Program-made: the position numbers and the translations under genes
Shown here: piece by piece, positions 1-40,476 of the stretch
How the letters are laid out: the number at the start of each line of letters is the position of its first letter
Numbering within the stretch: the first letter of the stretch is position 1
Notes under the pieces: model-generated
Databases searched by the model: none
Told to the model about the DNA's origin: nothing
Seen by the model: only the letters and a program-made list of their open reading frames with translations
Source of the DNA: Acidimicrobiia bacterium
GTDB lineage: Bacteria > Actinomycetota > Acidimicrobiia > Acidimicrobiales > SZUA-35
Assembly: GCA_003231975.1 (NCBI GenBank)
Contig: QIKW01000034.1
Span: forward strand, 1-40,476
Direction: 5' to 3'
Length of the DNA stretch: 40,476 bases

Positions 1-924
1 CAGCACCGACAACAGCGCCGCAGGAACAACGATGCTAAGCAAACTTCGGGCCCAGAGCGGCACGTAGCGAAGCTCGACAACGTTGGCTTCCACCCGCTCC
101 CCGGTGCGCTCGTCAAACATCATGTCGCCTTCAATGAAAACGCCGTTGCCAGCCGAGTTGCGGATGAACTCTCGCTTGATCACCGTGAACGGGCCATCAG
201 CAGAGCTGCCGATTTCGCCCGCCGCCGCAGACAGCGCGACAAATGGATTGGGATAAAGCGCCACCAGCGGCGGATTGACGTTGTCAGAGCCCCGGCTGGC
301 ATCGATCACTCCTAAAACAGCGAACCCAATCAGGGTGCCGATTGTCAAGAGCAGGGCGGCTCCATAGGCAGCAAGCGTTGCGGTTTGGGTGCGTTTGAAA
401 ATGGCGGAACAGGCAACACCGATCATCGCCAGTGTTACCCCAAGAACCATCAAGGTGAACACCGAAAGAACCACGTTGCCAAGCGAAATGCCGCCCAGCA
501 GAAACGGCACAGCCAGCACAGGCACCGAGGCGGCAACCATCAACAGGATGAAGGCGCTTGAGGAAAGTACCTTGCCGAAGAAGATCCCAGCCGGGCCCAT
601 CAAAGTTACCTGAAGCGGGGCAAGGGTTTGGCGGTCTCGTTCGCCAGAAACCGCGTTCGAGCTGATACCGGGAACAATGAACAGCAGAAAAGCAAGCTCG
701 GCGGCCAGAACCCATTCGAACATGGTGCGGCCAACATTTGCAGTTAGGGCCGAGACTGGGTCGAACCTGAAGTCCCTCGTTGCCTCCTCACCCTTGTAAA
801 CAAGATAGAGCACCCCAACCAGGATCAAAAGGAACAGAGTTACCATCACCGTTGAGCGCTTTGACCGGCTGCGTTGGCGCAGTTCTCGGTCAAGCACCGG
901 GTTCAGGGTTTGTAGGCCAATCAC
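1..924 (-). CDS. ABC-2 type transporter permease (3' end cut by window edge)
   Basis: Integral membrane half of an ABC exporter. I translated this frame directly: a GTG start at 924 reads VIGLQTLNPVLDREL and stays open for 308 codons to the first base of the window. About six hydrophobic segments are visible, roughly residues 22-41, 60-80, 105-130, 135-160, 170-195 and a last one at the window edge. The segment SGERDRQTLAPL after the second helix is typical of ABC-2/CcmB-like permeases, where it is thought to contact the ATPase. The start overlaps the stop of the upstream ATPase gene by four bases (GTGA), so the two are probably translationally coupled. The substrate is unknown; such pairs commonly export lipids, polysaccharides or drugs. 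The C-terminus lies outside the window. Confidence 0.85.
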   Translation of the reverse strand, partial: MIGLQTLNPVLDRELRQRSRSKRSTVMVTLFLLILVGVLYLVYKGEEATRDFRFDPVSALTANVGRTMFEWVLAAELAFLLFIVPGISSNAVSGERDRQTLAPLQVTLMGPAGIFFGKVLSSSAFILLMVAASVPVLAVPFLLGGISLGNVVLSVFTLMVLGVTLAMIGVACSAIFKRTQTATLAAYGAALLLTIGTLIGFAVLGVIDASRGSDNVNPPLVALYPNPFVALSAAAGEIGSSADGPFTVIKREFIRNSAGNGVFIEGDMMFDERTGERVEANVVELRYVPLWARSLLSIVVPAALLSVL

Positions 925-1874
925 TGCACGATTCCCTTTGTGATTTGCAAGAAGAGATCTTCCAGATCCTGTTTGATCAGCTTGAACTCAACCACTTCCC
1001 TGCCTTCAGAGACCAGCCGTCGCAGCAGCGCTGCCTGTTCTGCCTCGTCGGCTGCGGGGTACTGGGCCACCTGGCCCCCGGCGAAGCGCACCTCAACCTG
1101 GCGACCGGTTCCCAATTGTTCAAGAATGGCAGCGGGAGGCCCCGACGCCAGCAGACGCCCAGCTTCAATGACGGCGATGTCTGAACACATTTGCTGAAGC
1201 TCAGCCAGGATGTGCGAGCTGATCAGGATGCTTTTCCCCATCTGTTGAAGCTGAAGCAGCAGCTCTCGGAACTCGATGCGAGCCCGCGGGTCTAGCCCAG
1301 ACGCAGGCTCGTCAAGGATCAACAGCTCGGGGTCATGCACCATTGCCCTGGCCAGCGACAGGCGCTGCTTCATGCCTCGGCTGAGGTCATCAACCATGGC
1401 AGACCGCTTTACATCCAGATCAACCAGTTCAAGCAAACCGTCAATCAGGTCTGGCCATTCGCGGCGAGGAACCTTGTAGGCCGCGGCATGAAACTCCAGG
1501 TACTCATCTACTCGGAGCCGTTCGTAGACGCCCATCACGTCTGGCATGTAGCCCATTGCCTTGCGCACTTCTTTTGGATGTTTGCCTGGGTTGTGGCCAC
1601 AAACAGTTGCCACCCCGCTGGTTGGCTTCAGCAGGGTGGCCAGAATTCCGAAAGCGGTTGACTTGCCAGCTCCGTTCGGGCCGATGATGCCAAAGATGGA
1701 GCCTCTTGGAACGTCAAGGTCCAGTTCGTGAAGGGCGGTCAACCCGCCGTACTGCTTGGTCAGGCCTCGGGTTGACACAACGAGGTCGGGGGCGGCGACT
1801 GCTTGCTGGGGCGGACCAGGTGGGTTCTGCGGCTGATCATCGAGAAGCTGCTCAGGCATCAGCTGGCTCGTCAA
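921..1874 (-). CDS. ABC transporter ATP-binding protein
   Basis: Nucleotide-binding subunit of an ABC-2 exporter, 317 aa. Walker A GPNGAGKS is at about residues 65-72. The signature loop is LSRGMKQRLSLARAM, an RGMKQR variant of LSGGQ usual for ABC-2 exporters. Walker B LLILDEPASGLDP and the switch histidine in ISSHIL follow. A Pro/Gln-rich stretch of about 30 residues precedes the domain, and about 60 residues follow it, as in the CcmA/NatA type. The gene starts 23 bp inside the end of the upstream 714-aa gene and overlaps the permease gene by 4 bp, so the three genes form one minus-strand operon. The substrate cannot be told from sequence. Confidence 0.93.
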   Translation of the reverse strand: MTSQLMPEQLLDDQPQNPPGPPQQAVAAPDLVVSTRGLTKQYGGLTALHELDLDVPRGSIFGIIGPNGAGKSTAFGILATLLKPTSGVATVCGHNPGKHPKEVRKAMGYMPDVMGVYERLRVDEYLEFHAAAYKVPRREWPDLIDGLLELVDLDVKRSAMVDDLSRGMKQRLSLARAMVHDPELLILDEPASGLDPRARIEFRELLLQLQQMGKSILISSHILAELQQMCSDIAVIEAGRLLASGPPAAILEQLGTGRQVEVRFAGGQVAQYPAADEAEQAALLRRLVSEGREVVEFKLIKQDLEDLFLQITKGIVQ

Positions 1875-3996
1875 CCGTTAGGGGGAGGGTCAAGACGGTT
1901 TCTTCGGCGCCGGCCAGACGTAGTGACGGCAGCGGGTCACGGGCGCCCCACCATCCGTTGCCAAGCACGAACCGCACGTAAACAAAGCCGTCGTTCCTGG
2001 CTTCGGGAGGCACCTCAAACAGGCTCGCCTCGTCTGGCAAGTCGGCCATCCCCGCAGGCAACCATTCCTCACCAGACCAGAGGTCGAGCGCGCTGACAAA
2101 GCGGGGCACTTCGATCACCAGTCGATCCGTGGCCGAAACAGTTGCCCCCGGGTGGATTTGCAGCGTGAGCGGGAACTCTTCCTCACCGCGCCCACCCCGC
2201 CCTTGATCGGTTACCCGGGTGCCATCGAAACCTCGCAGCACCACTTTGCGGTTGGTGGCAGCTGAGACTTTGCTCTCCTGGTTGCCAATGGCCGCAATGG
2301 CGAGGAAACCCGTGCGGCCGGCCTCAACCGTTTGGCCGCTGGTGGTTACCAGCGGGCCAGGGGCTTCTCTGGTCCAGCCAAGAACGAGCACATTGCCGGG
2401 ATCCCTAACCGACGGGTGGTCGGCGATCCATTGCGAAACAACGGCTGCGTTCACCACCGAGTTCGGCCGATTGAAGTCTTCGTTGAAGAAGCTCTCGAGC
2501 AGCGGGTCACCTTGAATCGGTAGCCGCCCCGGGTCGGCCAGGCTTACCTCGGCAACGGCCCCGGGCTCAATGCTGCCGATTCTTTGCAATGCGCCGCCAC
2601 TGCTTACAGACACCCGTTCCAGCTTGTAGCTGGTGAGGTTGGTGATTGTGCCAACCAGGGAATTATCAACCAGTCGAACGTCTAGGTTCCACGCAGGCTG
2701 GGAGATCTCACTTGAAAAAGACGCCTCGGCTCGGACCACAGAAATTCCCCCTGGCGAAAGGTCGGTCTCCAGCTGGTTTCCGTTTTGAACGGCGCCTGCA
2801 ACCGTGGTGGGGGCGCCGAATCCAAATTCATTGAAGGTCTCGTCAAACCCTGGAGTTGCTGGCCTCCAGTTTGGCTGAAGCTTGATGCCGCTGCGCCCAC
2901 CGTTTGGCGACGAAACAAGCACCTGAGTGCTAACGGCCTGGCCCGAGGGTAAATCAACCACCAGGGTGCCGTGGGCTGCTGTGACGTTGTCTCGAAGTTG
3001 TTTTCCAAAGAGCCACACGCCGCCTGTTGCCACAAGTGCCAGCAGCGGCACCAGAACCCAGAGCAGAGGCTCTCGGTTGCGGCGGCGCACCAGCAGAAAC
3101 GTTAACGGCCCGGCAACAACGACATAACCCAGAAGGAACACAACCAGCGACCCAATCTGGGGCACCCTTACCCCAGCGTCGGCAGCCAGCACGACTGCGG
3201 CAGGCATGCCGCCACCAAACCAGCCACCCCAAGGCACATCTTCGGGCGAGCGACTGGCCGTTGGGGACAACACCCGGTCAAAACCGGAAGAGGCGATGGC
3301 CGAGCCGGTGAAGGCCACTGATCCCAGGCCCAGTTGGTTGAGGGAATCCGGGCCAACAACTGTTGGCAGAGCGGTTTGGGTGCCGGCCGGAGCGTCTATT
3401 ACCAGGCGTCCGCCGTTGCGCACCCAAGAGTCAACCGTGTCAAGCGCAGGGGGGCCGAGGGCGGCCAGATCGCCTGGGGTGGCAACCAAGTAGTTGAACG
3501 TGCCAAGAAGGTCTGGGCCCAGATCGAGGGTTGCGGGATCAACCTCGAACAGCCTGGCCTGGCCGACGTCAACTGACAGATCAGCTGTAGCTGGGAGATT
3601 GGTTGCCAGGGCAGGCAGAACCCCAACCAGTTCTTCGCTGCGGGAGGCAACCAGGTCTAGGCGGCGGGTGACAGGGTTCTGGTCGTTTGCCTCTATCACA
3701 ACCGAACCGCTGGCGAACCAGAAAGGCGTTGGGGCCACAATCACGAATTGTTTGGTGCTGCCCCCTGGCAATTCGAAGCTCTGCGAGGCCACCGTCTGGC
3801 CTTCGAACAGGATGCGAATCGTTCCGCTGCGGGCACCGTCGGCCCGGAGGGTCACAAATATGGGGGTTGGGCTGCCCGGGATGTAATAGCCGTCTGCCGG
3901 TGTGGTTACCTCTATCTCGGTTTGGGCGGCAGCGGGGGAGGCCAGCGGAACGGCCAGCGCAAACAGCAGCGTGGCAATCGCCGCAATCTGGCGCAT
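1852..3996 (-). CDS. Secreted/membrane-anchored protein of an ABC exporter operon
   Basis: A 714-aa protein of unknown function and first gene of the ABC operon. A clear Sec signal peptide ends near PAAAQ (residues 1-24). A beta-rich extracytoplasmic region follows. Residues 120-205 look like a Rossmann/class I amidotransferase-like fold (NYLVATPGDLAALG, then VRNGGRLVIDAP), as seen in GldG-type auxiliary proteins. Two transmembrane helices lie at about 281-303 and 310-331, separated by a short basic loop (RRRNREP). The C-terminal half is again beta-rich and probably outside the cell. A strong ribosome-binding site (GGGGAGG) sits 6 bases before the ATG at 3996. Its position before an ATPase and a permease suggests an accessory subunit; the function itself is inference. 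Confidence 0.85.
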   Translation of the reverse strand: MRQIAAIATLLFALAVPLASPAAAQTEIEVTTPADGYYIPGSPTPIFVTLRADGARSGTIRILFEGQTVASQSFELPGGSTKQFVIVAPTPFWFASGSVVIEANDQNPVTRRLDLVASRSEELVGVLPALATNLPATADLSVDVGQARLFEVDPATLDLGPDLLGTFNYLVATPGDLAALGPPALDTVDSWVRNGGRLVIDAPAGTQTALPTVVGPDSLNQLGLGSVAFTGSAIASSGFDRVLSPTASRSPEDVPWGGWFGGGMPAAVVLAADAGVRVPQIGSLVVFLLGYVVVAGPLTFLLVRRRNREPLLWVLVPLLALVATGGVWLFGKQLRDNVTAAHGTLVVDLPSGQAVSTQVLVSSPNGGRSGIKLQPNWRPATPGFDETFNEFGFGAPTTVAGAVQNGNQLETDLSPGGISVVRAEASFSSEISQPAWNLDVRLVDNSLVGTITNLTSYKLERVSVSSGGALQRIGSIEPGAVAEVSLADPGRLPIQGDPLLESFFNEDFNRPNSVVNAAVVSQWIADHPSVRDPGNVLVLGWTREAPGPLVTTSGQTVEAGRTGFLAIAAIGNQESKVSAATNRKVVLRGFDGTRVTDQGRGGRGEEEFPLTLQIHPGATVSATDRLVIEVPRFVSALDLWSGEEWLPAGMADLPDEASLFEVPPEARNDGFVYVRFVLGNGWWGARDPLPSLRLAGAEETVLTLPLTVDEPADA

Positions 3997-4118
3997 CTGC
4001 TACCTCCCCTGTTGAATCTTAACGTAACTCGGCTTCAGGTATAGACGCTCAAACTGCTCTGTTGGTTCCGCACCCGATTGTAGTTTCACAAAACTGCCCA
4101 GCTTCGTGACCCCAACAG

Positions 4119-4135
4119 TAGGATTCGCAATCCTA
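4119..4135 (+). promoter_or_regulatory. Hairpin covering the ffh ribosome-binding site
   Basis: TAGGATT and AATCCTA pair perfectly around a CGC loop. The 5' arm holds the only Shine-Dalgarno-like sequence (TAGGA). The 3' arm ends on the A of the ffh ATG at 4135, so folding would hide both the ribosome-binding site and the start codon. A 7-bp stem is short and could be chance. No good -35/-10 pair is evident in 3997-4118; TATAGA at 4040-4045 is a possible -10. Confidence 0.4.
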
Positions 4136-5616
4136 TGTTCCAGTCGCTGACAGACAAATTCGACGGGATCTTTTCAAAGCTGCGCAACAAGGGCGTTCTG
4201 TCCGAGGCAGATATCGACGAGGCCCTCAAAGAGATCCGTGTCGCCCTGCTTGAGGCCGACGTAAACATCTCGGTTGTTCGCAGCCTGAGGGATCGCATCA
4301 AAGAGCGAGCCCTCGGTGAAGAGGTCCACAAGGCCCTGAACCCCGCCCAACAGGTGGTGAAGATCGTCAATGAGGAGCTAACTGAGAGCCTCGGCGGCGA
4401 GACAATCAAGATCACCTACAACTCAAAACCTCCAACGGTTGTGATGATGGCCGGGCTTCAGGGCTCTGGCAAAACAACCACCTCGGGCAAGTTGGCAAAG
4501 TGGTTCAAGAGCCAGGGCAGAAACCCGCTTTTGGTTGGTGCCGATCTTCAGCGCCCAGCCGCCGTTGAGCAGCTGCGCACCCTTGGCCGCCAGGTAGACG
4601 TTCCTGTTTTCAGTGAAGCAACCGACCCTGTCCAGGTTGCTGCTGCTGCCATTGAGGAAGCGAAGGCAACCGGCCGAGACGTCGTAATTGTCGATACCGC
4701 GGGCCGTCTTGCCATCGACGAAGAGCTGATGGAACAGATCCGTCAGATCTCCAACGCCGTAAGCCCCGACTACACCTTCCTGGTTGTAGATGCCATGACC
4801 GGCCAGGATGCCGTCACCGTTGCCGAGGCTTTCAACGAAAAGCTCAGCCTCGACGGCGTGATCCTCACCAAGCTCGACGGAGACGCCCGAGGCGGCGCGG
4901 CCCTTTCGGTCAAAGAGGTGGTTGGGAAACCAATCGCGTTCGCGGGTACCGGCGAAAAGCTGGACGAGTTCGAGCTGTTCCACCCAGACCGGATGGCCAG
5001 CCGGATTCTTGGAATGGGCGACGTTCTCACGCTCATAGAAAAGGCCGAGGAAACCTTCGATCAGGACGAGGCCGAAGAAGCCGCCCAAGCCCTAATGGAA
5101 GGGCGCTTTACCCTTGATGACTTCCTCGATCAGCTACAGCAGTTGAAGAAGATGGGCCCTCTCGGTGGCCTGGTGAAGATGCTGCCCGGCCTTCCGAAGG
5201 AGATGCGAGACGTCGAGGTTGAAGACGGTCAGTTGGCTCAGGTCGAGGCCATGATCCGATCAATGACCCTGGCCGAAAGAGCCGAACCGCAAGTGATCGA
5301 TGCCTCGCGTCGCACCCGTATCGCTAAGGGATCGGGCACCAACGCCAACCAGGTCACAATGCTGATCCAACAGTTCTCCGAGATGCAGAAGATGATGAAA
5401 CGGATGGGTGGTCTCGGCACCAAGAAGGCAAAGAAGAATCGGAAGAACAAAAAGAAGGGCGGCGGAGGCGGCCGGGTCACCGCCAAGAAGTCATCGGGTC
5501 GAGTAACAGAAAAGGGCTCCAAGAAAGTGAAGGCGCCGCTGATGCTTCCCGGGCTAGACCGCATGGACGGCTCAGACCTAGACGCCCTGGCGGAACAACT
5601 GGACGAAATGACGTAG
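4135..5616 (+). CDS. ffh: Signal recognition particle protein Ffh
   Basis: SRP54 GTPase that binds the 4.5S/SRP RNA and signal sequences of nascent membrane proteins and delivers ribosomes to FtsY. 493 aa. The N-domain four-helix bundle covers about residues 1-90. The G domain follows with the P-loop GLQGSGKT at about 107-114, DTAGR, and TKLDGDARGG. The M domain starts near 300 (GMGDVLTLIEKAEE) and contains the flexible LKKMGPLGGL loop. After the M domain the protein carries an unusual Lys/Gly-rich linker and a short acidic tail ending in LDALAEQLDEMT. FtsY is not in the window. The gene diverges from the ABC operon, and the monooxygenase gene begins 5 bases after its stop. Confidence 0.97.
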   Translation: MFQSLTDKFDGIFSKLRNKGVLSEADIDEALKEIRVALLEADVNISVVRSLRDRIKERALGEEVHKALNPAQQVVKIVNEELTESLGGETIKITYNSKPPTVVMMAGLQGSGKTTTSGKLAKWFKSQGRNPLLVGADLQRPAAVEQLRTLGRQVDVPVFSEATDPVQVAAAAIEEAKATGRDVVIVDTAGRLAIDEELMEQIRQISNAVSPDYTFLVVDAMTGQDAVTVAEAFNEKLSLDGVILTKLDGDARGGAALSVKEVVGKPIAFAGTGEKLDEFELFHPDRMASRILGMGDVLTLIEKAEETFDQDEAEEAAQALMEGRFTLDDFLDQLQQLKKMGPLGGLVKMLPGLPKEMRDVEVEDGQLAQVEAMIRSMTLAERAEPQVIDASRRTRIAKGSGTNANQVTMLIQQFSEMQKMMKRMGGLGTKKAKKNRKNKKKGGGGGRVTAKKSSGRVTEKGSKKVKAPLMLPGLDRMDGSDLDALAEQLDEMT

Positions 5617-5621
5617 CCGCC

Positions 5622-6887
5622 GTGACGGTCCTGATCGCCGGTGGAGGGATTGGTGGGCTCACAATGGCGCTCACATGCCACCAGATCGGGGTGCCATGTG
5701 TTGTATATGAAACGGTTCGCGAGCTGCGCCCGCTTGGCGTTGGCATCAACCTCCAGCCAAATGCGGTGCGGGAACTGACCGACCTTGGGCTGGGAGACAA
5801 GCTGGCAACGGTTGGTGTTGAGGCCAAAGAGTGGGCGCTGGTTGGCCGCAACGGCAACGACATATGGTCAGAACCTCGTGGCACGCTTGCCGGCTACCGC
5901 TGGCCTCAGTATTCGGTCCATAGAGGCCGCCTCCAGATGCTTCTCTATGAGGCCGTGCTCAGCCGCCTAGGCCCAGACTCTGTCGTCACCGGCCACGCAC
6001 TTGCAAGTTATGAAAACACTGATCGGGGTGTAACGATCGCTCTGGACCGCCGACTGGGAAGCACCGTTACCAAAACAGGTTCACTTCTCATTGCCGCTGA
6101 TGGGGTTCGTTCGGCTGCCAGGGCGCAGATGTATCCAACCGAAGGTGAGCCAGTTTGGGGCGGCAGCGTTCTCTGGCGAGGCACCTCGCTTGGCAAACCA
6201 ATCCGAACCGGGGCATCGTTCACACTTGTCGGCAGCCTTGACCAGCGGTTCGTTCACTACCCGATCACCGCGGCCGGTCCAGAGTCTGGGAAACAGGTCC
6301 AGAACTGGATCGCAGAGCTCACCTTCGATGCGTCCGGGGGATGGGGCCGCAGCGACTGGAACCGCAAGGTCGACGCCGAAGAGTTCTTGCCTGCGTTTGA
6401 GGACTGGGACTTCGGCTGGCTGGATGTGCCCGGCCTGATTCGCGCCGCCGACGTGGTCTTTGAGTATCCAATGGTTGACCGAGACCCCGTCGACCACTGG
6501 GTGGACGGCAACGTCGGTTTGCTTGGCGACGCGGCTCATGTGATGTATCCGGTTGGGTCAAACGGAGCCAGCCAGGCAATTGTTGATGCCAGAGTGCTTG
6601 GCGCCAAGCTGCTGGAGCACGGCGTCGGTTCAGAAGCGTTGCTGGCCTACCAGAACCACCTGCTGGAAGACGTGAACTCGTTGGTGCTTCGGAACCGGGG
6701 CGCGGGCCCGGTTGCCATTCTTGGTTTGGTAGAGCAGCGGTGCGGCGGAGTCTTCGACGACATCGAAGATGTGATCCCCCAACCCGAAATCGAAGAATTC
6801 ATGCAGCAGTACAAGGCCGCGGCAGGCTTCGCGGTCGAAACGCTGAACAACGCCCCGCCCACTATTCAGCCTGGCAGCTTGGTCTAG
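5622..6887 (+). CDS. FAD-dependent monooxygenase (PhzS/UbiH-like)
   Basis: Class A flavoprotein hydroxylase, 421 aa. The FAD dinucleotide motif GGGIGG is at residues 7-12. The family DG motif appears as LIAADGVRSAAR, and the second FAD site as GLLGDAAHVMYPVGSNGASQ. The N-terminal pattern (YETVRELRPLGVGINLQPNAV) is closest in my memory to PhzS-like flavin oxidoreductases that hydroxylate aromatic carboxylates. The substrate is not determinable here. A GTG start lies 5 bases after the ffh stop, so it is probably cotranscribed with ffh, an odd partner. No other aromatic-degradation or secondary-metabolite genes lie nearby. It converges on the minus-strand gene ending at 6889. Confidence 0.88.
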   Translation: MTVLIAGGGIGGLTMALTCHQIGVPCVVYETVRELRPLGVGINLQPNAVRELTDLGLGDKLATVGVEAKEWALVGRNGNDIWSEPRGTLAGYRWPQYSVHRGRLQMLLYEAVLSRLGPDSVVTGHALASYENTDRGVTIALDRRLGSTVTKTGSLLIAADGVRSAARAQMYPTEGEPVWGGSVLWRGTSLGKPIRTGASFTLVGSLDQRFVHYPITAAGPESGKQVQNWIAELTFDASGGWGRSDWNRKVDAEEFLPAFEDWDFGWLDVPGLIRAADVVFEYPMVDRDPVDHWVDGNVGLLGDAAHVMYPVGSNGASQAIVDARVLGAKLLEHGVGSEALLAYQNHLLEDVNSLVLRNRGAGPVAILGLVEQRCGGVFDDIEDVIPQPEIEEFMQQYKAAAGFAVETLNNAPPTIQPGSLV

Positions 6888-6888
6888 G

Positions 6889-7356
6889 TCAGGGCTGCTG
6901 GCGAACCGAAACCCTCAAAGGCAGCGACTTTACCACCTCGTCGTTGATCAAAAGTACGAACCGGTAGCTGTCGGCTCTCGGAAAGATCAGGCCGTCGATG
7001 TTCACCGCAAGCGGCACATTCTGGTCTTCGCCAGGCTGAAGATGAGGCGGTCTGCCAACGTTGATTGTGGTGCGGAACCCAGGCACGGCGCTCCCTTGGT
7101 TCATTGCCAGCGAAACCGCCTGACCATTGCCGTCTTCCAGCCTGATCTCCACCTTGTGTTCGGTGTTCGTAGCGGTGTACGGCACCCTGATGATTGCCCC
7201 GATTCCGATGCGGGGATGGCGCACCGGCACCGAAGGAGCAGAAAGCATGCTCCAGCCTGCGCCGTGGGCATAGAGCTTGCCGTTGATGGCCTCTACGGTG
7301 TCGGCGATGAATGCGTCAACCTGGAGGGAGCCTGGTACTAGGTCGTCTATGTCCAC
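6889..7356 (-). CDS. Small conserved protein, DUF6941-like
   Basis: Cytoplasmic protein of about 155 aa without signal peptide or membrane segment. It has alternating beta-strand character: FIADTVEAINGKLYAHGAGW near the start, then beta segments ending in SYRFVLLINDEVVKSLPLRV. The opening pattern (surface-exposed strand, NGKLY, GAGW) matches what I remember of the DUF6941 family of actinobacteria; no function is known to me. I chose the GTG at 7356 because GGAG lies about 7 bases before it. A TTG at 7374 would add six residues. It converges with the monooxygenase gene with only one base between their stops. Confidence 0.7.
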   Translation of the reverse strand: MDIDDLVPGSLQVDAFIADTVEAINGKLYAHGAGWSMLSAPSVPVRHPRIGIGAIIRVPYTATNTEHKVEIRLEDGNGQAVSLAMNQGSAVPGFRTTINVGRPPHLQPGEDQNVPLAVNIDGLIFPRADSYRFVLLINDEVVKSLPLRVSVRQQP

Positions 7357-7505
7357 CCGCCCACTCCAGCACAAAGATGGCTGTGCCGCTTAGATGCTCA
7401 CGGCTCGGAGTTTCCTGAGGGTGAGCCGCTACCCTGATCCGCTGCTTGCCGTGCGCCTTTTGCGCAATCCAGGCGGCAGTCCGGACAGAACGAAAGAGAC
7501 ACCAA

Positions 7506-7856
7506 GTGGCAGTAAGACTTCGCCTCATGCGCATGGGCAAGAAAAAGCAGCCGACGTATCGCGTGGTTGCAGCCGACGCTCGCTCGCCCCGCGATGGGCG
7601 CTTCATTGAAATCGTCGGCACCTACAACCCCCGCACCGAGCCTTCTGAGATAAAGATCAACAACGCCAAGGCGGTTGGTTGGCTTCGCGAAGGGGCCCAG
7701 CCATCTGAACGGGCCAAGAAGCTGTTCGAGATTTCAGGGGCATGGGCCGCTTTCGAGGCAGGCACCACCAAGGAAGAGCTGGAAGCCGAGGCGGCCAAGG
7801 CTGCCCTGGCAGCAGAGGCCGAGCTTGAAGCCCAGACGGCCGGATCCGAAGCGTGA
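7506..7856 (+). CDS. rpsP: 30S ribosomal protein S16
   Basis: Small-subunit protein needed for assembly of the 16S 5' domain. 116 aa. Family hallmarks are [19 protein letters not shown] at the start, [14 protein letters not shown], and [19 protein letters not shown]. The C-terminal 40 residues are an Ala/Glu-rich extension ([20 protein letters not shown]), common in actinobacterial S16. The GTG at 7506 fits the family N-terminus, and AAAGAGA lies just before it. In the 149-bp upstream gap, TACCCT at 7430-7435 could be a -10 box, but AGGGT/ACCCT there could equally be a small hairpin. First gene of the rpsP-khpA-rimM-trmD-rplS block. Confidence 0.96.
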
Positions 7857-8110
7857 GCGACGAACTCGCTCCCGTGGCCGAAGCCGTGCTGTTGCATCTT
7901 TGCAAGTCGGTTGTCAGCGAGGCGGACGCGGTTTCGATCAGCGCATCCTCGGTTGGCGAAGACCGAGTCCGCTTCGATGTCAGCGTCAACAAAGACGACA
8001 TGGGCCGCGTCATCGGCAGACGAGGCCGGGTGGCCTCGGCCATTCGCACCGTTGTTGCCGCGGCAGGTGTGAAGGACGGCGTTGCCACCGAGGTTGAGTT
8101 CGTCGAGTAG
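7853..8110 (+). CDS. khpA: KH-domain RNA-binding protein KhpA
   Basis: 85-aa single KH-domain protein (formerly YlqC). The GxxG RNA-binding loop is seen as [15 protein letters not shown], preceded by [10 protein letters not shown]. In Gram-positive bacteria KhpA works with KhpB in RNA binding and in control of cell elongation/division. It overlaps rpsP by 4 bp (GTGA), so the two are probably coupled, and it precedes rimM, the standard order in Firmicutes and Actinobacteria. Length and position fit the family exactly. Confidence 0.94.
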
Positions 8111-8122
8111 GTCTGTCGGCTG

Positions 8123-8635
8123 ATGGATCTGTTGGAGCTGGGCCGAGTTGGCAAAGCCCATGGCCTGAAGGGCCAGCTGATTCTTAGCCTCACCACAGAT
8201 CGTACGGTAGAGCGGCTTGCCCCTGGGTCGGTTCTGTTTCTGGGCCCGGCGGCCGAGACAGCCAAGCCTTACGTGGTCGGGACGGCCCAGCCCCATCAGT
8301 CCAAGTGGTTGGTTTCCTTAGTTGGGTTGGAAACCAGAAACAACGCCGAATCGCTTCGCGGTCACGGCATCTACGGCGAACCCCTGTCTGCGGAGCAACT
8401 GGCCGATGACGACGTTCTGTTCGTTCACGAACTGATCGGGAAACGAGTCGTTGACCAACACGGGGTTGACCACGGGCCCGTCCTGTCTGTGATCGACAAT
8501 CCAGCTTCTGATCTGCTTGAGCTTGAAGGAGACCGGTTGGTGCCGCTTGCCTTCTACTCCTCTCATGACGAAAAGGTAATTCTGGTGGAAGTACCAGTTG
8601 GGCTGCTGGATGACCAAGCCGACGAAGCTGGCTGA
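8123..8635 (+). CDS. rimM: 16S rRNA processing protein RimM
   Basis: Assembly factor for the 30S head; it binds S19 and helps mature 16S rRNA. 170 aa. The N-terminal RimM barrel begins LELGRVGKAHGLKGQL. The C-terminal PRC barrel covers about residues 93-165 (LIGKRVVDQHG, LLELEGDRLVPLAFY, LVEVPVGLLDD). The ATG is 12 bases after the khpA stop. The family normally leads straight into trmD, but here a 359-bp palindrome-rich gap intervenes. Confidence 0.95.
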   Translation: MDLLELGRVGKAHGLKGQLILSLTTDRTVERLAPGSVLFLGPAAETAKPYVVGTAQPHQSKWLVSLVGLETRNNAESLRGHGIYGEPLSAEQLADDDVLFVHELIGKRVVDQHGVDHGPVLSVIDNPASDLLELEGDRLVPLAFYSSHDEKVILVEVPVGLLDDQADEAG

Positions 8636-8994
8636 AATCAGCTCTTTCTCGTGCCCATCGGCGAATGGTTCCCCAACAAAGCTAGGGTTCGTGGCTCGGA
8701 GGACGAGATGGCCAGCGGGGAGCTTGCCATCCACGAACCCACGGGCGGACGTGGGACTGGGTCGAGTCGGGGCGCAGGTCTCGGCTCGACCTTTCGCGGG
8801 TCTGCGAGAGCGACCGCCGTTCCTCGGCCTATGGGCCTCGTCTCTTCGCAAGTTTTTTCGCTGCGCTCCAAAACTCGCCCCCGCTCCCCGCTCAGTCACG
8901 CGTGGTCGCCGTCGGCGACCAGCGAGAACGTGGTGAGTTGGATGGCCGGAGGCGGGTCTGCGAGAGCAGACCCCAATGTGACTAGCCTTCTGGC
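8636..8994 (+). repeat. Palindrome-rich gap between rimM and trmD
   Basis: This is the only gene-free stretch above 300 bp. Perfect stem-loops seen: CCCAC/GTGGG (8738-8755), GGTCGAG/CTCGACC (8760-8791), TGGTCGCC/GGCGACCA with a 3-nt loop (8903-8921), and GGGTCTGC/GCAGACCC with a GAGA loop (8954-8973). GCAAGTTTT/AAAACTCGC (8848-8878) pairs with one mismatch. A 16-bp direct repeat, GCGGGTCTGCGAGAGC, occurs at 8796-8811 and 8952-8967; in the first copy the partner arm is GACCGC, pairing with a bulge. Open frames here are rich in Arg/Ser/Pro and look non-coding. It resembles a REP-like intergenic element or a structured RNA. I cannot assign it to a known family, and the strand is arbitrary. Confidence 0.65.
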
Positions 8995-9729
8995 GTGCGA
9001 ATTGACGTGCTCACCATCTTTCCCCAGCTGATCGATGGATATGTGGGCGTTGGCATTCTTGGCCGGGCCGCAGGGTCTGGGCTTATTGAAATCCGCACCC
9101 ACGATCTGCGAGACGCCACAACCGACGCTCATCGCACCGTTGACGACGCCCCCTTCGGCGGAGGAGCCGGAATGGTGCTGAAGCCAGAGCCCGTCTTCGA
9201 CACTGTCAGCGCTGCTCAACCTCCCCGGCCTTTGTTTTACCTTTCGCCAACCGGTCAACCCTTTCGCCAGTCGTTGGCAGCAGAATTGGCCCAGTCAGGC
9301 GGCTTTTCGCTGCTCTGTGGCCGCTATGAAGGGCTTGACCAGCGGGTGAGGGATGAACTGGTCGACGACGAAATTTCGATCGGCGACTATGTGCTGGCAG
9401 GCGGCGAACTGGCTGCCCTGGTGGTGATCGAGGCGGTCGCCCGCCTAATCCCGGGCGTGCTCGGCAACCAGTTGTCCCCAGCCGACGAGACATTCGCCGA
9501 CGGGCTTCTGGAATACCCCCACTACACCCGACCCGCAAGCTACAAAGGCTTGTCGGTACCTGACGAGTTGCTTTCGGGCAATCATGCGTTGGTGGCCGAC
9601 TGGCGCAAAGCGCAGGCTCTGGTTCGTACCGCAGCCATGCGCCCAGACCTCATTGAGGCCAGGGGAGGGATATCTGAATCCGAGCTGGCGCTGCTGGAGA
9701 GGTTCGACCTTTCAGTGGCTGACTTGTAG
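8995..9729 (+). CDS. trmD: tRNA (guanine-N1-)-methyltransferase TrmD
   Basis: SPOUT methyltransferase that makes m1G37 in tRNAs reading CNN/GGG codons and prevents +1 frameshifts. 244 aa, normal length. Hallmarks: MRIDVLTIFPQ start, DDAPFGGGAGMVLKPEP, the trefoil-knot SAM site LLCGRYEGLDQRV, then ISIGDYVLAGGELAA and IPGVLGN. The start is GTG at 8995 with no convincing Shine-Dalgarno sequence before it; the last palindrome of the preceding gap ends 21 bases upstream. Confidence 0.96.
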   Translation: MRIDVLTIFPQLIDGYVGVGILGRAAGSGLIEIRTHDLRDATTDAHRTVDDAPFGGGAGMVLKPEPVFDTVSAAQPPRPLFYLSPTGQPFRQSLAAELAQSGGFSLLCGRYEGLDQRVRDELVDDEISIGDYVLAGGELAALVVIEAVARLIPGVLGNQLSPADETFADGLLEYPHYTRPASYKGLSVPDELLSGNHALVADWRKAQALVRTAAMRPDLIEARGGISESELALLERFDLSVADL

Positions 9730-9762
9730 ACCAAAGCGGGAACAGTGGAAGCTGGCCAACCG

Positions 9763-9808
9763 GGCAATAACATTGCCTGCCACAGCCAGCGCCCGTTCGT
9801 TAGGAACG
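9763..9808 (+). promoter_or_regulatory. Two small hairpins in the rplS leader
   Basis: GGCAAT-AAC-ATTGCC (9763-9777) is a perfect 6-bp stem. CGTTC-GTTAG-GAACG (9794-9808) is a 5-bp stem that includes part of the AGGA ribosome-binding site (9802-9805) of rplS. L19 genes in some bacteria have autoregulatory leaders, so a similar role is possible. Stems this short can arise by chance. Confidence 0.3.
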
Positions 9809-9812
9809 CACG

Positions 9813-10160
9813 ATGAATCTCACCGAGCTAGTCGAAAAGTCTCAGTTGCGAGACGACATTCCAGACTTCAAACCAGGCGACACCGTCAAGGTGCACGTCA
9901 AGGTGGTTGAAGGCAACCGGCACCGGGTTCAGATCTTTCAAGGTGTCGTGATAGCCATGCGGGGCGCAGGCGCCGGTGAGTCGTTCAAGGTTCGCAAGCT
10001 CAGCTTCGGAGTTGGCGTCGAACGCACCTTCCCCAAAAACAGCCCCATCATCGACCAGGTCGAGATCGTCACCCGAGGTGACGTTCGCCGGGCCAAGCTT
10101 TACTACCTCCGGGATCGTGTCGGAAAAGCGGCCAAGATCAAAGAGAAGCGCTACCTCTAA
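9813..10160 (+). CDS. rplS: 50S ribosomal protein L19
   Basis: Large-subunit protein at the 30S-50S interface. 115 aa, normal length. Diagnostic segments: [73 protein letters not shown] at 9813 with AGGA 7 bases before. It closes the rpsP-khpA-rimM-trmD-rplS block. lepB and rnhB, which often follow in other actinobacteria, are absent here. Confidence 0.97.
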
Positions 10161-10174
10161 CCGAGGCCCAAATC

Positions 10175-10200
10175 GCAGCCCGCACCAACCGCAGGGCTGC
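10175..10200 (+). terminator. Possible hairpin terminator after rplS
   Basis: GCAGCCC and GGGCTGC form a perfect 7-bp stem with a 12-base loop, 15 bases after the rplS stop. No T-run follows, so it is at best a weak or Rho-assisted terminator. The remaining 97 bases to yraN show no other signal I can support. Confidence 0.25.
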
Positions 10201-10297
10201 CAGTAAATCCTGGTTGCGATCAACCCCAGGCAACTCGTGCACCGCCGTGGCACCAAGCGAACCGAGATCGCTGTTTTCCAAGGGTTCTCGGGCAATC

Positions 10298-10663
10298 ATG
10301 ACCACACATAATCAGGCTCTTGGCCAATTCGGCGAGGATGCTGCCGCCAGCTGGTATAGCGAACATGGCTACACCGTGGTGGACCGCAACTGGCGCGGTC
10401 TGGCAGGTGAATTGGATCTTGTCGTCTCCCATCGCCCGTCAGGCCAGACGGCGGCCGAAATAGTGTTTGCCGAGGTCAAGACCCGCACGAACCCCAGATT
10501 CGGTGAAGGGGTACTGGCAGTCAACTGGAAGAAGCAGCAGCGGATCAGAAGACTTTCCGGGCAGTGGCTGTCTGAGCAGCGGCAACGATTTGAGGGCGTT
10601 CGGTTCGACATTGTTGATGTGGACGCCCGGGGCAATGTTGTTGTGTACGAAGAAGCGTTCTGA
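10298..10663 (+). CDS. yraN: YraN/UPF0102 family endonuclease-like protein
   Basis: 121-aa member of UPF0102, a restriction-endonuclease-fold family of unclear role. Conserved features: LGQFGEDAAASWYSEHGY, RNWRGLAGELDLV (catalytic-type Glu-Leu-Asp), and VFAEVKTR (the E-x-K of the PD-(D/E)xK core). The family normally lies between rplS/rnhB and comM in actinobacteria, as it nearly does here. ATG at 10298 matches the family start; a TTG at 10214 would add 28 residues that do not resemble the family. Confidence 0.9.
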   Translation: MTTHNQALGQFGEDAAASWYSEHGYTVVDRNWRGLAGELDLVVSHRPSGQTAAEIVFAEVKTRTNPRFGEGVLAVNWKKQQRIRRLSGQWLSEQRQRFEGVRFDIVDVDARGNVVVYEEAF

Positions 10664-10778
10664 CCCCGGCGCGGGCCTCCAGAATCTTCGTAAATGGGGA
10701 ACTGGCTCGGATTAGGTGCGTTTTCGCCACTATTCCATGCCAGTTCGGGTCGCGCTTCTGAAGCTTGGGCAACAGCGG

Positions 10779-11180
10779 CTATCTGAGGTTCTGGCGATTG
10801 TTCCAGCAGCCTCGGTGCCAGTGCCTCCGCAGCTCGGGGGCCGCAGGCGGAACGGCAACCATGTGACCAACGCCCGCAGGAATTTGGCCGTTGCACCCTG
10901 GGCAGATGTATGCCTTCGTTGCGTTGTAGGGCTGGACGAAGCGAACCTTGGCATCAGGATCGGCCGAGAGGTCCAGGCCCCCTCGATTCGTCTTCAACGA
11001 TGCCGAGTGGTTCCTCTGAATTTCGCCTGCTTTCTTTCCCGCCAACCCTGCCTGCCCCCTTTTGCCCTGGGCCTTCTTCCTCGACGCCTTCTTGAGGTTG
11101 GCGGGCTTCTTGCGAGGCCGAGGGGTCTTTTGGGCCTCGCGTTTGCCGGACGAGTTTCGTTGGGGGCGCCTGTCTGCCAT
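10779..11180 (-). CDS. Basic zinc-ribbon-like protein, actinobacterial conserved
   Basis: 133 aa. The first 60 residues are very basic and Lys/Arg/Gln-rich (a possible nucleic-acid-binding tail). The C-terminal 45 residues contain AYICPGCNGQIPAGVGH followed by RRHWHRGCW. The Cys-x2-Cys, His and Cys spacing suggests a metal site. Many actinobacteria encode a short protein with this CPGC...HWH..CW core, often loosely labelled ATP/GTP-binding protein; its function is unknown to me. The ATG at 11180 shares its A with the stop of the upstream 36-aa gene (TGATG), which supports this start over a GTG at 11198. Confidence 0.75.
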   Translation of the reverse strand: MADRRPQRNSSGKREAQKTPRPRKKPANLKKASRKKAQGKRGQAGLAGKKAGEIQRNHSASLKTNRGGLDLSADPDAKVRFVQPYNATKAYICPGCNGQIPAGVGHMVAVPPAAPELRRHWHRGCWNNRQNLR

Positions 11181-11290
11181 CAGCCCAGGAAGGCCCACGC
11201 CAACAGCCCAACAGCGATAAGGGACAGAGCCGCCACGTAGAAGTAGTCGAAGTTTGAGCGACGATGCGATCGTCTCGGATCAAATCCCAC
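11180..11290 (-). CDS. 36-aa single-pass membrane peptide
   Basis: Small gene with GTG start at 11290. The product begins MGFDPRRSHRRSNFDYF, a positively charged head, and continues with one hydrophobic helix (VAALSLIAVGLLAWAFLG) to its C-terminus. The topology rule predicts the N-terminus inside the cell. Its TGA overlaps the ATG of the zinc-ribbon-like gene (TGATG), which indicates translational coupling. The ribosome-binding site is weak (GGGG about 7 bases upstream). Charge distribution, the exact fit of the helix to the frame and the coupled stop/start support a real gene, though no family is recognised. Confidence 0.55.
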   Translation of the reverse strand: MGFDPRRSHRRSNFDYFYVAALSLIAVGLLAWAFLG

Positions 11291-11306
11291 AGTTGAACCC
11301 CATCGG

Positions 11307-11331
11307 CACAGTATGGCCAACACAGTATGGC
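11307..11331. repeat. 11-bp direct repeat between divergent genes
   Basis: CACAGTATGGC occurs at 11307-11317 and 11321-11331, a 14-bp period, between the membrane-peptide gene (minus) and the cytochrome gene (plus). Such a pair could be a two-site operator or carry overlapping -10 elements (CATACT on the minus strand). No regulator can be named. Confidence 0.3.
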
Positions 11332-11381
11332 GCCCGCCACATCGTGGTAGGCGCCGCTAATCAACTGGCTACGGTGCCTGG

Positions 11382-11723
11382 ATGCCCAAGTCCCTCTTTG
11401 CAAGCATTGCCGCCTTGGCCATGGTGGCAACCGCCTGTGCCACAGCCCCTCCGGTTCCCGAAGGCGCCGATCCCATTCTTGACCGGGGTCGAACGGTATG
11501 GGCCAATAGTTGCGCTAGCTGTCACGGGGTAGCGGGAGGCGGTGCCAAGGGCCCCAAGCTCAACGAGGGAGCGGTTCTTGTCAGCTACCCGCTGGTCGAA
11601 GACCAGATCGAGCTTGTAACCACTGGCCGAAACGCAATGCCCGGATTTGCTGGCAGGCTCAGCGAAGCCGACATAGAAGCGGTCGTTCGCTACACCCAAG
11701 AAGTGCTCGCTGTTACCGAGTAA
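11382..11723 (+). CDS. Small class I cytochrome c, probable lipoprotein
   Basis: 113-aa exported electron-transfer protein. The N-terminus is a signal sequence of about 18 residues ending before Cys19 (AMVATAC), compatible with a lipobox and membrane anchoring. Haem binding: CASCH at residues 44-48 for covalent attachment, and Met86 in NAMPGF as likely sixth ligand. The domain of about 80 residues fits the cytochrome c6/cbb3-III type. ATG start with GG before it; the ribosome-binding site is weak. No oxidase or reductase genes are adjacent, so its redox partner is unknown. Confidence 0.88.
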   Translation: MPKSLFASIAALAMVATACATAPPVPEGADPILDRGRTVWANSCASCHGVAGGGAKGPKLNEGAVLVSYPLVEDQIELVTTGRNAMPGFAGRLSEADIEAVVRYTQEVLAVTE

Positions 11724-11799
11724 TTTGATTCGGCTTTCGCCCCACGACCTTCAGCCGACCCGGGTCGTTTGCTCGGCCCGGTCGCTCCAGCGGCCAGGC

Positions 11800-11828
11800 T
11801 TGAAATCACATGCTCCAAGCGCGATAAA
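11800..11828 (+). promoter_or_regulatory. Candidate promoter upstream of comM-dprA
   Basis: TTGAAA (11800-11805) and GATAAA (11823-11828) are separated by exactly 17 bp, a good sigma-70-type match in an AT-richer patch. Downstream, TTAAC-CGCT-GTTAA is a small inverted repeat at the likely start of the transcript. comM begins at 11945 after a GAGAGGGG ribosome-binding site. The rest of the 221-bp gap shows no gene. Confidence 0.45.
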
Positions 11829-11944
11829 GGCTGATAGCATAAGTTAACCGCTGTTAATTGCGGTCTCGGTGGCCGACGCCCCTCTACGAACCACCATGTT
11901 GCCCGCCTGCTGGCCTGCAACTGTTCTACACGAGAGGGGTTTAG

Positions 11945-13465
11945 ATGCTGGCCGCCATCGCTTCTGCGGTTGTCGACGGGATCGACGGCCGTCCTGTGAC
12001 CGTTGAAGTGATAAACACCAAAGTTGGCGCGCCGGGCTTCAGCCTGGTCGGACTGCCAGACACCACTATCCGGGAAAGCAGAGACAGGATTCGTGCTGCC
12101 CTTCTCAGCTCTGGGCTCAAATGGCCCGCGACGCTGCCCCTGGTTGTCAGCCTGGCCCCCAGTGGCATCAAGAAACATGGGGCGGCTCTGGATCTCCCCT
12201 TGGCCATTGGAGTGCTGGTTGCCTCCAAACAACTAACCCCAGAGCAGGTGAAAGGCTTCGGCGCCGTCGGCGAGGTTGGCCTGGACGGGGCTATCCGTCC
12301 AGTGCCTGGCTTGGTCAGCCTTGCGGGAGCCGTGGCTGCCGATCAGATCCTGGTGCCGGTAGCTGGCGGCAGCGAGGCTGCAATCGTTCGGCCAGGCAGG
12401 GCGCGTGGGGTCACAACGCTTAAAGAACTAGTGGACGGACTGCGAGGCGAGGGGCCTTTGCCGCCGCTGATCCCGTCTCCAGAGGCGGTCGCGTTCACCG
12501 GCAGGGTGCCAGAGTTGGCCGATGTGCGTGGGCAACCGATTGCCCGCTTCGCGCTGGAGTTGGCCGCCGCCGGGGGTCACCATCTCTTGATGGTTGGCCC
12601 GCCAGGCGCGGGGAAAACGATGCTGGCAACGCGAATGGCGGCGCTGTTGCCACCCTTGGATGCCGAGGACGCCCTGCTTGTGGCTCGCATTCACTCGGCG
12701 GCCGGGCTGCGGGATCCCGGCGCTGGCCTCAGCCTTCAACCGCCGTTTCGGGCCCCTCACCACGGGGCATCCGAAGTGGCCCTGATCGGCGGCGGCTCCC
12801 GGTCGATCCGGCCTGGCGAGATTTCAATCAGTCACGGCGGAGTGCTCTTTCTGGACGAACTGGGGGAATTCCCTCAGAAGGTGCTTGACGCCTTGCGCCA
12901 GCCTCTGGAGCAAGGCGTTGTTCGGGTCAGCCGATCGCACGGATCCAAAACCTTGCCTGCCCGTTTTCAATTGGTAGCCGCCATGAACCCGTGCCCGTGT
13001 GGCGAGGGGGGCGCCTCGGGCCAGTGCCGCTGCTCGCCAAGCGCCAGGGCCCGGCATTCGAGACGGGTGTCTGGGCCCATTCTGGATCGGTTTGATCTGA
13101 GGATCGAGGTGGCCCCACCGGATTCCTCGGTGCTGCTTGATTCTTCGGTTGAGGAGTCAACCGCGGTGGTGGGGGCCAGAGTTGCCAAGGTGAGGGCCAT
13201 CTCGGCCGAGCGAGGCTTTCGTTCGAACGCGTCTGTGCCAGATGACCGCCTTGATCAGGTGGCGCCGTTGGAAGGTGAGGCCCTCGAGCTGGTCAGGAAG
13301 GCGCTCGAGAACGGCCTGCTAACAGGGCGCGGCTTGCGTCGCATTCAGCGAGTGGCCCGCACAGTTGCCGATCTCGAGGGGCACAGCAAACCGACGGTCG
13401 ACGACATCAGGGCAGCCCTTCTGGTGCGAGTCCAGCCATCTTTCGCCGGCGGAGCGGCGCGATGA
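11945..13465 (+). CDS. comM: YifB/ComM family Mg chelatase-like AAA ATPase
   Basis: Hexameric helicase that promotes branch migration during natural transformation, in the species where it was studied. 506 aa. The N-terminal ChlI-like fold (about 1-170) starts LAAIASAVVDGIDG. The AAA core has Walker A GPPGAGKT (about 218-225), Walker B GVLFLDELGEF, and a sensor region ending in AAMNPCPCG. A conserved Cys cluster (CPCGEGGASGQCRCS) follows, and the Mg-chelatase C-terminal domain closes the protein. The stop overlaps dprA by 4 bp (ATGA). Together they suggest a DNA-uptake or recombination module, although no uptake machinery is in the window. Confidence 0.95.
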   Translation: MLAAIASAVVDGIDGRPVTVEVINTKVGAPGFSLVGLPDTTIRESRDRIRAALLSSGLKWPATLPLVVSLAPSGIKKHGAALDLPLAIGVLVASKQLTPEQVKGFGAVGEVGLDGAIRPVPGLVSLAGAVAADQILVPVAGGSEAAIVRPGRARGVTTLKELVDGLRGEGPLPPLIPSPEAVAFTGRVPELADVRGQPIARFALELAAAGGHHLLMVGPPGAGKTMLATRMAALLPPLDAEDALLVARIHSAAGLRDPGAGLSLQPPFRAPHHGASEVALIGGGSRSIRPGEISISHGGVLFLDELGEFPQKVLDALRQPLEQGVVRVSRSHGSKTLPARFQLVAAMNPCPCGEGGASGQCRCSPSARARHSRRVSGPILDRFDLRIEVAPPDSSVLLDSSVEESTAVVGARVAKVRAISAERGFRSNASVPDDRLDQVAPLEGEALELVRKALENGLLTGRGLRRIQRVARTVADLEGHSKPTVDDIRAALLVRVQPSFAGGAAR

Positions 13466-14631
13466 CACAAGACGATCTGGCGGCGCTCATCGCATTACTC
13501 CACGTCAAGACCATCGGCCCAGCCAGGGTGCGCTGGTTGACCGAGCATCAACCGCCGGCAACAGCGGTTGAGAGCCTTCGCGCTGGGCGGGTACCCCCCG
13601 ACGTGGGGCCCGCGCCAAGAGGTGTCAACCAGGAAATGATCTGGGATTGGGCCAAGGCGCTACGGGCAATCGACGGCCACAGCAGGCTTGAGGATCACCA
13701 GAACCAGGGTGTTGAGGTGATGTTCAGAGGCCATCGCCACTGGCCCTTTCATGATGACCCCGATCCGCCCTCGCTGATCTTTGCCAGCGGCAACCTCGCT
13801 CTGGCTCTGGCGGGAACGCGGGTGGGAATTGTCGGAACCAGGAGGTGCACCAGCATTGGCAGGCAGACAGCCCGCAGGCTTGGGGCCGATCTGGCCGCGA
13901 AGCGAGACGGGTCTGAACAGGTCTCAATCGTCAGTGGGCTGGCGGCAGGAATCGACGCCGAGGCTCATCGCGGAACCTTGGCTGTGGCAGGCCAACCAAT
14001 TGGAGTTGTAGCCAGCGGCCTCGACGTCCCCTACCCCAAAAGCAACAGCGGGCTGTGGGAGGAGGTGGCCAAGGTTGGTCTTCTGATCTCCGAATCGCCC
14101 CTTGGGGTTCGTCCAGAACGATGGAAGTTCCCAGCCCGTAATCGTCTCATCGCCTCGCTTTCACATCTGGTAGTTGTGGTTGAGAGCCACGCCAGCGGTG
14201 GAGCGTTGAGCACCGCAGACGAGGCCGCTAACAGGGGAATCACCGTTGGCGCCGTACCGGGCTCGGTTACCTCAAGCTCGGCTACGGGAACCAACGCCCT
14301 CTTGGCCGACGGCTGCCTCGTGATTCGTGATGCAAACGACGTTCTGGTAGAACTTGGGCTTCCCCTGCTTTCTCGGCCCGAGGCGGCATCGCCAACCGGA
14401 GCGAAGCTGAGAAGCACAAGCGCGCCTGCTGCTGGTCCGCCCAACCCCGAAAGCTTCCCTGCGCCAGATCGCCAGATTCTTGAGGCGGTCCTTCAAGAGC
14501 CGGTGCATCTGGACCACCTACTGCTTTCTTTGGCTGCCAGCCGGTCAGAGATATTTGCCGCAGTACAAAGGCTTACCGAACAGGGCGTTCTGGCCCAGGT
14601 TGGCTCGAGACTTGAGTGGAAACCCAGGTGA
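13462..14631 (+). CDS. dprA: DNA-processing protein DprA
   Basis: Rossmann-fold protein that loads RecA on incoming single-stranded DNA. 389 aa. The core runs from about residue 105 to 300: VGIVGTRRCTSIGRQTA, VSGLAAGIDAEAHRG, the nucleotide-site loop ISESPLGVRP, FPARNRLIASLSH, and ALLADGC near the end. The C-terminal 55 residues form a winged-helix DprA/DML1 domain (LDHLLLSLAASRSEIFAAVQRL). It is coupled to comM by an ATGA overlap. Length and motifs are normal. Confidence 0.95.
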   Translation: MTQDDLAALIALLHVKTIGPARVRWLTEHQPPATAVESLRAGRVPPDVGPAPRGVNQEMIWDWAKALRAIDGHSRLEDHQNQGVEVMFRGHRHWPFHDDPDPPSLIFASGNLALALAGTRVGIVGTRRCTSIGRQTARRLGADLAAKRDGSEQVSIVSGLAAGIDAEAHRGTLAVAGQPIGVVASGLDVPYPKSNSGLWEEVAKVGLLISESPLGVRPERWKFPARNRLIASLSHLVVVVESHASGGALSTADEAANRGITVGAVPGSVTSSSATGTNALLADGCLVIRDANDVLVELGLPLLSRPEAASPTGAKLRSTSAPAAGPPNPESFPAPDRQILEAVLQEPVHLDHLLLSLAASRSEIFAAVQRLTEQGVLAQVGSRLEWKPR

Positions 14632-14651
14632 TTGCGCCCAATGGTCACGGG

Positions 14652-15836
14652 ATGATCAATCGGAGTCCCCTTAAATCAGCGGATTTCCCGGTACTGTCAT
14701 CTTCGATGGTTACACCGGCGAAAGCGAAGTATCTGGCGGCGTTGGGATTCCAGGCCCGCACCAGCCAGGCCTCAGACGACGCCGATCTTGACGAGCTTTT
14801 AGGCGAAATCGACCCGCTTGGAGATTCCCCAGCCTCGCTGGCTGAAACCCCTGCCTCGCTGGTTGAGGACCCCGACGAGATGTCGTGGCCTACTGCTGGC
14901 GAACCTGCGCTAGCTCCAGATACATCCAGAAAAGAAGATCCAAAAGCTCACTTTGTGTGGTCAAGCTCCGACGGAGAGTGGGAGCGACGGAACCGGGGTT
15001 TATACCTGGTTCCGGAGCCTTCCAACTTCCGAGAACCACACACCTTGGCGGGATCAGTGGCAGAAATCTACAACACAACTGAGCTTGACGACGTCTGGAC
15101 CAGCTATAAGGACGAGCCGTCTCAGAAAGACCGCGATCAGCTGATCGTCTACTACGCACCTCTGGTGAAGTACGTGGCAAGCAGGATCGCAGCAGGTCTT
15201 CCTCAAAACGTCGATCAGGCAGACCTCGTGAGCTACGGGATGTTCGGTCTGATCGATGCGATCACCAAGTTCGACCCAAGCCGCGGTTTCAAGTTTGAAA
15301 CCTACGCCATCTCCCGAATCAAGGGAGCCGTGCTTGACGAGCTTCGTTCGATCGACTGGGTTCCCCGGTCGGTGCGAGCCAAGGCAAAAGCGGTAGAGCG
15401 GGCAATGAGCAAGCTCGAGTCCGAGTTGCATCGAGCGCCAACAGACCAGGAGATCGCAAAGGAGCTTGACCTTTCAACAGATCAGCTGGCAACGATCTAC
15501 AATCAGATCAGTTCACTTGGTCTTGTTGCACTTGACGAAATGCTCTCCTACAACGGGGGAGACAACATCACCTTCGGCGACACCCTCCCAGACCGACAAG
15601 ACGGCCCGGGCGGCGTGTACGAGCGGGTTGAGATGCGTCAGATGCTGGCCGAGGCCATCAACCGCATGGGTGAACGAGAAAAGATCGTCCTCACGCTCTA
15701 CTACTACGAGAACCTCACCCTGGCCGAGATCGGCAAAGTGCTTGGGGTCACCGAGAGCCGGGTGTGCCAGATTCACACCAAGGCCGTCCTTCATCTTCGT
15801 GCTCGGCTTAGCGCAGCAGAGCGAGAGGCCGTCTAA
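14652..15836 (+). CDS. whiG: WhiG/FliA-type RNA polymerase sigma factor with long N-terminal extension
   Basis: Group 3 sigma factor. The core (last 260 residues) closely follows Streptomyces WhiG: LVKYVASRIAAGLP, DLVSYGMFGLIDAI, FKFETYAISRIKGAVLDEL, WVPRSVRAKAKAVE (regions 2-3) and LTLAEIGKVLGVTESRVCQIH (region 4). About 130 residues precede the core, mostly acidic and Pro/Ser-rich, where WhiG usually has about 30. Start choice is open: GTG 14616 (overlapping dprA), ATG 14652 and ATG 14706 are all in frame, and none has a strong ribosome-binding site. Targets are unknown; no flagellar genes are nearby. The order dprA-whiG-M23 gene-rpsB is usual in actinobacteria. Confidence 0.9.
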   Translation: MINRSPLKSADFPVLSSSMVTPAKAKYLAALGFQARTSQASDDADLDELLGEIDPLGDSPASLAETPASLVEDPDEMSWPTAGEPALAPDTSRKEDPKAHFVWSSSDGEWERRNRGLYLVPEPSNFREPHTLAGSVAEIYNTTELDDVWTSYKDEPSQKDRDQLIVYYAPLVKYVASRIAAGLPQNVDQADLVSYGMFGLIDAITKFDPSRGFKFETYAISRIKGAVLDELRSIDWVPRSVRAKAKAVERAMSKLESELHRAPTDQEIAKELDLSTDQLATIYNQISSLGLVALDEMLSYNGGDNITFGDTLPDRQDGPGGVYERVEMRQMLAEAINRMGEREKIVLTLYYYENLTLAEIGKVLGVTESRVCQIHTKAVLHLRARLSAAEREAV

Positions 15837-15900
15837 AACCAAACCCTGAGTTGCGCTTTCCCTCTTCCCCCAAACGGAGTTCCTTGGCGAGAGGTAATAA

Positions 15901-17469
15901 ATGCGGCAGCGTTCGGTATGGCAGCGTTGGGTACAGCAGAGCTTGGCTGCGGCATTGCTTGTGCTGGCGGCATTGCTGGCACTCCAGACGGTTGCAGCCG
16001 CCGAGGCGTGGCGCCAGCCGGTTGATGCTGAGGTCGTTGATCCATTCCGGCCTCCCGCCACACGGTTCGGCCCCGGAAATCGGGGCCTCGAGTACGGCAC
16101 CGTCGGCGGCGAGAACGTCCGTGCGGTTGATGGTGGAAGGGTGGTATTTGCCGGATCGGTGGCAGGTGCGGTCCACGTCGTTGTAGATCATGGCGAGGGC
16201 CTGAAGTCCACGTATGCCTTTCTCAGAACCGCTGCCGTTGTCAGAGGCCAAACGGTTGCAAAGGGTCAACAAATCGGGACGGCAGCAGCAGGCTTTCACC
16301 TAACGGCCCGCCTCGGCGGCGTTTACGTTGATCCGCGGCTGCTGTTCCTTGGCGCCGAGGTTGAGGTGGCCCTGGTAGCTGGGCAAGGCCCGCAACTACC
16401 CCAACAACTACCACGCGAGCTGCCCAACGCGGAACCACTTGAGGCGGTTGCCGATGCCGTTGGAGACCTTGGCTTCAGCGCCCAGATCGACGCGCTGGCC
16501 GGTGCCACGCGTGCCTGGTATCGCACAGACTGCACGGCTGACAGCGCGAACATCTCGCCCCTCGACGGATCTCTGCCTGGCGAGGGGCGCACCCTGATTC
16601 AGGTTGGCGGGCTTGGGTCAAGCAGTGAGGAAGCCTCAATTGGCGGATTGGACTACCAGGCGTTGGGCTACGCAGATTCCGACGTGGTTGGTTTCAGCTA
16701 TGCGGGTGGCTGCATCGCCCGGCCGTTCGGATCGGGCGAGTCTCAGATCAAAGGGGCAGGCGGCGAGCCTTCTCCCTCGTCCTATGAGGCAGACGACACC
16801 TATCAGAGCATTGAGGTCTCAGCCGTTCGGCTGGCCGACCTGGTTGAGGGCGTAGCCCAGGCCAGGCCTGGGAAGCCCATTGACATTGCGGCTCACAGCC
16901 TTGGGGGAGTGGTAACGCGGCGAGCTCTCGAAATTCTCGCCGACCGCAGCCCCAACGGTGTGCCGGTGGATGTAGTTATTACGATCGGCTCACCCCATGG
17001 CGGCGCCGATCTGGCAACCACTGTGGCAGCCACACCAGGCGACGGACTCGTTGGCACGGCATTGGACTACGTACTGGGCGACAACAGCAACCTACGTGAT
17101 GCCCAATCGGTTCTGGAGTTGGCCGAGGCCGGCGGCTTTGAGCTTGCCCCACCACGCCCGCCGCCGGACGGGGTGCGGGTTGTTGCAGTGGCTGGGGGCA
17201 CAGACTTGATTGTGTCAGCCGAACAAGCCATTTGGGACGGCGCGGTAAACGTGCTGGTGCCAACCAGCGTGGTTGGCCCAACCCGAGTTCACAGCGAACT
17301 TCCGGCCCGAGACGAAGTTGAACGGGAGTTCGCTCTTGCCCTAACCGGTCGGGCCCCCCGGTGCGTTGCCCTCGGCTCGGTTCTGGCTTCAGTGGCCGGA
17401 GGCCGGTTCATTTCGGCATCCGAAGACTCCATCACGGTGGTTGCGGGTGTGCTCAACTGGATACTTTGA
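15901..17469 (+). CDS. Secreted fusion: degenerate LytM/M23 domain plus alpha/beta hydrolase
   Basis: 522 aa, exported (hydrophobic signal about 12-34, ending VAAAEA). Residues 40-150 form a LytM/M23 domain recognisable by order (RAVDGGRVVFAG, VVVDHGEGLKSTYAFL, VAKGQQIGTA, YVDP). The zinc-site residues are replaced: HRGxD reads NRGLE (N60, E64), the YAHL histidine is F107, and HxH reads HLT (133-135). From about 225 an alpha/beta-hydrolase domain follows: IQVGGLGSS, nucleophile elbow AHSLGG (Ser333), likely acid Asp435 (GGTDLIV) and His464 (RVHSE). It probably acts in the envelope as a lipase or esterase, with the M23 part as a binding module (inference). ATG with GAGAGG 6 bases before. It occupies the place of the M23 gene that neighbours rpsB in other actinobacteria. 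Confidence 0.85.
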   Translation: MRQRSVWQRWVQQSLAAALLVLAALLALQTVAAAEAWRQPVDAEVVDPFRPPATRFGPGNRGLEYGTVGGENVRAVDGGRVVFAGSVAGAVHVVVDHGEGLKSTYAFLRTAAVVRGQTVAKGQQIGTAAAGFHLTARLGGVYVDPRLLFLGAEVEVALVAGQGPQLPQQLPRELPNAEPLEAVADAVGDLGFSAQIDALAGATRAWYRTDCTADSANISPLDGSLPGEGRTLIQVGGLGSSSEEASIGGLDYQALGYADSDVVGFSYAGGCIARPFGSGESQIKGAGGEPSPSSYEADDTYQSIEVSAVRLADLVEGVAQARPGKPIDIAAHSLGGVVTRRALEILADRSPNGVPVDVVITIGSPHGGADLATTVAATPGDGLVGTALDYVLGDNSNLRDAQSVLELAEAGGFELAPPRPPPDGVRVVAVAGGTDLIVSAEQAIWDGAVNVLVPTSVVGPTRVHSELPARDEVEREFALALTGRAPRCVALGSVLASVAGGRFISASEDSITVVAGVLNWIL

Positions 17470-17519
17470 ACCAACGACAGGAGGGCTGGATTGCGGATCG
17501 GCCCCCTACACTGTTGCCT

Positions 17520-17568
17520 GCCGGATAGTCCGGCTCGAAACTTAACTACGGCCCGTGGGATTCCACGG
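17520..17568 (+). promoter_or_regulatory. Paired hairpins in the rpsB leader
   Basis: GCCGGA-TAG-TCCGGC (17520-17534) and CCGTGG-GATT-CCACGG (17553-17568) are perfect 6-bp stem-loops in the 161-bp leader before rpsB. TACACT at 17507-17512 could be the -10 box placing both in the 5' UTR. S2 autoregulates its own mRNA in some bacteria, so a leader element is plausible here; the structure does not match one I can name. Confidence 0.4.
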
Positions 17569-17630
17569 TCACCTCGGCAGCCTCGCTTCCGTTGTGCGCC
17601 ATTGGCCGCTCTTCAACCGGAGGAAATAAC

Positions 17631-18644
17631 GTGACTGCTGTTGTCACCCTTAAGCAATTGCTCGAAGCCGGTGTGCATTTTGGCCACCAGACTCGCCGTT
17701 GGAACCCCAAGATGAAGAGGTTCATCCACGGTGATCGGGGAGGCGTCTACGTCATCGATCTGCTTCAGACACTGAAGAGGATCGAGACCGCGTACATCTT
17801 CGTTCGAGACACGGTGGCCGAAGGCGGCACCGTGCTTTTTGTTGGAACAAAGAAACAGGCCCAGGAACCAATCAAGCGTTACGCGCTTTCGGTTGGCATG
17901 CCCTATGTAGACCAACGATGGCTGGGTGGGATGCTCACCAACTACCAAACCATCTCGAAGCGGGTTAGCAAGCTGATCGAGTACGAGCGAATGCGCTCTG
18001 CCGGAGACTTCGATCAGATGCCAAAGAAAGAAGCCCTGCGTTACACCAGAGAGCTCGACAAGCTCGACCGCAACATCGGCGGCATCAAAACCATGGGCAA
18101 GCAGCCAGCCGCGGTGTTTGTGATGGACACGATCAAAGAACACATCGCTGTCACTGAGGCCAGGAAGCTGAACATTCCAATCGTTGCTGTTGTTGACACA
18201 AACTGTGATCCCGATCTGATCACGTTTCCAATTCCAGGAAACGACGATGCAATCCGATCGGCCAGCCTTATTACGCGGGTTATCTCAGAAGCGGTGGCTG
18301 AGGGAAAGCTGATGCACGCCCAGAAGACCGGCGTGCCAGACACCCCGGCCGAGCGCTCAACCGAAGAGCAAGCTGTGGTTGAAGCCCAGCAAGCCGACGC
18401 CCGCCGCCAGGCAGCAACAGCCGCCGCCGAGCGCGATGCCCGCGTTGCCGCGGCCAAGGCCGCTTCTGAAGCAGCTGCTGCCACCCAGCCAGCGGCAGAA
18501 GAAGTTGCCGTCGAGGGTGAGGCTTCTCCCGCCGATTCAGCCGTTGAAGTTGCCGCAGAGGGTGAAGCCGCGGCTGAAGTTGCCGCAGAGGCTGTCGCAA
18601 CCCCAGAAGTGGCCGATGAGGCCACACCGGCTGGAGACACCTGA
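17631..18644 (+). CDS. rpsB: 30S ribosomal protein S2
   Basis: Late-assembling small-subunit protein. 337 aa. Core motifs: [49 protein letters not shown], and [21 protein letters not shown]. After about residue 245 comes a tail of some 90 residues rich in Ala and Glu with repeated [15 protein letters not shown]-type wording, much longer than in E. coli S2. The start is GTG at 17631 with an excellent GGAGG sequence 7 bases before it. tsf follows 2 bases after the stop, the usual partner. Confidence 0.96.
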
Positions 18645-18646
18645 TC

Positions 18647-19426
18647 GTGGCCAACTTCAGCGCGAAAGACGTTCAAGAGCTGCGCAAGGCAACGGGTGCG
18701 GGAATGATGGACGCCAAGAACGCCCTCACCGACGCTGATGGACACGCCGAGGCAGCCGTGCAGATCTTGCGTGAGAAAGGCCTGGCGAAGGCCAGCAAAC
18801 TCAGCTCCAGGGAAAACACTGAGGGGTTGGTGGCAGTCGCCACTAACCAAGCTGCTGTTGCCCTTGTTCACCTCAAGTCAGAAACCGACTTCTCGGCCAA
18901 GTCCAGTGACTTTCAGGACTTCGTGCAGATGCTGGCCGACGAAGTACTGGTGAACGGTGAAGCTGTGGTTGACGAAAAGGATCAGGAGCTTGAAGCCCTA
19001 AAGCTCACGCTGAAGGAGAACATCGAGGTCGGTACAGCCAAGCGCTATCAGGCTTCTGAAGGTTTGGCTCTCGATGCCTACCTACACGGAGCGGGCCGGG
19101 CCGGGGTGCTGATAGAAGCCTCCGGGGTAGAGGCCGACACTCTCCACGAGATCGCCCTGCACGTAGCGTTCGCGAAGCCCACCTACCTCAGCCGAGATCA
19201 GGTGTCGGCCGATGAGGTTGAGCAGGAAAGGGCAGCCCTGCTGGAGATCACAAAGAGCGAGGGCAAACCCGAGGCCGCGTGGGACAAAATCGTTGAGGGC
19301 CGGCTGAACGCCTGGTTCGCCGAAATGGTTCTGTTGGAACAAGGCATTTTTGGAGACAAGGAGAAGGTGGCAGACCGAATTGGTTCTGGTTCCATCTCCC
19401 GCTTCACCCTCGCCATGGTTGGCTGA
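18647..19426 (+). CDS. tsf: Translation elongation factor Ts
   Basis: Guanine-nucleotide exchange factor for EF-Tu. 259 aa. N-terminal UBA-like domain: FSAKDVQELRKATGAGMMDAKNAL, then DGHAEAAVQILREKG. The core has the EF-Tu contact region VHLKSETDFSAKSSDFQDF (TDFVAKN in most species), then the dimerisation-like subdomain. GTG start 2 bases after rpsB, so certainly cotranscribed. Length is normal for actinobacteria. Confidence 0.96.
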   Translation: MANFSAKDVQELRKATGAGMMDAKNALTDADGHAEAAVQILREKGLAKASKLSSRENTEGLVAVATNQAAVALVHLKSETDFSAKSSDFQDFVQMLADEVLVNGEAVVDEKDQELEALKLTLKENIEVGTAKRYQASEGLALDAYLHGAGRAGVLIEASGVEADTLHEIALHVAFAKPTYLSRDQVSADEVEQERAALLEITKSEGKPEAAWDKIVEGRLNAWFAEMVLLEQGIFGDKEKVADRIGSGSISRFTLAMVG

Positions 19427-19457
19427 CCCACGGAAAAGCTCCTCACATCGACCGATC

Positions 19458-19487
19458 CTGACTTGCCTGGCTACGGGGCGCTAGTCT
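19458..19487 (+). promoter_or_regulatory. Weak candidate promoter for pyrH-frr
   Basis: CTGACT (19458-19463) and TAGTCT (19482-19487) are 18 bp apart, an acceptable actinobacterial -35/-10 pair in the 132-bp gap between tsf and pyrH. ATGCA/TGCAT forms a small inverted repeat just before the ribosome-binding site. Support is limited to spacing and position. Confidence 0.3.
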
Positions 19488-19546
19488 CGCCGGGGCCGTT
19501 GGCGCACCGCCGGCCTGCTGAATGCAGTTCGACAGGGTGCATTTAG

Positions 19547-20847
<1,301 letters not shown>

Positions 20848-20909
20848 AAACCCCCAACGCTGAACAAGATGCCAGTAAAATTCAGGTCACTCTTGACAGA
20901 GGACACAGA

Positions 20910-22430
20910 TTGGTAGAGGAACAAGTGTCGGACGACGTCAACGACAAACAGGACAACTCAACAGACGAAGAATACGAAACCTCCGACGGAGGCGACTTCG
21001 AGCTGTTCGAAGTTCCGCCCGAGGTTGACCCCAACCGCTTCGGCCCCATCCCTGTGGTTCCGTCTGAGGAAACAGCAATCGATCACGCACTGTCAGATGA
21101 CCGTCCGGCAGACCACGTCCCCCCAGATCACGACCCAACCGGGCAGGCTCCGCCTCCTGATGATCTCGACGAAACCGATGACGAGCTTGTCGGTGACGAG
21201 TCCATCAGTGCCATCTTTGGTTTCGATCCGCTGGACGACAGCGACCGCCCGGTGGCCAAATCGGTGTCGGTCGAAAAAGACCCAGAGCCCGATTCGCCAG
21301 CCAATTCCGGAGCAGATCTGCCCCACTGGACCGAGCCCGCAACCGGCATCGTGCCTGCGGTGATAGCGGGAGACGATCAGTCTGGTTCGGTGTCAGAAGT
21401 GGCGGGCCCTCGTTGGCACGGCGAAGGGCCCCAATGGGCCGGAGATGACCTTGAAGCCGTTTTTGCCGACGAGGAAGGCGTCAGTGGAACTAAGCGGGTA
21501 ACGATCCAAGACGATCATCAGCGACCCGAGATTCCATCGGCGGCAGGCGCCCCGCAGCGCCACTCTGAAAGCCCAGCCCGGCCCGGTACTCCGGCCGCGC
21601 AGCCACAGCCCGCGGTTGATTCGGGCGAGCGAGATTTGGTGCAGGCCGTACTTCTGGGGCTGGCTCTGGCAGGCGTGGCCGCTTTGGCGTTCTGGCTGGG
21701 GGCAGTCCCTACACTCATTCTGGTTGCGGTGGCTGCCGCGGTTGCAGCTGCTGAGTTGTTCCAGGCAATGAGGAAGGCGGGCCTCCATCCGGCCACGCTG
21801 CTGGGAATCACCGCGGCTGTCGCCCTTCCCCTGGCAACCTACAACCGAGGCGAGGCCGGCTTTGTGCTGGTGATGGCCTTGGCCGTGGTATTCGGCGCTC
21901 TTTGGTATCTGGTTGGAGCCGATACTCACAGACCTGCTCTGAACATCGGCCTCACAATGCTTGGGATCACGTGGATTGGTGGGATGGCAGCGTTCGCCGC
22001 CCTCCTGGTCAGGGCCGATCAGATCCCTGTTTTGTTGGCGGCCGTGCTTGTAACCGTGGCTTCTGACACCGGCGCGTACGCCGGGGGCCGTTCACTTGGC
22101 GTGCACCCGTTCCATCCCGCCAGCCCAAACAAAACCTGGGAAGGCTTCATCGTTGGCCTGATAGCTGCGGTTGTTGTCGGGTTTGTTATTGGCGTGCTTG
22201 AGATATCGGTGTTCTCTGGCAACCTGGTGAATGCCGTGATCTTCGGCTTGGTTTGTGGAATCTTGGCCCCTATTGGCGACCTCACCGAGTCCCTGGTGAA
22301 ACGAGACCTTGGGGTGAAAGACATGGGTTCCATCCTGCCTGGCCACGGTGGTGTGCTTGACCGCCTCGACGGCCTGCTGTTTGTGCTGCCTGGCGCCTAC
22401 TACCTGGGTCGAGTGCTGGATCTGTTCTGA
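20910..22430 (+). CDS. cdsA: Phosphatidate cytidylyltransferase with long acidic N-terminus
   Basis: Makes CDP-diacylglycerol from CTP and phosphatidic acid for phospholipid synthesis, in the membrane. 506 aa. About 240 N-terminal residues are hydrophilic and strongly acidic (Asp/Glu/Pro-rich), then some eight transmembrane helices follow. The CDS signature is complete: SLVKRDLGVKDMGSILPGH followed by GGVLDRLD. CdsA is normally about 270-300 aa, so the N-terminal half is an addition, presumably cytoplasmic. The start is TTG at 20910 with AGAGGA 6 bases before; GTG 20925 is an alternative. The frame is open back to 20832 but has no usual start there. Confidence 0.93.
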   Translation: MVEEQVSDDVNDKQDNSTDEEYETSDGGDFELFEVPPEVDPNRFGPIPVVPSEETAIDHALSDDRPADHVPPDHDPTGQAPPPDDLDETDDELVGDESISAIFGFDPLDDSDRPVAKSVSVEKDPEPDSPANSGADLPHWTEPATGIVPAVIAGDDQSGSVSEVAGPRWHGEGPQWAGDDLEAVFADEEGVSGTKRVTIQDDHQRPEIPSAAGAPQRHSESPARPGTPAAQPQPAVDSGERDLVQAVLLGLALAGVAALAFWLGAVPTLILVAVAAAVAAAELFQAMRKAGLHPATLLGITAAVALPLATYNRGEAGFVLVMALAVVFGALWYLVGADTHRPALNIGLTMLGITWIGGMAAFAALLVRADQIPVLLAAVLVTVASDTGAYAGGRSLGVHPFHPASPNKTWEGFIVGLIAAVVVGFVIGVLEISVFSGNLVNAVIFGLVCGILAPIGDLTESLVKRDLGVKDMGSILPGHGGVLDRLDGLLFVLPGAYYLGRVLDLF

Positions 22431-22494
22431 TCCCATTCAGATTGCAGGACCGGGCTTTCTCTCCGCTTTCGGTGGTGCCGATAGCGTCTACTGG

Positions 22495-23703
22495 GTGATC
22501 ACGTCTGTCGCCGTTGTTGGAAGCACCGGTTCGATTGGTACCCAAACGCTCGAGGCTGTTGCTGACGCCCCCGATCAGTACCGGGTCGTTTCGCTGGCTG
22601 CGGGCTCAGACGTGGCTGGTCTGATGGCCCAGGTCGAGGCATTGAGGCCTTCACTGGTTGCAATTGGAGATCAGTCAAAGTTCGCCGACCTGAAAGACGC
22701 CGTTGCGGCGCTTACGCCAGATCTCGACATTGAAGTTGCAGCAGGCCCCGACGGCCTGGCCGAGTGTTCCAGGCGAGCCGACGTAACCGTGAACGCAGTA
22801 GTCGGATTCGCTGGTCTGCCCGTCACCTTGGCCTGTCTTGAGGAAGGCAAGCGGCTGGCGCTGGCCAACAAGGAATCACTAATAGCAGCCGGGCCAATAG
22901 TGCAGATTGCTCGCCGCACCGAAGGGGCCGAGCTGGTTCCGGTGGATTCTGAGCACGCCGCTGTCCACCAGTGCCTGCGGGCCAACAACAACCCAGCGCA
23001 AGTTTCCCGGCTCCAGATCACAGCATCGGGCGGCCCCTTCCGAGGTCGCTCGGCCCGGTCGCTCCAGTCGGTCACTGTGGCCGACGCTCTAGCGCATCCA
23101 ACCTGGTCAATGGGCCCGAAGATCACAATCGACTCCTCAACGCTGATGAACAAGGGCCTTGAGGTCATTGAGGCGAACGAACTGTTCGGCGAACCGGCAG
23201 GTGACGCAGGGTGCGGCATCACCCTCGACGACATCGACGTCGTGGTTCATCCCCAGTCAATCGTGCACTCGATGGTCACATTCACAGACGGCAGCACAAT
23301 TGCCCAGCTGTCGATGCCAACAATGAAGCTCCCAATCGCATACGCCCTTGCCTACCCAGACCGATTCCCTGTTTCGTACGGCGCCATCGACTGGGCCACG
23401 CTGGGGTCACTCGACTTCGACGTTCCCGACCGCAGCGCCTTCCCGTGCCTGGATCTTGCGTTCGAGGCCGGTCGCATCGGCGGCACGGCCCCCGCCTGGC
23501 TAAGCGCCGCAAACGAGGTGGCGGTAGAGGCCTTCTTAAAGGAACGGATCAGGTGGGCCGACATAGCTGATATCAATGCCGCCGTACTCTTGAGCCATGA
23601 TGGGGGAACAGGTGAGTCCCTCGACGGTGTTCTAGAAGGCGATCACGTGGCTCGCGTCCTTGCCGGCCGAGAGGTCGAACACCGCAGCGACGGAAGAACA
23701 TGA
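22495..23703 (+). CDS. dxr: 1-deoxy-D-xylulose 5-phosphate reductoisomerase
   Basis: Second enzyme of the MEP isoprenoid pathway; makes MEP from DXP with NADPH and a divalent metal. 402 aa. NADPH motif VAVVGSTGSIGTQTL at the start. Active-site segments: LANKESLIAAG, VPVDSEHAAVHQCL (metal-binding Asp and Glu), TASGGPFRG, HPTWSMGPKITIDSSTLMNKGLEVIEA, and VVHPQSIVHSMV. The GTG at 22495 is the family start and lacks a clear ribosome-binding site. It sits 64 bases after cdsA. ispG of the same pathway is two genes downstream, with rseP between, a classic actinobacterial order. Confidence 0.96.
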   Translation: MITSVAVVGSTGSIGTQTLEAVADAPDQYRVVSLAAGSDVAGLMAQVEALRPSLVAIGDQSKFADLKDAVAALTPDLDIEVAAGPDGLAECSRRADVTVNAVVGFAGLPVTLACLEEGKRLALANKESLIAAGPIVQIARRTEGAELVPVDSEHAAVHQCLRANNNPAQVSRLQITASGGPFRGRSARSLQSVTVADALAHPTWSMGPKITIDSSTLMNKGLEVIEANELFGEPAGDAGCGITLDDIDVVVHPQSIVHSMVTFTDGSTIAQLSMPTMKLPIAYALAYPDRFPVSYGAIDWATLGSLDFDVPDRSAFPCLDLAFEAGRIGGTAPAWLSAANEVAVEAFLKERIRWADIADINAAVLLSHDGGTGESLDGVLEGDHVARVLAGREVEHRSDGRT

Positions 23704-23719
23704 CAGGAAGAACATGACA
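23692..23719 (+). repeat. 14-bp tandem duplication at the dxr-rseP junction
   Basis: GGAAGAACATGACA occurs twice in a row (23692-23705, 23706-23719). The unit contains a ribosome-binding site, an ATG and, in the first copy, the dxr stop (ATGA at 23700-23703). Between the two ATGs runs a five-codon frame (ATG ACA GGA AGA ACA TGA) whose stop overlaps the rseP ATG. Confidence 0.8.
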
Positions 23720-25000
23720 GATACCACTTCTGAAGAGTCCGAAGCTCCATCGAGGGTCCAGTCAATGGCGCTTGGCGACACCAAAGTGGTGGAGCCCCGA
23801 AACGTCACGAACGTTCCGGCCCTCATCGCATTCATCGCTTTCTGGGTGTTCCTGGGGATTCTGGGCCCGTGGTTTCTACTGATGGCCGTGGGGATTTTGG
23901 TGATGATCTTCCTTCACGAGCTTGGCCACTACATGACCGCCAAGTGGACCGGCATGAAGTCCACCCAGTTCTTCCTTGGTTTTGGGCCAACCATCATTTC
24001 TCGAACCAGAGGCGAAGTTGAATTCGGAGTCAAGGCGCTGCCCCTTGGAGCTTTTGTGCGAATCATCGGGATGAGCAACCTTGACCCGGTTGATCCCGAA
24101 GACGAGCACCGGGCTTACCGCAACAAGTCATATCCCCGCCGGATGCTCGTGATCACCGCAGGCTCAGCCATGCACTTCATCCAGGCGATCCTGCTGTTTG
24201 TTTTGGCCATTTCGGTCATCGGCACCTTCAACTTGGACAGCGAAGAGTGGTTCGTCAACGAGATCACTCAACTCGAAACCGGAGAGACACCATCGGCCCA
24301 AGCCGGAATTGAACTTGGCGATAGGATCGTTTCGATCGACGGCGAGGAATTGGCCGACTGGGCAAGCACCGTCGAGGCCATCCAGGGTCGCCCCGGCCAG
24401 ACCGTGAGCCTTGGGATCTTGCGCAACGGGGAAGTCTTTCAGGCCACAACCACCCTGGCTTCGGTTGAAAGAGAAGATGGCTCAACGGTTGGGATGCTCG
24501 GCGTCCGAAGGGGCGTGCCCCGAGAGCGCCAGAGCGTGCTGACCGCCCTGGAAGTCACTGGCGCCACAGCCTGGCAAACCACCAAGGTGATTCCCGAGCT
24601 GATTTTTTCACCTGCCACCTGGGGCAATCTGGGTTCGCTGCTCTTTGAGGGCAACGAAGAGGTCAGCATCACAAGCGAAGAGGCGCAGAGCCGGCCCGTT
24701 TCAGTGGTTGGCGTTGTGCGGATTGCCGGACAGGCAGCAGAATTTGACTGGAGCGCCCCCATCTTCTTTCTGGCGTTCATCAACGTGTTCATCGGGGTAT
24801 TCAACTTGTTTCCGCTGCTTCCCCTCGATGGCGGCCACGCCGCAATTGCCACCTATGAACGGCTCCGCAGCCGTCGCGGCGCCGCCCCGTACCGGGCAGA
24901 CATAGCGAAGCTTCTGCCAATCACCTATGCCGTTGTGCTGCTGCTTGCGTTCATTGGCCTCACAACAATCTGGCTCGACATCGTCAGGCCCATCAGCTAG
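23714..25000 (+). CDS. rseP: Site-2 protease, RseP/RIP metalloprotease family
   Basis: Intramembrane zinc protease (M50) that cleaves anti-sigma factors and signal-peptide remnants. 428 aa. Zinc motif HELGH at residues 68-72 inside the first long hydrophobic segment, with the conserved GFGP and LPLGAFVRIIGM after it. A PDZ domain lies at about 180-270 (AGIELGDRIVSIDGEEL). The second catalytic helix carries NLFPLLPLDGGH. A soluble head of about 30 residues precedes the first helix. Start ATG 23714 with AGGAAG before it. Its substrates cannot be told from this window. Confidence 0.95.
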   Translation: MTDTTSEESEAPSRVQSMALGDTKVVEPRNVTNVPALIAFIAFWVFLGILGPWFLLMAVGILVMIFLHELGHYMTAKWTGMKSTQFFLGFGPTIISRTRGEVEFGVKALPLGAFVRIIGMSNLDPVDPEDEHRAYRNKSYPRRMLVITAGSAMHFIQAILLFVLAISVIGTFNLDSEEWFVNEITQLETGETPSAQAGIELGDRIVSIDGEELADWASTVEAIQGRPGQTVSLGILRNGEVFQATTTLASVEREDGSTVGMLGVRRGVPRERQSVLTALEVTGATAWQTTKVIPELIFSPATWGNLGSLLFEGNEEVSITSEEAQSRPVSVVGVVRIAGQAAEFDWSAPIFFLAFINVFIGVFNLFPLLPLDGGHAAIATYERLRSRRGAAPYRADIAKLLPITYAVVLLLAFIGLTTIWLDIVRPIS

Positions 25001-25021
25001 CGCTGGTCGTAGGCTTTGCTA

Positions 25022-26251
25022 ATGGATGCAGGATCTGTGGTTTGGCCAAGGAAGAAGACCAGGCAGATCATGGTGGGCGACGTGCCGGTTGGTGGGGGCG
25101 CGCCAATAACGGTTCAGTCGATGACCATCACCAAGACGGCCGATCACGAAGCAACGCTTGAGCAGATCTACGCCCTTGCCGCCGCCGGCGCCGACATTGT
25201 TCGGTGCACCTGCAACGAGCCTGAGGCGGCAGTTGGCCTGGCCCGGATCGTGCCCCGCAGCCCGGTCCCAATCGTTGCCGACATCCATCACCAGTACCGG
25301 CGGGCGCTGGAAGCTTTGGAGGCAGGGGTTCACTGTCTCCGCCTCAACCCCGGCAACATCCGCAAACCCGAGCACATCAAGGCCGTGGCCAGGGAGGCCA
25401 AAGACAGAAACGTCCCCATTCGGATCGGGGTGAACGGCGGAAGTCTCGACCCTGCGCTCTACAAGAAGTACGGAGGACGCGTTACCCCCGAGGCGATGGT
25501 CGAATCCGCTCTTCAAGAAATAGCGTTCTTTCAGGAGGTCGACTTCGACCTGATCAAGATTTCGGTGAAGGCATCCAACGTTCCGCTGATGATCGAGGCC
25601 TACCGCCAACTGTCCGAAGTGGTTGACTATCCGCTGCATCTGGGGGTGACCGAGGCCGGCCCGCCCCCAGGGGGCATCCTTAAGGCAACGGCTGGGATCG
25701 CAACGCTGCTGGCCGAAGGCATTGGCGACACAATCCGGTACTCGCTGTCGTCAGACCCAGTTGATGAAGCACGCCTCGGCCGTCAGCTGCTTGAGGCGTA
25801 CGGGTTAAGGGAGCGCAAGAATGTCGATCTCATCGCCTGCCCCTCGTGCGGCCGAGCAGAGATCGACGTCTACAAGATTGCCAACGAGGCCCAAGACGCA
25901 TTCGCCGACAAGAAAATCCCGCTCCAGGTTGCTGTAATGGGTTGCGTTGTGAACGGGCCCGGCGAGGCCCGGGGTGCCGACATTGGAATTGCCGCAGGCA
26001 ACAAACGGGGTCACCTCTTTGTGCGAGGCACCAACGTTGCCGTGGTTCCCGAGAGCGAGATGGTGGCGGCCCTGGTCGAATGGGCCGAATTCATCAGCCG
26101 CAATGGGATCGAAGCCGCCATGGAACGGGCCGAAAAAAGCGCACCGGCAGCTCGGAGGGCGGCCGCTGAAGACCGAGACCGGAACCTCGGCGAGAAGGGC
26201 GAAGACGCCAACAACACCGAGCAGGTGGTAAGCCTGATCCGTAAAATCTAA
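25022..26251 (+). CDS. ispG: 4-hydroxy-3-methylbut-2-enyl diphosphate synthase
   Basis: [4Fe-4S] enzyme of the MEP pathway; converts MEcPP to HMBPP. 409 aa. N-terminal TIM barrel: TRQIMVGDVPVGGGAPITVQSM, VPIVADIHHQYRRALEA, RLNPGNI, GVNGGSLD. C-terminal iron-sulfur domain: IACPSCGRAEID and MGCVVNGPGEARGADIG, giving the three cluster cysteines and the catalytic Glu. It follows rseP by 21 bases. ATG 25022 was chosen; an in-frame TTG at 25016 is possible. The last 40 residues are a charged extension. Confidence 0.96.
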   Translation: MDAGSVVWPRKKTRQIMVGDVPVGGGAPITVQSMTITKTADHEATLEQIYALAAAGADIVRCTCNEPEAAVGLARIVPRSPVPIVADIHHQYRRALEALEAGVHCLRLNPGNIRKPEHIKAVAREAKDRNVPIRIGVNGGSLDPALYKKYGGRVTPEAMVESALQEIAFFQEVDFDLIKISVKASNVPLMIEAYRQLSEVVDYPLHLGVTEAGPPPGGILKATAGIATLLAEGIGDTIRYSLSSDPVDEARLGRQLLEAYGLRERKNVDLIACPSCGRAEIDVYKIANEAQDAFADKKIPLQVAVMGCVVNGPGEARGADIGIAAGNKRGHLFVRGTNVAVVPESEMVAALVEWAEFISRNGIEAAMERAEKSAPAARRAAAEDRDRNLGEKGEDANNTEQVVSLIRKI

Positions 26252-26252
26252 C

Positions 26253-26606
26253 TTAGGTCTTCGGGTCTTCTGCCTCGACCGTGTCATCAATGGGGCCATC
26301 GGTGAGGCCATCAGGACTGGCTGACTTAGTGCCCTCATCGGCTTTAGCGTCCGTTCGGTCGGCAAGCTCTTCGTTGGCGTCGGCCAAGGCTTGTTTGGCA
26401 TCGATCTTGGCCTGGGCCTGGGCCATGAGGTCATCGCCCGGTGTTTCCTGCGCGATTGCGTCCATTCGCTCCTGGGGGGTTGCCGCCAGATCCCGTTCAC
26501 GTCGAGTCATGTCGGCGTCAAGCCGGTCCTCAACCTTGGCCACGCCTTCTTTCACCTCGGCGGCTTCTCGTTTGAACCAACGAGTCACAGTGTCAAAGAT
26601 TCCCAT
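26253..26606 (-). CDS. Small charged protein of unknown function
   Basis: 117 aa, cytoplasmic, no membrane segment. It starts MGIFDTVTRWFKREAAEV, an amphipathic helix, and goes on as a highly charged helical region rich in Ala, Glu, Asp and Lys, probably coiled coil, ending in an acidic tail. No family is recognised. It has AGGA 7 bases before the ATG, converges on ispG with one base between stops, and diverges from rimP; an actinobacterial -10-like TATCCT/AGGATA lies in the shared upstream region. Codon use resembles its neighbours. Confidence 0.65.
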   Translation of the reverse strand: MGIFDTVTRWFKREAAEVKEGVAKVEDRLDADMTRRERDLAATPQERMDAIAQETPGDDLMAQAQAKIDAKQALADANEELADRTDAKADEGTKSASPDGLTDGPIDDTVEAEDPKT

Positions 26607-26644
26607 CCCCAGATCCTAGGGCTATCCTCTGCGCACATGCCGAG

Positions 26645-26669
26645 AAGGCGTGGGCTCGGCCCACGCCTT
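26645..26669 (+). promoter_or_regulatory. 11-bp perfect hairpin upstream of rimP
   Basis: AAGGCGTGGGC and GCCCACGCCTT pair without mismatch around TCG, 43 bases before the rimP ATG. TATCCT (26623-26628) could be the -10, which would put the hairpin at the 5' end of the rimP-nusA-infB mRNA. The following TTTGTCATTTGTC is only moderately T-rich, so this is either an attenuator-like terminator or a stability hairpin. It lies outside both flanking genes. Confidence 0.55.
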
Positions 26670-26711
26670 TGTCATTTGTCCGACCATCAACACAGAACTG
26701 CCACCCGAACA

Positions 26712-27341
26712 ATGGGAATCCCAGAAGAGATCGCCGACCTCCTAGAACCGGTAATTGCCACGCTCGATGTTGAGCTGCTCGATGTCGAATGGACCGGCGC
26801 GTCTCTTCGGTTGGTGATCGATCGAGCCCCAGGCGGACCCGATACCGAGTCAGAACCCAGGGGAGTGTCAACCGGGCAGTTGGCGGCGGTGAACCGGCTC
26901 GTCTCACCAATCCTGGATCAGCACGACCCAATTCCCGGTCGCTACACCCTCGAAGTCAGCAGCCCCGGAGTTGAGCGAAAGCTCACTCGGGCCACCCACT
27001 TCGTTCGAGCCATAGGCGAGGAGGTGGTGGTGAAGCTCGTTCCCGCGGCTTCGCTTCGACGGGTAAAGGGCCCGCTCATGGCTTTTGACACCGATCGTGA
27101 GATACTCACCTTGCAAGCCAACGAGATCGACGGTGTAGATCAGGGCGAACCAGCCCAGGTTGAGATTAGCCTCGCAGACGTGCAGCGGGCTCGCACCAGT
27201 TTCAACTGGGGCCCTGGCCCCAAGCCGGGGAAAGGCTCAAAGCCGGGGAAAGGGACCAAGCGGTCCAAGAGCGAGAACCGGGGGCAATCCCCCCGCACAC
27301 AACAGAATCAAAAACTTAAAAGAGACAAGGAATCCCAATGA
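26712..27341 (+). CDS. rimP: Ribosome maturation factor RimP
   Basis: 30S assembly factor. 209 aa. N-terminal RimP domain (about 1-90): LEPVIATLDVELLDVEW, LRLVIDRAPG, RYTLEVSSPGVERKLTRATHF. The C-terminal Sm-like domain ends near 165. A basic tail of about 40 residues follows, with an 18-bp tandem repeat (AAGCCGGGGAAAGG at 27222 and 27240) giving PGKGSK/PGKGTK. First gene of the rimP-nusA-ylxR-infB-ylxP-rbfA-truB-ribF operon; its stop overlaps the nusA start (ATGA). Confidence 0.94.
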   Translation: MGIPEEIADLLEPVIATLDVELLDVEWTGASLRLVIDRAPGGPDTESEPRGVSTGQLAAVNRLVSPILDQHDPIPGRYTLEVSSPGVERKLTRATHFVRAIGEEVVVKLVPAASLRRVKGPLMAFDTDREILTLQANEIDGVDQGEPAQVEISLADVQRARTSFNWGPGPKPGKGSKPGKGTKRSKSENRGQSPRTQQNQKLKRDKESQ

Positions 27342-28717
27342 GCAACGAGATGACTTCGGCCCTAGCGGCCCTCGCCGAGGACAAGAACATCCCCATCGAC
27401 AAGCTCTATGGAATCCTGGCCAACGCTCTGGAATCTGCCTACAAGAGGATGCAGGGCTCCTATGAGTACGCGTGGGTAACCATTGATCCGTCAACGTTCG
27501 CCATCAGCGTCTATGCCCAAGATCTCGACGAAGACGGCGAGCCTTACGGCCCCGAGATGGATGTCACACCAGAGAACTTTGGCCGAATAGCGGCCCAGAC
27601 CACCAAACAGGTTCTGATGCAAGGCATTCGTGAAGAAGAACGCGAGATGAAGTACGAAGAGTACGCCGGGCGCGAGGGCGACATCGTTACCGGAATTGTT
27701 CAGCAGACCGACTCCAGATACACCTTGCTCGACCTCGGTCGAGTTGAGGCGCTGCTGCCTCAGGCCGAGCAGGTTTCGGTGGGGCCCAGGCCCGAAACCG
27801 GGGCTCGTCACAAGGCCTACATAGTTGAGGTCAGAAAGACGGTGAAGGGCCCCCAGATCGTTGTCAGTAGAACCCACCCGGGCCTGGTGAAGCGCCTCTT
27901 CGAGCTGGAAGTGCCCGAGATCGCCGACGGGATCGTCGAGATGAAAGCCTGCGCTAGAGAGCCCGGCCACCGCACCAAGATTGCAGTTTGGTCAAACGAT
28001 CAAAACGTAGACCCGGTTGGGGCCTGCGTCGGGGCCCGAGGCTCCCGGGTGCGCATGGTTGTGAATGAGCTGAACGGCGAGAAGGTCGACATCATCCCCT
28101 TCAGCGAGGATCCCTACGATTTTGTGGCCAAGGCTCTTTCGCCTGCCAAGGTGAAAGAGGTCAGAATCCACGAAGACACCGGCACTGCCGAAGTGATCGT
28201 TCCAGACTTTCAGCTCTCGCTTGCTATCGGCAAAGAGGGCCAGAACGCTCGCTTGGCCCACCGACTCACCGGCTGGCGAATAGACATCAAGAGCGAAACT
28301 CAGTTGGCAGAGGAAGCTCTTGGGCAGGATCAGTACGAAGGCGAAGAGTGGGCCGACGGAGAGTGGATCGTGGATAAAGAAACCGGCCAGCAACTGTGGC
28401 AGCCCGCCGACGGCAGCCCTGCCATGAGCGCCGAAGAATGGGCAGCCGCCAGCGAAGGCGACGAAGCCGACGACGATTCTGCTGATTCTGAGTCTGAGAG
28501 CGCGGCCGATGCTGAGACTGAGGCTGCCGATGATGATGCGGATACCGATGCAGGTTCTGAGGCTGGCGAGGCTGGGGCCGATGCTGAGACTGAGGCTGCC
28601 GATGATGATGCGGATACCGATGCAGGCGAGGCTGGGGCCGAGAGCGACGAGCCTGCAGCCGAGTCCGGAGACTCAGTAGATGACGGAGACTCAGTAGCTG
28701 ATGGAGAGCAAAGCTGA
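27338..28717 (+). CDS. nusA: Transcription termination/antitermination factor NusA
   Basis: RNA-polymerase-associated factor that modulates pausing, termination and antitermination. 459 aa. N-terminal RNAP-binding domain about 1-105; S1 domain about 110-175 (GREGDIVTGIVQQTDSRYTLLDLG); then two KH domains with VGARGSRVRMVVNELNGEKVDI and LAIGKEGQNARLAHRLTGWRIDI. The last 100 residues are extremely acidic, with a duplicated block (28504-28626). ATG with AAGGA 8 bases before and ATGA overlap with rimP. The order with ylxR and infB is universal. Confidence 0.96.
   Translation: MSNEMTSALAALAEDKNIPIDKLYGILANALESAYKRMQGSYEYAWVTIDPSTFAISVYAQDLDEDGEPYGPEMDVTPENFGRIAAQTTKQVLMQGIREEEREMKYEEYAGREGDIVTGIVQQTDSRYTLLDLGRVEALLPQAEQVSVGPRPETGARHKAYIVEVRKTVKGPQIVVSRTHPGLVKRLFELEVPEIADGIVEMKACAREPGHRTKIAVWSNDQNVDPVGACVGARGSRVRMVVNELNGEKVDIIPFSEDPYDFVAKALSPAKVKEVRIHEDTGTAEVIVPDFQLSLAIGKEGQNARLAHRLTGWRIDIKSETQLAEEALGQDQYEGEEWADGEWIVDKETGQQLWQPADGSPAMSAEEWAAASEGDEADDDSADSESESAADAETEAADDDADTDAGSEAGEAGADAETEAADDDADTDAGEAGAESDEPAAESGDSVDDGDSVADGEQS
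28504..28626 (+). repeat. Internal tandem duplication in the nusA tail
   Basis: A 51-bp block is identical at 28504-28554 and 28576-28626 (72 bp apart). It encodes the Asp/Glu/Ala-rich segment ADAETEAADDDADTDAG twice. The spacer after copy 1 carries 12 more bases than that after copy 2. Perfect identity, third positions included, indicates recent duplication. Confidence 0.9.
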
Positions 28718-29012
28718 GCCCATTCGCACGTGCGTTGGGTGCCGTCGCACAAACAGGCAGCGCAATCTGTTGCGGATCTACCACAACCCCAGTTCTGGTG
28801 AAGGCCAGCCCGGCGTTCTGAGCCTCGGCCGCGGCCCGGGACGAGGCGCTTGGTTGTGCTTGGACTCGCCGGGTGAGTGCCTGAAATCGGCTCTTCGGTC
28901 GCGAGGGCTTGACCGTGCTCTGCGAATCTCGCTTTCAGAACCAATGAGCGCCGAAATCAGTGCTGCTATTGCTCTGGTCGTTGCGCGTGGGGCGTCCGCG
29001 GGCACCAGGTAG
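28701..29012 (+). CDS. ylxR: YlxR (DUF448) nucleic-acid-binding protein
   Basis: 103 aa; small basic protein between nusA and infB, reported in other bacteria to bind RNA or RNase P or to act as a regulator. Family marks: RTCVGCRRTNRQRNLLRI and GRGPGRGAWLCL, plus the conserved Cys in the second half. It starts 17 bp inside the nusA end. TAGACT at its stop codon (29010-29015) could serve as a -10 box for infB, but no good -35 accompanies it. Confidence 0.92.
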   Translation: MESKAEPIRTCVGCRRTNRQRNLLRIYHNPSSGEGQPGVLSLGRGPGRGAWLCLDSPGECLKSALRSRGLDRALRISLSEPMSAEISAAIALVVARGASAGTR

Positions 29013-29100
29013 ACTAGCAGTTCGCCTGCGCCGGGTGAATCGTCTTTCGCGTCCGGGGCCAGGTCACCGTAATCCGCCAACACCGAGGGTGAAAAACTTC

Positions 29101-31929
29101 GTGCCATCAAAAGTCCGTGTTTATGAGTTAGCCAGGGAAATGGGGATGTCCAATCAGGAGATCCTCGATCTTTGTGACGCTCTTGGCATTGGTGTGAAGA
29201 GTCATTCATCCAGCGTCGTTGAGGCCCAGGCAGACCGGGTGCGGCGCAAGGCGAAACGTGAAGGCTTGATCAGAGAGCCCGAACCAGAACCCGAGCCAGA
29301 ACCAGTCGCCGAGGCCGAACCGCCGCCCGAACCCAAAAAGGCTCCGACGCCAGTCGAGAAGGCCGTTTCCACCAAGAAGCCGCCACCCAAAAAAGCGCCA
29401 GCCGCCGAACCAGACGAACCCCGCCAGGCGCCGCTGGTGGCTGCCGGAGCCGCTGTTGTCTCTTCTGGCGGGGCACGGCCTCAGGCGCCACCGCCACCGC
29501 CCTCCACCCCCCAGCCAGTGCAAGCTCCAGCACCGGCCGCTGCCCCAGCCGCTCGTGCGCCAGCTGCTCCTTCCGCTGGCGTTGCCGCTCCCGTGGCTCC
29601 AGCCCCAGTGGCTCCAGCCCCAGTAGCAGAAGCAGAAGCAGTAGCCCCCGCCGCGATTGCTCCTGCTCCCGCTGCTGTCGCCGCCCCAGCTCCGGTTGCA
29701 GCGCCGAGCCCCGCCCCGGCCGCCAAGGCGAAGCCTGGGGCCAAAATGGTGCCCCCTCCGCCTGGCCCGCCACGAGGTCGTGGTGGCAAGCCAATTCCCC
29801 CTCCTCCTGGTGGAGGTAAAGCCAGCCCCGCTCCCAGCAAGACTGGTGGTTACAGAAGTTCAGGCGGTGGCGGGCTTCGTCGCGGCGGCGCCCCCGGTGG
29901 CACCGCTGGCGGCGCAACCAGCCGTCCTGGTGGCGCATCCCCAGGCGCATCCCCAGGCGGCCCCCCTGGTCGCGGCGGCCCTCCCGGTCGTGGCGGCCCT
30001 CCCGGTCGTGGCGGCCCTCCCGGTCGTGGCGGCGGTCAGCGTCCTCGCCCGCGCCGCAAGTCTCGACGTCGTCGCAACGCCGAAGAGCTCACACCAATGT
30101 CGGTGCCCAGCTACACCTCAGACGACGCTCCGGTGCCCGCAGGCACCACCGTCATAGAGCGAGCTTCCAGCGCCCAAGACCTTGGCCCCAAGCTGAATCG
30201 AACTGCGGCCGATGTTGTCAGGTTCCTTCTCACCAACGGTGAGATGGTTACGGCCACGCAGTCTCTTGGCGACGAAATGATCGAAACGTTCGCCTCCGAT
30301 ATCGGGGCCGAAATTCGTCTGGTCAACCCGGGCGAAGAGCAAGAGGCCGAGCTTCGCAAAATCCTCGATGTCGACGCAGACGCCACAGACGATGAAATGG
30401 CCAACTGGCCCATACGCCCGCCGGTAATCACCGTGATGGGCCACGTCGATCACGGCAAGACGCTGCTTCTCGACCGAATCCGGTCGGCCAATGTCGTCGA
30501 CAGCGAAGCAGGTGGCATCACCCAACACATCGGCGCCTATCAGATCACCAAAGACGACAAGGTGCTCACTTTCATCGACACCCCGGGCCATGAGGCGTTC
30601 ACCGCCATGCGAGCCAGAGGCGCCGAAGCCACCGACATCGTCGTTCTTGTGGTTGCCGCCGACGATGGGGTGATGCCCCAAACTTTGGAAGCCCTTGATC
30701 ACGCCAAGGCCGCCGAGGTTCCAATAATTGTTGCTGTCAACAAGATGGACCGCGAGGGTGCCGATCCAGACCGGGTTAAAACCCAGCTGGCCGAACGCAA
30801 CCTTGTTCCAGAAGAGTGGGGCGGAGACACCATGGTGATTCCGCTGTCGGCCATGACCGGCGACGGAATTCCAGACCTTATTGACAGCCTGAACCTTGTG
30901 GCCGAAGTTGAAGACTTGCGGGCCTCCGATGTAGGTCGCGCCGGCGGAGTCGTTCTTGAATCCCACCTCGACGTTGGTCGGGGCCCCGTCGCCACCATTC
31001 TTGTCGAACGCGGCGTACTCAGAGTTGGCGACCCGTTGGTCAGTGGAGCGGCCTGGGGTCGGGTCAGAGCGCTGCTGAACGACCAGGGCGAAAGCATCGA
31101 AGAAGCCGGCCCCTCAACCCCGGTTCAGGTCTTGGGCCTGAACGACGTTGCCGAAGCGGGCAACACGTTTGTGATAGCTCCTTCTGAGAAGCTTGCCAAC
31201 AAGGTTGCAGATACCAGAGAGCACTGGCTGCGCCTGGCCAGCCTTGGTCGAGACGCCTCGGCCACCAGCGGCGGCGCCAAGCTGGAAGACATCTTCGAGC
31301 AAATCCAGGCAGGCGAAACCGCCATGCTGAACCTCATCGTGAAAGCCGACATGAACGGGTCTTTGGAAGCTGTAACCGACTCTCTTCGAAAGCTCGAACG
31401 CGACGACGTGAAACTCTCTTTCGTTTCGCGCGGTGTTGGCGGCATCACCGAAAACGACGTGCTGCTTGCCGCCACGTCGAATGCAACGATTCTGGGTTTC
31501 AACGTGCGGCCAGACCGCAAGGCCAGAGAACTGGCCGAGCAGGAAGTGGTCGAAATACGCAACTACGAAATCATCTACAAGCTGCTGGAAGACATCGAGA
31601 ACGCCATGTTGGGCCTCCTCGCTCCAGAGTTTGAAGAGGTGGTTACCGGCGAAGCGGAAGTGCGCGAGATCTTCAGGATTCCTCGAGTTGGGGCCATCGC
31701 AGGCTGCATGGTGCTAAGTGGCACCATCACCCGCGGTTCCAAGGTTCGTTTCCTAAGAGAGGGAACAATCATTTGGAATGGAGCCGTGCAGTCTCTGCGT
31801 CGATTCAAAGAGGATGCCCGCGAAGTGCAGGCAGGCTTTGAGTGCGGCGTTGGCCTCACCGATTTCCAGGATCTCAAAGCCGGAGACATGATTGAGACCT
31901 ACGAAGAACGCGAGATCCCCCGCACCTAG
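29101..31929 (+). CDS. infB: Translation initiation factor IF-2
   Basis: GTPase that brings fMet-tRNA to the 30S subunit. About 942 aa. N-terminal domain [26 protein letters not shown], then about 270 residues of low-complexity Pro/Ala and Gly/Arg (including repeats at 29932-30027). A second IF2-N domain precedes the G domain: G1 GHVDHGKT, G2 [13 protein letters not shown]3 DTPGHEAF, G4 NKMD. Domains II-IV follow to [13 protein letters not shown] chose GTG 29101 ([10 protein letters not shown]) because GAGG lies about 12 bases upstream and the family begins here; GTG 29089 in frame is an alternative. Essential gene at the usual place after ylxR. Confidence 0.95.
29932..30027 (+). repeat. Tandem repeats in the infB low-complexity region
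   Basis: Two 12-bp units (GGCGCATCCCCA, 29932-29955) are followed by four 18-bp units (29956-30027); the last three are identical (GGCGGCCCTCCCGGTCGT) and encode GGPPGR each. They form the Arg/Gly-rich linker of IF-2. Probably prone to slippage. Confidence 0.9.
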
Positions 31930-31947
31930 TCCACGCTTTTCTGTGTG

Positions 31948-32241
31948 ATGCACGTAGTGGTTGTCGATGCTGAACTTCATCTGCCAGTGGCCCGGTCGCT
32001 AAAGGCAAAGCGTTCCATCGTTCAGTCGGTGGTACGGACGCTAGATCAGTGGCACAGCGTTGCTGCTGCCGAAACTGGTCATCTTGAACTGTGGCAGCGC
32101 ACCCGCATCGGCGTTGTGATCGTTGGCGGTAGCGTGTCTCGACTTGGCGAAGTAGCCGACTCTGTTGAGCGCTATCTTTGGGCCGTTCCCGACACCGAAG
32201 TGATCTCAATCCAGCGCGAATGGCCCGCGTTGGAATCCTGA
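31948..32241 (+). CDS. ylxP: DUF503 family protein YlxP
   Basis: About 98 aa, the small DUF503 protein commonly found between infB and rbfA; function unknown, possibly linked to ribosome biogenesis. Family start HVVVVDAELHLPVARSLKAKRSIVQSVV, and the later VVIVGGSVSRLGEVADSVERYL. ATG 31948 or GTG 31945 (adjacent, same frame) could be the start. It is 15 bases before rbfA. Confidence 0.88.
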   Translation: MHVVVVDAELHLPVARSLKAKRSIVQSVVRTLDQWHSVAAAETGHLELWQRTRIGVVIVGGSVSRLGEVADSVERYLWAVPDTEVISIQREWPALES

Positions 32242-32256
32242 CCCGAAAGTACCTAG

Positions 32257-32667
32257 ATGGCGAAGCGACAGGGTGGGGGCAAACGACCCCGCCGAACAAC
32301 CAATCGTCACTACCCTCGAACGGCGAGGCTCAACGCTCTCCTCACCGAAATCGTGGCCGACCACTTCGAACGAGTCGACGACGACCGCCTTGGGTTTCTC
32401 ACCATCACCGGTGCCGAGGTCGACAACGACTTGAACATCTGCCAGGTCTTCGTATCGAACCTGGCCGACCCCGACCCAGAGCAAGACCGCCTTGTGCTGG
32501 AGGCTCTCGGTGATCAGCGCAAAGCGGTGAAGCGCGCCATTGCAAACGAGGCGAAGTTGCGAAAGACCCCCGACGTGGTGTTCGCCTTCGACCCGGCGGT
32601 AAGGCAGGGAGCCCGCATCGACGAGATCTTGGCCTCACTTGATCCTCCCACCGGAGACGAGGGCTGA
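32257..32667 (+). CDS. rbfA: Ribosome-binding factor A
   Basis: KH-fold factor for 30S maturation and cold adaptation. 136 aa. Motifs: TARLNALLTEIVADHFERV near the start, DNDLNICQVFVSNL, and KTPDVVFAFDPAVRQGARIDEIL. The sequence VDDDRLGFLTITGAEV matches the family beta strand. Its stop shares an A with the truB start (TGATG), so the two are coupled. Confidence 0.94.
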   Translation: MAKRQGGGKRPRRTTNRHYPRTARLNALLTEIVADHFERVDDDRLGFLTITGAEVDNDLNICQVFVSNLADPDPEQDRLVLEALGDQRKAVKRAIANEAKLRKTPDVVFAFDPAVRQGARIDEILASLDPPTGDEG

Positions 32668-33548
32668 TGGGGCGTCGCCGGAAAGGCGCCCCCGACAGCG
32701 GCGTGTCTGGTTCTGTGATTGTCGACAAACCGGCGGGGATGACCAGCCACGACGTAGTAGACCGGGTTCGCCGTGAGCTGGGCACCCGTAAGGTTGGGCA
32801 CGCGGGCACGCTCGATCCTGACGCCACCGGTGTGCTTGTAATGGGCGTTGGCAAGGGCACCAAGCTGCTCCAGTTTGTAACCGGTGTCGACAAGCAATAC
32901 GAGGGAGAGATGGTCCTAGGAGTGGCAACCAGCACGCTGGATGCTGCCGGTGAAACTACGGGCACCTGGACCATGGCCGTCACCCCCGAGTTGGTGCAGG
33001 CCGCGGCCAACCGCTTTTTGGGAGACATCAACCAGATCCCGCCAATGGTGTCTGCGGTCAAGATCGATGGTAGGCGGCTTCATGAGTTGGCCCGCGAGGG
33101 CAAAGAAGTCGAACGAAAGCCCAGGCCCGTCACGGTGCACGGTTATCAAACCGAACCAACAGCCGACCCACTGGTATACAAGATGTCTGTTCACTGCTCG
33201 GCAGGCACCTACGTCCGTTCGTTGGCCGCCGACGTTGGGACCGAGCTTGGGGGAGGCGCTCATCTGCGCCGTCTCCGTCGCACCTCAGTTGGCCCTTTCA
33301 CCCTTGATGAGGCATGCAAGCTTGGCGCTGTCGAACTGGCACCTGAAAGTGTGCTGCTGCGTGGGATGCCTCGGCTTGAGGTGGACGACACGTTGGCCGC
33401 TCAGGTTCGTGTTGGCCGCTCTCTCGGCCCTGCAGGCGGCAGCGGCCGATTTGCCATTGCCGATGGAAGTGGCGATCTGCTGGCGGTGTATGAGGCCCGA
33501 GACGGCGAGATGCAGCCGGTAAAGGTGCTTGCTTCGTCAAACCAGTGA
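32667..33548 (+). CDS. truB: tRNA pseudouridine(55) synthase TruB
   Basis: Makes pseudouridine 55 in the T loop of tRNAs. 293 aa. Catalytic motif VGHAGTLDPDATGVLVMGVG with the nucleophilic Asp in LDPDA. Also VDKPAGMTSHDVVDRVR at the start, QIPPMVSAVKIDGRRLHELAR, and YVRSLAADVG. A C-terminal PUA-like region of about 60 residues ends the protein. Coupled to rbfA by TGATG; followed by ribF 57 bases on. Confidence 0.95.
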   Translation: MGRRRKGAPDSGVSGSVIVDKPAGMTSHDVVDRVRRELGTRKVGHAGTLDPDATGVLVMGVGKGTKLLQFVTGVDKQYEGEMVLGVATSTLDAAGETTGTWTMAVTPELVQAAANRFLGDINQIPPMVSAVKIDGRRLHELAREGKEVERKPRPVTVHGYQTEPTADPLVYKMSVHCSAGTYVRSLAADVGTELGGGAHLRRLRRTSVGPFTLDEACKLGAVELAPESVLLRGMPRLEVDDTLAAQVRVGRSLGPAGGSGRFAIADGSGDLLAVYEARDGEMQPVKVLASSNQ

Positions 33549-33605
33549 TCGCCAACCGGTTCTGGCTGTGTCCTCCATCGGTGGGGGCGCTAGCGTGCGG
33601 CATCT

Positions 33606-34556
33606 GTGGAGGTAATTCGCGAGCTTGACGCCTGCCCCAAGACCAGCCAAGGTCACGCCCTCACCATTGGGGTGTACGACGGGCTTCATCACGGCCACCG
33701 TGCCGTGATCCGAGCCACCAGACAAGCAGCAGACATGCTCGGCGCCAAGCTGGCCGTAGTCACATTCGACCCGCACCCGGCCTACGTCCTTCGGCCCGAA
33801 AACGCACCGTTGCTTTTGAACAGTCTCGAGCAAAAGCTCGAACTGATGGAAGCCGAAGGGGTCGAGACTGTCGTTGTTGTGCCGTTCAACGCTCAGCGGG
33901 CAACCGAAACTCCCGAGGAATTCGTAAAGGCGGTGATGGTTGATTGCCTCAACGCCCAGGCCGTGGTGGTTGGTCACGACTTCCACTTTGGTCAAGACCG
34001 GGCGGGCAACGTTGAAGTCTTAACCGAACTTGGCAGGCAATACGGATTTGAGGTGGAGGGGCTCCAGCTCCTTGCCCGGCCTGACGGCAAAGTTGAGTCG
34101 ATCAGTTCAACCGCAATTCGCCGGGCGCTGGCCGGAGGCGAGATCAGAACCGCAAACCGTCTGCTTGGCCACTGTCACGAGCTTCGTGGTGTGGTGGTTG
34201 ACGGAGACAAACGGGGTCGGACAATCGGGTTTCCAACTGCGAACGTGGCCGTCTCGCCTCAGCTGGCTATCCCGGCGGATGCCGTTTACGCCGCCTGGTA
34301 CGTTGACCCCGCAGGCGTTCGCCATCCCGCCGCGGTGAACGTCGGGAAGCGGCCAACATTTTATCAAGATGCCGAGCATTCGCTGGTTGAGGCCCACTTG
34401 ATTGGATTCGACGGAGACCTCTACGGCCAGGAAGCGAAGGTTCAGTTCGTCGAGTTGATCCGTTCTGAACAACGTTTTGACGGCATCGATGCGTTGAAAG
34501 AACAGTTGCAGAAAGACGTGGCCAGGGCAACCGAGATTCTCAGCCTCGAACCCTGA
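33606..34556 (+). CDS. ribF: Bifunctional riboflavin kinase / FAD synthetase
   Basis: Converts riboflavin to FMN and FMN to FAD. 316 aa. The N-terminal adenylyltransferase carries TIGVYDGLHHGHRAVI (usual GxFDGxHxGH with Tyr for Phe), VVTFDPHP and the SSTAIRRAL motif. The C-terminal kinase carries RGRTIGFPTANVAVS and AVNVGKRPTF. GTG at 33606 with the family-like start MEVIRELD. End of the rimP operon; rpsO and pnp, which often follow, are not here. FAD from this enzyme would serve the flavoproteins at 5622 and 36692 (inference). Confidence 0.95.
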   Translation: MEVIRELDACPKTSQGHALTIGVYDGLHHGHRAVIRATRQAADMLGAKLAVVTFDPHPAYVLRPENAPLLLNSLEQKLELMEAEGVETVVVVPFNAQRATETPEEFVKAVMVDCLNAQAVVVGHDFHFGQDRAGNVEVLTELGRQYGFEVEGLQLLARPDGKVESISSTAIRRALAGGEIRTANRLLGHCHELRGVVVDGDKRGRTIGFPTANVAVSPQLAIPADAVYAAWYVDPAGVRHPAAVNVGKRPTFYQDAEHSLVEAHLIGFDGDLYGQEAKVQFVELIRSEQRFDGIDALKEQLQKDVARATEILSLEP

Positions 34557-34566
34557 AGCCAGGTGC

Positions 34567-35043
34567 TTAGGCGGCGCTGGTTTCGTCGGCGTCGGAGGCA
34601 CCAGGACCTGAGCGGATGGCCCAGCCGTAGAGCATGCGAAGAACCTCGAAGCCTACGTCAATGTTGTGCGAGCCCCGGCGAAGCTCAAAGCTGGAAAATG
34701 AGCAACGCTCGCCCGGCAACCCGGCCACCACAATTGAGATGGTGCCGCCGTCGTCGGTTTGGGAAACCGCAACAACTGCCGCGCCCGGGTCAACCTCGTT
34801 CAGCGCCGCCTCGGCGATGCGGATGGCCTGAGCCACAGATTCGCGCTGGGTAGGCTGGCCGCCAACAAACGGAAGCGTAACCACATTCCTAAATTCTGTT
34901 CCGCTGGCCTCTATAGCGGCACGGAATGGCGGCACGGCCAAAGCCTCAATCAGGTAGCTGCCATATGGCAGGGCGCGCATCGATGCGTTCAGCTCCAGTG
35001 ACAACTCGAACCACTCGTCGTCATCGATGACGTTGAAAACCAC
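34567..35043 (-). CDS. Hypothetical protein, 158 aa
   Basis: I do not recognise a family. The product is soluble, without signal peptide or helices spanning a membrane, and has mixed alpha/beta character: FNVIDDDEWFELSLELNASMRAL at the start, an acidic middle, and GSHNIDVGFEVLRMLYGWAIRSG near the end. GTG at 35043 is preceded by GGAGG at a 5-base distance, a strong signal that supports a real gene. It converges on ribF (10-base gap) and diverges from the amidase over 150 bases that hold no clear promoter; a GATCTA-like box lies near 35180. Confidence 0.65.
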   Translation of the reverse strand: MVFNVIDDDEWFELSLELNASMRALPYGSYLIEALAVPPFRAAIEASGTEFRNVVTLPFVGGQPTQRESVAQAIRIAEAALNEVDPGAAVVAVSQTDDGGTISIVVAGLPGERCSFSSFELRRGSHNIDVGFEVLRMLYGWAIRSGPGASDADETSAA

Positions 35044-35193
35044 TTCGACCTCCGCCCCACTGGCGTCTCAATAGCCTGGTCGACCCGGCCTGTTGAGTGG
35101 TGGATGATGGCACAGTTCTGGCGGTTCTAGCGTCAGCAAGCGCAGCCTCAGACGCTTTGTGTCCTACAGCCGGGCATGATCTAGTTTTCCGGT

Positions 35194-36624
35194 ATGAGTA
35201 CCGCATCACAAACGGGCATTGAAGTTGCAACCGAAGTTCAAGCTGGAGCCTTGTCTGCTCGTGAGGCGGTGGCAAGCTCGCTGGCCAGGATTGACGAAGC
35301 GAATGAGCAACTCGGTGCGTTCACCTTCGTCGCCGCCGACGAAGCCTTGGCCGCCGCCGACGCAGTAGACCGAAGGCTGGCAGCCGGAGAGGTGTTGCCG
35401 TTGGCCGGAGTGCCAATTGGGGTGAAGGAGCTGGACCATGTCGAGGGTTGGCCGGACACCTCAGGCAGTGCGTTATTTGCCGATCGGATTTCAACCAGGT
35501 CCGACACTCACGTGGAGCGCTTGCGGTCGGCCGGTGCGGTGATGGTCGGGCTAACCGCGGCCAGCGAATTCGGGATCACCGCATACACCCATCATCGCGC
35601 CCGCAACGTCACAGCCAGGAACCCCTGGAACTTGGAGAACTCTGCAGGTGGATCCTCTGGTGGCTCGGCCGCCGCAGTTGCGGCTGGTTTGGTGCCCATC
35701 GCAACCGGGGGTGACGGTGGGGGCTCCATTCGGCTTCCTGCTGCTCTGTGCGGCCTGGTCGGACCGAAGATGGCGGTTGGCCGCACCCCGCGACGAGTTC
35801 GCGATCTGTGGACAACCGCAACACTAGGTCCGCTGGCAACAACCGTGGCGGACGCGGCCCGCTATCTGGATGTCACGGTAGGCCCCGACGGCTTTGACCG
35901 AAACGAGCTTCCGCACCCTGGCCTGTCATATGAAGCGCTGCTAGACCAGCCGCTTATAGAGCCCAAGGATCGCCCGTTGCGGGCGGCGTGGGTGTCTGGC
36001 TTTGGATTCTCAACCGTTGAGCAAGAAGTTCTTGGCCTCGCCGAGGCCGCGGCCCGCACCCTGGTTGATCAATGCGGAATCGAATGGGTTGATCTAAATA
36101 TGGCGTTTCCAGATCCGTCAGCCGCGTGGAGCCTGATAGGAGCGGCTGGCTTTCTCCGGTCGGTTGGCGAAGCTGGGCCGCTGACCGAAATTGATTCCGC
36201 GAAGCTAAGCCTCGAAGGCAACTGGGCACTTCAGGGCGCACCGCTGGTGGATGCGTCAAGCACCGCCAGGGCCCTCAGCCGTATCGCCGAGGTCGCAGAT
36301 GCTGTGGAGGCCGCTTTTGCCGAAGTGGATCTGATTCTGTGCCCGGCAGCAGCGGTATCAACTGTGCCTGCCGGGGGCCCGCTGCCAACAACGATTGACG
36401 GCCAAGAGGTGAAGCCGGCAGCCATTGCCCACTTCACCATCCCATTTAATCTAAGCGGTCACCCCGGAATCAGTGTTCCGGCCGGTCTCACAACGGCTGG
36501 CAATCCTGTTGGTCTACAGATCGCAGGCCGCCGTTTCAGTGAAGCATTGCTGTTTCAGTTGGCAGCCCGTCACGAGCACCTGGCTCCGTGGCCCCGCCAC
36601 GCCATCGCCAACGGCACAATTTGA
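35194..36624 (+). CDS. Amidase signature family hydrolase
   Basis: 476-aa amidase with the Ser-cisSer-Lys triad: Lys78 in IGVKELD, cis-Ser154 in the GGSSGGS loop and nucleophile Ser178 in DGGGSIRLPA. The C-terminus has the family NLSGHPGISVPAGLT. It resembles GatA and indole-acetamide/nylon-type amidases. gatB and gatC are not adjacent, so a role in transamidation of tRNA is not supported; more likely a catabolic amidase. No signal peptide. Substrate unknown. ATG at 35194 without strong ribosome-binding site. Confidence 0.9.
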   Translation: MSTASQTGIEVATEVQAGALSAREAVASSLARIDEANEQLGAFTFVAADEALAAADAVDRRLAAGEVLPLAGVPIGVKELDHVEGWPDTSGSALFADRISTRSDTHVERLRSAGAVMVGLTAASEFGITAYTHHRARNVTARNPWNLENSAGGSSGGSAAAVAAGLVPIATGGDGGGSIRLPAALCGLVGPKMAVGRTPRRVRDLWTTATLGPLATTVADAARYLDVTVGPDGFDRNELPHPGLSYEALLDQPLIEPKDRPLRAAWVSGFGFSTVEQEVLGLAEAAARTLVDQCGIEWVDLNMAFPDPSAAWSLIGAAGFLRSVGEAGPLTEIDSAKLSLEGNWALQGAPLVDASSTARALSRIAEVADAVEAAFAEVDLILCPAAAVSTVPAGGPLPTTIDGQEVKPAAIAHFTIPFNLSGHPGISVPAGLTTAGNPVGLQIAGRRFSEALLFQLAARHEHLAPWPRHAIANGTI

Positions 36625-36691
36625 AGGCCTGCATGGCTTTGGGTCCTATTTTTGGCAGGAACCGGCCCCGACTAGAACTTGGCGCCAACGC

Positions 36692-38155
36692 TCAGTTGGT
36701 CTGTCTGGCCAGGATCCGTTCCCGGCCCTCCTTGACCGCGTCTTCGATCAGCAGAGAGCGCTCGGGCCCGATCCCGCCACGAAGATCAAAGCCTGCTCTC
36801 TGAATGCTGGATGCCCCCAGCTCGCTGGCGGCGGCGGTCAAATCGTCGACAAGGCCGGTTGGGCCACAAAGGGCGACATGAACACCGACCAGCCCGTTTG
36901 GGCCGAAGGTTTCTTCCAGTACCGACGGCGTGAGGCGCTGCCCCTCGGCAGAAGAGAACGTGCGAAGCTCGATCGTTCCCTTGGCCTCGGCCTCCATCAG
37001 CTCATCGAGCATCACATCGTCAGTCTTAGACCGAACCGCGTAGAAGAGCTTCGGACGCTGTTCGAGTGCGACATCTTCATCAATCGCACTGAGGAAGGGT
37101 GTAACCCCAACCCCGCCTGCGATCCAGACGACCGGCTGGCTTGGCTTGCCGATCGGCTCGAACAGGCTGTATGGGCCCTCGACCGCAACCGAAACGCCTT
37201 TCAGGTCGGTGGCTCGCATGGCGCGGGTCCAGTCGCCAAGCTCCCGGACTATGAACCGCAGGTTCCTTTTGCGAGGGCCGGAGGCGAACGTGAAACTGTG
37301 CGGCTCGCGCAAGCCAGGAAGGTCGATCTTGATGAAGGCGAACTGGCCGGGCCGGTAGCGCATCTTTGACCCCACGGGCTCCAGCTCCAGTGTTGTGGTG
37401 GTTCCCACGTGGCGAACCGAAGCCACCCGGTAGCGGTGGCCTGGCGCCGCGATGTCTTTGCCGATCACTCGATATAGGTAGGCCGCTGTGCCAGCAACCA
37501 TGAAGCTGCCGAACCACCATCCCCAGCCCGAGCTGTTGGCGTAGGGCTTCTGGGCTGTGAAGAAATGGAAAGAGGCGAACACGAACGGCACCCCCAGAAG
37601 TTTGTGCGTCCACCGCCAGTAGCGGTAGGGCACAAGGCGAACCAGGCTGATCCCGACGAGGACGTACAGAAACGTCGCGCCGGTCTCGGCCAGGTCGGTG
37701 GCTTGGTCGGCGAGCGATTCGCTGGCACCCATGATTCCGTTCTCGATCTCGGGCTCTATCTGAACGTGCCAGTACATGAACGCAATTGCCAGAGACCCCA
37801 CCCAACGGTGCACCCGATACATCTCGTCGAGGCCACCGAAAATTGGTTCCAAAAAGCGCAGCCTGACCGCCAGCACGAAGCTCCACGCCATGAGCATGAT
37901 GGAAACTGCGCCAACGTAGAGCCCAAGCGAAACGTCGCCGTGTTCGCCAATGGCTCCTGTGAAGGCAGGCCAGGAAACCACGACCGAGATCACAACAAGT
38001 AGAGGGCCGATCCAGCCGCGATGCGGTTTGGGCATCCCGAGGCTTGGAATCCGCAGGCTCCAGTCCGATCGGCTCCCCAGCAAGGATTTCAGTGTGTCCA
38101 ACATCCAGCGATACTGACCGACCCTTGCTGAAGCACGCCTGAATTGTCCTGTCAC
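36692..38155 (-). CDS. Ferric-reductase-like transmembrane flavo-haem oxidoreductase
   Basis: Membrane electron-transfer protein, about 487 aa. The N-terminal 230 residues hold some six helices with two bis-histidine sets suited to two haems: His in YRVHRWVG and YWHVQ, then RWTHKLLG and FASFHFF. The cytoplasmic part is a ferredoxin-reductase module: FAD motif RPGQFAFIKI and EPHSFTFASGP, NAD(P)H site GGVGVTPF and VALCGPTG. Electrons probably pass from NAD(P)H through FAD and haem to an outside acceptor, metal or protein (inference). I chose GTG 38155, with AAAGG 7 bases before; ATG 38194 would overlap the kinase gene and ATG 38104 would shorten it. Last gene of the minus operon with the two-component system. 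Confidence 0.85.
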   Translation of the reverse strand: MTGQFRRASARVGQYRWMLDTLKSLLGSRSDWSLRIPSLGMPKPHRGWIGPLLVVISVVVSWPAFTGAIGEHGDVSLGLYVGAVSIMLMAWSFVLAVRLRFLEPIFGGLDEMYRVHRWVGSLAIAFMYWHVQIEPEIENGIMGASESLADQATDLAETGATFLYVLVGISLVRLVPYRYWRWTHKLLGVPFVFASFHFFTAQKPYANSSGWGWWFGSFMVAGTAAYLYRVIGKDIAAPGHRYRVASVRHVGTTTTLELEPVGSKMRYRPGQFAFIKIDLPGLREPHSFTFASGPRKRNLRFIVRELGDWTRAMRATDLKGVSVAVEGPYSLFEPIGKPSQPVVWIAGGVGVTPFLSAIDEDVALEQRPKLFYAVRSKTDDVMLDELMEAEAKGTIELRTFSSAEGQRLTPSVLEETFGPNGLVGVHVALCGPTGLVDDLTAAASELGASSIQRAGFDLRGGIGPERSLLIEDAVKEGRERILARQTN

Positions 38156-38168
38156 TAGCCTGCCTTTG

Positions 38169-39548
38169 TTAACTGGCGGTGGTTGGGAACTCAACCGCTA
38201 CGGTCGCTCCGCCTCCTGGAGTTTGCCTGATCGAGATCGTTCCGTTGTGGTCGTCGACGATTTGTTTCACTATTGCCAAGCCAAGCCCGGCGCCTCCGTC
38301 GTTGCGGGCTCTTGCTTCGTCGAGGCGGGTGAAGCGTTCAAAGACCTTCTCGCTGTCCTCCTCGGCTATTCCTGGCCCATCGTCTGCAACTTCCAAAACA
38401 ACGCTGCTGGTCTTCGTGGCGGCTTTTAGTGTCACAGCAGAAGACGCGTGGCGGGTGGCGTTGTCGGCGAGGTTTCGAACCAACCTCTGTAGGTCAGAGC
38501 TCGCCCCCTGCACGGCAGCCGGGCCAACCTCGCTGATGTTTACCGAGATGCTCTTGGTCGCAGCAATGATCTGGGCCTCGTCGAACAGCAGATCATCAAG
38601 ATGAACAGTGCCGACCTTCCGGTTCGACGCGGCCTCGGAATGGGAGGCAAGGAACAGGAGGTTGTCGATGAGGTTTCGCAGGCGTTCGCTTTCGTCGACC
38701 AGGCGCGGCTTCAGCGCTTCCCAGCCCGAGTCAGAGACATCGGCGGTGTCGACCAGTGCCCGCAGGTTGGCCAGGGGGCTCTTCAGTTCGTGGGAAGCGT
38801 CCGCAGTGAATTGTCGGAGCGACAGCTCATGGGCTTCAACTCGCTCCAGCATCTGGTTCATCGTTACCGCCAAGTCGTGAATCTCGTCTCGGCCTTCCGG
38901 CACGGGCACTCGGCCAGAAAGGTTGGAACCGGTGATCTCGGCTGTCTGTTGTCTGATGGCCTCAACTGGCCTGAGCGCCCGGCCGGTGGTGATCCACGCC
39001 AGGGCCGCCACCAGAAGGACCACAAGGGGTACAGCAGCTTGAAAGAGTCCGGTGAGACGGCCCAGAACGGCGCCAAGCTCGTCTTGCTCGGCCCCAACCA
39101 GAACCACAAGCGAGCCGTCGGCCGTAGTGGCGGCAGCAATTCTCATTGTGAAGTCTTCGATCTCGCCTTCTCCGTCGTGCTGCTCCTCGCCAACAAAGGA
39201 AACGGTGGACACACCGTTCAAGTTGGTTGGAACGGGGTTGTCGATCGGAACAATCTCGGTTCCGACCGAGACGGCAACACCATCTGGGGAACCAATCCAC
39301 ACCAACGACTCTTCTCGTAGGAGGGTTGTCAGCGAGGCGGGTTCGGTGCCTGACCCGATCAGCTGAGCGCGGTCTCGGGCTTGCAACTGGAGGGTCTGGT
39401 CAAGGTTTGTTTGAAGGCTGCGGGAAAAGACACCAAGCAGAATCAGCGCTCCGCCTATCAGGGCGACCGCAACGACTGCGGCTGAAAGAACAGCCGACCT
39501 GCCTCGCACTGTTGTGAACGGCCGCCGGAGACGGGCGAGGCTAACCAC
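38169..39548 (-). CDS. Sensor histidine kinase
   Basis: 459-aa membrane kinase, partner of the regulator just upstream. Helix 1 about 20-42, an extracytoplasmic sensor of about 125 residues, helix 2 about 168-190, then HAMP (TGRALRPVEAIRQQ). DHp with phospho-acceptor His253 in DASHELKSPL; catalytic domain with N box LVRNLADNATRHA, G1 VADDGPGI, F box VFERF and G2 GAGLGLAI. Type similar to OmpR-linked EnvZ/BaeS-class kinases. It overlaps the regulator gene by 8 bp and lies 13 bases before the oxidoreductase gene. The signal is unknown. Confidence 0.94.
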   Translation of the reverse strand: MVSLARLRRPFTTVRGRSAVLSAAVVAVALIGGALILLGVFSRSLQTNLDQTLQLQARDRAQLIGSGTEPASLTTLLREESLVWIGSPDGVAVSVGTEIVPIDNPVPTNLNGVSTVSFVGEEQHDGEGEIEDFTMRIAAATTADGSLVVLVGAEQDELGAVLGRLTGLFQAAVPLVVLLVAALAWITTGRALRPVEAIRQQTAEITGSNLSGRVPVPEGRDEIHDLAVTMNQMLERVEAHELSLRQFTADASHELKSPLANLRALVDTADVSDSGWEALKPRLVDESERLRNLIDNLLFLASHSEAASNRKVGTVHLDDLLFDEAQIIAATKSISVNISEVGPAAVQGASSDLQRLVRNLADNATRHASSAVTLKAATKTSSVVLEVADDGPGIAEEDSEKVFERFTRLDEARARNDGGAGLGLAIVKQIVDDHNGTISIRQTPGGGATVAVEFPTTAS

Positions 39549-40218
39549 CGTCCAACGCCATCTTGTAACCGGCGCCGCGGATCGTTCCGATACTTGTTCG
39601 GCCGAACGGGATGTCTACTTTCTTGCGTAGTGAGCGGATGTAGACCTCAACAATGTTCGGGTCGCCATCGAAGTTGAAGTCCCAAACGTGCTCCATGATC
39701 TTGGCCTTTGACACGACGTTTCCGCTTTCTCGCATCAGAAACTCCAAGATCGAGAACTCACGCGCCGTCAGATTCACTGCCACGGCTCCGCGCCGCACCT
39801 CATGAGTTGCAGGGTCCAGCTGCAGATCTCCCGCAGACAGAACCGTTGGCCGTTCGCTGCCCCGGCGTCGGAGCAGGGCCCGCAGCCGAGCCAACAACAC
39901 AACGAAAGAAAACGGTTTCGTGAGGTAGTCGTCTGCGCCGGTGTCCAGGCCTTCAGCCTCGTCGAGATGCCCGTCCTTTGCCGTAAGCATCAACACCGGA
40001 GTCCAGTCGTCTCGTTCCCGCAAGGTTCGGCACAGGACAAATCCGTTCACCTTGGGCAGCATTAGATCCAGGACGATGGCATCGTAGGAAACCTCGCCTG
40101 CCAGCCACAGGCCTTCCTCACCGTCGACGGCGACGTCGACGGCGAAACCCTCGGCCACCAGGCCCGCCTGAAGCGACTGTGCCATAGTCGGCTCGTCTTC
40201 AACCACGAGGATTCTCAT
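39541..40218 (-). CDS. OmpR/PhoB-family response regulator
   Basis: 225 aa. Receiver domain: MRILVVEDEP start with the acidic pair, phospho-acceptor Asp51 in VLDLMLP, Thr in LTAKDG, and Lys in YLTKPF. C-terminal winged-helix DNA-binding domain from about 125 (LQLDPATHEVRRG, EFSILEFLMRESGNVVSKAKIMEHVWD, VEVYIRSLRKKVD). It probably controls its own operon, including the 39-aa peptide and the oxidoreductase (inference). Confidence 0.95.
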   Translation of the reverse strand: MRILVVEDEPTMAQSLQAGLVAEGFAVDVAVDGEEGLWLAGEVSYDAIVLDLMLPKVNGFVLCRTLRERDDWTPVLMLTAKDGHLDEAEGLDTGADDYLTKPFSFVVLLARLRALLRRRGSERPTVLSAGDLQLDPATHEVRRGAVAVNLTAREFSILEFLMRESGNVVSKAKIMEHVWDFNFDGDPNIVEVYIRSLRKKVDIPFGRTSIGTIRGAGYKMALDGG

Positions 40219-40288
40219 TGCCGTTTACCCTATGACGGCTGACAGCCCGGCGGTCAGATCGACCACCGGGCGCATCCCGCCATCAGAC

Positions 40289-40408
40289 TCAGTCGTCGTC
40301 TGGGCCGTCGTCGTTGTCGGAGTCTTCCACGTGGCCTGGGCCGGTGGCGCCGCTTGCTGCTACCGCTGTAAGGACCGCTGCTCCCAGGGTCTTGTTCGAA
40401 CGTTTCAT
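40289..40408 (-). CDS. 39-aa secreted acidic peptide
   Basis: Small gene with ATG at 40408 and a strong ribosome-binding site (AGGAG, 7 bases before). The product begins MKRSNKTLGAAVLTAVAAS, a basic head plus short hydrophobic core like a signal peptide, with a possible cut after Ala-Ser-Gly-Ala. It ends in an acidic tail, VEDSDNDDGPDDD, with the DxDxD spacing of calcium-binding loops but no full EF-hand. It lies 70 bases upstream of the response regulator on the same strand, so it is probably the first gene of the operon. No known family. The 68 bases before it, to the window edge, contain TTGACT but no fitting -10. Confidence 0.6.
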   Translation of the reverse strand: MKRSNKTLGAAVLTAVAASGATGPGHVEDSDNDDGPDDD

Positions 40409-40476
40409 TGCCTGCTCCTGTCGCAGATCTCCCGGCCTGTCCGGAAGCTGTTCACCCACAATGAACGAGTCAAGCT

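Follow-up and report, generated by a model that had tools for sequence, protein, structure and literature searches.

The gene at positions 15901–17469 of the window (the whole 40,476-nucleotide stretch of Acidimicrobiia DNA analysed here, contig QIKW01000034.1) encodes a 522-residue protein in which a degenerate M23/LytM domain is joined to an alpha/beta hydrolase. Such fusions are ancient and widespread, both in Acidimicrobiia and in some other Actinomycetota. The open reading frame lies on the + strand, as do all features described below, and is 45–55% identical to fused orthologues in the same family. Its coordinates, strand and all seven residues numbered in our first-pass annotation agreed with the sequence and its translation. 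Residues 1–34 (15901–16002) form a putative signal peptide or signal anchor, with a basic start, a hydrophobic stretch and a cleavage-like AAA-EA site, and the predicted structure places a helix at residues 4–29 of this region. The two domains are connected by a linker (residues 154–208; 16360–16524) that showed a mean identity of only 20% in the family comparison and was modelled with pLDDT <50 at residues 157–174 and helices at 177–206. The AF2 model of the protein, for which the alignment consisted of related loci and the window protein only, reached a mean pLDDT of 90.3; given a pTM of 0.70 and the disordered linker, the predicted placement of the domains relative to each other is uncertain.

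The fused gene is flanked by two neighbours that synteny identifies as conserved, a WhiG/FliA-type sigma factor gene upstream (14616–15836; Sigma70 regions 2, 3 and 4) and rpsB, encoding ribosomal protein S2, downstream (17631–18644; PF00318), the latter followed by tsf, encoding EF-Ts (18647–19426; PF00889). As first described, the gene lies beside rpsB: it ends 161 bases before the rpsB start on the same strand, and the order sigma factor–fused gene–rpsB–tsf is conserved in relatives. This adjacency says nothing about function. No Rfam RNA was found within the window, and the leader at 17470–17645 folded no better than shuffled sequences. The window's rpsB has a long Ala/Glu/Val-rich C-terminal extension (18380–18644), with a 30-base repeat at 18546–18622.

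Three lines of evidence agreed on the M23 fold originally proposed for the N-terminal half (residues 34–153; 16000–16359). Pfam matched PF01551 at residues 60–129 (E = 3e-12; 46.9 bits vs a cut-off of 28.7), a profile of 33 relatives searched against the PDB retrieved M23 endopeptidases and EnvC, and this half of the AF2 model matched Csd3, EnvC, DipM, SpoIIQ and ShyA with VIA Z of 17–19. In M23 enzymes the zinc ligands are the Hx3D motif and the second His of HxH, and the catalytic residues are that motif's first His and a further His ~30 residues before it (PMC9662197). In the alignment to 9gy1, the former Hx3D motif reads N60-RGL-E64 (16078–16092), with N60 at ligand 1 (His to Asn) and E64 at ligand 2 (Asp to Glu); F107 (16219–16221) occupies the site of the catalytic His of YxHL, which is lost; and the former HxH reads G131-F-H133 (16291–16299), in which G131 replaces the catalytic first His and H133, the third zinc ligand, is kept. 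H133 was invariant across a 58-row alignment (A2). The register is anchored by R137 and V143-D144-P145, which pair ungapped with the canonical R and VDP, and it places T135 opposite the Glu of 'HFE', which is neither ligand nor catalytic. The first-pass annotation had listed N60, E64, F107 and T135 as replaced zinc residues, which holds for N60 and E64; the alignments to 9gy1 and 6muk, together with the roles given in PMC9662197, excluded F107 (a catalytic site) and T135 as lost ligands. Its term 'pseudo-peptidase' was well chosen: with both catalytic His lost (F107 and G131) and zinc ligands 1 and 2 changed, the M23 half is, judged by its residues, a catalytically dead pseudo-peptidase.

We then compared these positions across relatives. 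Both catalytic His occurred together in none of 212 sequences (a set that includes 31 solo M23 genes away from rpsB, possible paralogues), which argues that the rpsB-side M23 neighbours of other actinobacteria are not ordinary peptidases either. The contrast first drawn with other actinobacteria, said to keep an M23 peptidase at this locus, is weaker than proposed: the zinc ligands are kept there, but one or, more often, both catalytic His are missing. Inside the window's order, ligand 1 was Asn (107 of 108 sequences), ligand 2 Glu or Asp (100 of 108) and ligand 3 His (101 of 108), whereas outside it ligand 1 was His (103 of 104), ligand 2 Asp (100 of 104) and ligand 3 His (101 of 104). The His-to-Asn change at ligand 1 was confined to the window's order, bar one exception in group f88. 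Within the order the two catalytic positions were mainly F/Y/G and G/R/S/P/T/V. That the altered metal site is itself conserved in the order favours a binding role over drift. Among the solo rpsB-adjacent genes, one group (L286–L290, L293, L294, L312–L314 and L317) kept the three zinc ligands and carried Pro and Cys at the catalytic His sites (YEP/YQP and CxH); going by these residues, its members are probably not peptidases. The second clear M23 protein of the window's genome (G000:C118, locus L320; 468 aa) has an intact HxxxD and, in YxH, the catalytic His, but reads QLH in place of HLH.

The C-terminal half is most likely, as far as its residues and predicted fold indicate, an apparently intact serine hydrolase of the lipase/esterase type. 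The alpha/beta hydrolase domain (residues 209–488, core 229–488; 16525–17364) was assigned by fold Z and by Pfam matches to DUF676, DUF7379 and PGAP1; together with Palm_thioest, these matches are scattered and point to no clear family. The triad consists of Ser333 as nucleophile in AHSLGG (16897–16899; 85 of 86 fusions, the sole gap being a broken gene), Asp435 as acid (17203–17205; 86 of 86) and His464 as base (17290–17292; 86 of 86), and these residues fall in order on the fold, bearing out the complete hydrolase that had been proposed. The Ser-Asp-His triad also holds in the fusions of groups f88 and f96, so that it spans ~100 fusions in three class-level groups. C211 (16531–16533) is the probable disulfide partner of C488 (17362–17364; 99% conserved), as both cysteines are found in nearly all own-class and f88 fusions and both are absent in f96, a pattern of joint presence or absence that fits the expectation for a disulfide. 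The nearest solved folds included the Streptomyces lipase 5h6b, BlEst2 of B. licheniformis, CALB, the phospholipase PlaB and B. subtilis LipA, with Z of ~17 to 5h6b, BlEst2 and CALB. An AxSxG nucleophile elbow marks bacterial lipase family I.4 (LipA type), and this elbow is present here (A331 in 74 of 86 fusions, G in 10 of 86). The usual oxyanion dipeptide, HG, is absent, and the loop reads GGLGS.

Searching the window's genome and 60 relatives gave matches in 55 genomes, and the same architecture was found widely in Acidimicrobiia, where the first-pass annotation had suggested looking for it. The fusion was present in ~100 relatives, mostly in the slot between the sigma factor gene and rpsB, and across the order and class the sigma–rpsB-tsf slot was occupied by the fusion in some genomes and by a solo M23-like gene in others. 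The idea that the attached hydrolase is a novelty of this genome did not survive, as the fusion occurred in ~100 sampled genomes from three class-level groups, and with more than 100 orthologues it is not due to chance. A search of named genomes returned 265 relatives, 80 of which were kept, including Candidatus Microthrix parvicella; these matches came from an alignment query, a single-protein query having given none. In a phylum-wide sample, fusions outside the class were found beside rpsB (f96) or away from it (f88). No cell-wall theme was apparent, as judged by eye, among the neighbours of the f88 fusions away from rpsB. At two f88 loci (L306 and L307, within L299–L308) the flanking frames resemble genes for carbamate kinase, for a permease and for a YgjP-like hydrolase. 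Elsewhere in the phylum, genomes carried a solo gene divergent from rpsB, and the rpsB neighbourhood was retained in other classes in either a one-strand or a divergent arrangement. The window gene qualifies as an orthologue of the actinobacterial M23 gene beside rpsB both by where it lies, with the sigma/dprA side on one flank and rpsB-tsf on the other, and by its M23 similarity. Loci L190, L234, L244 (titled Bifidobacterium breve) and L182 (Acidobacteria) are Acidimicrobiia-like, and their titles look mislabelled.

The orthologues placed in a tree comprised 104 fused and 80 solo genes, and the absence of the hydrolase from ~40% of them implies that it is not essential to the gene's role everywhere. 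Solo genes neighboured fused ones inside single families, and the tree of the M23 half called for at least 25 architecture changes, a far stronger clustering than that of shuffled labels, which needed 60 on average; many of its forks are unresolved, and strong branches force only 3 of these changes. In one solo gene whose nearest relatives are fused (L020), the C-terminal tail resembles the last helix of the fusion, which in the window protein is modelled at residues 491–521 (17371–17466). This tail scored 55 against L003 (shuffled maximum 43) and 40 against L004 (shuffled 33), with weaker or absent resemblance to others, and points to an internal deletion, by which the hydrolase half seems to have been lost in this relative. 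When the hydrolase was searched by tblastn against 89 solo loci, clear remains were found only at a truncated contig end in one genome (L017 = L210). At L217, the place that the hydrolase half takes in relatives, after the solo M23 gene and before rpsB, is filled by ~2.5 kb with unrelated frames. At L148 (genome G047) the fusion is broken and the hydrolase continues in another frame, 201 aa long, that overlaps the first, which reflects a frameshift, a sequencing error or fission. Purifying selection acts on both halves: dN/dS in close pairs was 0.08–0.33 for the M23 half and 0.10–0.54 for the hydrolase, the pseudo-M23 half was the more constrained in most close pairs, and mean identity to the query across the family was 49% and 38%, respectively. 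The persistence of the solo form suggests that the pseudo-LytM half probably carries the older function and that the hydrolase is a dispensable addition in some lineages.

From these observations we propose, with about even confidence, that the protein is a secreted pseudo-LytM binding core, directed at the envelope or at a partner, that carries a serine esterase or lipase. We infer secretion, an envelope location, groove binding, hydrolase activity and the substrate, and the proposal would run as follows. A two-domain protein would be secreted and would reside in the envelope, and its pseudo-LytM domain, the presumed conserved core of an ancient rpsB-side gene, would retain the old LytM substrate groove as a site that binds either the stem peptide of peptidoglycan or a protein partner within the wall machinery. 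The hydrolase, with its CALB/LipA-like core, would be catalytically competent and would attack an ester or lipid at the site where it is kept by the pseudo-LytM domain. M23 proteins that lack part of the catalytic set work mostly via protein-protein contacts (PMC9662197), and peptidoglycan binding in vitro has been shown for RgsM, an M23 protein whose hydrolysis could not be measured (PMC6107284). EnvC and NlpD, the best-studied degenerate LytM domains, act through protein binding (PMC9662197), which makes binding of a partner as likely as binding of the wall. A more speculative extension, to which we give little weight, is that a phylum-wide rpsB-side pseudo-LytM envelope module, no ordinary peptidase in any of the classes sampled, steers or gates a fused lipase in several of them, acting as a wall-sensing pseudo-enzyme that controls a lipid hydrolase.

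Several other readings were weighed against the proposed binding core with its attached esterase or lipase. The protein could instead be an EnvC- or NlpD-like activator of a wall amidase or other hydrolase, with the lipase-like domain in an accessory role, as an anchor or as a modifier of envelope lipid close by. EnvC and DipM are indeed the nearest degenerate folds (Foldseek ranks 1 and 2; Z ~18), the solo pseudo-M23 form is retained without the hydrolase, the pseudo-M23 domain is usually the more constrained of the two, and the genome encodes one Amidase_3 protein; however, the coiled coil of EnvC and the LysM of NlpD are both absent from the sequence, and an amidase gene was not found among the neighbours checked. 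We regard this reading as rather doubtful. It is also conceivable, though in our judgement rather unlikely, that the hydrolase half runs another reaction on envelope polymers, for instance acyl transfer or cleavage of amides. Reactions of this kind do occur on lipase folds, and both the spread of Pfam matches over DUF676, PGAP1, Palm_thioest and DUF7379 and the GGLGS loop in place of the usual HG would fit such an activity, yet the nearest solved structures (5h6b, BlEst2, CALB and LipA) are true lipases or esterases.

We consider it very improbable that the M23 half is a working metalloenzyme, with an atypical metal site of Asn60, Glu64 and His133 and a different general base. Alternative metal ligands were assessed from the alignment, where Asn60, Glu/Asp64 and His133 are co-conserved in the order and the canonical three ligands are kept by most sequences outside it, but both catalytic His are absent here and 0 of the 212 sequences have both. 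An artefactual fusion, through a lost stop, misassembly or a decaying pseudogene, has next to no probability. Its one favourable point is the broken frame at L148, and it was ruled out by a continuous frame in ~100 genomes from independent assemblies and by dN/dS well below 1.

Both halves are known folds, and our search of the open-access literature found no paper describing an M23-lipase fusion; domain databases may well hold such fusions as uncharacterised entries. Degenerate LytM domains have been known chiefly from Gram-negative bacteria, where they regulate peptidoglycan hydrolases. In Acidimicrobiia and other Actinomycetota, such a domain is paired with a lipase that looks intact; among the carriers is Candidatus Microthrix parvicella, a filament that consumes lipids in sewage plants. 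Should the module position or gate this lipase, wall architecture would be tied to the handling of lipids. A further suggestion of the comparison is that the uncharacterised M23 genes next to rpsB in other actinobacteria count as pseudo-enzymes until activity is shown. One of these is presumably Rv2891, which we take to be the rpsB neighbour in M. tuberculosis. A study of the M23 proteins of M. tuberculosis left Rv2891 uncharacterised (PMC8594824).

Among known systems, the window protein shares with EnvC, NlpD, ActS and DipM a LytM fold with missing catalytic residues in a secreted protein, and EnvC and DipM are ~25% identical to its M23 half with Z of ~18. Unlike these proteins, it has no coiled coil or LysM (Pfam found only M23 and the hydrolase), carries a serine hydrolase, sits at the actinobacterial rpsB-side locus and keeps the third zinc ligand. 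SpoIIQ likewise uses a LytM fold in a protein complex (Z 17.9), but is a sporulation channel protein without a hydrolase domain. RgsM of Sinorhizobium is a peptidoglycan-binding M23 protein whose hydrolysis was not measurable (PMC6107284), yet it has the HxxxD motif and no lipase domain, and belongs to a different phylum and growth system. The rpsB-adjacent M23 genes of other Actinomycetota share the locus, are recognisable relatives and lack one or, more often, both catalytic His, whereas they are mostly solo, keep three zinc ligands and are often divergent from rpsB. For the hydrolase half, CALB, LipA, 5h6b and BlEst2 have the same core and Ser-Asp-His triad, and LipA also the AxSxG elbow; the window hydrolase differs from them in its fusion to a pseudo-LytM domain, its identity of ~14–22%, its extra helices and its GGLGS oxyanion loop.
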